Shown: positions 1 through 64,000 of the stretch, piece after piece
Numbering within the stretch: position 1 is the stretch's first letter
Layout: each line of letters starts with the position of its first letter
DNA from: Nocardia grenadensis NBRC 108939
GTDB taxonomy: Bacteria; Actinomycetota; Actinomycetes; Mycobacteriales; Mycobacteriaceae
Direction of reading: 5' to 3'
Length of the DNA stretch: 64,000 bases
NCBI RefSeq assembly: GCF_001613445.1
Contig: NZ_BDCJ01000001.1
Location: 124,001-188,000, forward strand
The notes under the pieces: model-generated
Databases searched by the model: none
What the model saw: the letters and a program-made list of their open reading frames with translations, nothing else
What the model was told of the DNA's origin: nothing
Program-made: the position numbers and the translations under genes

Positions 1-189
1 GCCTGCCTGCGATTGCGTAATTGCCCGTTCCACCCGCTGGCGGCTCGGGCACCCGACCTGGTGTGCTCGCTCAACCGCGCCTACCTCACCGGGCTGCTCC
101 ACGGTCTCGAAGCCGACGCCGTCCACGCCGATCTTGCCCCCGCCGCCGGTGACTACTGCGTCGAAATCCGCGCCGTACCCGATTCCTGA
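1..189 (+). CDS. C-terminal end of a helix-turn-helix transcriptional regulator (partial)
   Basis: The window opens inside a gene; 62 residues are readable in frame 1 before a TGA at 187-189. They contain LRNCPFHPLA, then VCSLNRAYLTGLLHGL, and end with GDYCVEIRA. This cysteine-spaced pattern (C-P-F-H ... V-C-x-L-N ... C-V) resembles the C-terminal sensor part of ArsR/DeoR-like predicted regulators common in actinobacteria (COG2345 type), where the cysteines may bind a metal or Fe-S cluster. The DNA-binding domain lies outside the window, so target and signal are unknown. The family assignment comes from the tail pattern alone. Confidence 0.6.
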   Translation, partial: ACLRLRNCPFHPLAARAPDLVCSLNRAYLTGLLHGLEADAVHADLAPAAGDYCVEIRAVPDS

Positions 190-400
190 GGGGTCGCCGT
201 GATCGATTCCTACGGGGACGGCCTGATCGGAGGCGGAATAATGCGACCGGGCCTCCGGTTGGCGGCCCGGGGCAACGAACTCGGTCGCGTACCGGGTGGT
301 CCACCGCACAACCTCGGCGGAATGCGACCCTTGCCGGTGCGGTCGAAAAATCTGTCGGCTCCGGACAGCCCCGGGCCTCACCCCGTCGGTCGCTACGAGC

Positions 401-419
401 GACCTCTCGCCGAGAGGTC
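401..419. repeat. Perfect inverted repeat, 8-bp arms
   Basis: GACCTCTC (401-408) and GAGAGGTC (412-419) are perfect complements around a 3-base centre. It lies in the gene-free stretch 190-632 between the partial regulator and arsR. It could be an operator or a small hairpin assisting the stronger stem-loop at 446-476. No coding region is credible here; the open frames lack family resemblance and good start sites. Confidence 0.45.
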
Positions 420-445
420 CTTACGGGACGTCGACGCCCCGACCG

Positions 446-476
446 AACGCCACCGGACCTCGTGCCCGGTGGCGTT
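446..476. terminator. Stem-loop terminator, probably for arsR and/or the upstream regulator
   Basis: AACGCCACCGG (446-456) pairs perfectly with CCGGTGGCGTT (466-476) around a 9-base loop. There is no long T tract, as is usual for actinobacterial terminators. It sits between two genes that converge on it: the regulator ending at 189 on the plus strand and arsR ending at 633 on the minus strand. It can therefore act in both directions. Confidence 0.6.
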
Positions 477-632
477 TCGCGTACGGCTGTCGAACCATTG
501 CGTCGGTGACCATCGCCGACGGGTTCATCGCTGTTCGGCGAGGTTCGGAGCGCGAATGCGTTCGAAAATCCATGTTTGACCGACGGGGCGCATCCCGGGT
601 GGCCCGAAGCGCCGGCGGTCCGCTGCCAAGGG

Positions 633-992
633 TCAGCGGCAGCAGTTCGGGTCGAGCACGGTGCACAGTGCGGTCAGAGCGTCGCGACGGGCCTGATGGA
701 GCACGCTCATACCGCGGCGTTCGGAGTCGATGAATCCGGCTTTACGGAGCTGGGTGAGGTGGTGGCTGACAGTCGATTCCGATAGGCCGACCGCCGCGGC
801 GAGTTCGCCGCCGGTGCGGCCGGTGTCGGGGTCGGCCAGTAGCAGGGAGATGAGTTTGACCCGGACCGGGTCGGCCAAAGCCTTCAGCCGCAGGGCGACG
901 TGCAGGGCCGCCTCGTCGTCGACCGGTCCGGCGGCCACCGGGGCGCAGCAGACGGGGGCGGTGATATCGAGGACGGGCAGCGCTTTCGGCAT
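633..992 (-). CDS. arsR: ArsR/SmtB-family arsenic-responsive repressor
   Basis: A 119-residue winged-helix repressor. The recognition helix region is AAAVGLSESTVSHHLTQLRKAG (about residues 65-86; the core is ESTVSHHL). A vicinal Cys pair lies at C15-C16, the position used by the corynebacterial ArsR type for trivalent arsenic. The usual third ligand near residue 55 is not a cysteine here. Instead C110 and a C117-C118 pair sit at the C-terminus. It is divergent from the cadI-acr3-arsC genes, and a GTCGAA-type inverted repeat lies between them, so it very probably represses that operon and itself until arsenite or antimonite binds. Confidence 0.93.
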   Translation of the reverse strand: MPKALPVLDITAPVCCAPVAAGPVDDEAALHVALRLKALADPVRVKLISLLLADPDTGRTGGELAAAVGLSESTVSHHLTQLRKAGFIDSERRGMSVLHQARRDALTALCTVLDPNCCR

Positions 993-1015
993 GAAGGCGA
1001 TCCTACCCGGACTTA

Positions 1016-1030
1016 TTGACTTATGTCGAA
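1016..1030. promoter_or_regulatory. Candidate ArsR operator
   Basis: The stretch TTGAC-TTAT-GTCGAA (1016-1030) is a near-perfect inverted repeat: TTGAC on one side and GTCGAA (reverse complement TTCGAC) on the other. It lies 24 bp upstream of the arsR start and about 57 bp upstream of the cadI-like start, in the shared divergent promoter region. This is the expected place and shape for an ArsR/SmtB dimer site. Assignment is by position and symmetry. Confidence 0.6.
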
Positions 1031-1086
1031 AAGGTGGCAGACTGGCCGCCGTCAGCTATTCGATATACGTCACACAGGTGGTGGTC

Positions 1087-1584
1087 ATGATGTCCCGGAT
1101 ACAGCTCGCCCTCGATGTCGACGATCTGGAAACCGCGGTCCAGTTCTATTCGGCCTTGTTCGGCACCGCACCCGCGAAGGTGAAACCCGGCTACGCCAAC
1201 TTCGCGATCACCGAACCGCCACTGAAGCTGGTGCTCATCGAGAATCCCGGCCACGGCGGCAGCCTGAATCACCTCGGCGTCGAGGTCGAGTCCTCGGAGA
1301 AAGTCCATTCCGAGATCGCCCGGCTGTCGGAGGCCGGCTTGTTCACCGAGGAGCAGATCGCGACCACATGTTGCTTCGCCACCCAGGACAAGGCGTGGGT
1401 GACCGGGCCGGGCGGAGAGCGGTGGGAGGTCTACGCGGTACTGGCCGATTCGGACTCCTTCGGCACGGCTCCGGAGTTCGCCGAGGTCTCCGACGAGGAA
1501 GCGGTACAGGCATGCTGCGGTACCGACGGCCGCGGCGAGTCCGAAACCGCGTGCTGCGCCCCTGCCGCCGGCGCCGCCCGATGA
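1087..1584 (+). CDS. cadI: CadI/ArsI-like glyoxalase-fold protein of the arsenic locus
   Basis: A 165-residue vicinal oxygen chelate (glyoxalase/bleomycin-resistance fold) protein. It has the signature TTCCFATQDKAWVTGPGGE then WEVY (about residues 96-120), typical of cadmium-inducible CadI and the ArsI C-As lyase family. In ArsI the vicinal Cys pair in this segment binds trivalent organoarsenicals, which the enzyme demethylates with Fe(II) and O2. The start is the first of two adjacent ATGs; an upstream extension to 730 would run back through arsR and is not credible. Two further Cys pairs in the tail (ACCG and ACCA) are unusual. First gene of the ars operon. Confidence 0.9.
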   Translation: MMSRIQLALDVDDLETAVQFYSALFGTAPAKVKPGYANFAITEPPLKLVLIENPGHGGSLNHLGVEVESSEKVHSEIARLSEAGLFTEEQIATTCCFATQDKAWVTGPGGERWEVYAVLADSDSFGTAPEFAEVSDEEAVQACCGTDGRGESETACCAPAAGAAR

Positions 1585-1615
1585 CCGCGCCACGGGGAAG
1601 CGGGGCGGTGCGGGG

Positions 1616-2680
1616 GTGAGCACCGTGGTGCAGGCGCCGGCGCCGCGGTTGGCGATGCCGGATCGGCTGTTGCCGGTCTGGATCGGTGTCGCCATGGCCG
1701 CGGGGCTCGCGCTGGGCCGCCTGGTGCCCGGCCTGGGCGGGGCATTGTCGGCGGTGGAGGTCGAGGGGGTCTCGCTGCCGATCGCGGCCGGCCTGCTGAT
1801 CATGATGTATCCAGTGCTGGCCGGGGTCCGCTACGACCGTCTGTACACCGTCGCCGGCGACCGGCGCCTGCTCGCGGGCTCGCTGCTGCTGAACTGGGTG
1901 CTCGGGCCCGCAGTGATGTTCGCGCTGGCGTGGCTGCTGCTACCGGACCTGCCCGCCTACCGGACCGGGCTGATCATCGTCGGCTTGGCGCGCTGCATCG
2001 CGATGGTCATCATCTGGAACGACCTCGCCTGCGGGGACCGGGAAGCCGCCGCGGTGCTGGTCGCGATCAACTCGATATTCCAGGTGCTCATGTTCGCGGT
2101 CCTGGGCTGGTTCTACCTCTCCGCGTTGCCGGGATGGCTCGGCCGGGAGCAGGCCACGATCGAGGCCTCCCCGGTCGATATCGCGATCTCGGTGCTGGTG
2201 TTCCTCGGAATCCCGCTGGCCGCCGGATATCTCACCCGCCGAATCGGGGAGAGAACCCGCGGCCGGGACTGGTACGAAACCCGGCTACTTCCGAAGGTCG
2301 GGCCATGGGCGCGCTACGGGCTGCTGTTCACCATCGTGATCCTGTTCGCACTGCAAGGAGAGCAGATCACCGGCCGGCCGCTCGATGTCGCGCGGATCGC
2401 GGTACCGCTGCTGAGCTACTTCGCGCTCATGTGGGGCGGCGGTATCGTCCTCGGCGCGGTCCTGCGGCTCGGGTACGCGCGTACCGTGACAATGGCGTTC
2501 ACCGCGGCGGGCAACAACTTCGAGCTCGCCATCGCCGTCGCGATCGCCACCTACGGAGCAACCTCCGGCCAGGCCCTGGCCGGTGTGGTCGGCCCGTTGA
2601 TCGAGGTCCCGGTACTGCTTGCCCTGGTCTATCTCTCCCTCGCGTTGCGCCGGCACCTCTCTCCGGCACCGGTCGGCTGA
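1616..2680 (+). CDS. acr3: ACR3-family arsenite efflux permease
   Basis: A 354-residue integral membrane protein with about ten hydrophobic segments. It has the ACR3 signature LARCIAMVIIWNDLACGD (about residues 122-139), whose first cysteine is the conserved one needed for arsenite transport in this family. A second conserved stretch is TAAGNNFELAIAVAIA (about 301-316). It exports As(III) or Sb(III) driven by proton motive force, completing arsenate detoxification with arsC. The GTG start at 1616 follows a G-rich Shine-Dalgarno-like sequence, 31 bp after the cadI stop, so the genes are co-transcribed. No substitution stands out. Confidence 0.93.
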   Translation: MSTVVQAPAPRLAMPDRLLPVWIGVAMAAGLALGRLVPGLGGALSAVEVEGVSLPIAAGLLIMMYPVLAGVRYDRLYTVAGDRRLLAGSLLLNWVLGPAVMFALAWLLLPDLPAYRTGLIIVGLARCIAMVIIWNDLACGDREAAAVLVAINSIFQVLMFAVLGWFYLSALPGWLGREQATIEASPVDIAISVLVFLGIPLAAGYLTRRIGERTRGRDWYETRLLPKVGPWARYGLLFTIVILFALQGEQITGRPLDVARIAVPLLSYFALMWGGGIVLGAVLRLGYARTVTMAFTAAGNNFELAIAVAIATYGATSGQALAGVVGPLIEVPVLLALVYLSLALRRHLSPAPVG

Positions 2681-2695
2681 AAGGTCTCCGCTCCC

Positions 2696-3112
2696 ATGTC
2701 CTCCGATACCCCCACCGTGCTGTTCGTATGCGTCCACAACGCCGGACGCTCCCAGATGGCCGCCGCGTTCCTCACCCATCTCGCCGGGGGCCGGGTCCGG
2801 GTCCGCTCCGCAGGCACCGCGCCCACCGACACGATCAACCCGGCCGCGGTCGAGGCGATGCGCGAGGCCGGGATCGATATCTCCACCCGGGCCCCGACCG
2901 CGCTGACCGCGGGCACCGTCGAATTCTCCGACGTGGTGATCACCATGGGCTGTGGGGACGCCTGCCCCTCCTTCCCCGGAACCCGCTACCTCGACTGGCA
3001 ACTCGACGACCCCGCCGGCGCCGGCCTCGCGCTCGTGCGCCGGATCCGCGACGATATCGAGTACCGGGTCCGTGGTCTGCTCACCGAACTCGGAATCCCC
3101 GCGCGCGCGTAA
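2696..3112 (+). CDS. arsC: Arsenate reductase of the low-molecular-weight phosphatase fold (mycothiol-linked type)
   Basis: A 138-residue protein with the catalytic loop VCVHNAGRSQ (C-x5-R-S, Cys about residue 12). It also has TMGCGDACP (about 82-90) and the general-acid loop DWQLDDP (about 97-103). These features match the thioredoxin- or mycothiol-dependent ArsC/LMW-PTP family. In actinobacteria such proteins form an arseno-mycothiol adduct or reduce arsenate to arsenite with mycothiol and mycoredoxin. It starts 15 bp after acr3, as last gene of the ars operon, and supplies As(III) to the exporter. Which electron donor is used cannot be read from the sequence. Confidence 0.93.
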   Translation: MSSDTPTVLFVCVHNAGRSQMAAAFLTHLAGGRVRVRSAGTAPTDTINPAAVEAMREAGIDISTRAPTALTAGTVEFSDVVITMGCGDACPSFPGTRYLDWQLDDPAGAGLALVRRIRDDIEYRVRGLLTELGIPARA

Positions 3113-3444
3113 CGGCAGCCGGGAGAACGCCGTATCCGTTCCGTAGTAGTTCCGTATCACCCTCGCCGCCTGGCTGCCCGTGGTCGTCAATTGCTGTATT
3201 CGTGGATACCGGCGGCACAATCATCGCTGGCCAACCAGTTCGACTGCGATGTATGGGATTATCTGAGTTCCGGCAAGTCGCACGTCGAGATCGTCAGCGA
3301 TCAAGGGCGAGATCGAGGTCACCAGATCGTGGCACCCCGACCGGCGGGAAGGCGACCCTCGCGCCCACCGCACGGTCGAACCTCGGCTCCTTCTGGCGGG
3401 CGCTCCGCATCCGGCCCGGCCGGTGCGGAGCAGTCGGCCGGGTA
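3113..3444. other. Intergenic region after arsC, no gene seen
   Basis: Open frames here are G+C-rich shadows without family resemblance. No clear hairpin terminator after arsC was found. The region separates arsC (plus strand) from the convergent small secreted protein (minus strand). Confidence 0.4.
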
Positions 3445-3766
3445 TCAATAGGTGCTCGGGGCGCACGGATTCGGGAGCGACGATCCGGCGGCGAGGTCGC
3501 AGACCCCGCCGGTCAGCATCTGGAAGGGCGTGAGCGCGAGGAGCACGATGATCCCGATGATGTCGCCGCGCTGAACGGCTTCGACCGCCGACTGCGCGGC
3601 CGCCGACCCCGAGTCCACCATTGCCGAGCCGGTTCCGGATTCGGCGGCGGCGACCGGTGCGGGGATCGGGGCGATCGGGGGAGTGGCCGTCGCGCCGGCC
3701 GCGGTGCCGATCAGTCCGGCCATGGCAATGGAGGTGGCGGCCAAGCGGAGGGGGGGGGCGCGTCAT
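3445..3766 (-). pseudogene. Small secreted protein interrupted at a 9-base C tract
   Basis: The downstream frame encodes LAATSIAMAGLIGTAAG, then a Pro/Ala-rich spacer, and ends GGVCDLAAGSSLPNPCAPSTY, with two Cys that could form a disulfide. It looks like a small exported Nocardia protein with a signal peptide. In that frame only a TTG (3744) is available as start. An ATG at 3764-3766 with a good Shine-Dalgarno (GAAGGA, 6 bases away) lies just upstream, but in another frame. The two are separated by nine Cs (3750-3758, read as G on the plus strand). Removing one C gives MTRPPLRLAATSIAMAG, a normal signal peptide. Function unknown. This may be an indel error, phase variation or a pseudogene. 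Confidence 0.65.
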
Positions 3767-4404
3767 CGTTTTTCCTTCGAGGGTCGGCGAAAGGGTGTGG
3801 AGCGGGTCGGGGTCACGGGTGCGAAACGGTGTGGTCGTCCGGTGGCTTCGGCGCATCGCGCCCATCGAGTCGGTCCATCGGGCCCAGCTCCTCATCGAGT
3901 CGAAACGGCCCCGCCCGGCACAATCGGACCATCCAGAATGGACAGTAACTTATCAGTTCTGATCGACGGGCGCCCAATCTTCGGAGTTGGTCGTATATCT
4001 GTCGGTTATAGGTCAAATTCGTGAAAATAGTTGCGGTAGAGTGTCAAATGCACTGAAGTATGTATGCGATGTATATGCGCGAATCAGGTGATCTGGTGCC
4101 TGGATGTCACAGAATTGGTATGGACATTGCTGAGTTGTGTGGCCTACTGTCAGTCTGGCGCGAACGTCTGTGGTGCCCGCCGACCCCGAACCGTGAACGA
4201 TGAACGAGCGCTGCGACGGTGTCCGGAGCATTCGCGATCACGGCGGGAGCCGACTCCATATTCGCACCCGGTCGCCACCGGCAGCGCATCTTGTTTCCCC
4301 CGGCGCCATGGTGGTACGCGACCGGCCAGGCAACACCCGCCGCAACCCGACTCGCCCGCGCGGTCCGAAGCCGGAATCCGCCGATATCTCGATAGCCTGT
4401 CGGA
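3767..4404. other. Long gene-free stretch with an A+T-rich core
   Basis: No credible gene is seen. The core from about 3930 to 4150 is visibly richer in A and T than the surroundings. It holds short symmetric elements such as ATCAG-TT-CTGAT (3952-3963). It lies upstream of two divergent genes (the secreted protein at 3445-3766 and the conserved protein at 4405). It may be a regulatory region or foreign DNA bound by Lsr2. No operator can be assigned. Confidence 0.4.
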
Positions 4405-4872
4405 ATGGCAGTGACCGATACCGGTGACGAGGACGTTCCCGCGGAGCGTCATCGCCGGCCGGCGGGTGTCGGCGACACAACAGTCGAGGCGGTGGGCAAG
4501 TTGTCCGAAGCCTTCGAAATCGCCGAACGCGCGCGAGGGCATCTGTACGCATTCCATCAACTGACCGGTCGCGCCGACTTTGTTCTGGGGTCGGCGGCGG
4601 CGTTGTTGCGGGAGGCCGGTCATCACCACCTCGCCGATCGGATGACGGCCGACCTGATCGGCCGCAATGTCCTGGAGGGCCGATGGACCTTCCAGATCGT
4701 CGAGGAGTACGACGACGGCTACTACAACTTGTTCCGCGATATCGAACGCGAAGTGCGGGAGGAGTTGCTCGAAGGCCGGCGGCATGTCTACGAGGCGGAA
4801 ATGAAGGAAGCGCGCCGGACGCACGGCCGGCCCGGTCACGAGGCGCGGCCACGGCCCTCGGCGAACTCCTGA
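4405..4872 (+). CDS. Conserved actinobacterial protein of unknown function
   Basis: A 155-residue, mostly helical soluble protein. The conserved-looking core runs from VEAVGKLSEAFEIAERARGH through LYAFHQLTGRADFVLGSAAALLREAG to LVGR-like ADLIGRNVLEGRWTF and EEYDDGYYNLFRDIE. It resembles mycobacterial/nocardial hypothetical proteins with the HLYAFHQLTG motif. The first 25 residues are charged and probably disordered, and the C-terminus is basic. There is no signal peptide, membrane segment or catalytic signature. The ATG at 4405 keeps the complete core. It is monocistronic, so context does not suggest a role. Confidence 0.75.
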   Translation: MAVTDTGDEDVPAERHRRPAGVGDTTVEAVGKLSEAFEIAERARGHLYAFHQLTGRADFVLGSAAALLREAGHHHLADRMTADLIGRNVLEGRWTFQIVEEYDDGYYNLFRDIEREVREELLEGRRHVYEAEMKEARRTHGRPGHEARPRPSANS

Positions 4873-5080
4873 AGGACAGGCCGGGCCCGCCGGGCGACCG
4901 AGTACCCGAGCGAATGCCCCTCGAACTTCCCTTGGTGCAGGCGCATGAACCCGGCGGGGAAGTGCTCGGGTCACCGAATCGCGTCGCCGAACGCCGCGGT
5001 CGGTGGTAGATTCGGGATCGGCTCGTCGCGTCCGCTTCTGATGTGGGCCGCATATTCTCACGGCCGACTCCAGGATTCAC

Positions 5081-5099
5081 GATCGCGAGGCTCGCGATC
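5081..5099. promoter_or_regulatory. Perfect 9-bp inverted repeat, candidate operator upstream of the DinB gene
   Basis: GATCGCGAG (5081-5089) and CTCGCGATC (5091-5099) are perfect complements around a single base. A one-base centre favours a protein-binding site over an RNA hairpin. It lies about 95 bp upstream of the DinB-type gene. The rest of the gap 4873-5193 holds no credible gene. Confidence 0.45.
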
Positions 5100-5193
5100 A
5101 TTCGGCGCCGTTTCTTCCGGCGAGCCGATTCCGAACCACCACAGGCACATCGGTCTGTTCGGCGTGCGCCGGACCGGCCGTGGAAGGACTCCG

Positions 5194-5697
5194 ATGACTG
5201 CTCCGTCCCGTACCACCGGCACCGAACGCGAACTGCTCGAGACCATGCTCGACCAGGCGCGCACCGACCTCGTCGACACAGTGCGCGGACTGTCCGAGAC
5301 CGACGCCCGGCGCCGGCTCGTACCGTCGCTGACCACTCCGATAGCGCTGATCAAACATGCCACGTACGCGGAACGAATGTGGTTCCAGCGCACGCTCGGA
5401 CGGCTCACCGATGCCGACTGCGATGGTCCGCTGTGGGCGCACGGCGGTTTCCGGGTGGGCAATGCGGAGACCGTGGCCGAGGTGATCGCGGAATTCGAAC
5501 GTGCGAGTGCTCGAGCCAGGTCCGTCGCGGCGGGGATTCCACTGGACGAGACGCGCGAGCACCCGCGCGTGGGAGTTGTCAGCCTTCGCTGGATCTATCT
5601 GGCCATGACCGCCGAGTTCGCCCGGCATGCCGGGCACGGGGACATCCTGCGCGAGCAGATCGGAGCCGAGGCGGATTCACCGGCACAGCTCAGCTGA
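5194..5697 (+). CDS. DinB-family protein (DUF664 type)
   Basis: A 167-residue four-helix-bundle protein. It opens with TERELLETMLDQARTDLVDTVRGLSE and has PIALIKHATYAERMWFQRTLG (about residues 50-70) and a C-terminal EFARHAGHGDILREQIG. The three His positions (KHATYAE, ARHAGH) match the metal-binding triad of DinB/YfiT-like proteins. Many actinobacterial members are mycothiol- or bacillithiol-dependent transferases or isomerases. The ATG at 5194 follows GGAAGGA at good distance; longer upstream extensions lack family resemblance. Its stop overlaps the tail of the convergent ohr reading frame. Substrate unknown. Confidence 0.88.
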   Translation: MTAPSRTTGTERELLETMLDQARTDLVDTVRGLSETDARRRLVPSLTTPIALIKHATYAERMWFQRTLGRLTDADCDGPLWAHGGFRVGNAETVAEVIAEFERASARARSVAAGIPLDETREHPRVGVVSLRWIYLAMTAEFARHAGHGDILREQIGAEADSPAQLS

Positions 5698-6120
5698 CGG
5701 TGCCATCCACGGTGACCGGGATATTGCCGCGGGTGCGTTGGAGTAGGGGCATACCGCGTACGCGGCCGCGACGAGCGAGTCGGCGGCGGCGGCCTGTTCG
5801 ATACCACCCATCTCTACGTGGAGTGCGGCGGCGAGACCGAAACCGCCCTGCTCGGTGCGGTGCAGGCCGATCTCGGCAACGACGGTCGAATCGCTGAAAC
5901 CGATCTTCTGTCCGGCGGCGACGGCCTTCACCGCGGAGTGGAAGCAGGAGGCCCAGCCGGCGGCGAAGAGCTGTTCGGGGTTCGTCGCGCCACCCGGCCC
6001 GCCCATTTCACGCAGGATGGCGACGGTGACGTCGATCAGCCCGTCATTGCTGGTCGCGCGCCCTCCGGCGCGGCCGTCGCCGGTGGAGGTGGCGGTGGCG
6101 GTGTAGACGGGTTCGGACAT
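5677..6120 (-). CDS. ohr: Organic hydroperoxide resistance protein (Ohr/OsmC) with a frameshifted C-terminus
   Basis: A 147-residue Ohr-family thiol peroxidase reading. Both catalytic cysteines are present: C59 in AAGWASCFHSAV and C124 in AVCPYSNA. They reduce organic hydroperoxides through a lipoyl-linked cycle in this family. The normal ending after CPYSNA is TRGNIxVTL. Here the frame reads CPYSNAPAAISRSP instead. The next frame reads TRGNIPVTVDGTVS and stops at 5690. A single missing A near 5733-5735 therefore explains the change. The rest is full length, with a purine-rich Shine-Dalgarno before the ATG at 6120. Activity of the altered protein is uncertain. Confidence 0.85.
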   Translation of the reverse strand: MSEPVYTATATSTGDGRAGGRATSNDGLIDVTVAILREMGGPGGATNPEQLFAAGWASCFHSAVKAVAAGQKIGFSDSTVVAEIGLHRTEQGGFGLAAALHVEMGGIEQAAAADSLVAAAYAVCPYSNAPAAISRSPWMAPSAELCR

Positions 6121-6293
6121 GGTGTTTCTTCTTCGGTGGTGAGGGGCTACTGCGTGTGGTCCGGCGATCCGGGGGCGCGGCCGAAACCGGCCGATGAATG
6201 GGGCTGCGGCCGGGCGCGGCCGATGGACGGAAGACGGGTCGTTGCGGGAGGCGATCCGACGGGGCCTCGCCTGGGCGGGCGACGGTGATCACC

Positions 6294-6716
6294 TCACCTC
6301 ACCGCGCCCGTGCGGCGGTGCAGGCGGATCGCCGAGATGAGGAAGAAGATGCCGCCCAGCGTCGCGTACCCGGCGAGGGCGTTGAGAGACGCAGGACATC
6401 GGGGATGCCGGAGGCGACGGCCACACCCAGCCCGACGGCGGTGAGCAGGCTCAGGGCCATGTTGAGGTACAGCGGCGACTTCGAGCGTGTGGCACCCGAG
6501 GTGCGGAAGTCGAAGACGCCGCGGCCAGGTCGAACAGTGGGTAGAGCACCAGCAGGGCAATGCCGACCGGGGTGAGCGTCACCGCGGTCCCCAGCAGCAG
6601 AACCGCCCAGACGATGGCGACCCCGAAGCGGGCGTAATACAGGTTCCGCAGCCCCTCGGTGCTGCCGGCGTCTCGGCGACGGGGCCGGCCCCACCGGTCT
6701 CGATTGAACTGGACAT
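6294..6716 (-). pseudogene. Small multi-pass membrane protein broken by about three frameshifts
   Basis: A membrane protein is legible across three frames. Segment 1 is MSSSIETGGAGPVAET from an ATG at 6716. Segment 2 is EGLRNLYYARFGVAIVWAVL followed by LVLYPLFDL. Segment 3 is GVFDFRTSG, LYLNMALSLL and VASGIPDVL. Segment 4 is SLNALAGYATLGGIFFLISA, ending RTGAVR at 6294. Joined, they give roughly 140 residues with four hydrophobic helices, resembling actinobacterial DUF308-like small membrane proteins. Breaks fall near 6665, 6525 and 6390. No single frame gives a sensible protein, so this is decayed or mis-sequenced. Confidence 0.7.
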
Positions 6717-6909
6717 CGGACTCTCTTTCGATGGTCGAGGCGGCCGAGGTGTGACTGCCTGAGGAGAAAGAACGATCGGTCCGATCTGTGAGACGGTCCT
6801 GCTCGGAATCGAAGGACTGCTGAATTCTCGCCAACGCACTCGCCGGGAACCGGTCGCATAGTTCTCGATATCCCAGCGAAGCCGGTGGGGCGGCGCCCGG
6901 CCGGCCGAT

Positions 6910-7714
6910 CTACAGCTCGGGTGCGCGCAGGATGGGTGCGGGCCGGACGCCGGAGGAGGGGTCGGTGACGAGGCTGTGGTAGAGGCTTCTGAGGTCCAGG
7001 GTGTCGGCCGGCTCGGGCTGGGTGCGCTCGGTGCGGTCGACCTGGCGGTGCAGGGCTTCCATTTTCTCGTCCAGCTGGGTGGCGACCTCGGCGGCCTGGG
7101 CCAGATCGCTGCGGAGGTTCGGGGGTACCTCGCCGCGGTATTTGTAGTAGATCTTGTGTTCGAGGCTGGCCCAGAAATCCATCGCGATGGTGCGGATCTG
7201 GATTTCGACCGGAATGTGTTCGGTGCCCTGGGAGCGGAAGACCGGGATAGAAACGATCAGGTGCAGGCTCTGGTAGCCGTTCGGTTTGCGGTGGGTGATG
7301 TAATCGCGTTCCTCCAGGACCGTGATGTCCTCCTGGCCGGCGAGCATATCCCTGATCACGGTGATATCGGAGATGAAGCTGCACACCACGCGGACTCCAG
7401 CGATATCGAGGATGTTGTCCCGGATGGCGGCCAGGGTCATCGGATATTTCTTGCGTTGGACCTTTTCCATCACGCTTTCGGGCGATTTCAGTCGCGATCC
7501 GACGTGTTCGATGGGGTTGTACTCGTGGGTACTGTTGAAATCCTCGCGCAGAATATTGATCTTGGTGGTGATCTCGTCGATCGCGAATTTGTAGCCGAGC
7601 ATGAAGTCGAGGAACTGTTCGCGGAGCGCGCGCACGTCGTCGACGGTGATCGGGCCCGCACCGGCGGAGTCGGTGTCGGCGGGCGGGCTCGGCTGCCAAG
7701 GTCTCATTGGTTCC
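6910..7714 (-). CDS. RelA/SpoT-domain (p)ppGpp synthetase, small alarmone synthetase type
   Basis: A 268-residue protein with one RelA/SpoT synthetase domain and no HD hydrolase, TGS or ACT domain. Visible motifs are SRLKSPESVMEKVQRK, DILDIAGVRVVCSFISD (about residues 100-116), HRKPNGYQSLH and VEIQIRTIAMDFWASLEHKI with YYKYRG. It would transfer pyrophosphate from ATP to GDP or GTP, giving alarmones in the cytoplasm. The ATG at 7714 was chosen because the domain begins soon after it and an AGG-containing site lies upstream. An earlier GTG at 7764 adds only unrelated residues. It is monocistronic and divergent from the small membrane protein at 7957. Confidence 0.88.
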
Positions 7715-7919
7715 ATTGTGCCGTCGCCTGCGATTTTGCCGCTACGCCGGGTGAGCCACACCACGATCGTCTCGGCGTTCGATCGGACCGGATGGTGCCG
7801 CGCCGGAGAGTGTGCGTCGGTGATCGTGTGGGAGCGTGTGAGAGGTATCCCGAGGCGATCTCGAGTCCATCTCGGTGAGATCGGTCGAAAAACGAAGTAT
7901 TTCCCCCGACCGCCGGTAA

Positions 7920-7934
7920 CGGTTTCATAAACCG
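7920..7934. promoter_or_regulatory. Inverted repeat upstream of the small membrane protein gene
   Basis: CGGTTT (7920-7925) and AAACCG (7929-7934) are perfect complements around CAT. The element lies 23 bp before the ATG at 7957, inside the divergent promoter region with the alarmone synthetase gene. It could be an operator; no regulator is identified. Confidence 0.35.
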
Positions 7935-7956
7935 AGTGGTGGGGAAGCCTGTAGAT

Positions 7957-8151
7957 ATGACTGCGATTCGGAACCAGCCCGCCCGGGTCGTCGGTGTCGA
8001 ACGGGGAACGGCGGTCCTGGCCGTATTCACCTGCCTGGTGTTCTCCATCGGGATCACCGTCCTCGCCGGCTCGGCGCTGATCGGTGTCACCGTGACCGCG
8101 GCACTGGCCGTGGGAATATGGCTGACCTCGAAAATCCTTCCCACCAACTGA
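7957..8151 (+). CDS. Two-helix small membrane protein, unknown function
   Basis: A 64-residue protein with a short basic N-terminus and two predicted membrane helices, TAVLAVFTCLVFSIGITVLA and SALIGVTVTAALAVGIWLTS, leaving both ends probably in the cytoplasm. The ATG at 7957 follows GGGGAAG at a slightly long distance; a GTG at 7936 would add seven residues. It ends 34 bp before the convergent crtB stop. No family recognised; nothing links it to carotenoids except position. Confidence 0.55.
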   Translation: MTAIRNQPARVVGVERGTAVLAVFTCLVFSIGITVLAGSALIGVTVTAALAVGIWLTSKILPTN

Positions 8152-8184
8152 ACTGTCTCGCGGCCGGGCCGGTACGCGCGCCGG

Positions 8185-9147
8185 TCACACGGGTGTCGTG
8201 GCGGGGGTGAGGATGCCGGATCGGCCGTTGCGGCGGGCCCACAGCGCTCGGGCGAGCGCCGATCCGGCGACGTGCGCGCGGCGGGCACGTCCGACGGTGG
8301 CCCGCTCGGTGAAGACCGCGAAGTCGAGATCCTCTATCCGGTCGAGGATTTCGCCGTAGAGGACGGCAGCGGTTGCCACGCAGGGGCGTGAGACGGGGTG
8401 CAGCAGATCGATGCCCGGCGTGGCCCGGGCATACCACTGGCGGGCGACGGCATGCTGGGCGGCCAGGGCCGCACGGACGCGGGTATCGGTGCGGCGATGC
8501 GCGCGGCACCATTGCAGCAGGTCCCGGTCGACGCGGAAGGCGGCCAGTTCGTCGGCCGGTAGGTACACCCGCCCGCGGTCGAGGTCTTCGGCGATATCGC
8601 GCAGAAAGTTGGTGAGCTGGAACGCTTTACCGAGCGCGGCCGCATACGGCGCGGCTTCGGGCTGTGGGCAGACGGCGCCGAGAACGGGCAGCACCTGCAA
8701 ACCGATCACTTCGGCCGAGCCGTACACATAGCGGTCCAGGGCCGGACGGTCCGGGTAGTCGGTGACGGTCAGATCCATCCGCATGGAGTCCAGGAAAGCC
8801 CGGAAGAGATCGCTGTCGATGGTGTATCGGGACGCGGTGTGACCCACCGCGGCGACAACCGGCGCGCCCTGCCCGGGGCTATCGAGACCACTCGACAGTT
8901 GCCGGGTCAGCTCGTCCAGACGTGCCCGCGGCGTGCCCGCGGCAGGGTCGGGTAGGTCGACGATATCGTCGGCCCAGCGGGCGAAGCCGTAGAGGGCGTG
9001 GATCGCCGGGCGTTGCGCGGGGGCGAGCAGTCGGGTCGCGAGGAAGAAGGTGCGGCCGTGGCGGGCATTGAGGTCGCGGCAGTACCGGTAGGCCCGACGC
9101 AGGCACGGGTCCGTGATCGCGGCGGCGTCGAGTTCGCTGCCGATCAT
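8185..9147 (-). CDS. crtB: Phytoene synthase
   Basis: A 320-residue trans-isoprenyl diphosphate head-to-head synthase (squalene/phytoene synthase family). It condenses two GGPP into phytoene. The two Asp-rich Mg2+ sites are visible: YGFARWADDIVDLPD (about residues 53-67) and LTNFLRDIAEDLDRGRVYLP (about 177-196). The overlap with crtI (ATGA; crtI stop 9144-9146, crtB ATG 9147) shows translational coupling. It is the last gene of a litR-crtE-crtI-crtB set. Length is usual for the family. Confidence 0.93.
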   Translation of the reverse strand: MIGSELDAAAITDPCLRRAYRYCRDLNARHGRTFFLATRLLAPAQRPAIHALYGFARWADDIVDLPDPAAGTPRARLDELTRQLSSGLDSPGQGAPVVAAVGHTASRYTIDSDLFRAFLDSMRMDLTVTDYPDRPALDRYVYGSAEVIGLQVLPVLGAVCPQPEAAPYAAALGKAFQLTNFLRDIAEDLDRGRVYLPADELAAFRVDRDLLQWCRAHRRTDTRVRAALAAQHAVARQWYARATPGIDLLHPVSRPCVATAAVLYGEILDRIEDLDFAVFTERATVGRARRAHVAGSALARALWARRNGRSGILTPATTPV

Positions 9148-10664
9148 GAACGAGCACCCCCGGTGTGCAGGGGTGCGTCCGGTCGGCCCGCGGCCAGTGT
9201 GCCGGTGATTCGGTCGGCGGCCAGCCGCCCGGAGATCAACACCGGTGGTACGCCGACCCCGGGCACGGTCGAACTGCCCGCGAGCACGACATTGTCGAGG
9301 CCGCGGATCATATTGGCCGGCCGCAACGGTCCGGTCTGCGACAGCGTGTGCGCCAGCGCGAAAGGGCTACCCGCGAGCATGCCCTGGCGCGCCCAATCCG
9401 CCGGTGTGATCACGCGGAGTATCTCCACTCCGGTCAAGGGGCGGGGCAGGCGCTGGTTCACCGTGGCGACGAGTTCGTCCGCGTAGGCGGGCCCGAGCCG
9501 GTCCCAGTCGATCGGTGCCCGTTCCAGATTGGGCGCTGGCGCGAGGATGGACAGCAACTCGCGTCCGGGCGGGGCCAGCAGCGTATCGGTGGCGGTGGGG
9601 CGCGTGACGAGCAGTGACGGGTCCCGCATGGGTTGCCCGCGGGTGAGGATGTCGTCGAAGGTCCGCCGCCACGCGCGTCCGAACAGCAGCGAATGATGTG
9701 CCAGATGTGGGGCGGGATCGCTACCGAGGTGCACCACTACGGCCGAAGGCGACGCGATGGGCCGTTTCGGGCGTCGTGAGTGGTGACCGATCAGCCGGTA
9801 CGCGTGGTGCAGTTCGGTGGTGACGACGGCCGCGTCGCACTCGATATCCCGCCCGTCGGAAGTGGTGACGGCTTCGATCCGGGACCCCGAACGCCGAGTG
9901 GATTCCGCGGTGACTCCGTAGTGGAAACGCACCCCGGCCGTGGTCGCGGCGGCGGCGAGGGCGTCGGGTAGCGCGCGCATTCCGCCCAGCGGGAAGAAGA
10001 CTCCGCCGATGGTGTCCATGTAGGCGATCACGGCGTAGGCGGCCAGCGCCCGCTGCGGTGGGACCCCGGCGTAGAGCGACTGGAAGGTGAAGAGTCTGCG
10101 CACGTCCGGGTCGTGCAGATGGTCGGCGACCGCCCGGTCCCAGCGGCGTAGCCCGCCGGCCAGGACCAGCTGCCCCGCTGCCGGGGTCATCAGCGACATC
10201 GGTGAATCGACATTGGCGGCGATGAAGTGATCGAATTCGGTGTGGTACAGGTGGGTCAGCCAGCGCCGTAATTTCAGATAACCGTCCGCCTCACGGGATC
10301 CGGCGAAATCGGTTATCGCCGCGGCCATGGGTTCGGGGCCGGTATGCAGGTCGAGGGTGCGGCCATCGGCGAAATGGGCCCGGTAGGCCGGGTCGATGGG
10401 GACGAGGCGCAGATGATCGTCGGTGTCGGCGCCGACGGCGGCGAACACCTCGTCGATCAGGTCGGGCATGGTGAGCACGGTCGGTCCCAGATCGAGGCGG
10501 TAGTCACCGATATCGGCTCGGGCGGCGCGGCCCCCGGGGACCGGTTCACGTTCGAGGACGGTGACCGCGACCCCGCGGCCGGCCAGATGGATCGCGGCCG
10601 ATAGTCCGGCCAGCCCCGCGCCGATCACCACGACATGATCACAGCGACCTTCGACGCCGCGCAT
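9144..10664 (-). CDS. crtI: Phytoene desaturase (CrtI type)
   Basis: A 506-residue FAD-dependent desaturase that introduces double bases of unsaturation into phytoene, giving neurosporene or lycopene. The N-terminal dinucleotide fold is VVIGAGLAGLSAAIHLAGRG followed by VLEREPVPGGRAARADIGDY (about residues 12-52). The C-terminal family motif is STVPGVGVPPVLISGRLAAD (about 470-490). Start ATG at 10664 is 12 bp after the crtE stop; its own stop overlaps crtB. The number of desaturation steps cannot be told from sequence. Confidence 0.93.
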   Translation of the reverse strand: MRGVEGRCDHVVVIGAGLAGLSAAIHLAGRGVAVTVLEREPVPGGRAARADIGDYRLDLGPTVLTMPDLIDEVFAAVGADTDDHLRLVPIDPAYRAHFADGRTLDLHTGPEPMAAAITDFAGSREADGYLKLRRWLTHLYHTEFDHFIAANVDSPMSLMTPAAGQLVLAGGLRRWDRAVADHLHDPDVRRLFTFQSLYAGVPPQRALAAYAVIAYMDTIGGVFFPLGGMRALPDALAAAATTAGVRFHYGVTAESTRRSGSRIEAVTTSDGRDIECDAAVVTTELHHAYRLIGHHSRRPKRPIASPSAVVVHLGSDPAPHLAHHSLLFGRAWRRTFDDILTRGQPMRDPSLLVTRPTATDTLLAPPGRELLSILAPAPNLERAPIDWDRLGPAYADELVATVNQRLPRPLTGVEILRVITPADWARQGMLAGSPFALAHTLSQTGPLRPANMIRGLDNVVLAGSSTVPGVGVPPVLISGRLAADRITGTLAAGRPDAPLHTGGARS

Positions 10665-10676
10665 CGTCTTCTCCTC

Positions 10677-11795
10677 TCAGGATTCGCGGACGGTACAGCG
10701 GGCGGCCATACCGTCCAGTAGTTCGCGCCGGACGTCGGGAAGTGGCGCGGCGGCCAGTGCGTGGCGGGCGTCGGTGACCCGGTTGTCGATCATCGCCTCG
10801 ATGCGCGCCGGGGCGCCGGTGGCGGTGATCAGGGCGCGAACCCGGGCGACCTCGGACGAGCCGAGCGTCGGCGCCTGCAGCAGGGTGCACAGTTCGCGGT
10901 GCAGGCGTGAGCCGGCCATCTCGATCGCCGCCACGATCAAGGTGGACGCCTTGTGCTGGGCGATATCGTTATCGGGTTTTCCGGTGATCTCCGGGAGGCC
11001 GTAGACGCCGAGGATATCGTCGCGCAGCTGGAAGGCTTCGCCGATCGCCCGGCCGTATTCGGTCAGCGCGGCCGTCACGCCCGGGTCGCAGTCCGCCATC
11101 GTCGCCCCCAGGACGAGGGGCCATTTCACGGTGTAGTTGCCGGATTTGGCGCGTGCGATCGCCAGCACCCCGTCCAGGGTGGGTGTGCTGCGGATATCGT
11201 TGCTCAGATCGGCGAATTGACCCAGGGCCAGTTCGATCCGCATGCGATCGTAATGGGGCCGGACCCGGGCCAGCGCGGATTCGTCCACTCCACTCTCGCG
11301 CAGCATTTGCTCGGCCCAGATCAGGCATATATCGCCCAGGAGCGTGGCCGCGGATTCGCCGAAGCGGCGCGGGCAACCGGGCAGTCCGTTCCGTTCGTGC
11401 CGGTCGGCGAGCCGTCGGTGCGCGGTGGGCTCACCCCGGCGCCGGGCGGATTCGTCCATCACATCGTCTTGGAGCAGCGCGAACGCGTGCAACAGTTCCA
11501 GTGCCGCGCTGGCCCGTAACGCTGTGTCGTCCTCGGGGGCGCCGCACAACCACCCCGCGTACATGAAGGCCGACCGCACGCATTTGCCGCCGCCGACGTA
11601 TTGCCACAGCACATGCTGCACCGTCGGCCGCACGGCCGATTCGACGGACCGCCGCTGCACGAACTCGGCCAGCTCGGCCAGCACCCGCGCGCGGACCGTC
11701 TGCTGCCACTCGGCTGTCGGCTGCTCGGGTAGCCCGGCCCCACCGTGGGGCCTGGCGCGCGGTGCGCGGTCGGATCCCACGATCTGTGTGTTCAT
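10677..11795 (-). CDS. crtE: Geranylgeranyl diphosphate synthase (polyprenyl synthetase)
   Basis: A 372-residue trans-prenyl diphosphate synthase. The first Asp-rich motif is LLQDDVMDES (about residue 105), and the second region is EAFQLRDDILGVYG, with DDILG rather than a full DDxxD, as is common in actinobacterial CrtE. It makes the C20 precursor for CrtB. The ATG at 11795 (MNTQIVGSD) follows GAGGAG closely. Longer frames run back through litR and are not credible. Promoter repeats at 11852-11873 lie 57 bp upstream. First gene of the crtE-crtI-crtB operon. Confidence 0.92.
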   Translation of the reverse strand: MNTQIVGSDRAPRARPHGGAGLPEQPTAEWQQTVRARVLAELAEFVQRRSVESAVRPTVQHVLWQYVGGGKCVRSAFMYAGWLCGAPEDDTALRASAALELLHAFALLQDDVMDESARRRGEPTAHRRLADRHERNGLPGCPRRFGESAATLLGDICLIWAEQMLRESGVDESALARVRPHYDRMRIELALGQFADLSNDIRSTPTLDGVLAIARAKSGNYTVKWPLVLGATMADCDPGVTAALTEYGRAIGEAFQLRDDILGVYGLPEITGKPDNDIAQHKASTLIVAAIEMAGSRLHRELCTLLQAPTLGSSEVARVRALITATGAPARIEAMIDNRVTDARHALAAAPLPDVRRELLDGMAARCTVRES

Positions 11796-11851
11796 CACAG
11801 CTCCTCGAGTCCATTGCCGGGTGTGGGTCACATACCATCGTAGACCTTCTT

Positions 11852-11873
11852 CGATGCGTAAACGATGCGTAGT
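11852..11873. promoter_or_regulatory. Two 11-bp-spaced direct repeats before crtE, candidate LitR operator
   Basis: CGATGCGTA occurs at 11852-11860 and again at 11863-11871, exactly 11 bp apart. They lie just downstream of the litR stop and 57 bp upstream of the crtE start. CarH/LitR-type B12 repressors bind as tetramers to operators made of 11-bp direct repeats. A related CGATGCG also occurs at 12906-12912, in front of litR itself. The link to LitR is inference from repeat geometry and location. Confidence 0.55.
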
Positions 11874-12892
11874 CAGAGAGTATGCACGGACCGGACGATG
11901 TCGCCGAGCGCGTCCTCGAGCGAGTCGACCCGGCGGGCGCCGGGGAATACGACGGCCACCGGCCAGCCGGGGCCGGCCAGCAACAGGCGGGCCGGTGCGG
12001 GGCATCCCGGCGGGATCGGGACCGGGGACGCCGTCCGCTCGGTCTGGGACCACAGCACCACCACCGGCTCGCGCGGCTGCCGGGTGATGGCGGCAGCCAG
12101 CGCGTCGGCGGGGAGCGCGGCGCCGAGCAGCAGGGCCGGTATGCCGGCTTCGGTCAGCGCGGCCCGCAGCACTTCCAGCGGCAGGACATGGTTCTCGCCG
12201 GCGGTACAGGCCAGCAGCACCGGGGCGCGCCCGACGGTGTACCGGATGGGTGGAACCGCCCGGTGCAATGCGGTGGTGACGGCCCAGGACAGCACATGTT
12301 CCACCTCGATCAATCCCTGGTCGCCGGTCTGCCGGTCGACGATGTCGGCGAACACCGGGCGACACAGCCGGTTCCAGGTGCTCACCACACCGAAATGCGC
12401 GACGTGGGTGGTGCAGATCGCCAGGAGTTCCGCCGCGTCGAGCCGGTCGGCGGCCGCCAGGGCGGGCCCCACGTCGCCGAAAGTGGGCGCCGGTTCGGCT
12501 GCGGCGCGCGCGGCCTTCGCGGCGGTGACGGGGGCGACTCCGGCGCGAACGAGATCGACCATGCGGCCCAGCAACGCCACGTCGCTCGGCGTGTAGTACC
12601 GGTGTTCGCCTGGATTGTGGCGGGGCGGCCCCAAGCCGTAGCGCTGGTTCCAGCTGCGCAGGGTCGCCACCGGAATATCGAGGGCCTGGGCCACCGTACC
12701 GACGGTGAACCCGATCCCGGAATCGTCTGCCGGGTCGGTCTCGCGCACGGCCGCACACACCTTTCCCACGCAGGACGGCTGGAGCTGGCTGCGCCTCCTC
12801 TCGTGTGCCGGTGGTCCAGCCGGTGCCGGGCGCGGGCGGGCAGCCGCCTCGTCCCGTAGCCGATCCCGGAATTGCCACCTGTGAGGCTTCAC
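11873..12892 (-). CDS. litR: MerR-type light/B12-responsive regulator (LitR/CarH family)
   Basis: A 339-residue protein. It has an N-terminal MerR helix-turn-helix (FTVGTVAQALDIPVATLRSW, then RYGLGPPRHNPGEHRYYTPS; about residues 62-105) and a C-terminal cobalamin-binding domain. The B12 part shows the Trp...Glu-His arrangement (STWNRLC ... LIEVEHVLSW) and GENH, matching the E-x-H segment carrying the lower-ligand His in CarH. Such proteins repress carotenoid genes in the dark with adenosylcobalamin and release on light. The first about 50 residues are basic and may not be translated; a GTG at 12748 is an alternative start. It is upstream of and in line with crtE. Confidence 0.88.
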   Translation of the reverse strand: MKPHRWQFRDRLRDEAAARPRPAPAGPPAHERRRSQLQPSCVGKVCAAVRETDPADDSGIGFTVGTVAQALDIPVATLRSWNQRYGLGPPRHNPGEHRYYTPSDVALLGRMVDLVRAGVAPVTAAKAARAAAEPAPTFGDVGPALAAADRLDAAELLAICTTHVAHFGVVSTWNRLCRPVFADIVDRQTGDQGLIEVEHVLSWAVTTALHRAVPPIRYTVGRAPVLLACTAGENHVLPLEVLRAALTEAGIPALLLGAALPADALAAAITRQPREPVVVLWSQTERTASPVPIPPGCPAPARLLLAGPGWPVAVVFPGARRVDSLEDALGDIVRSVHTL

Positions 12893-13199
12893 GCTACACG
12901 CCTAGCGATGCGAAATCGACTCAAGGGTGAATGGGCGGTCGACGCACGACGCGCTCGGCGGCCACCGGGGCACCCCGCCCGTGAGTCGGCCACTCGTCAG
13001 CACACCGATTTTCACTCGAGGGTGGCCGCGGGGGTGCGATGATCTCGGTCGTCGGCCGGTTCGTCACGAGGGTGACCGCCGTCCGTCACGGCGTCCGGGG
13101 ACGGTGGTCTCCGAACGGCGAGAGGGCACCCGAGTAACCCGTATTCGATACCGACGGTGTGCTCCCAACTGATCGAACGGCGTAGGGAACGAGAGCGTA
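12893..13199. promoter_or_regulatory. Divergent promoter region between litR and the DUF3556 gene
   Basis: No gene is seen in these 307 bases. A CGATGCG element at 12906-12912 matches the core of the crtE-proximal repeats, and sits 13 bp upstream of the longest litR start. Two related 12-mers (ACTCAAGGGTGA near 12919 and ACTCGAGGGTGG near 13015) are further candidates. A GAGAG site precedes the GTG at 13200. Confidence 0.35.
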
Positions 13200-14948
13200 G
13201 TGAGCGGAACAGATCGATTGTTCGGCATCCTCCGGCCGAACCTGCCGGTGGTCGATTTCGACGAATGGAGCAGCGGTACGCGAGCGGAAAAGCTCCGGCC
13301 CATGGCGCGGCACTGGGCCGAGGTCGGTTTCGGCACGCCGGTGCTGCTGCACCTGTGCTATGTCGTCAAGATCGGCCTCTACGTCCTCGGCGGATGGTTG
13401 TTCGCGCTGACGACCGAAGGTATCGACGGATTCACCGCGGTCGGTACCTGGTGGTCGGAGCCGATCGTCTTCCAGAAGGTCGTGCTGTTCACGATGCTCT
13501 TCGAGGTGGTCGGGCTGGGCTGCGGGTTCGGTCCGCTCAACAACAGGTTCTTCCCGCCCATGGGCTCGATCCTGTACTGGTTGCGCCCCGGCACCATCCG
13601 CCTGCCACCCTGGCCGGATCGGGTGCCCGGCACCCGCGGTACCCGCCGCACACTGTTCGAAGTGGTGTTGTACGCGGCGCTGCTGGTCATGCTGCTGGTG
13701 GCGCTGGTGTCCAACGGAACCGGACCGGACGCGGCACTCGACACGACCGTCGGCGTCCTGCCGGTCTGGCAGATCGCGACGGTGCTCGGTCTGCTCGCCG
13801 TGCTGGGACTACGCGACAAGACCATCTTCCTGGCGGCGCGCGGTGAGGTGTACGCGACACTCGCGGTCACGTTCCTCTTCGGCGGCGCGGACCTGATCGT
13901 CGGCGCCAAGATCGTTTTCGTCGTCATCTGGATCGGTGCGGCGGTCTCGAAGCTGAACAAACATTTCCCGTTCGTGGTGTCGACGATGATGTCGAACAGT
14001 CCGGTGGTGCGGCCCCGGGCTCTCAAACGGCTTTTCTTCGAACGTTTTCCCGACGATCTGCGGCCGGGACGGTTGTCGCGGTGGTTCGCCCACGGCGGGA
14101 CCGCGGTCGAGATGGGTGCGCCGCTGGTGCTGTTCTTCGCGCACGGCGGCTGGCCCACGGCGGTCGCCGCCACCGCGCTGATTGGCTTCCACCTGGTGAT
14201 CCTCACCGCGATACCGATGGGTGTACCGCTGGAGTGGAACGTCTTCATGATCTTCGGTGTGCTGACACTGTTCGTCGCGCACGCCGATGTGGGCCTGTCC
14301 GCGGTGACCAACCCGGTGCCGCCGGTCCTGCTGCTGATCGTGCTCGCCGGAGCGGTCACCCTGGGAAATCTGTTCCCGCGCAAGGTGTCGTTCCTGCCCG
14401 GGATGCGCTACTACGCGGGCAACTGGGATACCACGCTCTGGTGTATCCGGCCCTCGGCCGACGCGAAGATCCGGCAGGGGATCGTCGCCGTCGCGACCAT
14501 GCCGGCCGCGCAGTTGCAACGGTTCTACGGAAGTCCGGAGGCCGCGCAGATCCCGCTGTATCTCGGCTATGCCTTCCGGGCCTTCAACACCCACGGCAAG
14601 GCGCTGTTCACGCTCGCGCATCGCGCGATGGCCGATCAGGACGAGGCCGACTATGTTCTGACCGACGGCGAGCGCATCTGCTCGACCGCCCTCGGCTGGA
14701 ACTTCGGTGACGGTCATCTGCACAGCGAGCAGCTGATCGCCGCCCTCCAGCAGCGCTGCGGGTTCGAGCCGGGGGAAGTCCGGGTTGTGCTGCTGGATGC
14801 GCAACCCATCCATCGGCAGACCCAGCGTTACCGGCTCGTGGACGCCGCGACCGGGGAATTCGAGAGCGGTTCGGTGCGGGTCGCCGATATGGTCGTGCGC
14901 CAGCCCTGGGACGACGATGTGCCGGTGTACCCGGATCGCCGGTCCTGA
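13200..14948 (+). CDS. DUF3556 transmembrane protein
   Basis: A 582-residue protein with about ten hydrophobic helices between residues 45 and 400, and a soluble C-terminal part (about 405-582). It resembles the DUF3556 family, found mainly in mycobacteria, nocardiae and relatives. Recognisable stretches are GFGTPVLLHLCYVVKIGLYV, CGFGPLNNRFFPPMGSILYW and SFLPGMRYYAGNWDTTLWC. No biochemical role is known to me. The GTG start at 13200 follows GAGAGCGTA. It is divergent from litR; a carotenoid or membrane-lipid role is possible but rests on position only. Confidence 0.88.
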   Translation: MSGTDRLFGILRPNLPVVDFDEWSSGTRAEKLRPMARHWAEVGFGTPVLLHLCYVVKIGLYVLGGWLFALTTEGIDGFTAVGTWWSEPIVFQKVVLFTMLFEVVGLGCGFGPLNNRFFPPMGSILYWLRPGTIRLPPWPDRVPGTRGTRRTLFEVVLYAALLVMLLVALVSNGTGPDAALDTTVGVLPVWQIATVLGLLAVLGLRDKTIFLAARGEVYATLAVTFLFGGADLIVGAKIVFVVIWIGAAVSKLNKHFPFVVSTMMSNSPVVRPRALKRLFFERFPDDLRPGRLSRWFAHGGTAVEMGAPLVLFFAHGGWPTAVAATALIGFHLVILTAIPMGVPLEWNVFMIFGVLTLFVAHADVGLSAVTNPVPPVLLLIVLAGAVTLGNLFPRKVSFLPGMRYYAGNWDTTLWCIRPSADAKIRQGIVAVATMPAAQLQRFYGSPEAAQIPLYLGYAFRAFNTHGKALFTLAHRAMADQDEADYVLTDGERICSTALGWNFGDGHLHSEQLIAALQQRCGFEPGEVRVVLLDAQPIHRQTQRYRLVDAATGEFESGSVRVADMVVRQPWDDDVPVYPDRRS

Positions 14949-15238
14949 CGGGCCGGGCGCCGGTTCCTGCCGGTGCCCGGTGTACCGGGAGAATTCGCAC
15001 TCCGACGGTGCGGGGACCGGCATCCGGTCGCGGTCCCGGGCGGATGGTGACGTCGCACGCGCCAGTGGTGGAGCCCGACCGGCGGGTTTCGCCGTCGGCG
15101 TCGCCAGGGCACCGGCCTGTCTAGACTGACCTGCGTGTGGCAGGACGCAATGATTCGGACCTGGGCCACCCGGTGGCGTATCGCGGGGACCGTTCGCGGT
15201 GTCACCGGTGGGGTCCGGCACTCGGAAGTGGGGTACTG

Positions 15239-15757
15239 ATGTCGACGGATTCCGAATCCGAAGGAGTGCTTGTGCCGGCTGTACTGGGGCGAGCCCACGA
15301 CCGCGCCGAGGAGTTGGCCGCCATCGCCGACCGCACGGGTCTGCAGGTGGCGGTGGCGGAATCGCTCACCTCCGGCCAGCTCGCGGCGGCGCTGGGCGCC
15401 GCGAGTAACTCGGGGGAGTGGTTCCGCGGCGCGGTGGTGGCCTATAGCCGCGGGGTCAAGCACCGGGTGCTCGGCGTACCGGACGGGCCGGTGGTCTGCG
15501 CGGCGGCGGCCCGGGCGATGGCCGAAGGGGTGCGGACACTGTTCGACGCGACACTGTCGGTGGGAGTGACCGGTGCCGGTGGCCCCGACCCACAGGACGG
15601 GCAGGAGCCGGGTTCGGTGTGGTTCGCCGTCGCGGTCGAGGGGCGGGTCACCGCCTCGTTCCGGCTGTTCGAGGGTGAACCCGCCGAAATACTGGACCAG
15701 GTGGTCGATCACGCGGTCGAGCTGCTGCTGGACACGGCGAAGGGACTGCGGGTCTGA
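15239..15757 (+). CDS. pncC: CinA-family nicotinamide-nucleotide amidohydrolase (PncC type)
   Basis: A 172-residue protein equal to the C-terminal CinA domain alone. Motifs are VAVAESLTSGQLAAALG (about residues 39-55), FRGAVVAYSRGVKHRVLG (about 62-79) and GVTGAGGPDPQDG (about 111-123). The Ser/Lys/Tyr deamidase residues fall within them. PncC deamidates nicotinamide mononucleotide to nicotinate mononucleotide in the pyridine nucleotide salvage cycle. The ATG at 15239 gives the usual stand-alone length; an upstream extension to 15137 is not family-like. Gap 14949-15238 before it holds nothing recognisable. Confidence 0.88.
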   Translation: MSTDSESEGVLVPAVLGRAHDRAEELAAIADRTGLQVAVAESLTSGQLAAALGAASNSGEWFRGAVVAYSRGVKHRVLGVPDGPVVCAAAARAMAEGVRTLFDATLSVGVTGAGGPDPQDGQEPGSVWFAVAVEGRVTASFRLFEGEPAEILDQVVDHAVELLLDTAKGLRV

Positions 15758-15884
15758 GCCGCCGCCGCGGGAGCGCCGCGCTGCCCGCCGGAAATGTCGG
15801 GTAGGCCACGATCATGCCGACAGTCGCGATCGAAATGCCCGGTGGCTCCGCCGAAGCGTACGTGGCCCGAGCCGCCGGTCCGGG

Positions 15885-16375
15885 TGTCCGGCTCCGAACC
15901 TGGGTCTGACGCGGATGGCCGAGGCCTGCCGCATCCCCCACGACATCCTGTCCCGGATCGACGAATGGTACGTGCGGGAGAAGACCCTGCGCGCGGCCAA
16001 CCTCGCGATCATCGACTACAAACAGCGGCTCCCGCTGACATCGGTGTCGGCGCTGGGACGCAGTCGTCGAGCGATGGGCAGCAGTTCCCGACGCGCGGGT
16101 AGGCGACGACCGCGCGGCCGTTGAGCCGCTACGTCGCCGATGAGGGGCTGTCGACCTATACCCATGTCACCGATCAGCACGCCACCTACAGCACCAAGGT
16201 GATCGTGGCGACCAAACGCGAAGCCGCTGGTCGGCAAGCTCTCGGCCGCCGGACGCCAGAACACACTGGCCGCGGCCCCGAAGGAGTACGGGGCCCTTTC
16301 ATCGATGCCGATTACAGCGCGATTCGAGGGTTGGCCGGCCGCCGACGCAGACCCGTCCCTGCCGCTTCTTGACTG
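15885..16375 (+). mobile_element. Degenerate Tn3-family transposase fragment
   Basis: Pieces of a Tn3-family TnpA are legible in three frames. Frame A: LTRMAEACRIPHDILSRIDE then WYVREKTLRAANLAIIDYKQRLPL. Frame B: SSSDGQQFPTRG, then LSRYVADEGLSTYTHVTDQH and ATYSTKVIVATKREA. Frame C: LVGKLSAAGRQNTLAAAPKE then YGALSS. In intact TnpA the first pieces precede and span the DDE region, and the last is near the C-terminus (KLSASERQNTLLAALKEYG type), so an internal deletion of several hundred bases is implied besides frameshifts. No terminal inverted repeats or resolvase were seen. It is a dead remnant. Confidence 0.75.
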
Positions 16376-16409
16376 ATGTCCATGAAGCCTTTACCGTAAC
16401 CGCGACCTT

Positions 16410-16432
16410 CTTCTTGGACGTCATCCAAGAAG
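16410..16432. promoter_or_regulatory. Operator of the adjacent TetR regulator, copy in front of the hydrolase gene
   Basis: CTTCTTGGA (16410-16418) and TCCAAGAAG (16424-16432) are perfect 9-bp inverted arms around 5 bases. The element is 29 bp before the hydrolase ATG. The core TCTTG-n9-CAAGA recurs at 18216-18234, upstream of the tetR gene on the other side of the hydrolase. The shared core and spacing argue for one repressor acting at both. Confidence 0.7.
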
Positions 16433-16461
16433 GGTAGTGGTGAAGCGGGAGGACGCGCGTC

Positions 16462-17583
16462 ATGGAAACCAGTGGACCTGCTGATCGGCATGAGGCGGCG
16501 AGGGTGCGGCGGCGTGAGGTCTCGTTCACCTCAGGTCAGGACGAGTGCGCGGCATGGTTGTACACCGCACCTGATCCGAACGGCCCGCGTCCGATGGTGA
16601 TCATGGGCCACGGGCTGGGGGCGGTGCGGGAGATGCGCCTGGACGCCTACGCGGAACGGTTCGCCGAGGCGGGATGGTCGGTGCTGGTGTTCGACTACCG
16701 TCATCTCGGGGCCAGCGGCGGAGCGCCGCGCCAGCTCCTCGATATCGGTCGGCAACGCGCTGACTGGCATGCCGCCCTGGCGTTCGTACGCACCCTTCCA
16801 GAGGTAGATGTCGACCGGATCGCTTTGTGGGGCAGTTCGTTCGGCGGCGGGCATGTTCTTCAGGTCGCCTCTGAAGACACCCGTATCGCGGCGGTCGTGG
16901 CCCAGTGCCCCTTCACCGACGGACCGGCGTCGTTGCGCTCGCGTCTACGGGCCGGACCGCTGAGCGTAGTAGCGCTGACAGTGGCCGGCATCCTCGACAC
17001 GGTAGGTTCCTGGTTCGGCGCGAAGCCGATCCTGTTGCCGATGGCGGGGACGTCCTGGATGCCCGCGTTCGTCGCCTCACCCGACGCCCTCGCCGGCGCT
17101 TCCGCACTCCTGCCTGCGGGGACCCGGCTCTCGCGGCGCACCAGCGCGTTGTTGAAACGGCTGCCCTCGGTGCGGGCTCGGGTGTCGAAGAATATCGAGC
17201 TGACCGAGATCGACAGTAGGGAAGAACCCGTGACCGGTGTCGGTCGCGACAGCGTATGGGGTGTACTGCGCGGCCCGCACGGTGAATTCGATGCCGCCAA
17301 CGCCCTGGCCGCCCGGCTGGTGCTGCACCTTCCGCTCGATCGGCCCGGTCGCGCGCTGGCACGCTTGCGCACCCCGACGCTGCTGTGTGTCTGCGACAAC
17401 GACGCGGCCGCGCCCGCGAAGACTACGAAGCGTCGCGCGCAGGGGCTGGCACACGTGCACGTCCAGAACTACCCGTGCGACCACTTCGGCATTTACCTGG
17501 GCGAGCACTTCGAACGCGCCGTGCGTGACCAACTCTATTTCCTGGCAACGCAATTCGACTACACCGCACGCACCACGCAGTAG
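16462..17583 (+). CDS. Alpha/beta hydrolase
   Basis: A 373-residue hydrolase of the serine type. The oxyanion region is VIMGHGLGAVREMRLD (about residues 46-61). The nucleophile elbow is LWGSSFGGGHVL (Ser about 134). The acid is probably the Asp of CVCDNDAAAP, and the His is in NYPCDHFGIY near the C-terminus. It resembles X-Pro dipeptidyl-peptidase/CocE-like and YcjY-type hydrolases. An extra segment (about 190-280) probably forms a lid. Substrate unknown; induction by a small lipophilic compound is likely from the TetR-type operator just upstream. It converges with tetR at 17621. Confidence 0.85.
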   Translation: METSGPADRHEAARVRRREVSFTSGQDECAAWLYTAPDPNGPRPMVIMGHGLGAVREMRLDAYAERFAEAGWSVLVFDYRHLGASGGAPRQLLDIGRQRADWHAALAFVRTLPEVDVDRIALWGSSFGGGHVLQVASEDTRIAAVVAQCPFTDGPASLRSRLRAGPLSVVALTVAGILDTVGSWFGAKPILLPMAGTSWMPAFVASPDALAGASALLPAGTRLSRRTSALLKRLPSVRARVSKNIELTEIDSREEPVTGVGRDSVWGVLRGPHGEFDAANALAARLVLHLPLDRPGRALARLRTPTLLCVCDNDAAAPAKTTKRRAQGLAHVHVQNYPCDHFGIYLGEHFERAVRDQLYFLATQFDYTARTTQ

Positions 17584-17620
17584 ATCGCCCCTGGCTCGTG
17601 GACGTGCCGAGACCGAGCGC

Positions 17621-18181
17621 TCAGCCGGCGGTTGCGGCAAGACTGCGAGCGCTGTTCAGCAGCGTCTCGATCACGGTGCGCCGCTGGGCCTGATCCGCCG
17701 GATGCGTCAGCAAGCCCTCGACAACGAAAACGCCGATCGTGACCAGCGGATCCACCTCGTCATCGGGCACGCCGAGTCCGATAAGCTCTGCTCGGAACAA
17801 TCCCTCGGCCAGTGCGTGGAATTGCTCGTGCCATTCCTGAATGGACGCGGACTCCTCGGCGCGCGTGTGCACCGTGCTGACCAATCGCCCCAGTTGCTTC
17901 AATTCCTCGACCAGCCACAACAGCCGATCACCCAGCTCCGTGTCCAGCACTTCGCGGTAGGAGGCCATCGAGTCGGCCAGGACCGCGTCCAGGACCGCGA
18001 TCAATACCGCGTCCTTGTCCTGGAAGTACCAGTACAGCGTGTTCGACACCACTCCGGCGTCGCGGGCGATCCGCGTCATCGACGCCGCGTCGTATCCCTC
18101 CTCGACGAACAACCGTCGGGCAGCTACCACAATCTCCGCACGCTTCTCTTCCCGATCCTGCGGACGTCTGTTGCGAGGCAT
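17621..18181 (-). CDS. TetR-family repressor, partner of the 16462 hydrolase
   Basis: A 186-residue regulator. The N-terminal helix-turn-helix is ASMTRIARDAGVVSNTLYWY with FQDKDAVLIAVL (about residues 30-62). The remaining helical domain would bind the ligand. The ATG at 18181 (MPRNRRPQDREEKRAEI) gives the standard TetR start. A longer frame to 18334 would translate through its own operator. The operator TCTTG-n9-CAAGA at 18216-18234 is 35 bp upstream and repeats in front of the hydrolase, so it probably represses both. Confidence 0.9.
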   Translation of the reverse strand: MPRNRRPQDREEKRAEIVVAARRLFVEEGYDAASMTRIARDAGVVSNTLYWYFQDKDAVLIAVLDAVLADSMASYREVLDTELGDRLLWLVEELKQLGRLVSTVHTRAEESASIQEWHEQFHALAEGLFRAELIGLGVPDDEVDPLVTIGVFVVEGLLTHPADQAQRRTVIETLLNSARSLAATAG

Positions 18182-18215
18182 CTCCAGTCCTGACCTAGTT
18201 CCGGCCCCGATGCTA

Positions 18216-18234
18216 TCTTGACCAGCCCCCAAGA
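18216..18234. promoter_or_regulatory. Second copy of the TetR operator, autoregulatory
   Basis: TCTTG (18216-18220) and CAAGA (18230-18234) are separated by nine bases, the same arms and spacing as the core of the palindrome at 16410-16432. The nine-base centre differs. It lies 35 bp upstream of the tetR start codon, where binding would block its own promoter. Confidence 0.6.
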
Positions 18235-18560
18235 ACGGCTTCGGTAGGCGAACGGTCAAGCAGGCGGTCCGAGGAACATCCTCCCGCTCAATCAGGCCGC
18301 CGGGGGCGCATCGGCACCGGAAAAACGGCACCATTGATCTGTGCCGGGTCGCGGTGTCGATCCACGAGTGTGAGATGTCGGTGCGTTATGAGGACGCGCA
18401 ACGACTGTCGGCGTCCATCCGCACTCTTATCGGCCAGAGAGATTGAGTCCCGTTCCGGGAGATCGAATTCGATAAAAGTCTCGTTCAGCGTTTTCGTTGT
18501 CGCCGGCCGGGCCGCTTATGGCTCAGGCGGGAAACGGTGTGCCAGGAACGGCCGGGAGAC
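18235..18560. other. Intergenic stretch between two tetR genes, nothing assigned
   Basis: A short plus-strand frame reads SVRYEDAQRLSASIRTLIGQ and stops near 18446, without a recognised family or start. It may be a fragment of a lost gene. No other structure was found. Confidence 0.3.
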
Positions 18561-19118
18561 TCAGGAACTCATCGACTCTCGACGGCGCTCGTAGAGCGCG
18601 TCCATGACGAGGCCCAGCAGGCGTTCGGGCTGATCGGGGTCGGAGCTACGGGAGGTGGTCAAAGCGATGCCCACGATGAGTTGGATGACATCGCGGGCGT
18701 GGACATCGGCGCGTACGCTGCCCGCGTGCTGGGCATGGGACACGACCGCATGGGCGGCTTCGTGAATCGCGGCGTGACAGTCGAACCCCGGGTCGACCGG
18801 CTCGGTCAGTGCCGCGCCCCCTAGGCCGTGGTCGGTTCGCGCGTGGGTAAGGAAGGCTCGCAACCACTCGCGGAGTGCGTTATCCGCGTCGGTTGTCGAC
18901 ATCAGTTCCTCTGCCCGCGCGCCCAGTGCTTCGATCCGCTCGCGGAGTACGGCGGCCAGCAGTGCCTGCCGGTTGGGGAAGTGCCGGTAGAGCGTGCCCG
19001 GTCCGACATTCGCGCGACGGGCGATCTCGTTGAGGGAGGCGTCCGGTCCCTCCTCGGCGAACGTTTCGGCGGCGGCGCTCAGCATGCGCTCGTAGTTGCG
19101 CTGTGCATCGGCTCGCAT
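18561..19118 (-). CDS. TetR-family repressor, partner of the 19200 LLM oxidoreductase
   Basis: A 185-residue TetR protein. The helix-turn-helix is ASLNEIARRANVGPGTLYRH with FPNRQALLAAVL (about residues 27-58). The C-terminal ligand domain contains TEPVDPGFDCHAAIHEAAHA. It is divergent from an LLM oxidoreductase. Two CGGAGAA-type inverted repeats sit in the 81-bp intergenic gap, so it very probably controls both genes. Such pairs often answer to the oxidoreductase's substrate. The start ATG at 19118 is the standard TetR length. Confidence 0.9.
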   Translation of the reverse strand: MRADAQRNYERMLSAAAETFAEEGPDASLNEIARRANVGPGTLYRHFPNRQALLAAVLRERIEALGARAEELMSTTDADNALREWLRAFLTHARTDHGLGGAALTEPVDPGFDCHAAIHEAAHAVVSHAQHAGSVRADVHARDVIQLIVGIALTTSRSSDPDQPERLLGLVMDALYERRRESMSS

Positions 19119-19135
19119 GCCTGCCCCTTGTCATT

Positions 19136-19184
19136 CGGAGAAGTTCTCCGTATCGTACCTCGGGTGAATCGGAGAACCTCTCCG
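19136..19184. promoter_or_regulatory. Twin TetR operators in the divergent promoter
   Basis: Site 1, CGGAGAA-G-TTCTCCG (19136-19150), is a perfect 7-bp inverted repeat. Site 2, CGGAGAACCTCTCCG (19170-19184), has the same outer arms with one mismatch inside. Their starts are 34 bp apart, about three DNA turns. Both lie between the tetR ATG (19118) and the LLM ATG (19200); site 2 is 15 bp from the latter. Confidence 0.7.
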
Positions 19185-19199
19185 GAAAGGTCTGGGAAA

Positions 19200-20117
19200 A
19201 TGACAGAACGACAACTGGGCAGCGTTGGGATCTGGACGTTCGCGTTCGAGAGCCAGCCCGCCGGGCGAGTCCGCGAGGCGGCGGCCGAACTCGAGGAACT
19301 CGGTTACGGCACGCTGTGGTTCGGTGAGGCCTTCGGCCGGGAAGCGATGGGGCAGGCGTGGCTGCTGCTCACCGCGACCGAGCGCGTTACGGTCGCCGCG
19401 GGGATCGCCAATGTCGCCTTCCGTGATCCGATCGCCATGGCGACCGCGGAACGCACTCTCGGCGACGCGTTTCCCGGTCGCTTCCTGCTCGGACTCGGCG
19501 GCCACCGGGTCGGTGGGCAAACCGGCGTGTTCGACGGCTACCCGATGCCTGCGATCGGGAACCGGCCGCTGGCGGTGATGCGTGACTATCTCGATGCGAT
19601 GGACGCCGTACCGCACCACGGTCCCGTTCCCGACCCCGCGCCGCGCCGTGTGCTCGCCGCACTCGGGCCGAAGATGCTCGAACTGGCCGCCGAACGCACC
19701 TGGGGCGCACATCCCTACTTCGTCCCCGTCGAACACACCGCGCGCGCACGCAGGATCATGGGTCCGCACGCGGTCCTGGCCGTCGAGCAAGCCGTGGTCT
19801 TGGACACCGACCGGACCCGCGCACGTGCGCTGGCCCGGGCGCATGTCGCCGGATATGTCGAGGCGTCGCCGCATCAGCAGGCGAATGTGCGGCGGCTGGG
19901 CTTCGGCGACGCCGATATCGTGGGCGGTCCAAGTGATCGTCTTGTCGACGCGATCGTCGCCTACGGTGATATCGACGCCATCGAGCAGCGGGTGCGCGAG
20001 CACCTCGCGGCCGGCGCAGATCATGTATGTCTCCAGGTGCTGACTGCCACCCCTGCTGAGCTGCCGATGCCGGAATGGCGCGAGCTTGCGGGCCTGATGG
20101 CCGCCGTGCCTGCGTGA
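19200..20117 (+). CDS. LLM-class flavin-dependent oxidoreductase
   Basis: A 305-residue luciferase-like TIM-barrel protein. It begins GSVGIWTFAFESQPAGRVRE, then ELGYGTLWFGEAFGREAMGQ, VAAGIANVAFRDPIAMATAE and FPGRFLLGLGGHRVG. This is the pattern of the F420-dependent TIGR03620-like group of actinobacteria. It would use reduced F420 or FMN; the substrate is unknown. The ATG at 19200 was chosen because the barrel starts there and operator sites lie just before it. It is divergent from its TetR. Confidence 0.88.
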   Translation: MTERQLGSVGIWTFAFESQPAGRVREAAAELEELGYGTLWFGEAFGREAMGQAWLLLTATERVTVAAGIANVAFRDPIAMATAERTLGDAFPGRFLLGLGGHRVGGQTGVFDGYPMPAIGNRPLAVMRDYLDAMDAVPHHGPVPDPAPRRVLAALGPKMLELAAERTWGAHPYFVPVEHTARARRIMGPHAVLAVEQAVVLDTDRTRARALARAHVAGYVEASPHQQANVRRLGFGDADIVGGPSDRLVDAIVAYGDIDAIEQRVREHLAAGADHVCLQVLTATPAELPMPEWRELAGLMAAVPA

Positions 20118-20272
20118 ATACGGCGCGTTTTCGAGGATTTCGCGCACCTCTTTGGTGTCGGATCGGGCGGAAACGCTCCTCGACCCCCGATACAGCGGCC
20201 TACCAAGAGGCGGGCGCGGAATGGCACTATCGCGAACTGCGCGAACTGTTCGCCCGCACGCTGCCGCGGTAG
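20118..20272 (+). other. Possible gene-end remnant, unrecognised
   Basis: A plus-strand frame ends with DTAAYQEAGAEWHYRELREL then FARTLPR and a TAG at 20270-20272. It looks protein-like (amphipathic, natural codon pattern) but has no start of its own and no family I can name. It may be the tail of a gene lost by deletion. Confidence 0.2.
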
Positions 20273-20288
20273 CGGGTGCGGCCACGGA

Positions 20289-20861
20289 TCAAGCGCCTGC
20301 CACGAACACCAGCCCGTGCCCGGTTTCGGCGGGTGCATTCACGGCGCGCGTCTCAATCCGGTCCAGCCGGTAACCCAGGCGGCGGGGTACCGCGGCGCTG
20401 CGCTCGTTGGCGGCATCACAGCGGATCTGTACCTGCTCGATACCGGGCAGCCGCAGGGCGACATCGGTGAGCGCGGCGACCGCGCGGGTGATGATCCCCC
20501 GACCGGTATACGCGATATGACACCAGTAGCCGATTTCCAGGGCCGCGGGCCCCACCCGGTCGTGCAGCCCGACCGCGCCGAGCAGAGTGCCTTCGGAATC
20601 GAAGATGCCGTAGCCGAAATCTCCGTCGGCCGACGGCCATCCGGTGGCCGCGATGTCGTTGAAGACTCGCTGTTCCTCCTGGGTGCGTGGTGTGGGCAGC
20701 CACGGCATCCAGGGATGGAGATGATCGAACGAGGCGTTGATCGCCCCGCGCTGAGCTGTGAGATCGCCGGTTTCCCAGCGCCGTACCACGAGGTCACCGA
20801 GGTCGATACGCTGCGGTGGCACGATCCCGGGAGCCAGTGCGGGCGGGTGGGTGGTACTCAC
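20289..20861 (-). CDS. GNAT-family N-acetyltransferase (RimJ/RimL type)
   Basis: A 190-residue acetyltransferase. It opens with IDLGDLVVRRWETGDLTAQR and has SFDHLHPWMPWL (about residues 50-61). The acetyl-CoA binding region is YWCHIAYTGRGIITRAVAAL (the Q/RxxGxG/A-like YTGRGI, about 120-140), and VQIRCDAANERSAAVPRRLG follows. It is the ribosomal-protein/other N-acetyltransferase type that acetylates an amine, target unknown. The GTG at 20861 was chosen because family similarity starts soon after; longer frames overlap the divergent PBP start. Divergent from the PBP gene at 21004. Confidence 0.85.
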   Translation of the reverse strand: MSTTHPPALAPGIVPPQRIDLGDLVVRRWETGDLTAQRGAINASFDHLHPWMPWLPTPRTQEEQRVFNDIAATGWPSADGDFGYGIFDSEGTLLGAVGLHDRVGPAALEIGYWCHIAYTGRGIITRAVAALTDVALRLPGIEQVQIRCDAANERSAAVPRRLGYRLDRIETRAVNAPAETGHGLVFVAGA

Positions 20862-21003
20862 CTCGCAATCATCCCGGCCCGGGTGTGGGCCGGGCAACCG
20901 TTGTGCGCGGTCGCGGTCGCGGTCGCGTCCGGCGACGCGCTCCGCACCACCGGAAAGTGGACCGTCCGCGTCCGCTGGAAGTGCGCTCGATACAGTCGCA
21001 ACG

Positions 21004-22755
21004 GTGCGCACCGATCGGAAACTCCTCGTCCTCATGGCCGCCCTCGGTCTGGCGTTGGCCGGTTGCTCGTCTGCGCCACCCGAGCCGGATACCGTCGCCG
21101 AACGCTTCACCGAGGCGCTGAACAGCGACGATATCGCTGCCGCCGCGGCACTCACCGATGATCCGGCGCGGGCCGGTGAAACACTCGGCGCCCTCTACGA
21201 CGGGTTGGGCAAAGAAGCGACCTTCGCGGTCGCCGGGGTGGACGAGGACAGGTTCACTCTCGAGGCGACCTGGAAATTGGGGGCCGGCGGCGGCAAGGAA
21301 TGGAAGTACACAACCACCGGGACCGCCGGCGAGACCGACGACGGCTGGAAAGTGCACTGGAACCCGGCCACCGTCGCGCCGGGGCTCGATACCGGCCCGC
21401 TGAGCTACGCACCGGTGTACCCGCGGCCCGCCCGGGTCCTGGACGCCGCGGGCGGTGAGCTCATGACCGAGCAGGTGGTGACGCTCGTGCAATTGGCGCC
21501 CGGCGCCGATACCGCCGCCGCGGCCGCGCTGCTCGCCCCGCTCGCCGCCGGGATCACGCCGGCCTCCCTGGACGACGAACTGGCTGCCGCGCAGGGCAAA
21601 CCGGTGACGACGATCAGTCTCCGCGAAGCCGATATCGCACCGGTCCGGGACGCGTTGACCGCGGTCCGCGGGGTGACCCTCGCCCCGCAGACGCGGCTGC
21701 TCACCACCGACAAGGCGATATCCGCACCGACCCTATCGGGGCTGAGCGAACTCTGGCAGCAGCAGGCCGACGACGCCGCCGGTTGGGCGGTGCGCGCGCA
21801 GACCGCGGACGGCACGGTCCGTATCGCCGGAGCGGATCCGCGGCCCACCACCGATATCCGGTCCACCATCGATATCCGGCTGCAGCGGGCCGCGGAGACC
21901 GCACTGGACCCGATCGGCGGCCCCGCGGCGATCGTCGCGATGCGCCCCTCGACCGGCGAGATCCTGGCGGTCGGGCAGAACGCCGCCGCCGACGGTACGG
22001 GGGCGATCGCGCTCACCGGTCTGTATCCGCCGGGTTCGACCTTCAAGACGGTTACCACCGCCGCGGTGCTGGACGCGGGACGCGCCGCCCCCGACACTGT
22101 GCTGCCCTGCCCCGGCGTCGCCGATATCGAGGGGCGCCGCATACCCAACGACGACAGTTTCGATCTGGGACAGGCCCCGCTGCACACCGCGTTCGCCCAC
22201 TCCTGCAACACCACCATGGCCGGGCTCGCCGTCAACTTGCCGCCGGACGCGCTGCGCACCGCCGCCGAGCGGCTCGGCCTCGGAGTGGACTACGTGACGC
22301 CCGGGCTGACCACGGTGACCGGCAGTGTGCCGGTCGCGCAGAGTCCGGCGGAGCGGGTGGAGGCCAGTATCGGCCAAGGTCAGGTGACGGCCTCACCCTT
22401 CGGTATGGCGCTGGTCGCCGCGTCCGTCGCACACGGGACCACGCCCGCTCCGGTACTGGTGACCGGTTCGCCGGGCATCCCCGACCGGACACCGCAGCCG
22501 CTGCCCACCGCGGTCACCGGCGATCTGAAGACCATGATGCGGGAAACCGTCACGGCGGGTACCGCCACCCGGCTGGCCGATATCCCCGGCCTGCTCGGTA
22601 AGACCGGTACCGCGGAATACGGTGATAACAGCAGCGCGCACGGCTGGTTCATCGGTATCCAGGACGATCTGGCGTTCGCGGTGTTCGTGGCCGACGCGGG
22701 AAGTTCCGGACCCGCTGTCGACGCGGCGGGCCGGATGCTGCGGGCACCGCGCTGA
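21004..22755 (+). CDS. Penicillin-binding lipoprotein (class B transpeptidase with NTF2-like domain)
   Basis: A 583-residue protein. A lipobox ends LALAGC21, so it is anchored to the outer face of the membrane. It has an NTF2-like MecA N-terminal domain (about residues 30-135), a dimerisation domain, then the transpeptidase domain with catalytic S345-T-F-K348, S400-C-N402 and K533-T-G. It cross-links peptidoglycan and is the likely counterpart of the mycobacterial Rv2864c penicillin-binding lipoprotein. The GTG start at 21004 gives an ideal lipoprotein signal; upstream extensions do not. It converges with the aminotransferase. Confidence 0.9.
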   Translation: MRTDRKLLVLMAALGLALAGCSSAPPEPDTVAERFTEALNSDDIAAAAALTDDPARAGETLGALYDGLGKEATFAVAGVDEDRFTLEATWKLGAGGGKEWKYTTTGTAGETDDGWKVHWNPATVAPGLDTGPLSYAPVYPRPARVLDAAGGELMTEQVVTLVQLAPGADTAAAAALLAPLAAGITPASLDDELAAAQGKPVTTISLREADIAPVRDALTAVRGVTLAPQTRLLTTDKAISAPTLSGLSELWQQQADDAAGWAVRAQTADGTVRIAGADPRPTTDIRSTIDIRLQRAAETALDPIGGPAAIVAMRPSTGEILAVGQNAAADGTGAIALTGLYPPGSTFKTVTTAAVLDAGRAAPDTVLPCPGVADIEGRRIPNDDSFDLGQAPLHTAFAHSCNTTMAGLAVNLPPDALRTAAERLGLGVDYVTPGLTTVTGSVPVAQSPAERVEASIGQGQVTASPFGMALVAASVAHGTTPAPVLVTGSPGIPDRTPQPLPTAVTGDLKTMMRETVTAGTATRLADIPGLLGKTGTAEYGDNSSAHGWFIGIQDDLAFAVFVADAGSSGPAVDAAGRMLRAPR

Positions 22756-22780
22756 TCACCGGGGCCCGGCTCTCCGATGC

Positions 22781-23956
22781 TCAGCGGGCGCTCGCCTTCC
22801 GGAGCCGCCGGACGCCCTCGTCCAAGGTCTCGGGACGCTTACAGAAGGTGAAGCGGGCGAGATGCCGCCACGCGGCCGGATCGTCGGTGAAAACACTGAC
22901 CGGCACCGCGGCCACCCCGAGCCGTGCGGGCAGGTCCCGGCAGAACCGGATGCCGTCTTCCTCGCCCGTGGGGCGGATATCGGCGCAGACGAAATAACTC
23001 CCCGCGCTGGGATGCACCCGGAAACCTGTCTCGGTCAGCGCCGCGGAGAGGCGCAGCCGCTGCTCGGCGAGTCGGGCGCGCAGCCGGGCCACCCACTCGA
23101 GTTCATGGGTGAGCGCATGCGCGACGGCGGGCTGGAACGGTCCGCCGCCCACGAAGGTGAGGAACTGTTTGGCGGCGAGCACCGCGTCGATCAGGGGAGC
23201 CGCCCCACCGATCCACCCGATCTTCCAGCCGGTGACGCTGAACGTCTTCGCGGCGCTCGACACCACCAGGGTCCGGTCGGCCATGCCGGGGAAGGTGGCG
23301 ATGCTCAGATGTTCGGCGTCGTCGTACACGAGGTGCTCGTACACCTCGTCGGTCAGCACCAGCAGGTCGTGCGCACAGGCGAGCTCGGCGAGTGCGGCCA
23401 GATCGGCGCGGTCGAGGACCGTGCCGGTGGGATTGTGCGGTGAGTTCAGGATCAACATGCGTGTGGCCGGGGTGATCGCGGCGCGCAGGCTGTCGTGGTC
23501 GAGGACGAAACGGTCCCCGTCGGGGACGAGCCGGGCGGTGCGCCGCTGCGCGCCGGCCAGGGCCACCGCCGCGGGATATGAGTCGTAGTAGGGCTCGATC
23601 AGCACGACTTCGGCGCCGGGTTCGACCAGGCCGAGAACCGCGGCGCTGATCGCCTCGGTGGCGCCGACTGTCACCAGTATCTCGGTGTCCGGGTCGTAGT
23701 GCGTTCCGTAGCGGCGGGCACGGTCCGCGGCGATCGCGCGGCGCAGCACCGGCATACCGCGGCCGGGCGGGTACTGGTTGAGTCCGTCGGCGATCGCCGC
23801 GCGGGCGGCCTCGAGCATGCCCGCGGGGCCGTCACTGTCCGGGAAGCCCTGCCCCAGGTTGATCGCCTCGTGCCGGACCGCGAGTTCGGTCATCTCGGCG
23901 AAGATGGTGGCGGCGAAGGGCCGCAGGCGGTCGACAGTGGGGACTCGGTCACGCAT
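22781..23956 (-). CDS. PLP-dependent class I/II aminotransferase (DapC-like)
   Basis: A 391-residue aminotransferase. Motifs are INLGQGFPDSDGP (about residues 32-44), ILNSPHNPTGTV (about 169-180), VLTDEVYEHLVYDD and SSAAKTFSVTGWKIGW with the PLP Lys in AAKTFS (about 234). The pattern closely resembles the actinobacterial Rv0858c type, reported as N-succinyldiaminopimelate aminotransferase in lysine/diaminopimelate synthesis. Kynurenine/methionine aminotransferase relatives share these motifs, so the substrate is not certain. Normal length, ATG at 23956. Confidence 0.88.
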   Translation of the reverse strand: MRDRVPTVDRLRPFAATIFAEMTELAVRHEAINLGQGFPDSDGPAGMLEAARAAIADGLNQYPPGRGMPVLRRAIAADRARRYGTHYDPDTEILVTVGATEAISAAVLGLVEPGAEVVLIEPYYDSYPAAVALAGAQRRTARLVPDGDRFVLDHDSLRAAITPATRMLILNSPHNPTGTVLDRADLAALAELACAHDLLVLTDEVYEHLVYDDAEHLSIATFPGMADRTLVVSSAAKTFSVTGWKIGWIGGAAPLIDAVLAAKQFLTFVGGGPFQPAVAHALTHELEWVARLRARLAEQRLRLSAALTETGFRVHPSAGSYFVCADIRPTGEEDGIRFCRDLPARLGVAAVPVSVFTDDPAAWRHLARFTFCKRPETLDEGVRRLRKASAR

Positions 23957-23998
23957 GGCACGAGCCTAGACGGCCCACACTGTCGCGCCGGGCCCCGC

Positions 23999-24709
23999 TC
24001 AGACCTCACCGCTGCGCCGGTCCCCGGTCGATCCGCCCGGTTCGGCGAGCGGACTGCGCTCGAACTGCGCGAGCAACTCGGCGGGGTCGTCGTAGACCGC
24101 GACCGCGCCCGCCTCGCGTAGTTCCGCGCCGCCGATCCCGCCGGACCGGAAGCCGATGAAGTCCACTCCCGCCCGCCGGGCCGCTTCGGCGTCCCATACC
24201 GTGTCACCGACGAAGATCGCCGATCCGGCCGCGGCACCGGCCCGGTCGAGCGCGGTGCGCACGATATCGGGTCGCGGTTTCGCGGTGCCGACATCCTCGC
24301 TGGAGGTCTGCGCCGAGATCACCTCCGACGCGCCGAGTACCTCCCGCAGTACCGAGAGTTCGTCCTCCGGCGCGGAGGTCGCCAGCACCACGGTCAGCCC
24401 GGCCGCCGCGACCCGCTCGAGCAGTTCGCGCGCGCCGTCGACCGGGCGCATGAGCGCACCGGAATCCAGGTAGTAGCGCAGATGCAGGTCCTTCGCTCGG
24501 TCGTGGGTGTCGTCGTCGGCATCGGGCAGCAGAGTGCTCACCAGCAGGGAGCCGTCCATGCCGATACTCCGGTGCACCCGCCAGGCGTCCACCTCGGCGC
24601 CGACTTCCCGGAAAGCCCGGGCCCAGGCGTGGACGTGCAGGTAGTTCGAATCGACCAGCGTTCCGTCGATATCGAAGAGGACCGCGCCCGCGGTATCGGT
24701 TTCGGGCAC
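23999..24709 (-). CDS. HAD-superfamily phosphatase
   Basis: A 236-residue HAD hydrolase. Motif I is LFDIDGTLVDSN (Asp nucleophile about residue 13). Motif II is in VVLATSA (about 105), and motif IV is IFVGDTVWDAEAARRAG (about 163). A helical cap of the C1 type lies between motif I and II. It resembles phosphoglycolate phosphatase/beta-phosphoglucomutase relatives that dephosphorylate small metabolites. The next gene (24716) is on the same strand only 6 bp upstream, so they are probably one operon. Substrate unknown. Confidence 0.88.
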   Translation of the reverse strand: MPETDTAGAVLFDIDGTLVDSNYLHVHAWARAFREVGAEVDAWRVHRSIGMDGSLLVSTLLPDADDDTHDRAKDLHLRYYLDSGALMRPVDGARELLERVAAAGLTVVLATSAPEDELSVLREVLGASEVISAQTSSEDVGTAKPRPDIVRTALDRAGAAAGSAIFVGDTVWDAEAARRAGVDFIGFRSGGIGGAELREAGAVAVYDDPAELLAQFERSPLAEPGGSTGDRRSGEV

Positions 24710-24715
24710 GGGTGC

Positions 24716-25141
24716 TCAGCTCCTGGCGTCGCGGGGGATACCGGTGGACCAGAGCGCCCACAGGATCAGGACCGGCTGGAACAACAATCGCACGAAGCGC
24801 TTCCCGTCGGTGTCGAGCCGGAAGGCGGATCGGTGGTCGCGCCACTGGGCGATATTGCCGGGGAAGACCGCGACGAAGAACAGTGCGGCGATCCGCCCCA
24901 TCCGGACCCGATCCCGGGTCATCGCCGCCAATCCCGCGCCGAGCATGATCTCCACGCCGCCGGAGGCCATCACGACACCGTCCTTGTCCAACGGTACCCA
25001 ATCGGGTACCTGGGCCTGGAACTCCCGCCGGGCCCAGAACAGATGGCTCAGACCCGCGAACACCAGCGCCGCCGACAAGAGATAGCGGGCGGTCGTACGA
25101 GCCGGTGTGGTGGGCGCACTCTCCGATTCGTGACTGGCCAT
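24716..25141 (-). CDS. DoxX-like membrane protein
   Basis: A 141-residue protein with four hydrophobic segments: YLLSAALVFAGLSHLFWARR, ASGGVEIMLGAGLAAM, RMGRIAALFFVAVFPGNIAQ and VRLLFQPVLILWALW. The order and the charged HLFWARREF and RDHRSAF loops match DoxX/DoxD-like small membrane proteins. Their role in redox or thiol balance is not settled. The ATG at 25141 (MASHESESAP) is chosen; upstream frames are the acetyltransferase remnant. It ends 6 bp before the HAD start, and both share an operon. Confidence 0.8.
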   Translation of the reverse strand: MASHESESAPTTPARTTARYLLSAALVFAGLSHLFWARREFQAQVPDWVPLDKDGVVMASGGVEIMLGAGLAAMTRDRVRMGRIAALFFVAVFPGNIAQWRDHRSAFRLDTDGKRFVRLLFQPVLILWALWSTGIPRDARS

Positions 25142-25249
25142 GCATCGCAGCCTACCTGCGACAGCGGTGGCGGTGGCGTCGCGCATGGGCCGTGTCCCGG
25201 CGGTCGCCGGCCCTCGCCGTTTCGCCGCGGGCCATCGGTGGCCGGGCAC

Positions 25250-25345
25250 GAAACCTTTTGCGAATGGTCGTTTCCTACGCTTGTACACGTGAAGCCGAGC
25301 TTGCTGTAGACGCCGAGCGCGGCCGCGTTGGTGTCCACTGCAAAT
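25250..25345 (-). pseudogene. Tail of a GNAT acetyltransferase fused onto the end of the 25275 hydrolase
   Basis: On the minus strand one frame reads FAVDTNAAALGVYSKLGFTC followed by TSVGNDHSQ. This is the classic GNAT motif B ending (VDTDNxxALxLYxKLGF). No upstream GNAT domain exists. Sequence directly before the junction is the hydrolase, in another frame. A deletion that joined the hydrolase gene to the 3' end of a neighbouring acetyltransferase gene explains this. The right boundary is uncertain. Confidence 0.5.
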
Positions 25346-26069
25346 GCCGGGCGAAGAACCGGTTCCCGGCGTCCCCCTCGAAGTGCGGGACGCCGGTATG
25401 CCCGCCCATATTGGCGTGCAGTGTCTTCGCCGCCGAGCCGAAGGCGTCGAACAGATCCAGGGCCTGTTGCCGGTCGTTTCCTTCGTCGTCCCATTGCAGC
25501 AGTACGTGCAGCGGAATGGTGACGTGCCGGGCCTCCTCGACGATTCCGCGGGGAACGAAGCTGCCGGCGAACAGCAGGGCGGCCGAGATACGCGGCTCGA
25601 CCGCCGCCAGCCGGACACCGATGGAGATCACCCCGCCCGAATACCCGACCGGGCCACCGATCTCGGGCAGCGCGAGAAGGGCGTCCAGGGTGGCTTGCCA
25701 TTCCGGGACCGCCTTGTCGACCAGCGGGAGGATCAGCCTGTCGACGATCTCGTCGTCGACAGGCCCGCCGGCTGCCAGCGCCCGGTGCAGGTCGGCGAGG
25801 GCCCGGTCGGCGGCGGCGATGCGGGGTCGCTCACCGCTACCGGGGAGTTCGATGGTGGCCGCGGCGTAGCCCTCGGCCACGGTGGCCCGGGCCCGGGCCA
25901 GCAGTCGCGGATACACCTTGCGCAGCCCGAGGGGAGGGGGGCCGACCAGGATCAGCGGTACCGGTGTGGGCGCGGATGCGGGCGTCCACAGGATGCCGGG
26001 GATCTCGCCGAGGGTGAATTCACGTTCGAGGATGCCGTCGTCGAGACGTTGTTCGGAAGTGAAGTGCAT
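25275..26069 (-). CDS. Alpha/beta hydrolase (dienelactone-hydrolase-like), altered C-terminus
   Basis: A 264-residue reading. The first about 240 residues look native: LGEIPGILWTPA, then LILVGPPPLGLRKVYPRLLA, nucleophile elbow GYSGGVISIG (about 145, Ser in the G-x-S-x-G), LLFAGSFVPRGI and a C-terminal His in GGHTGVPHFEGDAGNRFF. Relatives end a few residues after FFARHL. Here HLQW is followed by about 20 residues that are out-of-frame acetyltransferase sequence, so the 3' end is replaced. The core triad is complete, and the protein may still work. Substrate unknown. Confidence 0.75.
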   Translation of the reverse strand: MHFTSEQRLDDGILEREFTLGEIPGILWTPASAPTPVPLILVGPPPLGLRKVYPRLLARARATVAEGYAAATIELPGSGERPRIAAADRALADLHRALAAGGPVDDEIVDRLILPLVDKAVPEWQATLDALLALPEIGGPVGYSGGVISIGVRLAAVEPRISAALLFAGSFVPRGIVEEARHVTIPLHVLLQWDDEGNDRQQALDLFDAFGSAAKTLHANMGGHTGVPHFEGDAGNRFFARHLQWTPTRPRSASTASSASRVQA

Positions 26070-26149
26070 GGTCGTACCTTTCGGGAGTGCTCGTGAGCGG
26101 CGCTCCCGGACGGCCTATCGTCCGACCGTGACCCCGGAGAGGAGCACCC

Positions 26150-26317
26150 ATGTCGATACTGTGTTCACGGGTACCACCTCCTCGTTCTCTTGCACGGTCT
26201 CCGGAAGGTAGCAGTGGCCGTCGTGGTCCGCCAACTGGTTTTCGCGGAGGCTGCGGGACCGGCGGCGATCGATTCCGGCACCGGATTCGAACCGCCGATC
26301 CGGGTGTACGACCGTGA
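26150..26317 (+). other. Small upstream reading frame before the isomerase-like gene
   Basis: An ATG at 26150 follows GGAGAGGAGC, a strong Shine-Dalgarno. It opens a 55-codon frame, MSILCSRVPPPRSLARSPEG and on, ending TGA at 26315-26317, 4 bp before the next ATG. The sequence is basic with no known family. It could be a leader peptide coupled to the next gene, or a remnant. Confidence 0.25.
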
Positions 26318-26321
26318 GGCG

Positions 26322-26948
26322 ATGGCGACGTTGCGTTTCGGGGCGCTCTATCCCACGGCGAATGCCGACGTCGAGGACTTCCAGCGGCTACTGGGGCGGG
26401 TGTCGCCGCCGGCCGGACCAGAGGTGGTGGAATTGCGGTGGCCGCCCGGCGTGGACGTGGGCCTAACGAACATGTCCGATGACCGTTTGACGGACGCGGC
26501 GGCCGGGCTGGGCGATCCGGCCCTGCTCGCGACCGCGCTGGACGGTTCCGTGGGTAGGTTCGAGGCCGTCGCCCTCGCGGTCACTTCTGCGAGCTTCTTG
26601 CGCAGCGCCCACGACCACCGGCGCCAACTGGCCACCCTCGCCCGGGCTGCTCGATGCGGCGGCACGACCACACTGCGCGGCTTCCACGACGCGGTCCGCC
26701 ATCTCGGAGTCGCCCGGGTCGCTGTGGCGTCGGTCTATCCCTCGCATTTCACCGCTGAGTTCATCGCCCAACGCGGTGCGACGGACGCGGCCGTCGTGCA
26801 CCGCGTCGACGCGAATGCGCCTGGCCGACGCGGCATACCGGCTCGATCGGCAGCGCATGGTCTCCTGGGACGCCCCGGACGGAAAGAGGATGGACCGGGT
26901 GAACGACCCCGTCCCGGACCGGGAACCCGGGCAGCCGCCGGACAATGA
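26322..26948 (+). CDS. Truncated Asp/Glu racemase-superfamily isomerase (maleate isomerase-like)
   Basis: A 208-residue reading. The first about 165 residues look like the actinobacterial maleate isomerase/arylmalonate decarboxylase group: MATLRFGALYPTANADVEDF, WPPGVDVGLTNMSDDRLTDA, VALAVTSASFLRSAHDH, VRHLGVARVAVASVYPSHFT. The family normally continues for another 70 residues with a second cysteine region (LLPxTALHT type). After HRVDANAP the frame becomes Arg/Pro/Gly-rich and unrelated, so the C-terminal lobe is lost. Likely non-functional. The ATG at 26322 matches the family start; longer upstream frames are unsupported. Confidence 0.6.
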   Translation: MATLRFGALYPTANADVEDFQRLLGRVSPPAGPEVVELRWPPGVDVGLTNMSDDRLTDAAAGLGDPALLATALDGSVGRFEAVALAVTSASFLRSAHDHRRQLATLARAARCGGTTTLRGFHDAVRHLGVARVAVASVYPSHFTAEFIAQRGATDAAVVHRVDANAPGRRGIPARSAAHGLLGRPGRKEDGPGERPRPGPGTRAAAGQ

Positions 26949-26955
26949 CCGCTAG
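26815..26955 (+). other. Short frame after the isomerase break, unrecognised
   Basis: From ATG 26815 a frame encodes MRLADAAYRLDRQRMVSWDA, then PDGKRMDRVNDPVPDREPG, ending TAG at 26953-26955. It looks like the charged end of a real protein and overlaps the altered tail of the isomerase in another frame. It is probably the 3' end of a second gene joined by the deletion. Family unknown. Confidence 0.25.
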
Positions 26956-27041
26956 CCGCGGGTGGGTTCACGTTGGCGAGGGATCGAGGCGCGAGGTGCT
27001 CGCCGGTATTCGTCCGGCGAGCGGGCCCTGGGTCGTGCGGC

Positions 27042-27578
27042 TCAGGCCGGTTTGCCGATACCGGCCAGTACCTTTTCGTGCCACTCGATCTCGGTGCGGA
27101 TCCGCAGGCGGGCGTGTTCGGCGATGAGATCGTCGGCGGTGCTCTGGTCGGGCCAGCGGCGGTCGAGCTGATGTTCCATCCGCGAGCCGATCGCGCGGAG
27201 CGCGGCGATCCGGTCTTCGAGGTAGCCGCGCAGCAGTTCCGGATCGAGATCGTCGCCGACAGCCAGCGCGAGATCGACCGGATCGGGCCGGATATCGACC
27301 TCGGTGAAGGCCTCGTCGCGTAATGCGCGCAGTTCCCGCAGGCCCTCATCGGTGATCTCGTAGATCGTGCGCGCGGGGAGCGCGCCCTGCTGTTCGGTAC
27401 GCAGCGGGCGGACGAGGCCTTCGCTTTCCATGCGGTGCAACGCGCCGTACAGCGAGCCGGGTTTGACGCGCGACCACAGGTCGGCTCGATCCAGGCGGGC
27501 GTCCCGGCGCAATTGGTGGCCGTGCATCGGTCCGCGCCGGGCCAGGGCGGCCAGGACGAACAGGCGGGTCTCGTTCAC
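27042..27578 (-). CDS. PadR-family transcriptional regulator
   Basis: A 178-residue regulator. The winged helix is LFVLAALARRGPMHGHQLRR to PGSLYGALHRMESEGLVRPL (about residues 6-60), with YEITDEGLRELRAL in the wing. The C-terminal half is the helical dimerisation region of PadR subfamily 2. It is divergent from peptide deformylase. A 7-bp inverted repeat sits in the 45-bp gap between the two start codons, so it probably represses itself and def. Signal unknown. Normal length. Confidence 0.88.
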   Translation of the reverse strand: MNETRLFVLAALARRGPMHGHQLRRDARLDRADLWSRVKPGSLYGALHRMESEGLVRPLRTEQQGALPARTIYEITDEGLRELRALRDEAFTEVDIRPDPVDLALAVGDDLDPELLRGYLEDRIAALRAIGSRMEHQLDRRWPDQSTADDLIAEHARLRIRTEIEWHEKVLAGIGKPA

Positions 27579-27595
27579 GAAACCAGTCTGACACG

Positions 27596-27615
27596 ACTAC
27601 TCGTATTTGAGTAGT
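27596..27615. promoter_or_regulatory. PadR operator between padR and def
   Basis: ACTACTC (27596-27602) and GAGTAGT (27609-27615) are perfect 7-bp inverted arms around GTATTT. The site is 18 bp from the padR start and 9 bp from the def start, so it overlaps both promoters. It is far richer in A+T than the flanks. Confidence 0.65.
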
Positions 27616-27623
27616 CTGACCGT

Positions 27624-28196
27624 ATGACTGTGCGCCCCATCCTCATTGCCGGCGATCCGCGGCTCGCCACTCCCGCGATTCCGGTGACCGTGTTCGACGA
27701 CGAGCTCGCCGCGTTCGTCGGCGACCTGTTCGACACCAACACCGCCGCCGCAGGTGCCGGATTGGCGGCCAACCAGATCGGCGACCCGCGCGCGGTGTTC
27801 GTCTACGACCTCACCGATTCCGGCACCCGCTACCGTGGCCACGTGGTGAATCCGGTGCTGCGGACTTCCGCGCTGCCGGAGGGCATGCCCCACCCGGAGG
27901 ACGATCTCGAAGGGTGTCTGTCCGTTCCGGATGAGTGGTTTCCCACGGGCCGGGCGCACCGGGCCGAGGTGACGGGCGTGGATATGACCGGAGCCCCCGT
28001 CGCCGTGGCGGCCACCGGATACCTGGCCCGCTGCCTGCAACACGAGACCGACCATCTCGCGGGAACCCTGTACCTGGAGCGACTGATCGGCCGGAACCGG
28101 CGCGCTGCCCGGCGGATGATCAAGGACCGGCGGTGGACCGTGCCCGGCAACAGCCGGCTACCCGGCGCGGCCGGCCGCGCCGCCGGTGCTCAGTAG
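27624..28196 (+). CDS. def: Peptide deformylase
   Basis: A 190-residue metallohydrolase. All three family motifs are present: GAGLAANQIG (about residues 47-56), EGCLSVP (about 97-103, metal-binding Cys) and QHETDHLAGTLY (about 138-149, HExxH). It removes the formyl group from nascent proteins. It is not next to fmt and is paired with a PadR regulator, so it is probably an additional, regulated copy. The ATG at 27624 follows the operator by 8 bp, suggesting a short or absent leader. Its last about 40 codons overlap a broken cutinase gene on the other strand. Confidence 0.9.
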   Translation: MTVRPILIAGDPRLATPAIPVTVFDDELAAFVGDLFDTNTAAAGAGLAANQIGDPRAVFVYDLTDSGTRYRGHVVNPVLRTSALPEGMPHPEDDLEGCLSVPDEWFPTGRAHRAEVTGVDMTGAPVAVAATGYLARCLQHETDHLAGTLYLERLIGRNRRAARRMIKDRRWTVPGNSRLPGAAGRAAGAQ

Positions 28197-28690
28197 TTCG
28201 TCGCCTCGAGCGGACCCGGCGTCGATCTCGGCCGCGAGATCACCGGCCGCGTACGCGCCCTGGCTGTAGCCGAGGATCGCGATACGTGTCGCCGGGCAGG
28301 CCAAGGACTGTGCCGCGGCCGCGACTCTATCGCGTGCTCGGTCGGTGGCCTCCTGTTCGGAGCGGCCGTAGACTCATCCCTCCCCGAGAAAGCCGTCGCG
28401 GCATAGGCGATGTAGTCCACCGCCACATTTCCCGGCAGCCGGTCGACGGTCGCCGCGAGCATGCCCGTCCCGGGCTCGGTATCGGAGGTTTCCCAGGTGC
28501 CGGGGATCGCTACGACGTAGAGGTCGGAGCACGGGGCCGGTGTGCCCGCTGCCACCGGGGTTCCGCCGACCTGGACGGCTGTGGCCACGAGCGTGTAGAC
28601 GCAGTCGGCGGAACTCCCGTGATATGAGCTCGACTCGGGTCCGGGTGGACGCCGGGTCTGCGCACCCGCCCGCTCGCCCGCACGGAGAGG
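28158..28690 (-). pseudogene. Truncated, frameshifted cutinase-family esterase
   Basis: Frame 1 (about 28620 to 28370) reads AAGTPAPCSDLYVVAIPGTW, then ETSDTEPGTGMLAATVDRLP and VDYIAYAATAFSGRDE. Frame 2 continues VYGRSEQEATDRARD, LACPATRIAILGYSQGAYAA with the catalytic Ser in GYSQG, then GDLAAEIDAGS, and stops at 28158. The two join at about 28370. Secreted nocardial cutinases continue for another 80 or more residues carrying the Asp and His, which are absent. The signal peptide region is also unclear. This is a dead gene overlapping the end of def. Confidence 0.7.
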
Positions 28691-28718
28691 GCCCGTGCGG
28701 GCTCGACGGGCTGCCGGG

Positions 28719-29960
28719 TCAGCGTGGCGGCCGGCTCATATCCCGGTTCATCATCGGGAGCTCGATACTGATCGGCATCCGGAGTTCGGCCAGGTACCAC
28801 AGGGCGAACTGGCGCAGGAACTCGTCGAACAGCCAGTACGCCTCCTGTGTCGGCGGGGCGACGGTGAGTAGGCCTTCCCGGACCGCGATGAACGGGCCCC
28901 AGCTGAACCGCAGTAGCGGATCCCAAACCGGTTCGCGGGCGATGGCCAGCTCGTCGGCGATCTTGTCGCCGAGCAGGAAGCGCGTGAAGGCGCCGAGGAC
29001 CCCCTTACTCAGAATGGCGAGGTCGAGATTCGTCCCCAGGCGCAGCAGCCGGTCGGCCAGTTTCACCCCCTCCGGGGTCGGCGCGAGGATCGGATCCAGG
29101 ACCTGCGCGGCCTGGGATTCGGCCTGATCCCAGGAATTCGGGATGTACTCGTCGCGGACGCCGAGCAGATGCGCGGCGACCTGCCAGGAATGCAGGAACG
29201 CGTCCGATTCGTGGATAGGGATCGGCACCTTCCATGCCGTGAGGTGACGCATCACGGTGGTGGGCAGGCTGTGCCAGGTGACCATGATGTCGTTCTGGCT
29301 GATCGGGATGTCCTCGTCGGCCGAGTTCACCCAGTGCGGCGACTGGGGCAGCAGATGTCGCACCGCGGCGTGTACCAGACGCGTTTTGACACAGGTGACG
29401 ACCATCTGCCCATCCGGGCCGTAGGCGTTCCCGCTGCCGATGTCGTAGCCGAGTTTCGCGGTCTTGGAGATACGGTCCTTGAGGTCGTGGCCGCCCTTGG
29501 AGTAGTAGACCGAGCGCGCTTCCTTGGGGATGACCGTGCTCATCATGCCGCTGGCGAGGCCGTACAGGACGCCGAGGTAGAGACCGCGCTTCTTGTTGAA
29601 GTCGACGGCGGTGGCCAGCTTTCCGGGATCGGTCCACCGGGGGAGCTGCCGCGCGTATTCCATGAAGTCCCGCAGGTCCGAGGGTAGCCCGTCGGGTAAC
29701 GGCTGACTGTTACGGGTCCAGGTGCGCAGCAGATCGTTGACGGCGGGTACCGCGCCGCGGTCGAGCAGGGAGGCGACCAGTTCGTCGGCTTCGGGGTCCC
29801 AGACGCCGAGCGGATCGACACCGGCACCGCTGCCCGCCACCGACCCCTGCGGCGACCATGTCCACGGTTGCGCTCTGGCCGGGGTCGCGATGGCGAGTGC
29901 GCCGAACGCGCCCAGCACCCCGCCCGCTTTCAACGCACCCCGCCTGTTGAGTCGGTCCAT
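28719..29960 (-). CDS. lcp: Lcp/MpaB-type haem oxygenase (DUF2236), exported by Tat
   Basis: A 413-residue protein of the latex-clearing-protein length. The N-terminus LNRRGALKAGGVLGAFGALA followed by AIATPARAQ is a twin-arginine signal with a cleavage site near residue 30. The conserved core contains KKRGLYLGVLYGLASGMM, then CVKTRLVHAAVRHLLPQ and MVTWHSLPTTVMRHL. Lcp enzymes cleave polyisoprene rubber with a b-type haem held by a Lys and a His; K192 and H230 are candidates here. DUF2236 relatives have other substrates, so rubber cleavage is not proven. No TetR (LcpR-like) neighbour is present. Confidence 0.85.
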   Translation of the reverse strand: MDRLNRRGALKAGGVLGAFGALAIATPARAQPWTWSPQGSVAGSGAGVDPLGVWDPEADELVASLLDRGAVPAVNDLLRTWTRNSQPLPDGLPSDLRDFMEYARQLPRWTDPGKLATAVDFNKKRGLYLGVLYGLASGMMSTVIPKEARSVYYSKGGHDLKDRISKTAKLGYDIGSGNAYGPDGQMVVTCVKTRLVHAAVRHLLPQSPHWVNSADEDIPISQNDIMVTWHSLPTTVMRHLTAWKVPIPIHESDAFLHSWQVAAHLLGVRDEYIPNSWDQAESQAAQVLDPILAPTPEGVKLADRLLRLGTNLDLAILSKGVLGAFTRFLLGDKIADELAIAREPVWDPLLRFSWGPFIAVREGLLTVAPPTQEAYWLFDEFLRQFALWYLAELRMPISIELPMMNRDMSRPPR

Positions 29961-31302
<1,342 letters not shown>

Positions 31303-31330
31303 GCGGCCGGCCGTCCACCGCCGGTGTGCG

Positions 31331-31362
31331 CTCCGGTGGCGCCGGGTGCGGCGCTACCGGAG
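31331..31362. terminator. Bidirectional stem-loop terminator
   Basis: CTCCGGTGGCGCC (31331-31343) pairs with GGCGCTACCGGAG (31350-31362), with one G-T pair, around a 6-base loop. It lies between convergent genes (methyltransferase ending 31302, conserved protein ending 31396). Confidence 0.6.
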
Positions 31363-31395
31363 GTAGGGCGTTCGTGGCCGCGGCCGGCGGGTGGC

Positions 31396-32004
31396 TCAGA
31401 GCCCCTGCGGGCCCTCCGCGCGGAGGTCGTCCACCTTGCGCATGGCGGTGCGCAATTCCTCCAGCCAGCTCTGCGTGTGCTCGCCCGCCAGTTTTACCGT
31501 CCAGGCCAGCGCATCGGCCCGGGATCGCGCGACGCCCGCGTCGACGAGCGTATCGAGGACCTTGCGTTCCGGCTGGCGTAGTCGCGTCATCACCGGTACT
31601 GCCAGGTGGGTGAACAGGATCCGCTCACCGTCGACCGAGACGCCCCAGGCCACACTGCGGCCGTAGCGCTGCTGGGCCTCGTCGGCGTTCTGCATCCGCG
31701 CGGGCCGGGTGGTCTCCCGGAAGCGTGCCACCGCCCCCTGTTTCGTCGCCTCCGGAACCGTGCGGGTGGTCTCGTCCCCACCGCCCGTCGCATCGGCCGC
31801 GGGCTCGTCCGCCGCGGCGGGGAGGGGGAGTTTGCCGACCACCACGATCTCGTCCCGGTCTATCTCGATGGCGGGACTGCCGGTGAACCAATCGCCGGGC
31901 AGCCGTCCCGTGAACCAGTCCGCCGCGTCCGCCGCGTCGGGTAGGTCGGCCTGCTGCCAGCCGCCGGGCCGGCCGAATCCACGCCCCCGATGTCCATGCC
32001 TCAT
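31396..32004 (-). CDS. Conserved actinobacterial protein of unknown function
   Basis: A 202-residue soluble protein. The N-terminus has the repeated DWFTG element (ADWFTGRLPGDWFTGSPAIE), then IDRDEIVVVGKLPLP. The centre is low-complexity Ala/Asp/Thr. The C-terminal half, RYGRSVAWGVSVDGERILFT and ARSRADALAWTVKLAGEHTQ with SWLEELRTAMRKV, looks folded and helical. Relatives with DWFTG and the helical end occur in Streptomyces and Nocardia without known role. An AAGG site precedes the ATG at 32004, and three GATTAC repeats lie 22 bp further upstream. Function not recognised. Confidence 0.7.
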   Translation of the reverse strand: MRHGHRGRGFGRPGGWQQADLPDAADAADWFTGRLPGDWFTGSPAIEIDRDEIVVVGKLPLPAAADEPAADATGGGDETTRTVPEATKQGAVARFRETTRPARMQNADEAQQRYGRSVAWGVSVDGERILFTHLAVPVMTRLRQPERKVLDTLVDAGVARSRADALAWTVKLAGEHTQSWLEELRTAMRKVDDLRAEGPQGL

Positions 32005-32026
32005 GGTGCACCTTCTCAGCTGTGAC

Positions 32027-32048
32027 GATTACTTGATTACAAGATTAC
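32027..32048. repeat. Three GATTAC direct repeats at 8-bp spacing
   Basis: GATTAC starts at 32027, 32035 and 32043. The array lies 22 bp upstream of the start codon of the gene ending at 31396, within its promoter or leader. Short A+T-rich direct repeats of this kind suit a small repeat-binding regulator, or promoter elements. It overlaps the stop of the SDR-like remnant. Confidence 0.5.
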
Positions 32049-32156
32049 GCCGTTTCTGCTGCCGGTGGTTCCGCGCACAGTGAACCGGACCCCAATCAGT
32101 TCCTCGGAGGCCGACCAGAGGTTTTCCTGCTGGTGGCCGATCTCGCAGACACGATC
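32037..32156 (-). pseudogene. Possible C-terminal remnant of a short-chain dehydrogenase
   Basis: One minus-strand frame reads DRVCEIGHQQENLWSASEEL then IGVRFTVRG and ends TAA at 32037. LWxxSEELxGV is the usual ending of a large SDR group in actinobacteria. No Rossmann fold or YxxxK motif is present upstream; the AhpD-like gene begins there instead. Only the tail survives, if the reading is right. Confidence 0.35.
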
Positions 32157-32219
32157 GCCCGATCACTGGACGCGGCAAGTGCCTCCCGGTAGTGCGTGAC
32201 AGCGCCGGGAGGTCGACGG

Positions 32220-32726
32220 TCATGCGGCGCGTACGAGGCGGTTGGCCAGTGTCGACATCGTGTAGGTGCCGATCCCGAAAACGACTTCCAGAGCGTTGCG
32301 TTCGGTGTACCCGTGTGCCAGCAGGGCGGCGACGGCTTCGTCGTCCACGCCGCCCGCGGTGGCGAGGACGTCGAGGGTGAATATTCGAATCGCCTCGAGG
32401 CGCGCATCGGGAAGGGGTGCGGCCGCGCGCAGGGCGGTGGCGATCTCCGGCGCCGCTCCGAGCTTGCGGAGTTTGCCGCTGTGCATGGTGATGCACACAT
32501 GACAGTCGTTGCGTACGGCGACGGTCATGATGACGACCTCCCGTGCCAGTGGATCCAGGGTGCACTGGTCGAAACCGGCGCTCATGGCCAGGAATCCGTT
32601 GAGCAGCTCGGGTGATCCGGCCAACCGGCGGACCGCGTCGGGGATCGTGCCGGTGGGGCTCTGTAGGGCCTGCATCGCCTGCCGGGCGGCGTGCGGAGCG
32701 GTCTCCAGGGTGTGGGCGCGGAACAT
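32220..32726 (-). CDS. AhpD-like carboxymuconolactone decarboxylase-family protein
   Basis: A 168-residue all-helical protein. The alkylhydroperoxidase core is VIMTVAVRNDCHVCITMHSG (about residues 67-86) with the CHVC redox pair and following His, as in AhpD. Such proteins reduce peroxides or act as thiol oxidoreductases. The ATG at 32726 has an excellent Shine-Dalgarno (AGGAGAG). It is divergent from a MarR regulator only 12 bp away, so regulation is probably shared and redox-responsive. Confidence 0.85.
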   Translation of the reverse strand: MFRAHTLETAPHAARQAMQALQSPTGTIPDAVRRLAGSPELLNGFLAMSAGFDQCTLDPLAREVVIMTVAVRNDCHVCITMHSGKLRKLGAAPEIATALRAAAPLPDARLEAIRIFTLDVLATAGGVDDEAVAALLAHGYTERNALEVVFGIGTYTMSTLANRLVRAA

Positions 32727-32738
32727 CTCTCTCCTAAG

Positions 32739-33296
32739 ATGGACAACATGGTTGACGATTCGCTAGAGATAGTAAACCAGGTTGACGGTTATGCCAAGGG
32801 TGCTACGGCGGGCCCGGGGGCGGACGGCCCGTCGCGCGCGGGGTACGAACTCGCCCTCCTGCTGTTCGCCGGGTTCCGGACGCTGATCGACGAATTGCAT
32901 GCCGAACTGGCCCGACAAGGACATCCGGAAATGCGGCCCGCCCACGGTTTCGCCATGCAGGCGATCGGCGCCGACGGGGCTTCGGCCAGCGATATCGGTC
33001 GCCGGCTGGGGATCTCGAAACAGGCCGCCGGCAAAACGGTCGACCGCCTTGTCGCTCTCGGATACGCCGAACGGGCGGATGATCCGACCGATACCCGGCG
33101 GCGCGTCATCCGGCTCACCGCCCGGGGCTTCGACGCGCTGGCCCGCTCGGCCGAGATCTTTCAGCGACTGCGCGGGAACTGGGCGCATGAGCGCGGAGAG
33201 GACCGGATCCGTGCCATGGAGGACGATCTGCGCGCCCTGGCTCCGCCGGTGGCATTCCGGCTCGATGCCGCCGGGTGGCTGGGCCGACTGACCTGA
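32739..33296 (+). CDS. MarR-family transcriptional regulator
   Basis: A 185-residue MarR protein. The winged helix runs from GASASDIGRRLGISKQAAGK to VDRLVALGYAERADDPTDTR then RRVIRLTARGFDAL (about residues 88-135), with the DPTDxRR wing. It starts at ATG 32739 or 32748, neither with a good Shine-Dalgarno. The first 20 codons include two GGTTGAC elements (32750 and 32783 area) and A+T-rich sequence, so promoter or operator may lie inside them. It probably represses the divergent AhpD-like gene. Ligand unknown. Confidence 0.85.
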   Translation: MDNMVDDSLEIVNQVDGYAKGATAGPGADGPSRAGYELALLLFAGFRTLIDELHAELARQGHPEMRPAHGFAMQAIGADGASASDIGRRLGISKQAAGKTVDRLVALGYAERADDPTDTRRRVIRLTARGFDALARSAEIFQRLRGNWAHERGEDRIRAMEDDLRALAPPVAFRLDAAGWLGRLT

Positions 33297-33329
33297 CGGC
33301 CGGCGCCGATTACCCGTACGCTCGCGGTG

Positions 33330-34424
33330 ATGCCGACGGCCGAGCGATTACCCCAGCACGGCACTCCGCTGTGCGACGTACCCGGCGATTCCGCGAGCGC
33401 TCTCGGTCTCGGATCCGGCGATCTGTGTATCCCGTATCGCCGTGTCGACGCAGGAAGCTGGGGTTACCTCTGGGGTGACTGCTGGCGGGGGCCGGGGCAG
33501 ACCGGTGAGTACCTCGGTTCGCCCGTGCTGTCGACCCAGGACGTCTTCGACGCCACCGGCGAGACCGCCATCCGGTTCACCGGTGTGGTCCCCGGCGGCC
33601 GGGCACGGCAACTGTTCGACTACGCGCACCACGCCGACAACGGATCCGGCGTCACCGAAATCTCGCGTATCCCCAACGATGCCATCGAAATCGACGGCCG
33701 CACCTTCATCCAGTACACCGCGGTGCACCGCCGGGTCGGGCCGGACTCCGCCCTCGACGGATCGGCGTTCTCCGGAATCGCCTGGTCCGACGACTACGGC
33801 GGTACCTGGCACGATTTCGGCCACCGCTGGCCGGGTCAGGCACTCGGCATCGACGGAAATCCCTACGCCATGTGGACATTCGCCGGAATCGATCCAGACG
33901 GTTACCTCTACGTCTTCGCCAAACGCTGGAACGGCAGCCATTTCTACCGGCGCGATCACGGTGTCGTCCAGCTGTTCCGCTACGACCCCGCCGATTTCTT
34001 CCACGGGAATTTCGCCGCTCAGCAGAATTGGGCCCATATCGACGGCCGGTGGGGCTGGTATCCCACCCACCGGCATCCACCGACTCCGCTCTTCGCTCCC
34101 GGTCACGCACTCGGGGAACTCTCGGTCGCGCGTATCGGATCGACCTATGTGATGGCGTACTTCGACTGTGTCGATCTCAGCGTCAAGACCCGCACGGCCG
34201 ACCGGCTCGACGCGGTGTGGTCGGCCGAGAAGATCCAGGTGGTGCACGACGATACGTGGCCGGCTGCGCATGTCGGCAAACCTCGCCTGCCCATGCTCTA
34301 CGGGGGCTACATCCACCCGGGCTCGGCATCGCTGTCACGGCTGACCATGATGATCAGCCGCTGGAACGGCACCCTCGGCGCGCGTCCGTACACTGTCACA
34401 CAGTGGACCGGTCCGGCCGCCTGA
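33330..34424 (+). CDS. DUF4185-domain protein
   Basis: A 364-residue, probably beta-propeller-like protein. Repeated blade-like phrases are visible: IPYRRVDAGSWGYLWGDCWR, GIAWSDDYGGTWHDF, MWTFAGIDPDGYLYVFAKRW and LSVARIGSTYVMAYFDC. These match DUF4185 proteins, which resemble glycosidase or sialidase-like propellers, though the actual activity is not established. No signal peptide is visible at the ATG (33330), so export is doubtful. It follows marR by 34 bp and may be co-transcribed. It converges with the aldehyde dehydrogenase gene. Confidence 0.78.
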   Translation: MPTAERLPQHGTPLCDVPGDSASALGLGSGDLCIPYRRVDAGSWGYLWGDCWRGPGQTGEYLGSPVLSTQDVFDATGETAIRFTGVVPGGRARQLFDYAHHADNGSGVTEISRIPNDAIEIDGRTFIQYTAVHRRVGPDSALDGSAFSGIAWSDDYGGTWHDFGHRWPGQALGIDGNPYAMWTFAGIDPDGYLYVFAKRWNGSHFYRRDHGVVQLFRYDPADFFHGNFAAQQNWAHIDGRWGWYPTHRHPPTPLFAPGHALGELSVARIGSTYVMAYFDCVDLSVKTRTADRLDAVWSAEKIQVVHDDTWPAAHVGKPRLPMLYGGYIHPGSASLSRLTMMISRWNGTLGARPYTVTQWTGPAA

Positions 34425-34502
34425 ATCCGGCCCGATCCACAGCCCCGGCCGCGCGCGGTGACCCGTGTCGCGACACACTCGGCACGGGCCGCTCGGATTC
34501 GA

Positions 34503-36218
34503 TCAACCGCGCAGCGCGGAGGCGAAGATCGCGGGCAGGCGTGACCAGCGTGGATCGGCGGCGAAGTCGGTGAGCAGTCGCCCGGTCCGCGCGGCCGTCC
34601 GGTTGGAGACGAACCACGGCGGTTTCGGGGTGAGCGACCATTCGCCGTGCAGCACCGACCGCGGCGCGGGCCGGAACGGACCCCGTACGACGGTGCGCTC
34701 GACCCCATCGATCAGCCACGCGTTGTGCACCACACCGATCCCGCTCTGCACATCGTCGAGCGTATGGCCCGGATAGGCACCCCAGCTCGCGGTAGGGGTC
34801 AGATAGCCGACCGCGGTCCACGCGTTCACGGCGACGGTGCCGTAACGCAGCCGCTCGATCATCGTGTCGAATTCCGTGCCGAGCGCGTCGACGGTATCGG
34901 GGTGCGCCACGATGTTCACGCCGAGGGTGCCGGTGAACTTCTCGTTGGCCGTATCCACCGCGGTGCGGGCGAAGTCGGCTCCGCTGCCGGGCAGCTCCAC
35001 GATGCCGAGGACAGGTGCGAAGTACTCCGAGATGAACAATGCTTCGTCTGCGTCCGGATCCAGCCCGGCCACCAGTAGTCGCTCGCCCCGGCGGCCGAGC
35101 CGGCGAGCGTCGGGATAGCTGGTCCGCGCCCCGGCGACGCGGTGGTCGCTACCCGGGTAGTAAGCGTGACGGGTCGGCGCGCGATCGACCGCCGCAGTGA
35201 GCGCGGCGAGGAAGGCGTCCTTCTGCGGCCAATCCGCGGATACGATCACCGCCTGCGTGGCCACGCAGTTGTAGCCGCCGTTGTGCAGGCGCTGGGTGGC
35301 GATGTGCTCGGCCTGGAACTCCAGGTCGGCGGTACTCCATTCGCCGGGCAGCACGATCGTCGGGGACACTCCGCCGAGCTCGCTGGTGATGGGTTTGTCC
35401 AGCAGCGGAGCGCCGGCCTTCTTCCGTTCCGCCGCCGCCTCACCCGTACCCCATACGATGGCGTCGTGCGTCGCGGCGCTGCCGGTCATATGGACATGCG
35501 CGACCCGCTCGTGGGTCACGAGCTGCCCGCCGATCTCGGGGCCGCCGGTGAACACCCGCACCACGCCGAGCTCGATCAGCGGCGCGAAGATCTTCTCGAA
35601 CACCGGCAGCAGTGGATCGGTGACCGGGTTCAGTTTCAGCGCCACCACGCGGTTGTGCGCGATGAGTTCGTAGATCGTGTCCAGCGGTGCGATCGAGGTG
35701 ATGTTTCCCGCGCCCAGCACCGCGCCGATACCGTGGGTGCGGGCGGGGTCGCGCTGGGCGAGGCCCGCGCCGGCCCGGGCGGTGGCCGCGTCGACGCCTC
35801 GCTGCAACCACACCTCGGCCCGGAAACCGCTGAGCAGGAGCTCGTCGTAGAGACCGGCGGGGAGCGCGCGCACGGTCACCCGGCCGCCGGCGGTGCCGAA
35901 GGTCGCGTTCGCGAGCGGGCTCACGCCGCGCTCCAGCGATTCGAGAGTGCGGGATACCGCGGTGAGACTCGTCGCGAAGACATAGGGGCCGGACAGCCAC
36001 TCCTCGCCCACCAGTGGGGACGCGGGGTCGAGACCCTTGATCCGCACCGCGGCCTCGACCCATTCGCGGGCATGCCGGCCGGTGAGCGTACGCATCCGGT
36101 CGAGCAGGGCCCGTCGTCCGGCCAGCGGCAGGCGGGACCATTTCTGCTCGCCCGCGGTGAGTTCGGCGAGGGCGGTATCGATAACCGTGTCGGCCGCGAC
36201 GGCCTGTTCTGGCTGCAC
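34503..36218 (-). CDS. Aldehyde dehydrogenase-family protein
   Basis: A 571-residue member of a longer branch of the aldehyde dehydrogenase superfamily. Motifs are GIGAVLGAGNITSIAPLDTI (about residues 164-183), VVALKLNPVTDPLLPVFEKI (cofactor region), VHMTGSAATHDAIVW, ELGGVSPTIVLPGEW (the Glu of ELGG about 283) and the catalytic Cys in GYNCVATQAV (about 320). It should oxidise an aldehyde with NAD(P); substrate unknown. The extra C-terminal part (about 480-571) is typical of this branch. It is divergent from a PucR-type regulator, with a palindrome between. Confidence 0.85.
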   Translation of the reverse strand: MQPEQAVAADTVIDTALAELTAGEQKWSRLPLAGRRALLDRMRTLTGRHAREWVEAAVRIKGLDPASPLVGEEWLSGPYVFATSLTAVSRTLESLERGVSPLANATFGTAGGRVTVRALPAGLYDELLLSGFRAEVWLQRGVDAATARAGAGLAQRDPARTHGIGAVLGAGNITSIAPLDTIYELIAHNRVVALKLNPVTDPLLPVFEKIFAPLIELGVVRVFTGGPEIGGQLVTHERVAHVHMTGSAATHDAIVWGTGEAAAERKKAGAPLLDKPITSELGGVSPTIVLPGEWSTADLEFQAEHIATQRLHNGGYNCVATQAVIVSADWPQKDAFLAALTAAVDRAPTRHAYYPGSDHRVAGARTSYPDARRLGRRGERLLVAGLDPDADEALFISEYFAPVLGIVELPGSGADFARTAVDTANEKFTGTLGVNIVAHPDTVDALGTEFDTMIERLRYGTVAVNAWTAVGYLTPTASWGAYPGHTLDDVQSGIGVVHNAWLIDGVERTVVRGPFRPAPRSVLHGEWSLTPKPPWFVSNRTAARTGRLLTDFAADPRWSRLPAIFASALRG

Positions 36219-36323
36219 GTGGGCATACTCCGTAGCTGAGATCCGTGATCCGAGTAGAACTCAGTGTGGCTGTGCCGGTGCCTGAAGGAAATGTGTCGGC
36301 GTTGCGTCATTCGCGGCTCGATC

Positions 36324-36339
36324 TTGTGCCCGGGCACAA
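36324..36339. promoter_or_regulatory. Perfect 16-bp palindrome between aldehyde dehydrogenase and PucR genes
   Basis: TTGTGCCCGGGCACAA (36324-36339) is a perfect palindrome, flanked by GAT and ATC that extend the symmetry. It is 105 bp from the dehydrogenase start and 46 bp from the regulator start. It is the likely operator for the PucR-type protein or a shared regulator. Confidence 0.65.
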
Positions 36340-36385
36340 AATCGGCGTGGTGTGGGTCACGGTCGGGTGACTAGACTGTTCCGGT

Positions 36386-37579
36386 ATGAGCACGCCCGCG
36401 CCGCCCGCGGCACCCCTGGCCGCCGCACTCGCCGATTCCGTCGAGGCGCTGACCGATGTTCTGGTCGGCCGGATCGCGGCGGCCGACCCGTCCTATGGAG
36501 AGTCCGGGCTGCTGACCGCGGACCAGCTGTACCGCACCTGCCTGGAGAATCTCACCGCGGTGATCGGGGCGCTCGCCGGAACCGGCCCGTTGCGGCTCCA
36601 GCCGGCCCGCGACGCAGGACGTCTCAAGGCCGAACAGGGCATTCCGGTCGCGAGCCTGTTGCATGCCTACCGGCTGGGTGGCCGGCTCGTCTGGGACGAA
36701 CTGACCAACTGGTCGGCCGGTCCGGGGGACGCCCGGCTGCACGAACTGGCGACGCGGCTGTGGGAGCTCGTCGATCTGTACTCCGATGCGGCCGTCGAGG
36801 CCTACCGTGAAACCGAGGTGCTGCTCGCGCATTCCGACGCGCAGATCCAGAGCCGGCTGGTCCGGACACTGTTCGACGACCATACCGGTAATCCCGCCCG
36901 TGTCCTCGAGGTCCTGCGCACCCTCGGATTCCCGGAACGCGGTACGTTCGCGGTGGTCGCCATCGATACCGAACCCACCGCGCCACTGCCGGGGCGACTC
37001 ACCGCGGCGCTGCGCGAGATCGGTATCCGGTCGGTGTGGGATGCACAGATCGATGCCTATATCGGGTTGCTGTCCGCGGCTTCCCCGGAGGTATTGGGAC
37101 GCGCCACGGCCACGATCTCGGCGTGCGTCACCGAGCGGGTGGGTCTCAGCGACGCCTTCACGACCCCGCGTAGCATCACCGCCGCACTGGCCGAGGCACG
37201 TCTGGCGTCCCGGTCGGTGCGCCGGGGTGCGGCCGCAACGGTCCGCTTCGGCGACGAACCGGTCGCCCATCTTCTCGTCGCGGTTCCCGAGGCCGGGCGG
37301 CGGGCCGCCGCCCAGATCCTGGGTCCGCTGCTCGACCTCCCGGTCGCCGAGCGCGATGATCTGATCGGTGCGCTCGAAGCCTGGTACCGAGGCGGCGGGT
37401 CGGCCGCGGCCGTCGCCGAAATCCTGCACTGCCACCGCAATACGGTGCGTTATCGGCTGCGCAAAATCCGCGATCTCACCGGCCGCGACACCACCGACCC
37501 CCGCCAGTCGGCCGAACTGTATCTGGCACTGGAAGCATTCGGCCTGCTCGGCACCGAGACCAGCGGCGGCCGGGCCTGA
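36386..37579 (+). CDS. PucR/CdaR-family regulator
   Basis: A 397-residue regulator. It has an N-terminal helical domain (about 10-160; GIPVASLLHAYRLGGRLVWD is typical of RsbRD-N-like sensors), a middle GGDEF-like region (about 170-290), and a C-terminal PucR helix-turn-helix AAVAEILHCHRNTVRYRLRK (about 345-364). Such proteins usually activate a divergent catabolic gene upon substrate binding. The partner is the aldehyde dehydrogenase at 34503. An ATG at 36386 sits at the end of the palindromic promoter region. Ligand unknown. Confidence 0.88.
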   Translation: MSTPAPPAAPLAAALADSVEALTDVLVGRIAAADPSYGESGLLTADQLYRTCLENLTAVIGALAGTGPLRLQPARDAGRLKAEQGIPVASLLHAYRLGGRLVWDELTNWSAGPGDARLHELATRLWELVDLYSDAAVEAYRETEVLLAHSDAQIQSRLVRTLFDDHTGNPARVLEVLRTLGFPERGTFAVVAIDTEPTAPLPGRLTAALREIGIRSVWDAQIDAYIGLLSAASPEVLGRATATISACVTERVGLSDAFTTPRSITAALAEARLASRSVRRGAAATVRFGDEPVAHLLVAVPEAGRRAAAQILGPLLDLPVAERDDLIGALEAWYRGGGSAAAVAEILHCHRNTVRYRLRKIRDLTGRDTTDPRQSAELYLALEAFGLLGTETSGGRA

Positions 37580-37651
37580 TCGGTGGGGAACGGCCCGGGA
37601 GCACGCCGGAGGCCATAGGCTCGGGCCGTGACCGCGAACGAAGGGACAGTT

Positions 37652-38440
37652 ATGACCGGCGTACCCGTGAGAATCGAACGGGAGGGGCCGGTCTTCACCA
37701 TCGTCCTGTCCCGGCCGCAGGTCCGTAACGCGGTCGACGGACCCACCGGCACCGCCCTGTACGACGCGTTCACCGCCTTCGAGAACGACGATTCGGCGAC
37801 GGTGGCGGTGCTGTGGGGCGAGGGCGGAAACTTCTGCGCGGGAGCCGATCTCAAGGCCGTCGGGACCGACCGGGCCAATCCGCTGTCGGCCAAGGGGCGC
37901 GGACCCATGGGGCCGACCCGTATGCAGTTGAGCAAACCGGTGATCGCCGCGGTCGCCGGTCACGCGGTGGCCGGTGGGCTGGAACTGGCGATTTGGTGCG
38001 ATCTGCGGGTGGCCGCCGAAGACGCGGTGTTCGGTGTCTTCTGCCGGCGGTGGGGAGTTCCGCTCATCGACGGCGGTACGGTGCGGCTGCCGCGGCTGAT
38101 CGGTACCGGGCGGGCCATGGACATGGTGCTCACCGGGCGGCCGGTGGACGCGGCCGAGGCGCTCGCGATGGGCCTGGCCGACCGTATCGTCCCGGTCGGG
38201 GAGGAACGGCGGGCCGCCGAAGCGCTCGCCGCCGAGATCGCGCGTTTCCCGCAGACCTGTCAGCGGCACGACCGGCTCTCGCTGCTGCAGCAGGAGGGGA
38301 TGGGCGAGCAGGAGGCGATCGCCAACGAATGGGAGCACGGCGTCATCTCCCTGGCCGAAGCGGCTGCGGGTGTCCAGCGTTTCACCGCCGGGGCCGGGCG
38401 CGGTGGCTCGTTCACCGATCACGGCGCTCCGTCTGCCTAG
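37652..38440 (+). CDS. Enoyl-CoA hydratase/isomerase-family protein
   Basis: A 262-residue crotonase-fold protein. Motifs are GGNFCAGADLKAV (oxyanion loop, about residues 60-72), GHAVAGGLELAIWCDLRVAA (about 108-127), then FGVFCRRWGVPLIDGGTVRL with catalytic Glu/Asp positions. The group is close to EchA-type proteins of actinobacteria. It hydrates or isomerises an acyl-CoA, substrate unknown. ATG at 37652 has AAGGGA before it; a GTG at 37628 would add eight residues. It follows the PucR gene by 72 bp and may be co-transcribed. Confidence 0.88.
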   Translation: MTGVPVRIEREGPVFTIVLSRPQVRNAVDGPTGTALYDAFTAFENDDSATVAVLWGEGGNFCAGADLKAVGTDRANPLSAKGRGPMGPTRMQLSKPVIAAVAGHAVAGGLELAIWCDLRVAAEDAVFGVFCRRWGVPLIDGGTVRLPRLIGTGRAMDMVLTGRPVDAAEALAMGLADRIVPVGEERRAAEALAAEIARFPQTCQRHDRLSLLQQEGMGEQEAIANEWEHGVISLAEAAAGVQRFTAGAGRGGSFTDHGAPSA

Positions 38441-38475
38441 AACATCGGCGCACGGCGAAGCACCGGACGCTTCGA

Positions 38476-38523
38476 GCGCCTCGGCGGAACAGGGCCCGGC
38501 GACCGTCTGTCCCGCCGAGGCGC
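38476..38523. terminator. Large stem-loop terminator between convergent genes
   Basis: GCGCCTCGGCGG (38476-38487) pairs perfectly with CCGCCGAGGCGC (38512-38523), and ACAG/CTGT extend the stem inward. It lies after the hydratase (ends 38440) and the convergent SgcJ-like gene (ends 38550). Confidence 0.65.
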
Positions 38524-38549
38524 GCCGGGATCGCGCGCCGTCCGGTTCG

Positions 38550-38993
38550 TCAGCCCGCCGCGGGCACCGGTGTGTTGTGTCGGGCGGCCACCCACCAGCG
38601 CCCGTTCTCCGCGATCAGGACATAGAGCGCGACCATCGCCGGATCGCGGTCGAGGAGAACGCCGTCGGCGGTGCGCGCGCGAGCGGCCTTGTGGGCGATC
38701 GCGATATCGGGGCGTAGGAAGACGATATCGGTGAGCTCGTAGGCCACGTACTCGTTCTTCAGGAACCCGGACAGTCCGAGACGTGCGGCTTCCAGCAGCG
38801 CCTCGCGGCCGGTGATCACCGTGCCCACGGCATTGCCGGCAGCGGCGTTGGCGAGGAAACCACTGACCATCAATTCGGCGTCGTTGGTGTTGTAGCCGGT
38901 TTCGACATCTTTGATCAGCTGCTCGATCGCCGCGATATCGGCGGTGTGGTCGGTTCCGGAATCCGCGACGGCGGGTGCTTCGTTCGTGCTCAT
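38550..38993 (-). CDS. SgcJ/EcaC-family NTF2-like protein (DUF4440 type)
   Basis: A 147-residue NTF2-like fold protein. It begins TADIAAIEQLIKDVETGYNT, with TNDAELMVSGFLANAAAGNA in helix 2 and VVAR-like NGRWWVAARHNTPV in the last strands, as in SgcJ/EcaC proteins. These are small dimers often with unknown or accessory enzyme roles in secondary metabolism. No catalytic residues can be assigned. Start ATG at 38993. It is 103 bp after the MaoC-like gene on the same strand. Confidence 0.8.
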   Translation of the reverse strand: MSTNEAPAVADSGTDHTADIAAIEQLIKDVETGYNTNDAELMVSGFLANAAAGNAVGTVITGREALLEAARLGLSGFLKNEYVAYELTDIVFLRPDIAIAHKAARARTADGVLLDRDPAMVALYVLIAENGRWWVAARHNTPVPAAG

Positions 38994-39096
38994 GAGATCA
39001 TCCTCGAACCTGAACAGAACTCGAGGTCAACTCGTCCCGTCGGAGGGGCCGTGCGCCGGTCGGCGTAGCCGATGCGACGTCCCCCCCGGGCACGGC

Positions 39097-39504
39097 TCAG
39101 CGAAGCCGGACCACCGCGGTGGCGCGTCCGAAGATCCGGCGGGCGCCGTGCCGGGCGGTGAGCGCGACGGTCGCGGTGCGCTGCACCGGATCCACCGCGT
39201 TCACCCGGCCGGAGTATTCGACGTCGGCTCCATCCCCGGTGACGCGCACCGGCGTGGTCAGGCGCACCGCGTATTCTCGGACCGCACCCGGATCACCGAG
39301 CCAGGAGGTGACGAATCCGGCGCCGATACCGATGTTCAGCATGCCGTGTGCGACGGCGGAGTCCGGTTCCGCCAGTTCGGCGACCTCGCCGCTCCAATGG
39401 ATCGGATTCGGATCGCCGGGGACACCGGCGTAGTTCACCAGATCGCCCGCGGTGAGCCGTATGGTGCGGGGCGGGAGTTCGGTAGTGATTTCCGGTACCG
39501 ACAT
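39097..39504 (-). CDS. MaoC-like hydratase domain protein (HadB type)
   Basis: A 135-residue single hot-dog domain. The catalytic motif is YAGVPGDPNPIHWSGEVAE (D-x-N-P-x-H, about residues 26-44), and AHGMLNIGIGAGFVTSWLGD follows, as in HadB-like (R)-hydratases. HadB usually works with a HadA partner in long-chain fatty acid elongation; no partner is adjacent, so it may act as a stand-alone hydratase. The start ATG at 39504 follows the mycolyltransferase stop by 5 bp, so the two are coupled. Confidence 0.85.
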   Translation of the reverse strand: MSVPEITTELPPRTIRLTAGDLVNYAGVPGDPNPIHWSGEVAELAEPDSAVAHGMLNIGIGAGFVTSWLGDPGAVREYAVRLTTPVRVTGDGADVEYSGRVNAVDPVQRTATVALTARHGARRIFGRATAVVRLR

Positions 39505-39509
39505 CGCCG

Positions 39510-40583
39510 TCAGCCGATATTCGCGGAGAGGTCGGGAAGCATTCGCAGGGCTTGGTCGGCCCAGTTGTTCCATGCGTGGATACCGTAGGCGGGGAAGTCG
39601 TAGTGCACGTTCTGCGCGCCCAGGGTGGCCATCCGGATCTGGAAGGCGCGCGTGTTCACCAGCGCCAGCGCCTCGAGGCCCATCCCGTTCACCGTGGTGA
39701 TGCTCGGACTGTCGGTCGCGGTGGGCAGGCCGCTCGCCGCGGAGACCCAGAGTCGGGTGTTGTTGGCGACGAGCCGGGGCGCGGCCACGAACGGGTCGAT
39801 CCGCAGCCATTTCGGATCCCAGGGTGCGGCCATCGAGTCCACGTTGTAGCCGCCCGCGTCGATCATGGCGACCCGGATCGCCTCCCGCATCCCGGGCGCC
39901 GAGATGTTCAGGTAGCCGGAGTAGGACCCGGCGAAGCTGAACTGGTCGGGATGGTCGCCGGCCAGGGTCAGGGCGGCGCTGCCACCCATCGACAGGCCGA
40001 AGACGCCGTTGCGCCGGGTGGCGAAGCCCAGCCGGTCCCGCAGGGCAGCGGGCAGTTCACGGGTGAGGAAGGTTTCCCATTTATAGGTATAGGACTTGCC
40101 CGGGCCGCCCGAGAGGGTCTGCAATCCACCGGAGCCCGACGCCGACCCGGAGGCCGATCCGCCGGCCGAACCCGAACCGGGCGGAACGCCGAGGAACGAA
40201 CTCGGCGCGTTCCAGTCGGTGTAGAAACTGGACCGGCCACCGACCGGCATCACCACGTTGATATTCCACTTGGTGAATTCCCGGGCGATATCGGTATCGA
40301 TCTCCCAGCCGCTGAGATCTTCGCGGGCGCGCATTCCGTCCAACGCGTAGACCACCCGCGAGGTATTGCCGTCGGCGGCGCGGAACACCCGCGATTTGAT
40401 GGGTCCCATACTCGAGTCGACCCAGAAATCGGCTCCGGCGGGATCGAAGGCGGCCCGGGCGGGCGCGGTGCTGCCGCCGATCAGGAAGAGGGCTTGGGTG
40501 ACGACCGCGAACGCGGCGGTGAGCAGCCAGCGGGCGCGGCGGTTCGGGGCGTCCACCGGCGCCGGAGACAATCGAGTTCGCAT
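39510..40583 (-). CDS. Antigen-85-type mycolyltransferase with a Gly/Ser/Ala insert
   Basis: A 357-residue exported alpha/beta hydrolase. A signal peptide (ARWLLTAAFAVVTQALFLIG, cleaved near ARAA) is followed by the Ag85 fold: VVYALDGMRAREDLSGWEID, VVMPVGGRSSFYTDWNAPS, YKWETFLTRELPAALRDRLG, nucleophile GLSMGGSAAL (Ser about 211), and catalytic His in GIHAWNNW near the end. Such enzymes transfer mycolic acids onto trehalose and arabinogalactan. A low-complexity GSAGGSASGSASGSGG segment replaces the usual short disulfide loop before YKWETF. The ATG at 40583 was chosen for the signal peptide. Confidence 0.92.
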   Translation of the reverse strand: MRTRLSPAPVDAPNRRARWLLTAAFAVVTQALFLIGGSTAPARAAFDPAGADFWVDSSMGPIKSRVFRAADGNTSRVVYALDGMRAREDLSGWEIDTDIAREFTKWNINVVMPVGGRSSFYTDWNAPSSFLGVPPGSGSAGGSASGSASGSGGLQTLSGGPGKSYTYKWETFLTRELPAALRDRLGFATRRNGVFGLSMGGSAALTLAGDHPDQFSFAGSYSGYLNISAPGMREAIRVAMIDAGGYNVDSMAAPWDPKWLRIDPFVAAPRLVANNTRLWVSAASGLPTATDSPSITTVNGMGLEALALVNTRAFQIRMATLGAQNVHYDFPAYGIHAWNNWADQALRMLPDLSANIG

Positions 40584-40902
40584 CGCGGAGCAGGGCCTTT
40601 CGTCCGGGTGAGCACAGGGTCGAGGTGACCGGCCGGTGCCGGTCACGCGGATCCCGACCGGTGCCGAACAGCTCGCGGCCCCCGCCACGGTCTCGGCATA
40701 CCGATCGGTCCGTCGTCGACGGAGGCGGGTTCGTTACCTATCTGTGATCTGATTCGCCCCGGGGTGGGTATCGGTATCACCGGCCGGCGGCCTGCCGTGA
40801 GTAGCGGTCGCGATTCGGGCTGTTCCGGTATTCGCGCAGTTCAGGTCGTTATTTGGTCGGCCGGTCGCTGTCCCGTCTCGCCGAGGGGTATCGGCGCGGT
40901 GA
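40584..40902. other. Intergenic stretch, no gene seen
   Basis: Lies between two same-strand genes (mycolyltransferase and the SRPBCC protein). It likely holds the mycolyltransferase promoter; an A+T-rich patch sits at about 40738-40760. No operator or hairpin was recognised, and open frames are not family-like. Confidence 0.35.
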
Positions 40903-41442
40903 TCACCGGACGGCGTTCGCGGAAGCCGGAACCGTATTCGTGGATGAAGTTCGCACCATGGTGCGTCCGGCGATCCAGCGCAGTAAACGGACGCGACGGG
41001 CCCACCGGGCGGGGTGGGAAACGGAGCCGGTGAGGGCGTGTTCTGCACGATCCAGGCAATCTTCCAGGAGGGCGTCGTGCATCCATCGGTAGGCCAGGGG
41101 CCATGTCAGTCGCGCCCGGCCGCGAGCGTTCATGGCGAGCAGGTGAATCAGATCGGTGCCGCCGGAAGCGGCCTGGACGGTGAATTCGTGGAAGCCGTCG
41201 AAGCCGCGGGGTCCGGTGAAACGGAAGCGCACCCAGTGGCCGGGTACGTAGTGCTCCACCGTGTACCGGATGGGGCCGTGCCCACCGGCCGCGCCTGCTT
41301 CGAGAGGGCGGTCGAACCGCATCGCCGGCCAGCAGTGCGCTGGCCAGAGGGCGTCGTCCTCGCCGGCGAGGCTGTCCACCAATGCGCTGACCGCGCTGAC
41401 CGGGGCAGGCAGGTGACGTAGGTGAACGTTGACAACAGCCAT
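40903..41442 (-). CDS. SRPBCC-family protein
   Basis: A 179-residue START/Bet v 1-like protein. Core strands and helices are GPIRYTVEHYVPGHWVRFRF, FDGFHEFTVQAASGGTDLIH and LTWPLAYRWMHDALLEDCLD. These proteins form a deep hydrophobic cavity for lipids or polyketide-like ligands. No catalytic residue can be assigned. The C-terminal 35 residues are basic and may be extra. It is divergent from a TetR regulator, with two inverted repeats near the TetR start. Confidence 0.75.
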   Translation of the reverse strand: MAVVNVHLRHLPAPVSAVSALVDSLAGEDDALWPAHCWPAMRFDRPLEAGAAGGHGPIRYTVEHYVPGHWVRFRFTGPRGFDGFHEFTVQAASGGTDLIHLLAMNARGRARLTWPLAYRWMHDALLEDCLDRAEHALTGSVSHPARWARRVRLLRWIAGRTMVRTSSTNTVPASANAVR

Positions 41443-41561
41443 GTTCGGCTCCTTACTTCGGGCCGGTACGGCGTAACAACCCGCCGACGCGCGGGGCCGG
41501 TCGTGGGAGGTCGACCGGCGGGTCGGGTCCGGGCGGTCGGCTTCCGGCAGATCAAATTTTG

Positions 41562-41599
41562 GAGATTAATCTCTAAAAAGAATTAGAGCATATCCTCTA
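41562..41599. promoter_or_regulatory. Two inverted repeats at the divergent SRPBCC/TetR promoter
   Basis: GAGATTAATCTC (41562-41573) is a perfect palindrome. TAGAG (41584-41588) and CTCTA (41595-41599) form a second inverted repeat around CATATC. The region is A+T-rich. A -10-like TATCCT (41591-41596) is 7 bp before the tetR ATG at 41604, and no Shine-Dalgarno is seen, so the transcript may be leaderless. Confidence 0.6.
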
Positions 41600-41603
41600 G
41601 TAC

Positions 41604-42242
41604 ATGGGAAGGCCCCCGAGACACGATGCCGATCGGCTCCTGGACGCCGCCGCAGAACTCCTGGCCGGAGGCGGGCCGGCCGCTGTCACCATGTCGGGAG
41701 TGGCCAAAGCCGCCGGCGCACCGAGCGGGTCGGTGTATCACCGCTTCCCGGATCGCCCTGCGTTACTGGCCGCGCTGTGGTCACGCGCGCTACGGGGATT
41801 CCACGACGAACTGTTCGCCGCGCTGAGTCTCGGAGAACCGCAGGAAGCGATTCGCCGCAGCGCCCGTACGAGTCTCGAGTGGGCTCGGCGCAATCCCCGC
41901 GAAGCGCGCGTCCTGCTCGTCGGAGCGAAAGAGCTGGAAGAGCAGAACTGGAGCGAGCGGGCTCGCAGGGACGCCGCGCGAGACAACACCGCGCTACACG
42001 ACGCCCTGAACGCCCTGATCCAGAACGGCGACGATCCCGCTCCCGACGCCGCCGACCGGGCACTTCTCGCGGTGGTCGACCTGCCCTATGCCATGATCAA
42101 GCGATATCTGAGTGCCGGTCGGCAGATCCCCGACTACGCACCCGACCTCGCCGAGCAGGCGGCGGCCGCGCTGTTCGCTATGAGCCGGAGCCGGACAACC
42201 AACACTCGCTCGGTGGACCACAGCGGCGAGACCACGCAGTAA
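41604..42242 (+). CDS. TetR-family repressor
   Basis: A 212-residue TetR protein. The helix-turn-helix is VTMSGVAKAAGAPSGSVYHR with FPDRPALLAALW (about residues 31-62). The C-terminal helical ligand domain includes LPYAMIKRYLSAGRQIPDYA. The ATG at 41604 begins MGRPPRHDADRLLDAAAEL, the standard TetR start, almost directly after the operators, suggesting a leaderless mRNA. It probably represses itself and the divergent SRPBCC gene. Ligand unknown. Confidence 0.88.
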   Translation: MGRPPRHDADRLLDAAAELLAGGGPAAVTMSGVAKAAGAPSGSVYHRFPDRPALLAALWSRALRGFHDELFAALSLGEPQEAIRRSARTSLEWARRNPREARVLLVGAKELEEQNWSERARRDAARDNTALHDALNALIQNGDDPAPDAADRALLAVVDLPYAMIKRYLSAGRQIPDYAPDLAEQAAAALFAMSRSRTTNTRSVDHSGETTQ

Positions 42243-42407
42243 GCAATCGGTGCCCCGGGCGCCGCGCGGTTGTCGACGTGACCTGCTCGCGACCGGTCAC
42301 ATATAGCTCTTCGGCCGGCCGCTCGCGCGGGGTGTTCCGGACCGACCGCCGCCTCCCGCGTCCGGCGAGGAGTACACGCCCATTCCGCCGGAGCCGTAGA
42401 GATTCCG

Positions 42408-42432
42408 CAGGCACGAGATTCACCCGTGCCTG
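42408..42432. terminator. Stem-loop between tetR and lsr2
   Basis: CAGGCACG (42408-42415) pairs with CGTGCCTG (42425-42432) around 9 bases. It lies just before the convergent lsr2 stop (42440) and after tetR (42242). Confidence 0.5.
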
Positions 42433-42439
42433 TGACGAA

Positions 42440-42772
42440 TCAAGGGTGGGCCTTCTGATACGCCTCGGCGATCTCCGCCGAGATCCGTCCCCGGCTCGAC
42501 ACTTCCAGCCCGTTCTTGCGGGCCCACTCGCGGATCGTCTGGGTCCGGGCATTGCCGCCCGTGGCCTGCGGACGCTGTTTACCCTTCGCCCGGCCGCCGA
42601 CCCGGCGCGCATGCGCCGACCAAAAACCGATTGTCTCGCGCAGCTTTTCGGCATTTCCGGCCGACAGGTCGATCTCGTAGGTGACACCGTCCAGAGCGAG
42701 CGTGACAGTTTCCTCGGCGATGGAAGTTCCGTCGTAGTCGTCGACCAGCTCGACGATCACCTTGCGCGCCAT
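42440..42772 (-). CDS. lsr2: Lsr2 nucleoid-associated protein
   Basis: A 110-residue Lsr2-family protein. The N-terminal dimerisation region is VIVELVDDYDGTSIAEETVT then YEIDLSAGNAEKLRE. The C-terminal DNA-binding domain is IREWARKNGLEVSSRGRISA with the RGR hook (about residue 95) that inserts in the minor groove of A+T-rich DNA. It silences horizontally acquired A+T-rich genes and shapes the chromosome. Start ATG at 42772 with GGAGG. Two ATTGTnCGGA elements precede it. A genome often holds two Lsr2 copies; this is the canonical length. Confidence 0.93.
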   Translation of the reverse strand: MARKVIVELVDDYDGTSIAEETVTLALDGVTYEIDLSAGNAEKLRETIGFWSAHARRVGGRAKGKQRPQATGGNARTQTIREWARKNGLEVSSRGRISAEIAEAYQKAHP

Positions 42773-42779
42773 GCAGTCC

Positions 42780-42809
42780 TCCGAACAATGGGCAAACTAT
42801 CCGGACAAT
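42780..42809. promoter_or_regulatory. Direct repeats upstream of lsr2
   Basis: On the minus strand ATTGTTCGGA (42789-42780) and ATTGTCCGGA (42809-42800) are near-identical, 20 bp apart. They cover the first 37 bases before the lsr2 start codon, including the Shine-Dalgarno area. They could be a binding site for an lsr2 regulator. Confidence 0.35.
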
Positions 42810-42901
42810 GGTAGCCATAGGGACCTGCAGGCCCGGAACCCGGCAGCGCAGTCCGCTCCGGCGAACCGGAAGACCAGGGCCCAGTCCGGTGTTCCACGGG
42901 T

Positions 42902-43870
42902 GTGGAACTGTCGTTGCTGGATCGCTCGCGGACCCGGGTGGGAGAACCCGAATCGGCCGCGTTGGCCCATACCGTCGAACGGGCTGTGGCGGCCGAGAAG
43001 TCGGGATATCGGCGTTTCTGGGTGGCCGAGCACCACGCGGTGCCCGGGATCGCCTCCGGGTCGCCGCCGGTCCTGCTGGGGGCGCTGGGCTCCCGGACAT
43101 CGACCATCCGGATCGGGTCCGGCGGCGTAATGCTGCCGCATCATCGGCCCCTGGTGGTGGCGGAGCAGTTTCTCATGCTGGAGGCGCTGTTCCCGGGTCG
43201 TATCGATCTCGGCTTGGGGCGCTCGCCGGCGTTCACCGCCCCGGTGCGGCGGGCCATGCGGCAGGACGAGGCCGCACCCCACCGGTTCCCGGACGATCTG
43301 GCCGAACTGCGCGACTATCTCGACGGCACCGGTCCGGTCACCGCTCATCCGGTGAGCGACCGGAAGATCCCCATGTTCGTTCTGGCCACCGGGCAGGGCC
43401 TGACCGTGGCCGCGCGGCTGGGGCTGCCGGCGGTGCTCGGCGGGCCGCTGCTCGACAGCCCGGATCTGGCGGCGGCTCTGGCCGGTTACCGCCGGGATTT
43501 CCGGCCGAGCCCGCGGGCCGAGCGGCCGCGCGTGATGCTCGCGCTGGAGGTCACCGTCGCCGAAACCGACGAGCAGGCCCGCGCACTCGTCCTGCCCGAG
43601 GCCTGGGCGATGGCGCAGTCCCGGTCCACCGGCGTCTTCCCGCCGTTGGCGCCGGTCGGTGAGCGCACGGCGTGGACCGACCAAACGCGTCGTCGCGTCG
43701 AGGCGGCGGTGCGGCGTGCGATCGCGGGCACACCGCAGACGGTGCGGCGCCGGATCGAGCAGCTCACCGACCGGACCGGCGCCGCGGAACTGCTGGCCAC
43801 CACCTCCACCTACGACCGCGCGGCGCTGGCCGCCTCCGATGCCGCATTGGCGCGGATCGTCGCCGGTTGA
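42902..43870 (+). CDS. LLM-class flavin-dependent oxidoreductase (MsnO8-like)
   Basis: A 322-residue luciferase-like monooxygenase. Features are ALAHTVERAVAAEKSGYRRF with WVAEHHAVPGIASGSPPVLL (about residues 22-60), IRIGSGGVMLPHHRPLVVAE and EALFPGRIDLGLGRSPAF. The WxAEHH and GSGGVMLPHH motifs place it in the MupA/MsnO8/LuxA-like group. It uses FMNH2 and O2 on an unknown substrate. The GTG start at 42902 (MELSLLDRSR) matches the family N-terminus, and its stop at 43868-43870 is 3 bp from the convergent hydrolase end. Confidence 0.88.
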   Translation: MELSLLDRSRTRVGEPESAALAHTVERAVAAEKSGYRRFWVAEHHAVPGIASGSPPVLLGALGSRTSTIRIGSGGVMLPHHRPLVVAEQFLMLEALFPGRIDLGLGRSPAFTAPVRRAMRQDEAAPHRFPDDLAELRDYLDGTGPVTAHPVSDRKIPMFVLATGQGLTVAARLGLPAVLGGPLLDSPDLAAALAGYRRDFRPSPRAERPRVMLALEVTVAETDEQARALVLPEAWAMAQSRSTGVFPPLAPVGERTAWTDQTRRRVEAAVRRAIAGTPQTVRRRIEQLTDRTGAAELLATTSTYDRAALAASDAALARIVAG

Positions 43871-43873
43871 GCG

Positions 43874-44785
43874 TCAGGGCCGAGTGGGAGCCCAACGGGC
43901 TGTGGTGAGGCGCCGGATCTCCTCGACCACCAGGTCGGGTTCGGTCAGCGGGACGTAGTGGCCGGAGGCCGGCGCGAGCACATGGCGCCCGGCGGGCGAT
44001 ACCGCGGCCCGGTGGGCGTGGGCGGCGTTCGCCGCGGCGCGGATACGGGCGGTCATCCCGTCCCCGGCGCGGCCGCCCGAGATCACCGTCACCGGGATGG
44101 CGCCGAGTTCGGGCGGATCGTCGCGCCAGGTGGCGAGCTCGTCGAGGAAGGTGCGGGCCTGGACCGACTGCGTGCGCATGGCGCCCGGAGTGAACGCCTC
44201 TCGTTCCATATCCCGCCGGACGTCCGCCGGGACCGCGTTCAGCATCGAGCGGTACATCGATCCGAGCAACCCGAGTCGCGCGAGGGCGCTGTGCACCACC
44301 AGGGTGAGGCGCTCCACCCGGCGGATCGCCGCACCGAACAATAGGTCGGTCGCCTCGTCGGTGGGATCGACGAGCACGAGTCCGCGGATCCGTGCCGGCC
44401 GGCGGCACGCGGCGAGCCGGGCGACGACACCACCGGCACTGTGCCCGACCAGGACGAACGGACCGGGTCCGAAGTGATCGAGGACATCCGCCAGATCGCC
44501 GGCGATCCGGTCCAGGGCACGGCCGGCGGGGTCGGCCGGACTGCGGCCCAGCCCGGCCCTGTCGTAGACCACGGCCCGGGCGAACAGGCCGACCGCGGGC
44601 TGCACGAGACCCCACGACGAACGGGTCGCCGCCGCACCCGCTTCGAAGACGACGGTGGGTGCTATCGTTCCCGGCGGACCGGGCAGGACCATGGCGTGCA
44701 GCGGTCGGCCCTCCCGCGTGGTGATCCGCTCCGGCACACCCTGGGTGTGCTGATCGGGTCCGGAAACGAAATCCGTCTCGGGCAA
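43874..44785 (-). CDS. Alpha/beta hydrolase
   Basis: A 303-residue serine hydrolase. It has VVFEAGAAATRSSWGLVQPA in place of the oxyanion loop, then VVYDRAGLGRSPADPAGRAL, nucleophile FVLVGHSAGGVVARLAA (Ser about 128), LVLVDPTDEATDLL and the C-terminal His in APASGHYVPLTEPD. It belongs to the broad group of nonspecific esterases. The first about 20 residues are not a clear signal peptide. Its gene converges with the LLM gene. Substrate unknown. Confidence 0.85.
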   Translation of the reverse strand: MPETDFVSGPDQHTQGVPERITTREGRPLHAMVLPGPPGTIAPTVVFEAGAAATRSSWGLVQPAVGLFARAVVYDRAGLGRSPADPAGRALDRIAGDLADVLDHFGPGPFVLVGHSAGGVVARLAACRRPARIRGLVLVDPTDEATDLLFGAAIRRVERLTLVVHSALARLGLLGSMYRSMLNAVPADVRRDMEREAFTPGAMRTQSVQARTFLDELATWRDDPPELGAIPVTVISGGRAGDGMTARIRAAANAAHAHRAAVSPAGRHVLAPASGHYVPLTEPDLVVEEIRRLTTARWAPTRP

Positions 44786-45023
44786 TTCGAGGGCACCTCA
44801 TCGATTCGGCACCGCGGGCCGGACGACCCGGAGCGGCGGGCAGCGGAGTCGGGAGCGCCGGTGGGGCGCGGAGGCGACGCTATCATTCGTGGGGCGCCGA
44901 CCGGGCACCTTCCTCGACTCTGCCGCGCGCTACCGGATGGGGGACCGGTTGCGCCGCAAGCTTTTCGATCACCCGCTTCCGGCCGCGCCGAGAGCTTACC
45001 CGCCCCGTGGGCCGCTCCGGGCG

Positions 45024-45914
45024 CTAACCGACGCGGGACGCGAGGAACTCGCGGAAGGCGCGCAGGGTCTCGGTCGGCGCCTCGAGCTGCGGGTAATGCC
45101 CCACATCGGGCAGTTCCACCACATCGGGCTCGGCGACCAGCTGCCGGTACCGGCGCACCATTCGCGCGCCCGATACCGGGTCGCGCAGGCCGTCGATCAG
45201 CCGGACCGGGACCTGCGGGCGGACCAGCGCCCCGACCCAGCGCTCCCGGTGGGCACGCCGCTCGGCCATATAGCCCATCAATTTGTGGCCGTTGCGCTTT
45301 CCGTGCTTACTGCACCACAGCATCCAGAACTGGTGCATCTGTTCCTCGTCCGGTCGCGACTCGGCGGCGAACACCGCGCCCAGGCTGTGCGCGAAGGTCT
45401 TCTCGTTGCCGAACCGGCCGACCAGCGGCCCCAGCGGGCTCGCGAGCAGGTTCTGGATGGGCCGGGGCCGATGGGCCTCGGGGAAGAGGCCGCCGTTGAG
45501 CAGGCAAACCGATTCGATCACCAGGGACCGATCGCCGGCGGCCCGGCGTTCGGCATCCCGGGCCAGCATTTCCTGGGCCACCGTATCGCCGTAGTCGTGG
45601 GCCAGGATGTGGAACTCCTGCACACCTTGTTCCCGGAGCAGCTGTTCGGCCAGATCGGCCTGGTCGGCGATCGTGTAGTCGTAGTGCTGCGGTTTGGCGG
45701 ACCAGCCGAAACCGATCAGATCCGGGGCGAGGACCCGCTCGAACTGCTCGCACAGCTCCGGCCACAGGGCGTGCCAGTCCCAGGACGCGGTGGGGAAACC
45801 GTGTAGGCACAGTAGCGTCCCGGACGATCCGGTACCGCCCGCGCGCCAGAAGATCTGGTGTCCGCGATGGGTGAAACGCGCTCCGCTCGACCGCCAACTC
45901 GCAAACTCGTCCAT
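45024..45914 (-). CDS. Alpha/beta hydrolase with Asp nucleophile (haloalkane dehalogenase/epoxide hydrolase-like)
   Basis: A 296-residue hydrolase. The oxyanion motif is CLHGFPTASWDWHALWPEL (about residues 37-55), and VLAPDLIGFGWSAKPQHYDY follows. The nucleophile elbow is HILAHDYGDTVAQEM with Asp (about 105) rather than Ser. A cap region follows, and the C-terminal His is in ELPDVGHYPQLEAP. The Asp nucleophile fits dehalogenases and epoxide hydrolases; which reaction cannot be told. The ATG at 45914 gives the canonical N-terminus. No clear neighbours in the same operon. Confidence 0.85.
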   Translation of the reverse strand: MDEFASWRSSGARFTHRGHQIFWRAGGTGSSGTLLCLHGFPTASWDWHALWPELCEQFERVLAPDLIGFGWSAKPQHYDYTIADQADLAEQLLREQGVQEFHILAHDYGDTVAQEMLARDAERRAAGDRSLVIESVCLLNGGLFPEAHRPRPIQNLLASPLGPLVGRFGNEKTFAHSLGAVFAAESRPDEEQMHQFWMLWCSKHGKRNGHKLMGYMAERRAHRERWVGALVRPQVPVRLIDGLRDPVSGARMVRRYRQLVAEPDVVELPDVGHYPQLEAPTETLRAFREFLASRVG

Positions 45915-46082
45915 AGCCCCAGCATGCCCCGCCGCGGGGCGCCGGTCGAGTAGGTCGCGGGCGAGTCGGCGCGACGTCGCCACCTGCGGAATGCGCGGGC
46001 AGTACGCAGGTAGGCTCGGCGCCCGGAGGAACTGCCGGCCGGGCCGGCGATCCGGCCCGGCCATTCGACGAGGAGGCACACC

Positions 46083-46994
46083 GTGCGTATCGGCATTCTG
46101 CTCAGTGAACGGTCCGGCGCCGACGCGCTGCGCCTGCTCACCGACGATCTCCGCCGGGTCGCCGAGGAGGGGTTCGCCTCGGCCTGGCTCTCGCATATCT
46201 TCGGCGTGGACGCGCTCACGGCGCTCGCGGTCGCGGGCGGCCAGGTGCCCGGGATCGAACTCGGCACCGCGGTGGTGCCCACCTATCCACGCCATCCCGG
46301 GGCGCTGGCCCAGCAGGCGCGGACCACGGCGCTCGCGGTGGGACCGGACCGGCTCACCCTCGGTATCGGACTGTCACACCAGGTGGTCATCGAGAACATC
46401 TACGGGTACGGGTTCGAGCGGCCGGCCCGCCATATGCGCGAGTACCTCGCTGTGCTGGGCCCGCTGCTGGAGCGGCGGCCGGTTTCCTACAAGGGCGAAA
46501 CGCTGAGCGGGAACTTGGAACTCGGAATCCCCGACGAGGGCCGGATTCCCGTGCTGCTCGCCGCGCTCGGCACCCAGATGCTGCGGCTGGCGGGCCGGCA
46601 CGCCGACGGCACCGTGCTGTGGATGACCGGCCCGGCCACTATTCGCGACCATATCGCGCCGACGATCGACGCCGCCGTCGCCGACGCGGGCCGGCCGCCG
46701 GCGCGTATCGTCTGCGCGCTTCCGGTATTGGTGACCGATGATGTCGCCGGCGCCCGGGAACGGGCGGCCACCACCTTCGCGATGTACGGCACCCTGCCGT
46801 CGTATCGAGCGATGATGGATCGCGAAGGCGTGGCCGGGCCCGCGGATCTGGCCATCATCGGGTCCGAGGAGCAGGTCGAGGCCCGTATCCGCGATATCTT
46901 CGACGCGGGAGCCACCGAATTCGTCGCCTCGGTCTTCGCCGGCGGGGCGGAGGCAACTCGAACGCGCGCACTGCTGTCGGGGCTGACGGGCTGA
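46083..46994 (+). CDS. LLM-class F420-dependent oxidoreductase
   Basis: A 303-residue luciferase-like protein. It begins MRIGILLSERSGADALRLLT, then EEGFASAWLSHIFGVDALTA, GTAVVPTYPRHPGALAQQAR, LGIGLSHQVVIENIYGYGFE and PVLLAALGTQMLRLAGRHAD. This closely fits the F420-dependent TIGR03564 group of actinobacteria. It would reduce a substrate with F420H2; substrate unknown. The start GTG at 46083 was chosen over later codons because the family motif starts immediately. Confidence 0.88.
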   Translation: MRIGILLSERSGADALRLLTDDLRRVAEEGFASAWLSHIFGVDALTALAVAGGQVPGIELGTAVVPTYPRHPGALAQQARTTALAVGPDRLTLGIGLSHQVVIENIYGYGFERPARHMREYLAVLGPLLERRPVSYKGETLSGNLELGIPDEGRIPVLLAALGTQMLRLAGRHADGTVLWMTGPATIRDHIAPTIDAAVADAGRPPARIVCALPVLVTDDVAGARERAATTFAMYGTLPSYRAMMDREGVAGPADLAIIGSEEQVEARIRDIFDAGATEFVASVFAGGAEATRTRALLSGLTG

Positions 46995-47027
46995 CCGCGG
47001 CGCCGCCGTCCCGGGCCCGGTGGTGCG

Positions 47028-47933
47028 TCAGGCCGGATGGGTGATCATGACCGGGCACGCGGAGTGCTGGATGAGCGACTGGCTGGTCGAACCGAGCAGC
47101 AGTCCACGGAATCCGCCCCGGCCCCGGCTGCCGACCACGACGAGTTGCGCGCGTTCGGACCATTCGCGCAGATGCTGGGCCGGTGTGGACGGGTACACCT
47201 CGCGGTGCACGGTGACCTCCGGATAACGCTGCTGCCAGCCCGCCAGCCGTTCGGCCAGCACCGCCTGTTCGGCGGTCTGCAGATCCTCGGCCGGGATCTC
47301 GATCAAACCGGTGCTCGCGAATTCGGTGAAGGTCAGATCACTCCAGGTGTGGACGGCGACCAGATCGGTTTCGCGTTCGGCGGCCTCGGCGAAGGCGGCG
47401 GCGACCGCGGTGTCACTGACCGGGCTGCCGTCGACACCGACGACCACCGGGCCGCTGGTGATCTCGTCCCCGTTCTCGCGGACCGCGACGATCGTGCCGC
47501 TGCCGTGCGCGGCGACCGCCAGGATTGTCGAGCCCAGATGGGAGACCGCGCCACCCCGCCGCGAGCCGAGTACCACCATATACGCGGATTCGGACAATTC
47601 GATCAGCATCTTCGCTGGGCTGTGCTCGGAGAGCAGAGTATCGACCTGCACCCTCGGCGCCGCCTCCCGGGCCACCTGGGTTCCGGTCGCCAGCGCCTGC
47701 TCACCGTGGGTTTTCAGCATGTGCACGGCTTCGTCGACCATGGGCTGGTAAGCAACCAGCCAGGTCTTGGCCGGGGTCGAATTCATCGCGTAGGCGAGGA
47801 CCAGACGGCGGCCGCGCCGCGCGGCGACCGCCGCTGCCCAGCGGATGGCCGAATGCGCGTCGGGAGTACCGTCCACACCCACTACGACGGCAGCGGATAC
47901 GAGCCGGTGCGGAGTGTCTTCGTGTGCGGTCAT
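47028..47933 (-). CDS. Tandem universal stress protein
   Basis: A 301-residue protein of two Usp domains (about 1-150 and 155-301). Each has the ATP-binding G-2x-G-9x-G(S/T) pattern: GSRRGGAVSHLGSTILAVAA in the first and GSRGRGGFRGLLLGSTSQSL in the second. VVGVDGTPDAHSAIRWA and VVGVDGSPVSDTAVAAAF are the domain starts. Tandem Usps of this type are part of the DosR-like dormancy set in mycobacteria. No DosR box was assigned here. Starts at 47933 (MTAHEDTPHRL). Confidence 0.9.
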   Translation of the reverse strand: MTAHEDTPHRLVSAAVVVGVDGTPDAHSAIRWAAAVAARRGRRLVLAYAMNSTPAKTWLVAYQPMVDEAVHMLKTHGEQALATGTQVAREAAPRVQVDTLLSEHSPAKMLIELSESAYMVVLGSRRGGAVSHLGSTILAVAAHGSGTIVAVRENGDEITSGPVVVGVDGSPVSDTAVAAAFAEAAERETDLVAVHTWSDLTFTEFASTGLIEIPAEDLQTAEQAVLAERLAGWQQRYPEVTVHREVYPSTPAQHLREWSERAQLVVVGSRGRGGFRGLLLGSTSQSLIQHSACPVMITHPA

Positions 47934-48107
47934 AGGCCGAGTATCCCTCCGGCGGACAACCGCGGCGATATCCGCCGGGCGTGTCCGGCGAATTCGATTA
48001 CGCGTATCGCGGGCTCGCCGTCCCGATATTCGCTACCACGGTTTTCGTTCGCGGCGCGCCGTAGCCGAGGCTTGTCGAATGCGGCGTGATGTGCAGATCA
48101 TGATCGC

Positions 48108-48605
48108 GTGCTGATATCGGATGGGGTGATCGGGCTACGGCCGATCGCGGTAGCCGACGCCGCCGCGCATCTGGCGGCTCAGGGCCGGGAATCGATGCGC
48201 CGCGCCCCAGGACCGGGAACCCCGAATGTGGTGGCCGATTTCGAACGCTGCGCCGACCAGTGGGCACAGGACGGCCCGTACAAAACCTTCGGCGTGGTGG
48301 ACGCGCTGACCCATGCGCTGGCGGGGACCCTGGACCTGGCGGTGGAACAGGAGTTCCTCGCGAAACGTCAGGCCGATATCGCCTTCGGTATCTACGCGCC
48401 GTGGCGGGGCCGGGGTGTCGCCGGCCGCAGCGTCGTGCTGGCGTGCCGCTATCTGGCCCGGCACGATCTGGCCGACGAGGCGGTATTGCGGATCGATCCG
48501 GACAACACGGCCGCGATGGCGCTGGCGCACCGGCTCGGATTTCATTACCACCACACCGGCGTGGGCCCCGAGGGCCGCCTCGACTGGTTCATCCAGGCGG
48601 TCTGA
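48108..48605 (+). CDS. GNAT-family N-acetyltransferase
   Basis: A 165-residue acetyltransferase. Motif A is FGIYAPWRGRGVAGRSVVLA (about residues 91-110; R-G-R-G-V), and motif B is AVLRIDPDNTAAMALAHRLG followed by FHYHHT. The N-terminus MLISDGVIGLRPIAVADAAA is the usual beta1-alpha1. It belongs to the RimJ/RimL-like group. Substrate unknown. The GTG start at 48108 lacks a strong Shine-Dalgarno. It ends 8 bp before the convergent ku stop. Confidence 0.82.
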   Translation: MLISDGVIGLRPIAVADAAAHLAAQGRESMRRAPGPGTPNVVADFERCADQWAQDGPYKTFGVVDALTHALAGTLDLAVEQEFLAKRQADIAFGIYAPWRGRGVAGRSVVLACRYLARHDLADEAVLRIDPDNTAAMALAHRLGFHYHHTGVGPEGRLDWFIQAV

Positions 48606-48612
48606 CCAGGGT

Positions 48613-49524
48613 TCACGCGCCCTTCCGGGTTCGCTTCTGGGCGGTTTTCCGGGTCTTCGGCTCCGCCGTCTTGCGGGGTTGCGCTTTCCTGGTCGTAGAC
48701 TTTCGCGCCTTCTTCGGGGCCGTGGATTCGGCGTCTCCGCCCGCGCCGCTGGCCTCCAGGCTGCGCTGCAACGCGGCCACCAGATCGACCACCTCGGCAT
48801 CGGACTCCGCGGCGGCCGCCTCGGGGCGTTCGGGTGCCTTCCCGCCCCCGCCGGCGACGGCCTCGTCCAGCAGGCGCTGCAACTCGACCTGATATTCGTC
48901 GGTGTACTGGTCGGGGTCGAAATCGTCGGACATGGACTCGACCAGCGTCTCGGCCATCTTGATCTCCTGAGGCCGCGGCGTGCCCGCTTCCTCCAGCGAT
49001 TCGAAGGAGACCGCGCGTACCTCGTCGGGCCACAGCAGGGTCTGCAGTACCAGCATGCCGTCCCGGACCCGCATGGCCGCCAGCCTGGTCTTCTGGCGCA
49101 GGGTGAAGTGCACGAGCGCGGTGCGGTCGATACGTTCCAGGGTGGCGGCGAGGAGCACATAGGCCTTGGGCGTATTCGAATCCGGTTCCAGATAGTAGGT
49201 CTTGTCGTACAGGATGGGATCGATCTGATCCGACGGGACGAATTGCAGTACCGGAATCTCGTGTTTCTCGGCGACCGGCAGTTTGGCGAAATCATCGTCG
49301 GTGAGGACGACTTTTTCCCCTTCCGGTGATTCGTACTGTTTATCGATATCGGCGAATGCGACCGATTTTCCGCATATCGTGCACACGCGGTCGTATTTGA
49401 TCCGCCCGCCGTCCGCGGCGTGGACCTGATGGAATTTGATGTCGTGGTCCTCTGTGGCGGTGTAGACCTTCACGGGGACGTTCACCAGCCCGAACGCGAT
49501 CGAGCCTTTCCAGATTGACCGCAT
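48613..49524 (-). CDS. ku: Non-homologous end-joining Ku protein
   Basis: A 303-residue Ku with the bacterial core and a long basic tail. The start MRSIWKGSIAFGLVNVPVKV is canonical, then DHDIKFHQVHAADGGRIKYD, RVCTICGKSV and PILYDKTYYLEPD. It binds DNA ends as a homodimer and recruits LigD. The last 40 residues are Lys/Arg-rich (TAPKKARKSTTRKA and similar), which in mycobacterial Ku helps end bridging. The ATG at 49524 overlaps the lycopene cyclase stop (TGATG), so the two are translated together. LigD is not in the window. Confidence 0.93.
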   Translation of the reverse strand: MRSIWKGSIAFGLVNVPVKVYTATEDHDIKFHQVHAADGGRIKYDRVCTICGKSVAFADIDKQYESPEGEKVVLTDDDFAKLPVAEKHEIPVLQFVPSDQIDPILYDKTYYLEPDSNTPKAYVLLAATLERIDRTALVHFTLRQKTRLAAMRVRDGMLVLQTLLWPDEVRAVSFESLEEAGTPRPQEIKMAETLVESMSDDFDPDQYTDEYQVELQRLLDEAVAGGGGKAPERPEAAAAESDAEVVDLVAALQRSLEASGAGGDAESTAPKKARKSTTRKAQPRKTAEPKTRKTAQKRTRKGA

Positions 49525-50630
49525 CACTCCATGATGACCGAACCGGGCCCCCGGGGCGAGATCGGTCGAAGTCCGAGTGTCGCCGCCGCGAGCCGGGCCC
49601 GCACGGGGCCCGGAAGTCCGAAAAAGAGCCCGGACATGGCGGTGAGCATGCCGACCGGGTCGTCACGCCGAGAGAGATAGGCGCGTTGCAGTTCGATATC
49701 GAGGTCGAAGAACGCGTCGAAGAAACGCGGGATCTCGGTCGGCGGCAGCGCCAGCAATGCCCGCAGCCCGGCCTGCCGGAGCCGGTGGACCGCGCGCGCC
49801 GCGGCTGTCCACCCCGAGCCGCCGGCGGCAACGGACTCGGCGGCCGACAGTGTGGCCGCGACGCTGTAGCCGGTGGCGGGATGCAGATACCCACCTGCTG
49901 CGCCGAAGCGGCCGGCGCCGGGCCTGCCGCCGGCCACCGGGAAACGCACCCGCTCGACCGGTTCGTCGCCCGCCGTCGTGATGTGCCGGGCCCGCAGCCG
50001 GCGGTGCAGGCGGCGCGCGAGTTCCTCCTGAGTGAGGGCGGGTGCGCCCACCAGGCAGGTTTCCTCGTACAGCACGGAGTCGGCCCCCAGCGGTACCGCG
50101 TACAGGAACGAGGGGGGAGAATCCGGCGCGGCACCGTTGTCCGTTCGCCAGTCCATGAACAGGGCGGGGTCCGATGTGGCGTCGCGGGGCAGTTTCAGGC
50201 CGTAGGCGGTCTGCTCGGCCCGGCCCGGGCGGCGTCGCAGCCCGCGTGCGTCGATGACCCGGCCGGCGCGCAGGATCCGGCCGCTGTGGAGTGTGACCGT
50301 GCGCCGGTCGAGTGCCACCACCCGCCCCGGCACCACTGTGGCGCCGGTGAGGTCGAGGGACTGCTGAAGCAGCCCGGTGTCCAGGACGGAGTACGCGCGC
50401 GGGATGCTGTGGTCGCGTAGGCCGTGCGCCCGCGGTCGCGCGACGGTGGCCGCGACGACGGCGCTGTCGAGCCAGGCCGGGAGTTCGTCGGACCAGGCGG
50501 CGTAGGTCGCCCGCCAGACCCGCCGCGGATTCGGGTCCACGACGAGTACGGTCATCCCGCGGGCCAGACAGCGGTGGGCGAGCGCGCGCCCGGCCGGCCC
50601 GAGCCCGCAGATGGCGATATCGGCGCTCAC
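49524..50630 (-). CDS. crtY: Lycopene cyclase (CrtY/CrtL flavoprotein type)
   Basis: A 368-residue FAD/NAD-binding protein. The N-terminal fold is DIAICGLGPAGRALAHRCLA, followed by VVDPNPRRVWRATYAAW. The substrate region includes FMDWRTDNG, LYEETCLVGA and FGAAGGYLHPATGYSVAATL (about residues 245-264), typical of lycopene beta-cyclases. It would cyclise lycopene from CrtEIB to gamma- or beta-carotene. Its stop overlaps the ku start codon. It lies about 39 kb from the crtEIB operon. Start ATG at 50630. Confidence 0.88.
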   Translation of the reverse strand: MSADIAICGLGPAGRALAHRCLARGMTVLVVDPNPRRVWRATYAAWSDELPAWLDSAVVAATVARPRAHGLRDHSIPRAYSVLDTGLLQQSLDLTGATVVPGRVVALDRRTVTLHSGRILRAGRVIDARGLRRRPGRAEQTAYGLKLPRDATSDPALFMDWRTDNGAAPDSPPSFLYAVPLGADSVLYEETCLVGAPALTQEELARRLHRRLRARHITTAGDEPVERVRFPVAGGRPGAGRFGAAGGYLHPATGYSVAATLSAAESVAAGGSGWTAAARAVHRLRQAGLRALLALPPTEIPRFFDAFFDLDIELQRAYLSRRDDPVGMLTAMSGLFFGLPGPVRARLAAATLGLRPISPRGPGSVIME

Positions 50631-50770
50631 CGTCGGATCGAAACACGGCCGCCGCGCATCGCGCGCGCCGGGGTGGTGGTGACCGTCGCCGCTCGCCGCC
50701 GTGGCCCGGAACAGCCGCTGCGGTTACGCGTGTTACGACTGGGTGAACCGACGACTCGGAAGGAACGTGG

Positions 50771-52270
50771 ATGACGAACGTGGAGGCGGCGCGGGCCGCA
50801 CCGGATACGAGCGGTGGACGGCGTGCCTGGTTCGGTCTGGCCGTACTCCTGCTGCCGGTGCTGCTGGTTTCCATGGATATGTCGGTGTTGTTCCTGGCGT
50901 TGCCCACTCTCACCGCCGACCTGGATCCGACCGCCGCCCAGCAATTGTGGATCCTCGACATCTACGGGTTCCTCATCGCCGGTCTGCTGATCACCATGGG
51001 CAATCTGGGCGACCGCATCGGCCGCCGCAAGATCCTGCTCGCCGGTGCCACCCTGTTCGGTATCGCTTCGGCGATCGCGGCATTCGCGCCCAGCGCCGGC
51101 GTACTCATCGCGGCGCGTGCGCTGATGGGTATCGGTGGGGCGACGCTGCTGCCGTCGAGCCTGGCATTGATCTCGAATCTGTTCCGCGACCAGCGGCAGC
51201 GGTCCACCGCGATCGGTATATGGACGGCGTTCTTCGCCGGGGGTTCCGCGGTCGGGCCGATCATCGGCGGCGTGCTGCTGCATCATTTCTCATGGGGTTC
51301 GGTCTTCCTGATCAACGTTCCGGTACTGCTCGTACTGCTGTTGTTCGCCCCGGTCCTGCTACCCGAACACCGGGCGAGCGCGCTGGGCCCGCTGGATCTG
51401 CCGAGTGTGCTGCTCTCCATCGGCGGCATCCTGCCCGCGGTGTACGCGGTCAAACACGTGGCCGAATACGGCCCGGATGTCGAGGCGCTGCTGTGCGCGC
51501 TGGTCGGCGTGGTGATACTGACCGTCTTCGTCCGACGGCAGCGCCGGCTGGCCGAACCCTTGGTCGACCTGGGTCTGTTCCGCCGGGCCCGCTTCTCCCT
51601 CGCCATCGGGTCGAGTACCGCGGCCATGATGTCACTGGCCGGACTGAGTTATCTGAGCAGTATCTGGCTGCAATCGGTGACCGGGCGTGATCCACTACAG
51701 GCGGCGCTGCTCGGGATACCGATGGCGATCACCGTTTTCGTTTTCTCGGTCAGCGGTTCCGCGGTCGGTCGCCGGCTCGGCGTGCGCTGGGCCTTCGCGC
51801 TGGCACTACTGGTGGCCGCGCTCGGCAATCTCCTGGTGCTGGGTATCGGCACAAGCGGCGGCACCGGCTGGTACCTGGCCGGATCGGCGCTGGCCGGTAT
51901 CGGCTACGGGATCGTGTTCACCCTGGTATCCGAAGTGGCGGTGGCCGCGGTACCAGCGGAACGGGCGGGATCGGCGGTCGGCATCTCCGAAACGAGTTTC
52001 GAACTCGGTAACGCGCTGGGATTGGCGCTGCTGGGTTCGCTGGCGGCGCTGGTCTTCCGTTCCGGGGGCGATTTCGCTCCCACACTGGGCGAGACGATCG
52101 AGCGGCACAACGCGGATGCCGGGTTGCTCGCGGCGGCCCGGGAGGCGTTCGTCACCGGTGCGCATACCTCGATCTCGGTGGGTGCGGGCGTCCTGCTGGT
52201 CGTGGCGGCGATCGCAGTAGTGGTGGGGAAGGGCGGCCGCTCGGCCCCTACCGAGCCGATCGGCCCGTAG
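50771..52270 (+). CDS. MFS drug efflux transporter, DHA2 (14-helix) family
   Basis: A 499-residue protein with about 14 hydrophobic helices. Family motifs are LWILDIYGFLIAGLLITMGN then LGDRIGRRKILLAGATLFGI (motif A, about residues 70-90), ARALMGIGGATLLPSSLALI, and FFAGGSAVGPIIGGVLLHHF (motif C). It resembles QacA/EmrB-like proton antiporters that expel lipophilic cations and antibiotics. The start ATG at 50771 follows GGAAGGAACG. It is divergent from crtY and converges with the secreted protein at 52405; a strong stem-loop separates their ends. Substrate unknown. Confidence 0.9.
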   Translation: MTNVEAARAAPDTSGGRRAWFGLAVLLLPVLLVSMDMSVLFLALPTLTADLDPTAAQQLWILDIYGFLIAGLLITMGNLGDRIGRRKILLAGATLFGIASAIAAFAPSAGVLIAARALMGIGGATLLPSSLALISNLFRDQRQRSTAIGIWTAFFAGGSAVGPIIGGVLLHHFSWGSVFLINVPVLLVLLLFAPVLLPEHRASALGPLDLPSVLLSIGGILPAVYAVKHVAEYGPDVEALLCALVGVVILTVFVRRQRRLAEPLVDLGLFRRARFSLAIGSSTAAMMSLAGLSYLSSIWLQSVTGRDPLQAALLGIPMAITVFVFSVSGSAVGRRLGVRWAFALALLVAALGNLLVLGIGTSGGTGWYLAGSALAGIGYGIVFTLVSEVAVAAVPAERAGSAVGISETSFELGNALGLALLGSLAALVFRSGGDFAPTLGETIERHNADAGLLAAAREAFVTGAHTSISVGAGVLLVVAAIAVVVGKGGRSAPTEPIGP

Positions 52271-52367
52271 GCGTACCGCAGTTGGCTGCCGGATGTGAAT
52301 GCCGGCACGTTCTGCCGCGGCGTCGTCGGGGGTTGCTGCGCCGAAACCGACCTATCCCCGCCCGTCA

Positions 52368-52399
52368 GGTGTCCGGCGGGTCAGCACCCGCCGGACACC
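52368..52399. terminator. Strong bidirectional terminator
   Basis: GGTGTCCGGCGGGT (52368-52381) pairs perfectly with ACCCGCCGGACACC (52386-52399) around the 4-base loop CAGC. It is placed between the convergent MFS gene (ends 52270) and secreted protein gene (ends 52405). Confidence 0.75.
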
Positions 52400-52404
52400 C
52401 CGAA

Positions 52405-53295
52405 TCACTGCGGCGGTGTGCCGTACGGTGCGGCGGTATAGGCCTCGGCCGCGCCGACCGCCCCGCCGATGGCCGCGCCGGTGAGTATGGCAGGCGCCGC
52501 GACGAGCGTGAATGCGGTGGTCGCGGCGATTACGGGCATATACACCAGACCGGCCGGCATGAACGGTATGCCCACGACCAGGCCCACCGCCCCGCCGACC
52601 AGCGCAGCGACGCCGGCGACCGGTGACGCCACCGCACTGCCGACCGATGCGCCGACCGCCGCGGAACCCAGGGTCTGCGCCGCCATCCGGTCCGATCGGC
52701 TCCGTTCCACACCCACCGAGTCGTAGAAGGTCGCCAGCTGCGCTTCGGCCTGCGCGGCGCCGGTATTGATCTCCCGGACATCGAACGGCGGCGCATCGAT
52801 GACGACATTGCCCACCCGGAGTTTGCCGGGTGGAGCCTCGATCGGCGCCACCGGCGCGACCGGCTCGGGCGCGTGCAGCTCACCCTGCGGTGCGAGGTAG
52901 GCGTAGTTCGGCACCGGGCGCGTCGCGAGGGCGGGCGCCGAGGCGGCCGGTTCCGCGATCACGGTCGGCCGCGGGCCCGTGGGCACCGCGGGCGCGGTGT
53001 GGGTGAACGGTGCCGTGGCCGCGGTGATGGTATCGGTGGCCGATCGGACCGCGACCCGCGTGGCCTCCTGCACGGCATCGGTGGCCGTGCCCAACGGGTC
53101 CACCGCGGCGGCGATCGGGGCGCCGGGTAGCGCCGGTAGCGCGGCGGGGATCGGGGATGACGCGGGTGGAGCGGGGAGTACCTCGGCATTGGCGGTGCCG
53201 GCGCCGATCAGTGTCGCGATGAGCGGGATCGCGCCCGCCGCGACGACCGAGCCGGCAGCACGCCGGGACGGACCGGTTGCCCTGTGCTTACCCAT
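52405..53295 (-). CDS. Secreted glycine-rich protein, first of a tandem pair
   Basis: A 296-residue exported protein of the kind found in Nocardia. The signal peptide is AAGSVVAAGAIPLIATLIGA, cleaved near ANAE. A Pro/Ala-rich stretch (about 45-170) is followed by the short conserved block LRVGNVVIDAPPFDVREINT, then QLATFYDSVGVERSRSDRMA. The last about 95 residues are hydrophobic and Gly/Ala-rich (SAAVGASVGSAVASPVAGVA, LVGGAVGLVVGIPFMPAG, LTGAAIGGAVGAAEAY), a glycine-zipper pattern that could insert in membrane. Function unknown. It is paralogous to the gene at 53711, same strand. The ATG at 53295 is chosen by the shared MGKHR start. Confidence 0.75.
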   Translation of the reverse strand: MGKHRATGPSRRAAGSVVAAGAIPLIATLIGAGTANAEVLPAPPASSPIPAALPALPGAPIAAAVDPLGTATDAVQEATRVAVRSATDTITAATAPFTHTAPAVPTGPRPTVIAEPAASAPALATRPVPNYAYLAPQGELHAPEPVAPVAPIEAPPGKLRVGNVVIDAPPFDVREINTGAAQAEAQLATFYDSVGVERSRSDRMAAQTLGSAAVGASVGSAVASPVAGVAALVGGAVGLVVGIPFMPAGLVYMPVIAATTAFTLVAAPAILTGAAIGGAVGAAEAYTAAPYGTPPQ

Positions 53296-53710
53296 GGTCG
53301 CCTTTCTCCGGGAATTTGTCGGTTTGCCAGACATTCGTTCCGGAGTGCGGCGTGGATGGGTTCGGCCTGTTCAGTCGGCTTACAACAACAGGTGGTCCGG
53401 GTTTTCCGGGCTTGGGTTGATAGTTGTCCGGCGGTTCGCCGGCGTGGCCGGTGTAAGTGGCGGTATGCGGGGATCGCACGTTGGGCCGCGCGGATGATCG
53501 GCGACGCGCAGGTTCGCCCTCCGGCCACACGACAACCGCGACCGCCGGACGCGACGTCAGCGCAGGGCCGGTCACCGTAGTCGCGGTAATCGAGGCGCCG
53601 TGGGCCGCTGGACCGGGACGCGGGACCGGTTCGTCATCCGGTTTCGCTCGGGGTTACATCGAAAGGGCCGCTGCATTCTCCGGGTGGCGACCGCCGGACC
53701 GGGCGTCCGG
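53296..53710. other. Spacer between the tandem secreted-protein genes, with a duplicated leader
   Basis: The first about 90 bases upstream of 53295 match the corresponding bases upstream of 54604. Shared blocks on the minus strand are CCGACTGA/GGCTGACC, TCTGGCAA, and GAGAAAGGCG/GAGAGGCG directly before the ATG. The remainder, about 320 bases, holds no credible gene. The duplicated unit therefore includes promoter and ribosome-binding sequence, not only the coding part. Confidence 0.45.
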
Positions 53711-54604
53711 TTACAGGGGCGGCAGCGGGCCGAACGGTTGCGTGGTGAAACCGTCGGTCGCCCCGAAGGCGGCGCCGAGCGCGGCTCCGGCGATCACGGC
53801 CGGTACTGTGACGATCCCGTAGGCAAGGGTCGCGCCGAGGACGGGGCCGACGACGAGCCCGGTGGGGAGGAAGGGCAACCCGACCACGAACCCCGCGGCG
53901 GCGCCGAGCATCGCGAACGGAATGGCCACCGGTGCCGCGGCCGCGGCACCGATCCCGGCACCGATCAGGCCCGAACTCATGGCCTGGGCGGCGACCCGGT
54001 CCGCCCGGCTGCGCTCGATACCGGACGAGTCCAGGAAGGCCGTCAGCTGCTCTTGGACCCGGTCGGACCCGGCATTGAGCTCTCGCGTATCGAACGGCAG
54101 GCCGATCTCGAGGTCGCCGACCCGTAGGGTGCCGGGCGACGCCTCGATCGGTGCGGCCGGGCGGGCGGCGTGCGATGCCGTTCCGGGCGCCGGGTGGTCG
54201 TCCACGAGCTCGAGGCCCGGAGTCGCCGCCGGGATCGGGCCCGCGGGCAGCAGTGCACCGGGTACCGGGTGGATGAACCGGTCGGTGGCCGCGGTGACGG
54301 TATCGGTGATCGACCGGGTGGCCTCCTGGACAGCGCCGGTGACCGCGCCGAACGGATCCACGGCGGGGCCCGGAGCGGGCGGAAGCAGAACGGTGGGCAG
54401 CGTGGGCAGCGCCGGCAGTGCCGGGGGCGCAGCGGGCAGCGGGGGTAGCGACGGCAGTGCCGCGGGAACGGCGGGTGGGGCGGGAAGAACGTCGGCGTGG
54501 GCCGTCCCGGCGCCGATCAGTGCCGCGATGAGCGGGACGGCTCCCGCCGCGACGACCGAGCCGGCGGCATGCCGGGAACGGACGGGTGTCCTGTGCTTAC
54601 CCAT
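53711..54604 (-). CDS. Secreted glycine-rich protein, second of a tandem pair
   Basis: A 297-residue paralogue of the 52405 gene. The start MGKHRTPVRSRHAAGSVVAA and signal AVPLIAALIGAGTAHAD match. A Pro/Ala stretch is followed by the shared block TLRVGDLEIGLPFDTRELNA, then EQLTAFLDSSGIERSRADRV. The hydrophobic glycine-zipper tail is SGLIGAGIGAAAAAPVAIPF, MLGAAAGFVVGLPFLPTG and VIAGAALGAAFGATDGF. Residues of the conserved block and the tail agree best between copies, and the Pro-rich part varies. Function unknown. It is downstream of ndh by 75 bp and may be read from that side too. Confidence 0.75.
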   Translation of the reverse strand: MGKHRTPVRSRHAAGSVVAAGAVPLIAALIGAGTAHADVLPAPPAVPAALPSLPPLPAAPPALPALPTLPTVLLPPAPGPAVDPFGAVTGAVQEATRSITDTVTAATDRFIHPVPGALLPAGPIPAATPGLELVDDHPAPGTASHAARPAAPIEASPGTLRVGDLEIGLPFDTRELNAGSDRVQEQLTAFLDSSGIERSRADRVAAQAMSSGLIGAGIGAAAAAPVAIPFAMLGAAAGFVVGLPFLPTGLVVGPVLGATLAYGIVTVPAVIAGAALGAAFGATDGFTTQPFGPLPPL

Positions 54605-54679
54605 AGACGCCTCTCTGGAGATGATCTGATTGCCAGATGTTAGCTCCGAAAGGGCGTTGAATCGGGGAGGTGGGCCCGG

Positions 54680-56149
54680 TCAGCCGACTTTGCGATCGCC
54701 ACCCGGTTTCCCGGGGAGGCCGGCTTCGGCGGTGACGGCCGGAGTTCCGGGCGAGGGAGCCGGAGGCCGGCGCCCCGCCGCGCCGCGCACGAACTCTTCG
54801 CCCTCCTCGCTGTCGCCGTACACCGCTTCCAAGGCCAGGCGCGCGAAGATCCACTGTTCGGTCGCCGCCATCTGGCCACGGGTACGGCCGAGGAAGGTGA
54901 CGAACCACTGGATGATCGTGGTGATCCGGCTGCGGTAGCCGACCAGGTAGTACAGGTGCAGGCCGAGCCAGGCCAGCCAGGCGATGAACCCGCCGAACTC
55001 CAGCTTGCCCACCTGGCAGACCGCGCTGAAACGCGAGATCGTCGCCATACTGCCCTTGTTGAAGTAGGAGAACGGCCTGCGTTCCTGTGCCGTCTGCTTA
55101 CCGGCCAGCTCGGCCCTGATCTGCTTCGCGGCATAGGTGGCGCCCTGGATGGCGCCCTGGGCCTGGCCGGGGACGCCCGGCACCGACATCAGATCGCCGA
55201 CGACGAAAACGTTCGGATGCCCTTTGACCGTGAGGTCGGGTTCCACCACGACCCGCCCGGCCCGGTCGACCTCGGTGCCGTCGGACTGGTCGGCGACCAT
55301 CTTGCCCAGCGGGCTGGCCTGCACTCCGGCCGACCAGACCTTGCACGCCGATTCGATGCGGCGGCTGGTGCCGTCGGCATCCTTCACCGTGACCCCGTGC
55401 GCGTCCACGTCGGTGACCAGGGCGTTCAATTGGATCTCCACGCCCATGGACTCCAGACGCCGCTGCGCCTTACCGCCGAGTTTCGGCCCCATCGGGCCCA
55501 GCACCGCGCCCGCGCCCTCGACCAGGATCACCCGGGCGTCGCGGGGGTCGATGTTGTGGAAAGTGCCTTCCAGCGTGCGGTCGGCGAGTTCGGCGATCTG
55601 CCCGGCCAGTTCGACCCCGGTAGGCCCGGCGCCCACCACCACGAAGCTGAGCAGCCGGTCGCGCTCCTCCTGAGTCTGTGTCACCTCGGCCTGTTCGAAG
55701 GAGCCGAGGATACGACCGCGCAGTTCCAGTGCGTCGTCGATGGTCTTCATACCCGGCGCGAAGGTGGCGAAGTGGTCGTTGCCGAAATACGACTGCTGGG
55801 CCCCGGTGGCCAGGATGAGGCTGTCGTAGGGGGTGACCGTCTTTTCGCCGAGCAGCACCGAGGCGACGGTGCGCTGCGCCAGGTCGATCTCGGTCACCTC
55901 GCCCAACAGCACCCGGGCGTTCTTTTGTTTGCGGAGCACGAGCCGGGTCGCCGGTGCGATCTCGCCGACCGACAGGATACCGGTCGCGACCTGGTAGAGC
56001 AGCGGCTGGAAGAGGTGGGTGGTGGTTTTGGAGATGAGGGTGACGTCGACATCGGCGCGTTTGAGGTGCTTCGTGCCGAACAGGCCGCCGAAACCCGATC
56101 CGATGACGACGACGCGGTGCCGGCCGTTTCCAACAGGTTGCGTGCTCAT
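54680..56149 (-). CDS. ndh: Type II NADH:quinone oxidoreductase
   Basis: A 489-residue NDH-2 flavoprotein. FAD fold is RVVVIGSGFGGLFGTKHLKR (about residues 12-31), second dinucleotide fold FVVVGAGPTGVELAGQIAEL (about 168-187), and NVFVVGDLMSVPGVPGQAQG near 320. The C-terminal hydrophobic segment GFIAWLAWLGLHLYYLVGYR (about 390-409) anchors it to the membrane. It passes electrons from NADH to menaquinone without pumping protons, as in mycobacterial Ndh. The disordered C-terminus (about 460-489) is Pro/Gly-rich. Divergent from the P450 gene. Confidence 0.93.
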   Translation of the reverse strand: MSTQPVGNGRHRVVVIGSGFGGLFGTKHLKRADVDVTLISKTTTHLFQPLLYQVATGILSVGEIAPATRLVLRKQKNARVLLGEVTEIDLAQRTVASVLLGEKTVTPYDSLILATGAQQSYFGNDHFATFAPGMKTIDDALELRGRILGSFEQAEVTQTQEERDRLLSFVVVGAGPTGVELAGQIAELADRTLEGTFHNIDPRDARVILVEGAGAVLGPMGPKLGGKAQRRLESMGVEIQLNALVTDVDAHGVTVKDADGTSRRIESACKVWSAGVQASPLGKMVADQSDGTEVDRAGRVVVEPDLTVKGHPNVFVVGDLMSVPGVPGQAQGAIQGATYAAKQIRAELAGKQTAQERRPFSYFNKGSMATISRFSAVCQVGKLEFGGFIAWLAWLGLHLYYLVGYRSRITTIIQWFVTFLGRTRGQMAATEQWIFARLALEAVYGDSEEGEEFVRGAAGRRPPAPSPGTPAVTAEAGLPGKPGGDRKVG

Positions 56150-56222
56150 GGTCGCTCCTCGCCGGCGGTGGGCCCGGTGCTGCCCTGGTGATCATTTCCT
56201 GACAACGCACACGGTAGTAGCA

Positions 56223-56234
56223 GTACCCGGGTAC
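56223..56234. promoter_or_regulatory. Perfect palindrome upstream of ndh
   Basis: GTACCCGGGTAC (56223-56234) is a perfect 12-bp palindrome, 73 bp upstream of the ndh ATG and about 168 bp from the P450 start. It is a candidate site for a regulator of ndh. No regulator gene lies nearby. Confidence 0.4.
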
Positions 56235-56362
56235 GACACAGTCGGACGCACGTTGTTCACCCGCGGTGGTGCGGCAACTCACCACGATAGCGATTGCGAC
56301 GGGATCTCGGCGGGGCGCGGGATGATACCGATTCGGTGGAATCGGCTGAGCCGTTGCAACAA

Positions 56363-56385
56363 AGACAATACGATGGGTACTGTCT
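56363..56385. promoter_or_regulatory. Inverted repeat next to the P450 ribosome-binding site
   Basis: AGACAATAC (56363-56371) and GTACTGTCT (56377-56385) are inverted arms with one mismatch and a 5-base centre. The site lies 16 bp before the P450 ATG, touching the Shine-Dalgarno AGGAGG. This shape suits a TetR-type repressor; no such gene is adjacent, so control would be in trans. Confidence 0.55.
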
Positions 56386-56401
56386 CTCAGGAGGTTTCGC
56401 C

Positions 56402-57886
56402 ATGGTCACCGTCGACCGTGTCGCCGCGCATCGCGCGCGTGCGCGCACCGATACCGAGAATTCGGCGCTCATCGAGATCCCGCATCGAACTGTGGTCGAC
56501 CGGCTGCTGTCGAAGGTGCCGGACCGGCAGCGGACACTGGCCACTCCGCCCCGCGGTAGCCACACCGTCGCGGTGCGCGGTGACGCGGGCCTGCCGTATG
56601 TGGGGCGTACATTCCACTACATGCGCTGGGGTCCGGCCGAACTGCTGGACAAGTACCGCCGCTTCGGCCCGGTGAACATCAACAGTTCCATGGGTATGGA
56701 CCGGGTGTTCGCCGCCGGGCCCGAAGCCATCGACGAGGTGGTCGGCCGGCGCCGTCGCGACTTCGGGCAGGGCTGGGACTACTTCATCGGCCCCTTCTTT
56801 CGCCGCGGGCTGCTGCTGCTCGAATTCGACGAGCATATGTTCCACCGCCGCATCATGCAGCAGGCGTTCACGCGGGAACGTCTGGAAGCCCACCTCGCCG
56901 AGCTGACTCCGGTGGTGCGCGCCAGTATCGGCCGCTGGGTGCCGCAAGGTGGTGGCGCGAGCCGGACCGTGCAACTGTTCCCGGCGATCAAGGAACTGGC
57001 CCTCGATATCGCGGGGGAGACCTTCATGGCGGTCGAGGTCGGTGACCGGCGCAAGGATCTCACCGACGCCTTCGTCGCCTGCACCCACGCCGGGCTGGCC
57101 CTGATGCGCCACAGTGTGCCCGGCGGGAAATGGCGCGCGGGGTTGCGTGGCCGCGCCGTGCTCGAGGAGTACTTCACCGCGATGGTGCCGGAGAAACGGC
57201 GCAGCGATGCCCCGGATTTCTTCTCGGGCCTGTGTCACGCGCGCGCCGAGGACGGGTCGGTGTTCGGTGACGCCGACGTGGTCAACCATATGATCTTCCT
57301 GATCATGGCCGCGCACGATACGACCACGACCACCGCCACGGCCGTAGCCTACTACCTGGGCAAACACCCGGAATGGCAGGAGAAGGTGCGCGCGGAGGTG
57401 CGGGCGCTGGATCTGGACAACCAGTCTCCGACGATCGCCGATCTGGACACTTTGCGCACGCTGGATCTCGTGGTGAAAGAGAGTCTGCGCCTTATGCCGC
57501 CGGTGCCCGGGATGGTGCGCCGTGCGGTGCGCGATACCGAGATCCTCGGCCACTATATCCCCGCCGGAACTCCGGTGGACCTCGGCTACCAGGTGAACCA
57601 TCTGCTCGAGGAGCTGTGGACCGATCCCGAGGTCTTCGATCCGCTACGGTTCTCCGAGGAGCGGCGCGAGGACAAATCGCACCGGCTGGCCTGGATGCCG
57701 TTCGGCGCCGGTTCGCACAAGTGCATCGGGATGCATTTCGGCACCTTCGAGGTCAAGACGATCATCTCGGCGCTCGTCCGCGATTACGAGTGGAGTTTCC
57801 CGGATACCTATCGCATGCCCTGGGGCTTCACCACCATCCCGTTCCCCCGCGACGATGCCCCGATGCGGTTGCGCCGGCTCGAGTGA
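56402..57886 (+). CDS. Cytochrome P450
   Basis: A 494-residue P450. The I-helix oxygen-binding motif is MAAHDTTTTTATAVAYYLG (about residues 302-320), K-helix ExxR is in VVKESLRLMPPVPG (about 358), and the haem loop is WMPFGAGSHKCIGMHFGT with the axial Cys (about 442). The N-terminus lacks a membrane anchor, so it is a soluble actinobacterial type, needing ferredoxin and reductase (not present nearby). The chain is longer than the usual 400 residues by an N-terminal part (about 1-75). Start ATG 56402 has a perfect AGGAGG. Substrate unknown. Confidence 0.92.
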   Translation: MVTVDRVAAHRARARTDTENSALIEIPHRTVVDRLLSKVPDRQRTLATPPRGSHTVAVRGDAGLPYVGRTFHYMRWGPAELLDKYRRFGPVNINSSMGMDRVFAAGPEAIDEVVGRRRRDFGQGWDYFIGPFFRRGLLLLEFDEHMFHRRIMQQAFTRERLEAHLAELTPVVRASIGRWVPQGGGASRTVQLFPAIKELALDIAGETFMAVEVGDRRKDLTDAFVACTHAGLALMRHSVPGGKWRAGLRGRAVLEEYFTAMVPEKRRSDAPDFFSGLCHARAEDGSVFGDADVVNHMIFLIMAAHDTTTTTATAVAYYLGKHPEWQEKVRAEVRALDLDNQSPTIADLDTLRTLDLVVKESLRLMPPVPGMVRRAVRDTEILGHYIPAGTPVDLGYQVNHLLEELWTDPEVFDPLRFSEERREDKSHRLAWMPFGAGSHKCIGMHFGTFEVKTIISALVRDYEWSFPDTYRMPWGFTTIPFPRDDAPMRLRRLE

Positions 57887-57903
57887 GACATCACTCGAAA
57901 ACG

Positions 57904-57938
57904 ACTCCGGGCCCCCGTCGCGCAACGGGGCCCGGAGT
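57904..57938. terminator. Bidirectional stem-loop terminator
   Basis: ACTCCGGGCCCCCGT (57904-57918) pairs with ACGGGGCCCGGAGT (57925-57938) with one bulged C, around a 6-base loop. It lies between the convergent P450 gene (ends 57886) and serine hydrolase gene (ends 57955). Confidence 0.75.
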
Positions 57939-57954
57939 ACGCCGGTCGCGGTGA

Positions 57955-58851
57955 TCAGCGTCCGGCCAGCAGTTTTTCGGCGATCGTCGTATCGGTTTCG
58001 GCGCCCTCCCGGTAGCCGCCCTCCCCGTTCATCGCGGTCATGATCGCGAGCGTGTAGCGCTCACCCGGCCCGGCGAAACCGACCGAGTTCACCACCCAGC
58101 CGCCCTGCTCGTCCGACCAGCCGTTCTTCAGACCCGGCCGCATGGCCGAACCGGCGCCCCACACACCCCAGTGCTGATTGGAATCGACCCGGCGCATAAC
58201 GTCGAGCAGGTAGCCACGATCGTCGGGGTGCATCCGGTCCAGCACATTGGACATGAGCCGGTCCAGATCGGCCGCGGTGGTCTTCTGGAAACCCCAGTTC
58301 GGGCGCCCGTTGGGTGATGGTTCGGGCCGCAGACTGGTCATACCGTTCGCGCGGAACGCATTGTTGAACGCCTGGCCGTCGAGGCCGGAGTACTTGTTCC
58401 ACAGGATATCGGTGGCCTGGTCGTTGGAGGTGGCCATCATCTGCTCCAGGAGCTGACGATCCTCCGGCGGCAGGGTGATGGCCCCGACCCGGGCACGGTT
58501 GAGTAGATCCGAGGCGATGGCCAGCTTGATGGTGGACGCGGTGAACACCATGTCCTCGGCATGCGGGCTGGCGTAGACCGCGCCGGTCTGGCGGTCACGG
58601 AAGACGTAGCCGGTCACGCCGGGGCGGGAGTCCAGATACGCGTTCACGGATTCGATGCGGGCGGCCAGATCGCAGTCGAAGCCGTTCGCGCAACCCTGGG
58701 TATGGGCGTGCGGTACGGCGTCGGCCGAGGGGAGGCCGGAGGGCGCACCGGCGAACAGGATCGCGGCGGCGGCCAGGACAGTGGCGGGTGCGGCCACGCG
58801 GGGAGCCGCACCGGTGAGCAGGGGGTAACGCACGAGGAAACACCTTGTCAT
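57955..58851 (-). CDS. Secreted class A beta-lactamase-like serine hydrolase
   Basis: A 298-residue exported protein. The signal peptide is in LAAAAILFAGAPSGL and ends near residue 45. The penicilloyl-serine fold shows the S-x-x-K motif in VFTASTIKLAIASDLL (Ser about 105), SND in MMATSNDQATDILW (about 141, the SDN equivalent), and KNGW near 242 in place of KTG. The class A Glu166 region is not evident. It may be a D,D-peptidase/carboxypeptidase-like enzyme or a weak beta-lactamase. C-terminal LAIMTAMNGEGGYREGAE is normal. Start ATG at 58851. Confidence 0.83.
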   Translation of the reverse strand: MTRCFLVRYPLLTGAAPRVAAPATVLAAAAILFAGAPSGLPSADAVPHAHTQGCANGFDCDLAARIESVNAYLDSRPGVTGYVFRDRQTGAVYASPHAEDMVFTASTIKLAIASDLLNRARVGAITLPPEDRQLLEQMMATSNDQATDILWNKYSGLDGQAFNNAFRANGMTSLRPEPSPNGRPNWGFQKTTAADLDRLMSNVLDRMHPDDRGYLLDVMRRVDSNQHWGVWGAGSAMRPGLKNGWSDEQGGWVVNSVGFAGPGERYTLAIMTAMNGEGGYREGAETDTTIAEKLLAGR

Positions 58852-58887
58852 ATCGGCGCTCTGCGCGCACGTTTTCCCCTCGGGCCG

Positions 58888-59100
58888 CTAACGGACTCGC
58901 GCGGTGGCCTTCAGCGCGGCGGCGGCGCGGCCGTTGAGCCGATAGCAGTGCTCGAATGCTTCGGTGTGTTCCGCGCGCGGCCACGAGTGCAGTACGACGG
59001 TGCGTCCGTAGTGCCGGGAGTTGACGAGCTCCCACCGGTCACCGGACCGGCGGACGGTGAATCCGTCCTTCGGTATCAGGGGCACAACCAGCGCTTTCAT
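58888..59100 (-). CDS. Small basic protein, unknown function
   Basis: A 70-residue protein, MKALVVPLIPKDGFTVRRSG, then DRWELVNSRHYGRTVVLHSW and EAFEHCYRLNGRAAAALKA. It looks like a compact alpha/beta fold and is not exported. No family recognised. The start ATG at 59100 is chosen since the longer frame (to 59268) adds unfolded-looking residues. Its stop is 36 bp from the serine hydrolase start on the same strand. Role unknown. Confidence 0.5.
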   Translation of the reverse strand: MKALVVPLIPKDGFTVRRSGDRWELVNSRHYGRTVVLHSWPRAEHTEAFEHCYRLNGRAAAALKATARVR

Positions 59101-59423
59101 CGACGCGAACCAGCCTTTCGTGCGGTAACCGTTCCTCCCGGAGTTGCACTGTGACACAGTGCGTCCGCGAGATCGCTGCCATGCGACCGCGTGTCGGTGA
59201 CTCATGTGCGCTAAATCACTGTGCGCCGGCTGTCGATATCCGGTAAAAGCTGTTGGCGCTAGGGACATTCGGGGATGATCTCCTGTCCCGGGGTTGTCCG
59301 CTCCGTCGTGGGGTCTTGGCGAGCGGTGTCGGACAGCGGGCGTATAAACGGGTGGACGATGCGCCCGCCCGAGCAGTGCGGACGTGACGAAGGATGGTGA
59401 TCGAGCCGAGCGGAAGGGCGGAG
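59101..59423. other. Divergent intergenic region before recC
   Basis: Holds the promoter for recC on the plus strand and the small protein on the minus strand. A ribosome-binding site GAAGGGCGGAG lies at about 59413-59423. No inverted repeat or LexA-like site was recognised. Confidence 0.4.
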
Positions 59424-62400
59424 ATGGCGCTGCACATCCACCGTGCCGAACGCGCGGATACGCTGGTCACCGCGTTGGCCGGGCTGCTGGCCGAACCGCT
59501 GCCCGATCCGTTCGCCGCCGAGGTGATCGCCGTGCCCGGTAAGGGCGTGGAACGCTGGCTGACACAGCGACTCTCGGGTGTGCTGGGGGCTTCGGCGGCC
59601 TCCGGCGATGGTGTCACGGCCAATATCCGGTTCCCCGCCCCGGCCGCGCTGGCCGCGGAGGTATCGGCCGCGATCAGCGGTTTCGGTCCGCACGAGGATC
59701 CGTGGTCGCCCGATCGCGTGGTGTGGACGCTGCTGCGAGTGATCGATGAATCGGTGCGTGAACCGTGGTGTGCCGTGCTCACCCGCCATCTCGGCCTGGA
59801 CGCCGAAGATCCGGTGCCCACCGGAGCCGAGCCCGTGCCCGCCGCCGGCCCCGAGCACCGGCGCGGCCGCCGCTACGCGACCGCCGCCCGGCTGGCCGCG
59901 CTGTTCGAGAGCTACACGGTCCAGCGCCCGGCCCTGATCACCGAATGGGCGCGCGGCGACGATACCGATGGCACCGGCCGGCCGCTGCCCGACGATCTGA
60001 GCTGGCAACCGGCCCTGTGGCGGCGGCTGCGCGACGCGGTCGGCGCGCCCGATCCGGCCGAACGGCTGCACACCACCTGCGCGCGATTGCGGGACGATCC
60101 GGGCGCGGTGGATCTACCGCCGCGGCTGTCGGTCTTCGGCGCGACCCGGCTGCCCGCCGCCCACCTGGCGGTGCTCACCGCCGTGGCCGAGCACCGCGAG
60201 CTGCATCTGTGGCTGGCCCATCCCAGCCCGGCCATGTGGGACGCGCTGGCCGGAATCGGCCCGAAACCGCAACGAGCGCGCGATGATTCGGCCACCCGGG
60301 TGCGGCACCCGCTGCTGGCGGGCCTGAGCCGGGATATTCGGGAGCTCCAGCTGCGCCTGCCCGCGGCCGCCACCGATATGCGGTATCCGGAACCGGCGGG
60401 CGCCCTGGTCCGCGCCGGTGCCCCGGCCGGGCACTCGGACGACGCGTCCCGCCGGGACGAGCCCCCGGCGACACTGCTGGGAACGGTTCAGCGGCACCTC
60501 CGTGACGATCGCTGGCCGCCCGGCCCCGAGGACGCCGACGCCGACGGCAGTGTGCAGGTGCACGCGTGTCACGGCCCGGTGCGGCAGGTGGAAGTACTCC
60601 GGGAGTGCCTGCTCGGCCTCTTCGCCGCCGATTCGACACTCGAACCCCGCGATGTGCTGATCATGTGCCCGGAGGTCGAGACCTTCGCCCCGCTGCTGCG
60701 GGCGGCGTTCGGGCATCCCGGGCCGGTGGGCCCGGAAACCCCTGCCGCTTCCGGGCATCCGGGGCACCGGTTACGGGTGCGTCTCGCCGACCGCGGCCGG
60801 GCGGTCACCAATCCGCTGCTCGGCGTGGTGGCGACCCTGCTGGAACTGGCCCGCAGCCGGGTCACCGTCACCGAGGTGCTGGATCTGGCGGCCGGCGAAC
60901 CCGTGCGCCGCGCCTGCGGTTTCGACGACGACGATATCGAGCGCTTGCGGGAGTGGGCGGTCGAGGCCGGTGCCCGATGGGGCATCGGCCGGCGGCAGCG
61001 GCAGGCATTCGGTCTCGGCGATTTCGAGCAGAACACGGTGAACGCGGCGGTGGACCGGATCCTGCTCGGGGTCACCGCCGACGAGACCTCCGGGAGCTAT
61101 CTGGACCGGGTGCTGCCGCTCGACGATGTGGACAGCAACGATATCGACCTGGCCGGCCGGTTCGCCGAATACGCCGACCGGCTGGCGTCGGTGCTGCGGG
61201 ATCTACAGGGGCCCGGGCCCGCGGCACAGTGGACCGCGGTGCTGGACCGGGCCCTGGATCTGCTGACCGATGTACCGGAGTCGCAGTCGTGGATCCGTAC
61301 CGAGGCGCGCCGGGAGCTGACAGCCGCCACCGCCCACGCCGGTGCCGTCGAGCTACGGCTGGCCGATCTCACCGGTCTGCTGCAGGAGCGCCTCGCCGCC
61401 GCCCCGGCCCGGTCCAACTTCCGCACCGGCGAGCTCACCGTGTGTGGCCTGTCCCCGATGCGATCGGTGCCGCACCGGGTGGTGGTACTGCTGGGCGTGG
61501 ACGACGAGATATTCCCGCGCGGTGCGGGTATCGACGGTGACGAGGTGCCGGCCCGGGAACCGCTCCTGGGTGAACGCGACCCGCGCTCCGAGGACCGGCA
61601 GCTGCTGCTGGACGCGATCGGCGCCGCCCGCGACACCCTGGTGGTCGTGCACACCGGTGCCGATCCCGTCACCGGCGCCTACCGGCCGCCCGCCGTGCCG
61701 GTCGCCGAACTACTCGATGTGCTGCGTGCCCACGTCGGTGCCGCCGGGATGGCCGAGGTGGTCACCCGCCACCCGCTACAGGCACACGACCCGCGCAATT
61801 TCGCCGCCGGGCGGCCGTTCAGTTTCGACGCCGTCGCTTTCGCGGGTGCCCGGGCCACGGGCGCGGCGCCCACCGCGCCACCGGAACTGCTCACCCGCAC
61901 CCTGCCCGGTACCGAGACCACCGAGATCGGGCTGGCCGAGCTGATCTCGTTCCTGGAACATCCCGTACGCGGTTTCCTGTGGCAGCGGCTCGGGGTGCGG
62001 GTCCCCGACCAGGACGACGATATCGCCGACCGGCTGCCCATCGAGTTCGGCGGACTCGAGACCTGGGCGCTGGGTGAGCGGATGCTCGCCGCGCGCCTGG
62101 CCGGCGCCGACCCGGCCGAATTGCGGGCCGCCGAATGGCGGCGCGGAATCCTGCCGCCCGCCGAACTGGGCCGGGCCGTCCTGAACGATGTGGAACGCAC
62201 CGTCGAAACCCTGGTCCGGGCCGCCGGTCCCGACTACACCCGGCCGCCGCGCGATATCGATATCTCGTTCGACCTCGGCGACGGCCGCCGTCTCACCGGC
62301 ACGGTCGCCGAGGTGCGCGGGGACCTGCTGGTACGCACCACGTATTCGCGGGTCGCGCCCAAACACCGGCTCGCGGCATGGGTATCACTGCTGGCGCTGG

Positions 62401-62855
62401 CGGTCACCGACGAGCGGTCGTGGCGGGCGGCGGTCACCGGCCGCGGCCGTTTCCCGACGCCGGCCTGGCGCGCCGAACTCACCGCGCCCGGCACGGCCGA
62501 GGCGACGACGATGCTGCGCACCCTGGTCGCGCTGCGCGATGCCGGTCTCACCGAACCGCTGCCCATTTCCACGGCCACAACCGCCGCCTACGCCGAGGCG
62601 CGATACCGGCGGCTGCCCCCGGAAGAGGCGATCGCCGCCGCCGACCGCGAATTCGGCGGCGGGGACAAGACCAGGGATTTCGCCGAACACACCGACCGGA
62701 ATCTGCGGTACGTCTGGGGGCCGGCACCCGACCTGCGCGACCTCACCGCCGCCCCCGCGCCGTCCGGGGAACCGATCGAGAACACCCGTTTCGGGTCGAT
62801 CGCCCGCCGCCTGTGGGTGCCGCTGCTGCGCGCCGAACAGCAGGGGGCGCCATGA
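59424..62855 (+). CDS. recC: Exodeoxyribonuclease V gamma subunit RecC
   Basis: A 1143-residue RecC, normal length. The N-terminus MALHIHRAERADTLVTALAG then PFAAEVIAVPGKGVERWLTQ and RLSGVLGASAASGDGVTANI matches the family (VxxGMxRWLxQxLA region). Later stretches VQVHACHGPVRQVEVLRECL, then FLEHPVRGFLWQRLGVR, and VVLLGVDDEIFPR are further RecC landmarks. It recognises Chi-like sites and holds the displaced strand in RecBCD end resection. An earlier in-frame ATG at 59394 exists; 59424 has the better Shine-Dalgarno. Followed by recB. Confidence 0.93.
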   Translation: MALHIHRAERADTLVTALAGLLAEPLPDPFAAEVIAVPGKGVERWLTQRLSGVLGASAASGDGVTANIRFPAPAALAAEVSAAISGFGPHEDPWSPDRVVWTLLRVIDESVREPWCAVLTRHLGLDAEDPVPTGAEPVPAAGPEHRRGRRYATAARLAALFESYTVQRPALITEWARGDDTDGTGRPLPDDLSWQPALWRRLRDAVGAPDPAERLHTTCARLRDDPGAVDLPPRLSVFGATRLPAAHLAVLTAVAEHRELHLWLAHPSPAMWDALAGIGPKPQRARDDSATRVRHPLLAGLSRDIRELQLRLPAAATDMRYPEPAGALVRAGAPAGHSDDASRRDEPPATLLGTVQRHLRDDRWPPGPEDADADGSVQVHACHGPVRQVEVLRECLLGLFAADSTLEPRDVLIMCPEVETFAPLLRAAFGHPGPVGPETPAASGHPGHRLRVRLADRGRAVTNPLLGVVATLLELARSRVTVTEVLDLAAGEPVRRACGFDDDDIERLREWAVEAGARWGIGRRQRQAFGLGDFEQNTVNAAVDRILLGVTADETSGSYLDRVLPLDDVDSNDIDLAGRFAEYADRLASVLRDLQGPGPAAQWTAVLDRALDLLTDVPESQSWIRTEARRELTAATAHAGAVELRLADLTGLLQERLAAAPARSNFRTGELTVCGLSPMRSVPHRVVVLLGVDDEIFPRGAGIDGDEVPAREPLLGERDPRSEDRQLLLDAIGAARDTLVVVHTGADPVTGAYRPPAVPVAELLDVLRAHVGAAGMAEVVTRHPLQAHDPRNFAAGRPFSFDAVAFAGARATGAAPTAPPELLTRTLPGTETTEIGLAELISFLEHPVRGFLWQRLGVRVPDQDDDIADRLPIEFGGLETWALGERMLAARLAGADPAELRAAEWRRGILPPAELGRAVLNDVERTVETLVRAAGPDYTRPPRDIDISFDLGDGRRLTGTVAEVRGDLLVRTTYSRVAPKHRLAAWVSLLALAVTDERSWRAAVTGRGRFPTPAWRAELTAPGTAEATTMLRTLVALRDAGLTEPLPISTATTAAYAEARYRRLPPEEAIAAADREFGGGDKTRDFAEHTDRNLRYVWGPAPDLRDLTAAPAPSGEPIENTRFGSIARRLWVPLLRAEQQGAP

Positions 62856-62889
62856 CCGCCGCCGTCCGCCGCCGTGGAACGGAGCAGCT

Positions 62890-64000
62890 GTGACCACGAC
62901 CGCGCCCGCCCCACCGGCGGGCAATGCGTTCGAGCTGTGCGGCCCGTTGCCGCACGGCACCACCGTCCTCGAGGCGAGTGCCGGTACCGGCAAGACCTAC
63001 GCCATCGTCGGGCTCGCCGCCCGATATGTCGCCGAGGCCGGCGTGGACATCTCCCGGTTGCTCCTGGTCACCTTCAGTCGCGCGGCGACCCAGGAGCTGC
63101 GCGAACGTACCCGCGACCGGTTCGTCGCCGTCGCCGCCGCACTCGCCGATCCCGACGCCGCCCGGACCGCCGCCGATGAACTGATCCGCCATCTGGCCGA
63201 CGCGGAGCCGGAGGAGGTGCGTGCCCGCCGGACCCGGCTGCGGGCCGCGCTCTCGGACTTCGATGCCGGGGTCATCGCCACCACCCACAGCTTCTGCCAG
63301 CGCATGCTGGCCGAACTCGGTCTGGCCGGCGACCTCGAGCCCGGTGCGCGCCTGGTGGAGGAGGCCGACGACATCATCCGCACCGTCGTCGACGATCTGT
63401 ATCTGAGCCGCTTCGCGCGGACCGCGGCACCGTTCTCGGTGAAACAGGCCCAGCGGTTCGCGCTCGCGGCGGTGCGCGACCGGCAGGCCCGGCTCGCGCC
63501 CGATACCGATGAGACCTCGGCGCAGCGGGTCGCGTTCGCGGCCGCGGTCCGCGCCGAAACCGAACGCCGGAAACGACTGGCGGGGTTGCGGGACTTCGAC
63601 GATCTGCTGGTGCTGCTACGCGATATCCTCGCCGACCCCGCGCGCGGCCCGGCCGCGTGCCGGCGTATCCGGGACCGCTACCAGGTGGTGCTCGTCGACG
63701 AATTCCAGGACACCGATCCGCTGCAGTGGGAGATCCTGCGCCGGGCCTTCCACGGCCACAACCCGCTGGTCCTGGTGGGCGATCCGAAACAGGCGATCTA
63801 CGCGTTCCGGGGTGCCGAGGTGCTGAGCTATCTGGACGCGGTCGGGCACGCCACCGCACGCCACGAGCTCACTACCAACCGCCGCAGCGACGCGGGATTG
63901 CTCGCCGCGCTCGACCATCTGCTGGGCGGAGCGGCACTGGGCCACGACCAGATCGTGGTGCCCGCCGTCACGCCCACCCAGCCGTGGAGCCGATTGCGCG
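62890..64000 (+). CDS. recB: Exodeoxyribonuclease V beta subunit RecB (partial, runs off the window)
   Basis: The first 370 residues are visible. Walker A is EASAGTGKTYAIVGLAARYV (about residues 29-48), then LLLVTFSRAATQELRERTRD (motif Ia), VIATTHSFCQRML (motif Ib), VVLVDEFQDTDPLQWEILRR (motif II DEFQD) and LVLVGDPKQAIYAFRGAE (motif III). These are UvrD/RecB superfamily-1 helicase motifs. The GTG start at 62890 has GGAGCAG before it, 34 bp after the recC stop. RecB supplies the 3'-5' helicase and the nuclease domain, which lie beyond the window. Confidence 0.92.
   Translation, partial: MTTTAPAPPAGNAFELCGPLPHGTTVLEASAGTGKTYAIVGLAARYVAEAGVDISRLLLVTFSRAATQELRERTRDRFVAVAAALADPDAARTAADELIRHLADAEPEEVRARRTRLRAALSDFDAGVIATTHSFCQRMLAELGLAGDLEPGARLVEEADDIIRTVVDDLYLSRFARTAAPFSVKQAQRFALAAVRDRQARLAPDTDETSAQRVAFAAAVRAETERRKRLAGLRDFDDLLVLLRDILADPARGPAACRRIRDRYQVVLVDEFQDTDPLQWEILRRAFHGHNPLVLVGDPKQAIYAFRGAEVLSYLDAVGHATARHELTTNRRSDAGLLAALDHLLGGAALGHDQIVVPAVTPTQPWSRLR

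Follow-up and report, generated by a model that had tools for sequence, protein, structure and literature searches.

The closest described relatives of the regulator considered here are the class I LitR proteins, such as CarH of Thermus thermophilus and Bacillus megaterium, in which a MerR-type helix-turn-helix (HTH) is followed by a four-helix bundle and a Rossmann cobalamin domain. Trp131 of CarH is named as a key adenosylcobalamin (AdoCbl) residue and belongs to the light signature GxxW (PMC11796333), and published operators consist of three or four tandem repeats of the form nnnnTnnACAn (PMC9304148). In myxobacteria, loss of this Trp with the B12 motif kept marks CarA, which works without B12, against CarH; CarA of Myxococcus xanthus also lacks the four residues flanking the Trp and is reported to occur only in Cystobacterineae and always with CarH (PMC9304148). 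Streptomyces LitR is described as B12-based and acts through the sigma factor LitS (PMC12705666), and the class II LitR of Pseudomonas has the four-helix bundle only, is LOV-switched and is without AdoCbl sensing; the light-inducible genes of P. putida include ufaM (PMC9758184). We recognised no published account of Nocardia LitR, of the operator described below or of a Trp-less LitR type in the open-licence literature, and the Streptomyces operator may already be in print.

The LitR encoded in the Nocardia grenadensis window (the whole 64,000-nucleotide stretch of DNA analysed) shares features with each of these proteins and differs from each. Like class I CarH it has all three domains, the Glu-His (EH) pair and the ligand His, and its gene lies by tandem 11-bp direct repeats in the same register, with adjoining carotenoid genes as putative targets. 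It differs from CarH in having Gln for Trp131 and Thr for His132, and in a repeat that reads TnnGCATCG instead of TnnACA and is present in two copies, against the three or four published for CarH (PMC9304148). Like CarA it keeps EH and, apparently, the B12 motif, has lost the Trp and has crt genes as putative targets, but the spacing from Gln188 to EH is intact, with no loss of flanking residues, its clade is actinobacterial, and the three N. grenadensis paralogs are all Gln-type. With actinobacterial LitR such as that of Streptomyces it shares a clade in our tree and the presence of two 11-bp repeats, of GCATCG/GCGTCG form before litR of the genus designated g22, although there the Trp is kept and, in Streptomyces, LitS is involved, whereas no sigma gene was noticed by the window litR. 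Class II LitR belongs to the same LitR lineage but has no counterpart of the intact Rossmann domain and ligand His found here.

A CarH-type regulator at a carotenoid locus

The window comes from a 6.5-Mb genome of the genus Nocardia and carries litR followed on the same strand by crtE, crtI and crtB (Table 1), with 77 bp separating the stop codon of litR from the ATG of crtE. No second litR or carH adjoins litR within the window, no adjoining sigma-factor gene was noticed among ORFs judged by eye, and a scan of the region found no sigma70-like promoter near the operator. Divergent from litR is a gene for a large DUF3556 membrane protein (13200-14948, + strand), and arsenic-resistance-like ORFs (ArsR-like, ACR3-like and ArsC-like) were recognised, by eye only, at 633-3112.

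Table 1. Features of the litR-crt locus in window coordinates; LitR residue numbers follow the 339-aa ORF
Feature	Position	Strand	Details
crtB, squalene/phytoene synthase family	8185..9147	-	PF00494 E 6.8e-69
crtI, phytoene desaturase family	9144..10664	-	TIGR02734 476 bits vs cut-off 238
crtE, polyprenyl diphosphate synthase	10677..11795	-	PF00348 E 1.5e-43
crtE-side putative operator	11850..11871	-	tandem 11-bp repeats TACGCATCGTT + TACGCATCGAA; kept in relatives
litR	11873..12892	-	MerR HTH + CarH-type cobalamin-domain regulator; longest ORF 339 aa
His235 of GENH, at cobalt-ligand His177 place of Thermus CarH	12188..12190	-	
Glu198-His199, EH of Wx9EH	12296..12301	-	
Gln188 codon, at Trp131 place of Thermus CarH	12329..12331	-	
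MerR DNA-binding domain, residues 62-121	12530..12709	-	recognition helix RSWNQRY
litR-side putative operator	12902..12923	-	first repeat degenerate, core TGAGTCG; second repeat, core CGCATCG; offset 11 bp

The HTH of LitR matches PF13411 (E 1.3e-12, 48.1 bits against a cut-off of 21.6), and comparison with Thermus CarH chains gives E about 1e-13. An AlphaFold model (pLDDT 83, with residues 1-20 and 25-53 under 50) and its structure matches contain the helix bundle and Rossmann cobalamin domain of the CarH type: Foldseek ranks full-length Thermus CarH best by E-value (5c8f, 1.2e-13; also 5c8e), and 8c73_C aligns with Z 18.6 and rmsd 2.8 over 192 residues. The first-pass annotation, made from the letters of the window, had called the protein a CarH/LitR-type regulator, and the fold bears this out. 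For the sensor domain, however, photocobilins (Z 19.2-19.6), CarH (18.6), a methanogen corrinoid protein (17.9; 3ezx) and methionine synthase (16.8) are all close, so the fold is that of a cobalamin-type sensor domain and does not by itself fix the subfamily. The window LitR has no Pfam B12-binding match and scores 58 bits with the NCBIfam CarH model, whose cut-off of 400 is passed by 0 of 246 actinobacterial genomes. An adenosyltransferase (PF02572) is encoded in the N. grenadensis genome.

Paired 11-bp repeats on both sides of litR

Between litR and crtE the sequence CGATGCGTA occurs at 11852-11860 and again at 11863-11871 (+ strand), an offset of exactly 11 bp, just as the first-pass annotation had reported, and the window contains no other exact copy. 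With one mismatch allowed, the window has 14 matches against 21 expected, which is not above chance, so the signal rests on spacing and place. In simulation, an exact 9-mer repeat at distance 11 within a 77-bp intergenic stretch has a probability of 0.00045, rising to 0.013 for any distance from 9 to 30; the simulations yield 0.92 such exact repeats in 64 kb, and one further run is present in the window, at 8921-8924. Judged from the window alone the repeat is suggestive only, and what places it well above chance is its conservation in relatives.

Read along crtE (- strand), the pair TACGCATCGTT-TACGCATCGAA runs from 11871 to 11850, leaving 1 base to the stop codon of litR (11873-11875) and 54 bases to the ATG of crtE (11795). 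On the other side of litR, the CGATGCG core that the annotation had placed at 12906 is real (CGATGCGAA), and a weaker partner 11 bp away had been missed: on the - strand TGAGTCG (12923-12917) is followed by CGCATCG (12912-12906). GTG 12892, the start of the longest litR ORF, lies just 9 bases past this pair, most of residues 1-53 are modelled with low confidence, and a GGGAAAG-like sequence stands ahead of GTG 12760; for these reasons the true start is probably GTG 12760, giving a protein of 295 aa.

Conservation of the pair in Nocardia and its family

In the flanks of 107 litR homologs at 97 loci, a set that excludes L004, L215 and six short loci replaced by longer versions, exact TGCATCG cores form 24 pairs at 11 bp and a single pair at the remaining distances between 7 and 44 taken together. 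If one mismatch is allowed in each core, there are 110 pairs at 11 bp, in 82 of the loci, and no other distance has more than 11; a reversed-pattern control gives 0 at 11 bp. Later counts additionally exclude L010, which is near-identical to L009. In these counts 68 of 81 Nocardia loci contain TGCATCG-like core pairs at 11 bp, 94 pairs in all (each other distance from 8 to 30 gives 9 or fewer), leaving 13 loci without a strict pair, and 10 of 12 loci from other genera of the family contain 10 such pairs. The loci belong to related genomes and are not independent samples. A count of any repeated 8-mer in the flanks does not single out 11 bp: its 239 repeats far exceed those at 10 (43) and 12 (123) but are matched at 18 (243) and 27 (228), distances divisible by three, as coding DNA would give. 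Over 102 non-identical sites the consensus reads TGCATCG(A/T)TTn-YGCATC(G/A)(T/A)T. Its core positions are conserved by construction (sites were picked at no more than one mismatch per core), which does not apply to the T's that lie between the cores and after them; outside both repeats there is scant conservation.

At the scale of whole genomes, 132 Nocardia genomes have a litR match, a few of these matches being weak (E above 1e-5), and 101 of the 132 contain the strict pair GCRTCGWTTNYGCATC, a pattern derived from sites already seen. The 16 genomes that lack a litR match contain it in 0 cases, and read backwards it matches once across all 148. A looser pattern, drawn from five sites of the N. 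grenadensis genome itself, is unspecific, matching 147 of 148 genomes, with 50 matches in 15 of the 16 that have no litR. A chance repeat is rejected on the strength of this conservation, of the spacing, and of the 16 litR-less genomes, none of which has the strict pair.

By hand count from our table, 17 of the 19 Nocardia loci that include a crt gene have the strict site between that gene and litR (L001, L009, L012, L014, L015, L021, L180-L183, L185, L188 and L216-L220); in L011 and L019 the stretch from litR to crtE has just a degenerate pair. The first-pass annotation had named lack of conservation with this operon as one result that would speak against its reading, and we found the opposite. 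The arrangement is not rigid: the orientation of the repeats relative to crtE varies among species, and in L181-L183, L185 and L188 the litR-crtE gap is 0.7-1 kb, with the site closer to litR. In L013, L017 and L020 a site with a decayed second repeat comes after litR and no crtE was found in the sequence examined, the L013 contig ending nearby.

Several loci depart from these arrangements. In L218 (6969-7242) crtI comes after litR with an exact-core two-repeat site between them, and no crtE match was detected. Two litR paralogs are convergent, tail to tail, in L024, L025, L028, L033, L175, L179 and L202, and six of these seven, L175 being the exception, showed no strict site in the sequence examined. 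In L299, from Nocardia fusca NBRC 14340, the litR ortholog is apparently interrupted, with the sensor region partly missing and the frame broken, while the tandem repeat and the crtE start look intact, making this a natural strain without full LitR.

A putative operator common to actinobacterial LitR

Set in the CarH register, the second repeat of the window reads TnnGCATCG, so that the T and CA coincide with the published repeat and A is replaced by G; the 11-bp tandem layout of CarH operators is present and the nnnnTnnACAn sequence is not. Across the 81 Nocardia loci TnnACA pairs at 11 bp number just 2 and are not enriched, and the Nocardia core itself recurs at 22 bp only 3 times, from which we take the site to have two repeats rather than three. 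In group W, 32 loci comprising the CarH-model matches from the class together with L171 and L172 (and including L131, whose residue is Gln), there are 19 TnnACA pairs at 11 bp, 16 at 22 bp and at most 6 elsewhere, all from 9 of the 32 loci. The Trp-bearing homologs L171 and L172 have a TGCATAG pair 11 bp apart (at 162 and 165, respectively), more than 1 kb from litR.

Genus g22, which appears to be Streptomyces-like and has a crtI-crtB-litR locus, separates the operator from the state of the protein. Its LitR keeps the Trp in 35 of 35 loci examined, and a two-repeat GCATCG/GCGTCG pair is present in 21 of these; in 18 of the 21 it precedes the litR match by no more than 100 bp. For this pair the next-highest distance, 27 bp (12 pairs), comes nearly entirely from one conserved stretch away from the litR promoter. 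TnnACA pairs at 11 bp number 0 in the 35 loci. The operator therefore belongs to the actinobacterial LitR branch, and an origin of the operator change in the loss of Trp is ruled out. The annotation was right that the operator sequence differs from the published repeat, yet this is not special to the N. grenadensis operon. In g22 (L230, L233, L251, L258, L260, L266 and others) the repeats often stand just before litR between CAAC-like and CGTAT-like boxes. We take these boxes to resemble a promoter of the ECF sigma type, with the operator in its spacer.

A conserved Gln in the putative cobalamin pocket

The annotation had also credited the regulator with the GENH and Trp/Glu-His features of the CarH cobalamin domain; Glu198-His199 and His235 of GENH are indeed kept, but the Trp is absent, Gln188 standing in its place, and the light signature GxxW reads VxxQ. 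The nine-residue spacing from Gln188 to EH is retained, as is GxxxP (Gly257...Pro261). Against the B12 motif D/ExHx2G/P-x41-SxT/V-x22-27-GG, ENHVLP and SQT are present with a spacing of 43 rather than 41, followed after 22 residues by GP rather than GG.

All 88 Nocardia proteins have Gln at the Trp131 place, and all 88 keep EH and the ligand His. In 14 proteins from other genera of the family the residue is Gln in 9, Arg in 2, His in 1 and Trp in 2, so that the 100 Trp-less proteins of the family comprise 97 with Gln and three with Arg, Arg and His. Among 31 proteins from the best 30 CarH-model matches in the class, a choice that favours canonical CarH, 30 have Trp and 1 has Gln; this count omits the matches L232, L234, L238, L239, L241 and L242, which are like only distant CarH and mostly in the sensor part. 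In a 79-row tree the Trp-less proteins require two changes, one of which accounts for a single clade of 45 rows (SH-aLRT 99), and in a 65-row tree the Trp-less clade has 31 rows (SH-aLRT 95) and a sister group holding the Trp-bearing g22 proteins, both being quick trees with SH-aLRT support only and long branches. If the criterion from myxobacteria is applied (PMC9304148), the loss of Trp makes the window LitR CarA-like, and B12-dependent light sensing cannot be taken as given.

Elsewhere in the N. grenadensis genome, L244 (C9, 404000-412600) encodes Wx9EH (WASDRLTVAQEH) and GEWH (GxxH), with no RxWxxRY motif in the ORF read. Going by these motifs, it is a candidate Trp-type cobalamin sensor without that DNA-binding helix, beside three Gln-type regulators.

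Paralogs and the putative regulon

The three N. grenadensis litR paralogs encode full-length MerR-type proteins. Of the 6 exact matches to the looser pattern in this genome, 5 are no more than about 0.6 kb away from one of the three paralogs, a partly circular result since the pattern was drawn from those five; the sixth (C24) is inside a nucleotidyltransferase-like ORF, judged by eye, and was taken as chance. The third paralog (L214 3717-9202, C18) has a tandem site on each side. One lies between a lipocalin gene and a DUF4267-like gene (below the Pfam cut-off), with litR3 next, and the other is ahead of genes that encode an FAD amine oxidase, a DUF1365 protein and a CMAS-type methyltransferase. 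UfaO, an enzyme that makes furan fatty acids together with UfaM and UfaD, has DUF1365 as its domain (PMC7380195), and the amine oxidase would then correspond to UfaD.

Such neighbours recur. In the short stretches examined at 81 Nocardia loci, litR has lipocalin genes as neighbours at 31, CMAS at 11, amine oxidase at 4 and DUF1365 at 2, at least one of these four at 41, and crt genes at 19; an amine oxidase gene also adjoins 5 of the 32 group-W loci (L121, L123, L128, L130 and L132). By association only, these neighbours suggest a role in photo-oxidative stress. With the pattern used, no LOV motif was found in the PAS_9 loci of the N. grenadensis genome (5 matches) or in the other loci then examined; a LOV partner for LitR is not supported in those loci, to which the search was confined.

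Proposed mechanism and alternatives

In our view the repeats very probably serve as operators through which LitR controls crtEIB and its own gene. In the mechanism that we propose, LitR, as a MerR-type regulator of the CarH/LitR lineage, would bind the two-repeat 11-bp operator before crtE-crtI-crtB and before its own gene, probably as a dimer with one HTH per repeat, and thereby control promoter access, until a signal releases its hold and carotenoid synthesis is turned on. Binding, repression and the dimer are inferred by analogy with CarH. That the repeats might instead serve another factor or be a promoter element finds some encouragement in the boxes that flank many g22 sites before litR. 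We regard it as very unlikely, as the sites adjoin litR homologs with varied neighbours (crt, lipocalin, amine oxidase), in both orientations and with a fixed 11-bp spacing, the strict pair is missing from 16 of 16 litR-less Nocardia genomes, and TnnACA repeats take their place at homologs of the Thermus CarH clade.

The nature of the signal is a separate matter, and the readings of it overlap with the operator statement, so that their likelihoods are not to be summed with it. If LitR were a true AdoCbl-dependent CarH photoreceptor, Gln would stand in for Trp131, AdoCbl would build a DNA-binding oligomer in the dark, and light would break it. The retention of EH, ligand His, GxxxP and the CarH fold, the adenosyltransferase in the genome, and the description of Streptomyces LitR as B12-based (PMC12705666), given that g22 has the same operator, are all consistent with this, but the residue regarded as key (PMC11796333) is the very one replaced here, and g22 LitR keeps it in 35 of 35 loci; we consider this reading possible but somewhat doubtful. 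On the other hand, LitR could be a B12-independent repressor in the manner of CarA, a stable dimer freed by a partner protein or a stress signal. Loss of Trp with the B12 motif kept is the stated mark of CarA (PMC9304148), two repeats, not three or more, fit a dimer, the Trp loss is one event for the whole clade, and the Trp-bearing L244 could, speculatively, be a light-sensing partner. Against this, the invariance of EH and His in 88 of 88 Nocardia proteins suggests a pocket under selection, the replaced Trp is not drifting (97 of 100 are Gln), and no LOV motif was present in the loci examined to that point, and this possibility too we hold with some doubt.

Our view of the signal is divided between these two and a third reading, to which we give a little below even chances: the Nocardiaceae and some relatives would have a monophyletic, paralog-rich branch of CarH-like regulators, with a conserved Gln for Trp131 and invariant EH and ligand His, whose changed upper face senses another cobalamin form, redox or light by other chemistry, and which, through a two-repeat GCATCG operator common to Trp-bearing actinobacterial LitR, controls carotenoid, lipocalin and furan-fatty-acid-type genes. 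Most likely LitR still binds a cobalamin in the pocket whose His is retained and responds to light or to photo-oxidative stress, and most likely its mechanism differs from the Thermus one, where Trp131 meets the adenosyl group. Taken together, the first-pass observation of tandem 11-bp direct repeats of the CarH/LitR kind is confirmed, such repeats being conserved beside such genes, and the interpretation then attached to it is partly supported: light-controlled carotenoids are plausible, and AdoCbl photosensing is a possibility held with some doubt.

Implications

A concrete operator code for actinobacterial LitR makes its regulons readable from genomes. The natural substitution series within one clade, in which Trp gives way to Gln and sometimes to His or Arg while the rest of the pocket is kept, can test which part of the pocket gives light sensitivity. 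With three N. grenadensis paralogs beside the same type of site, cross-regulation between carotenoids and membrane-protective lipids becomes testable in this organism.
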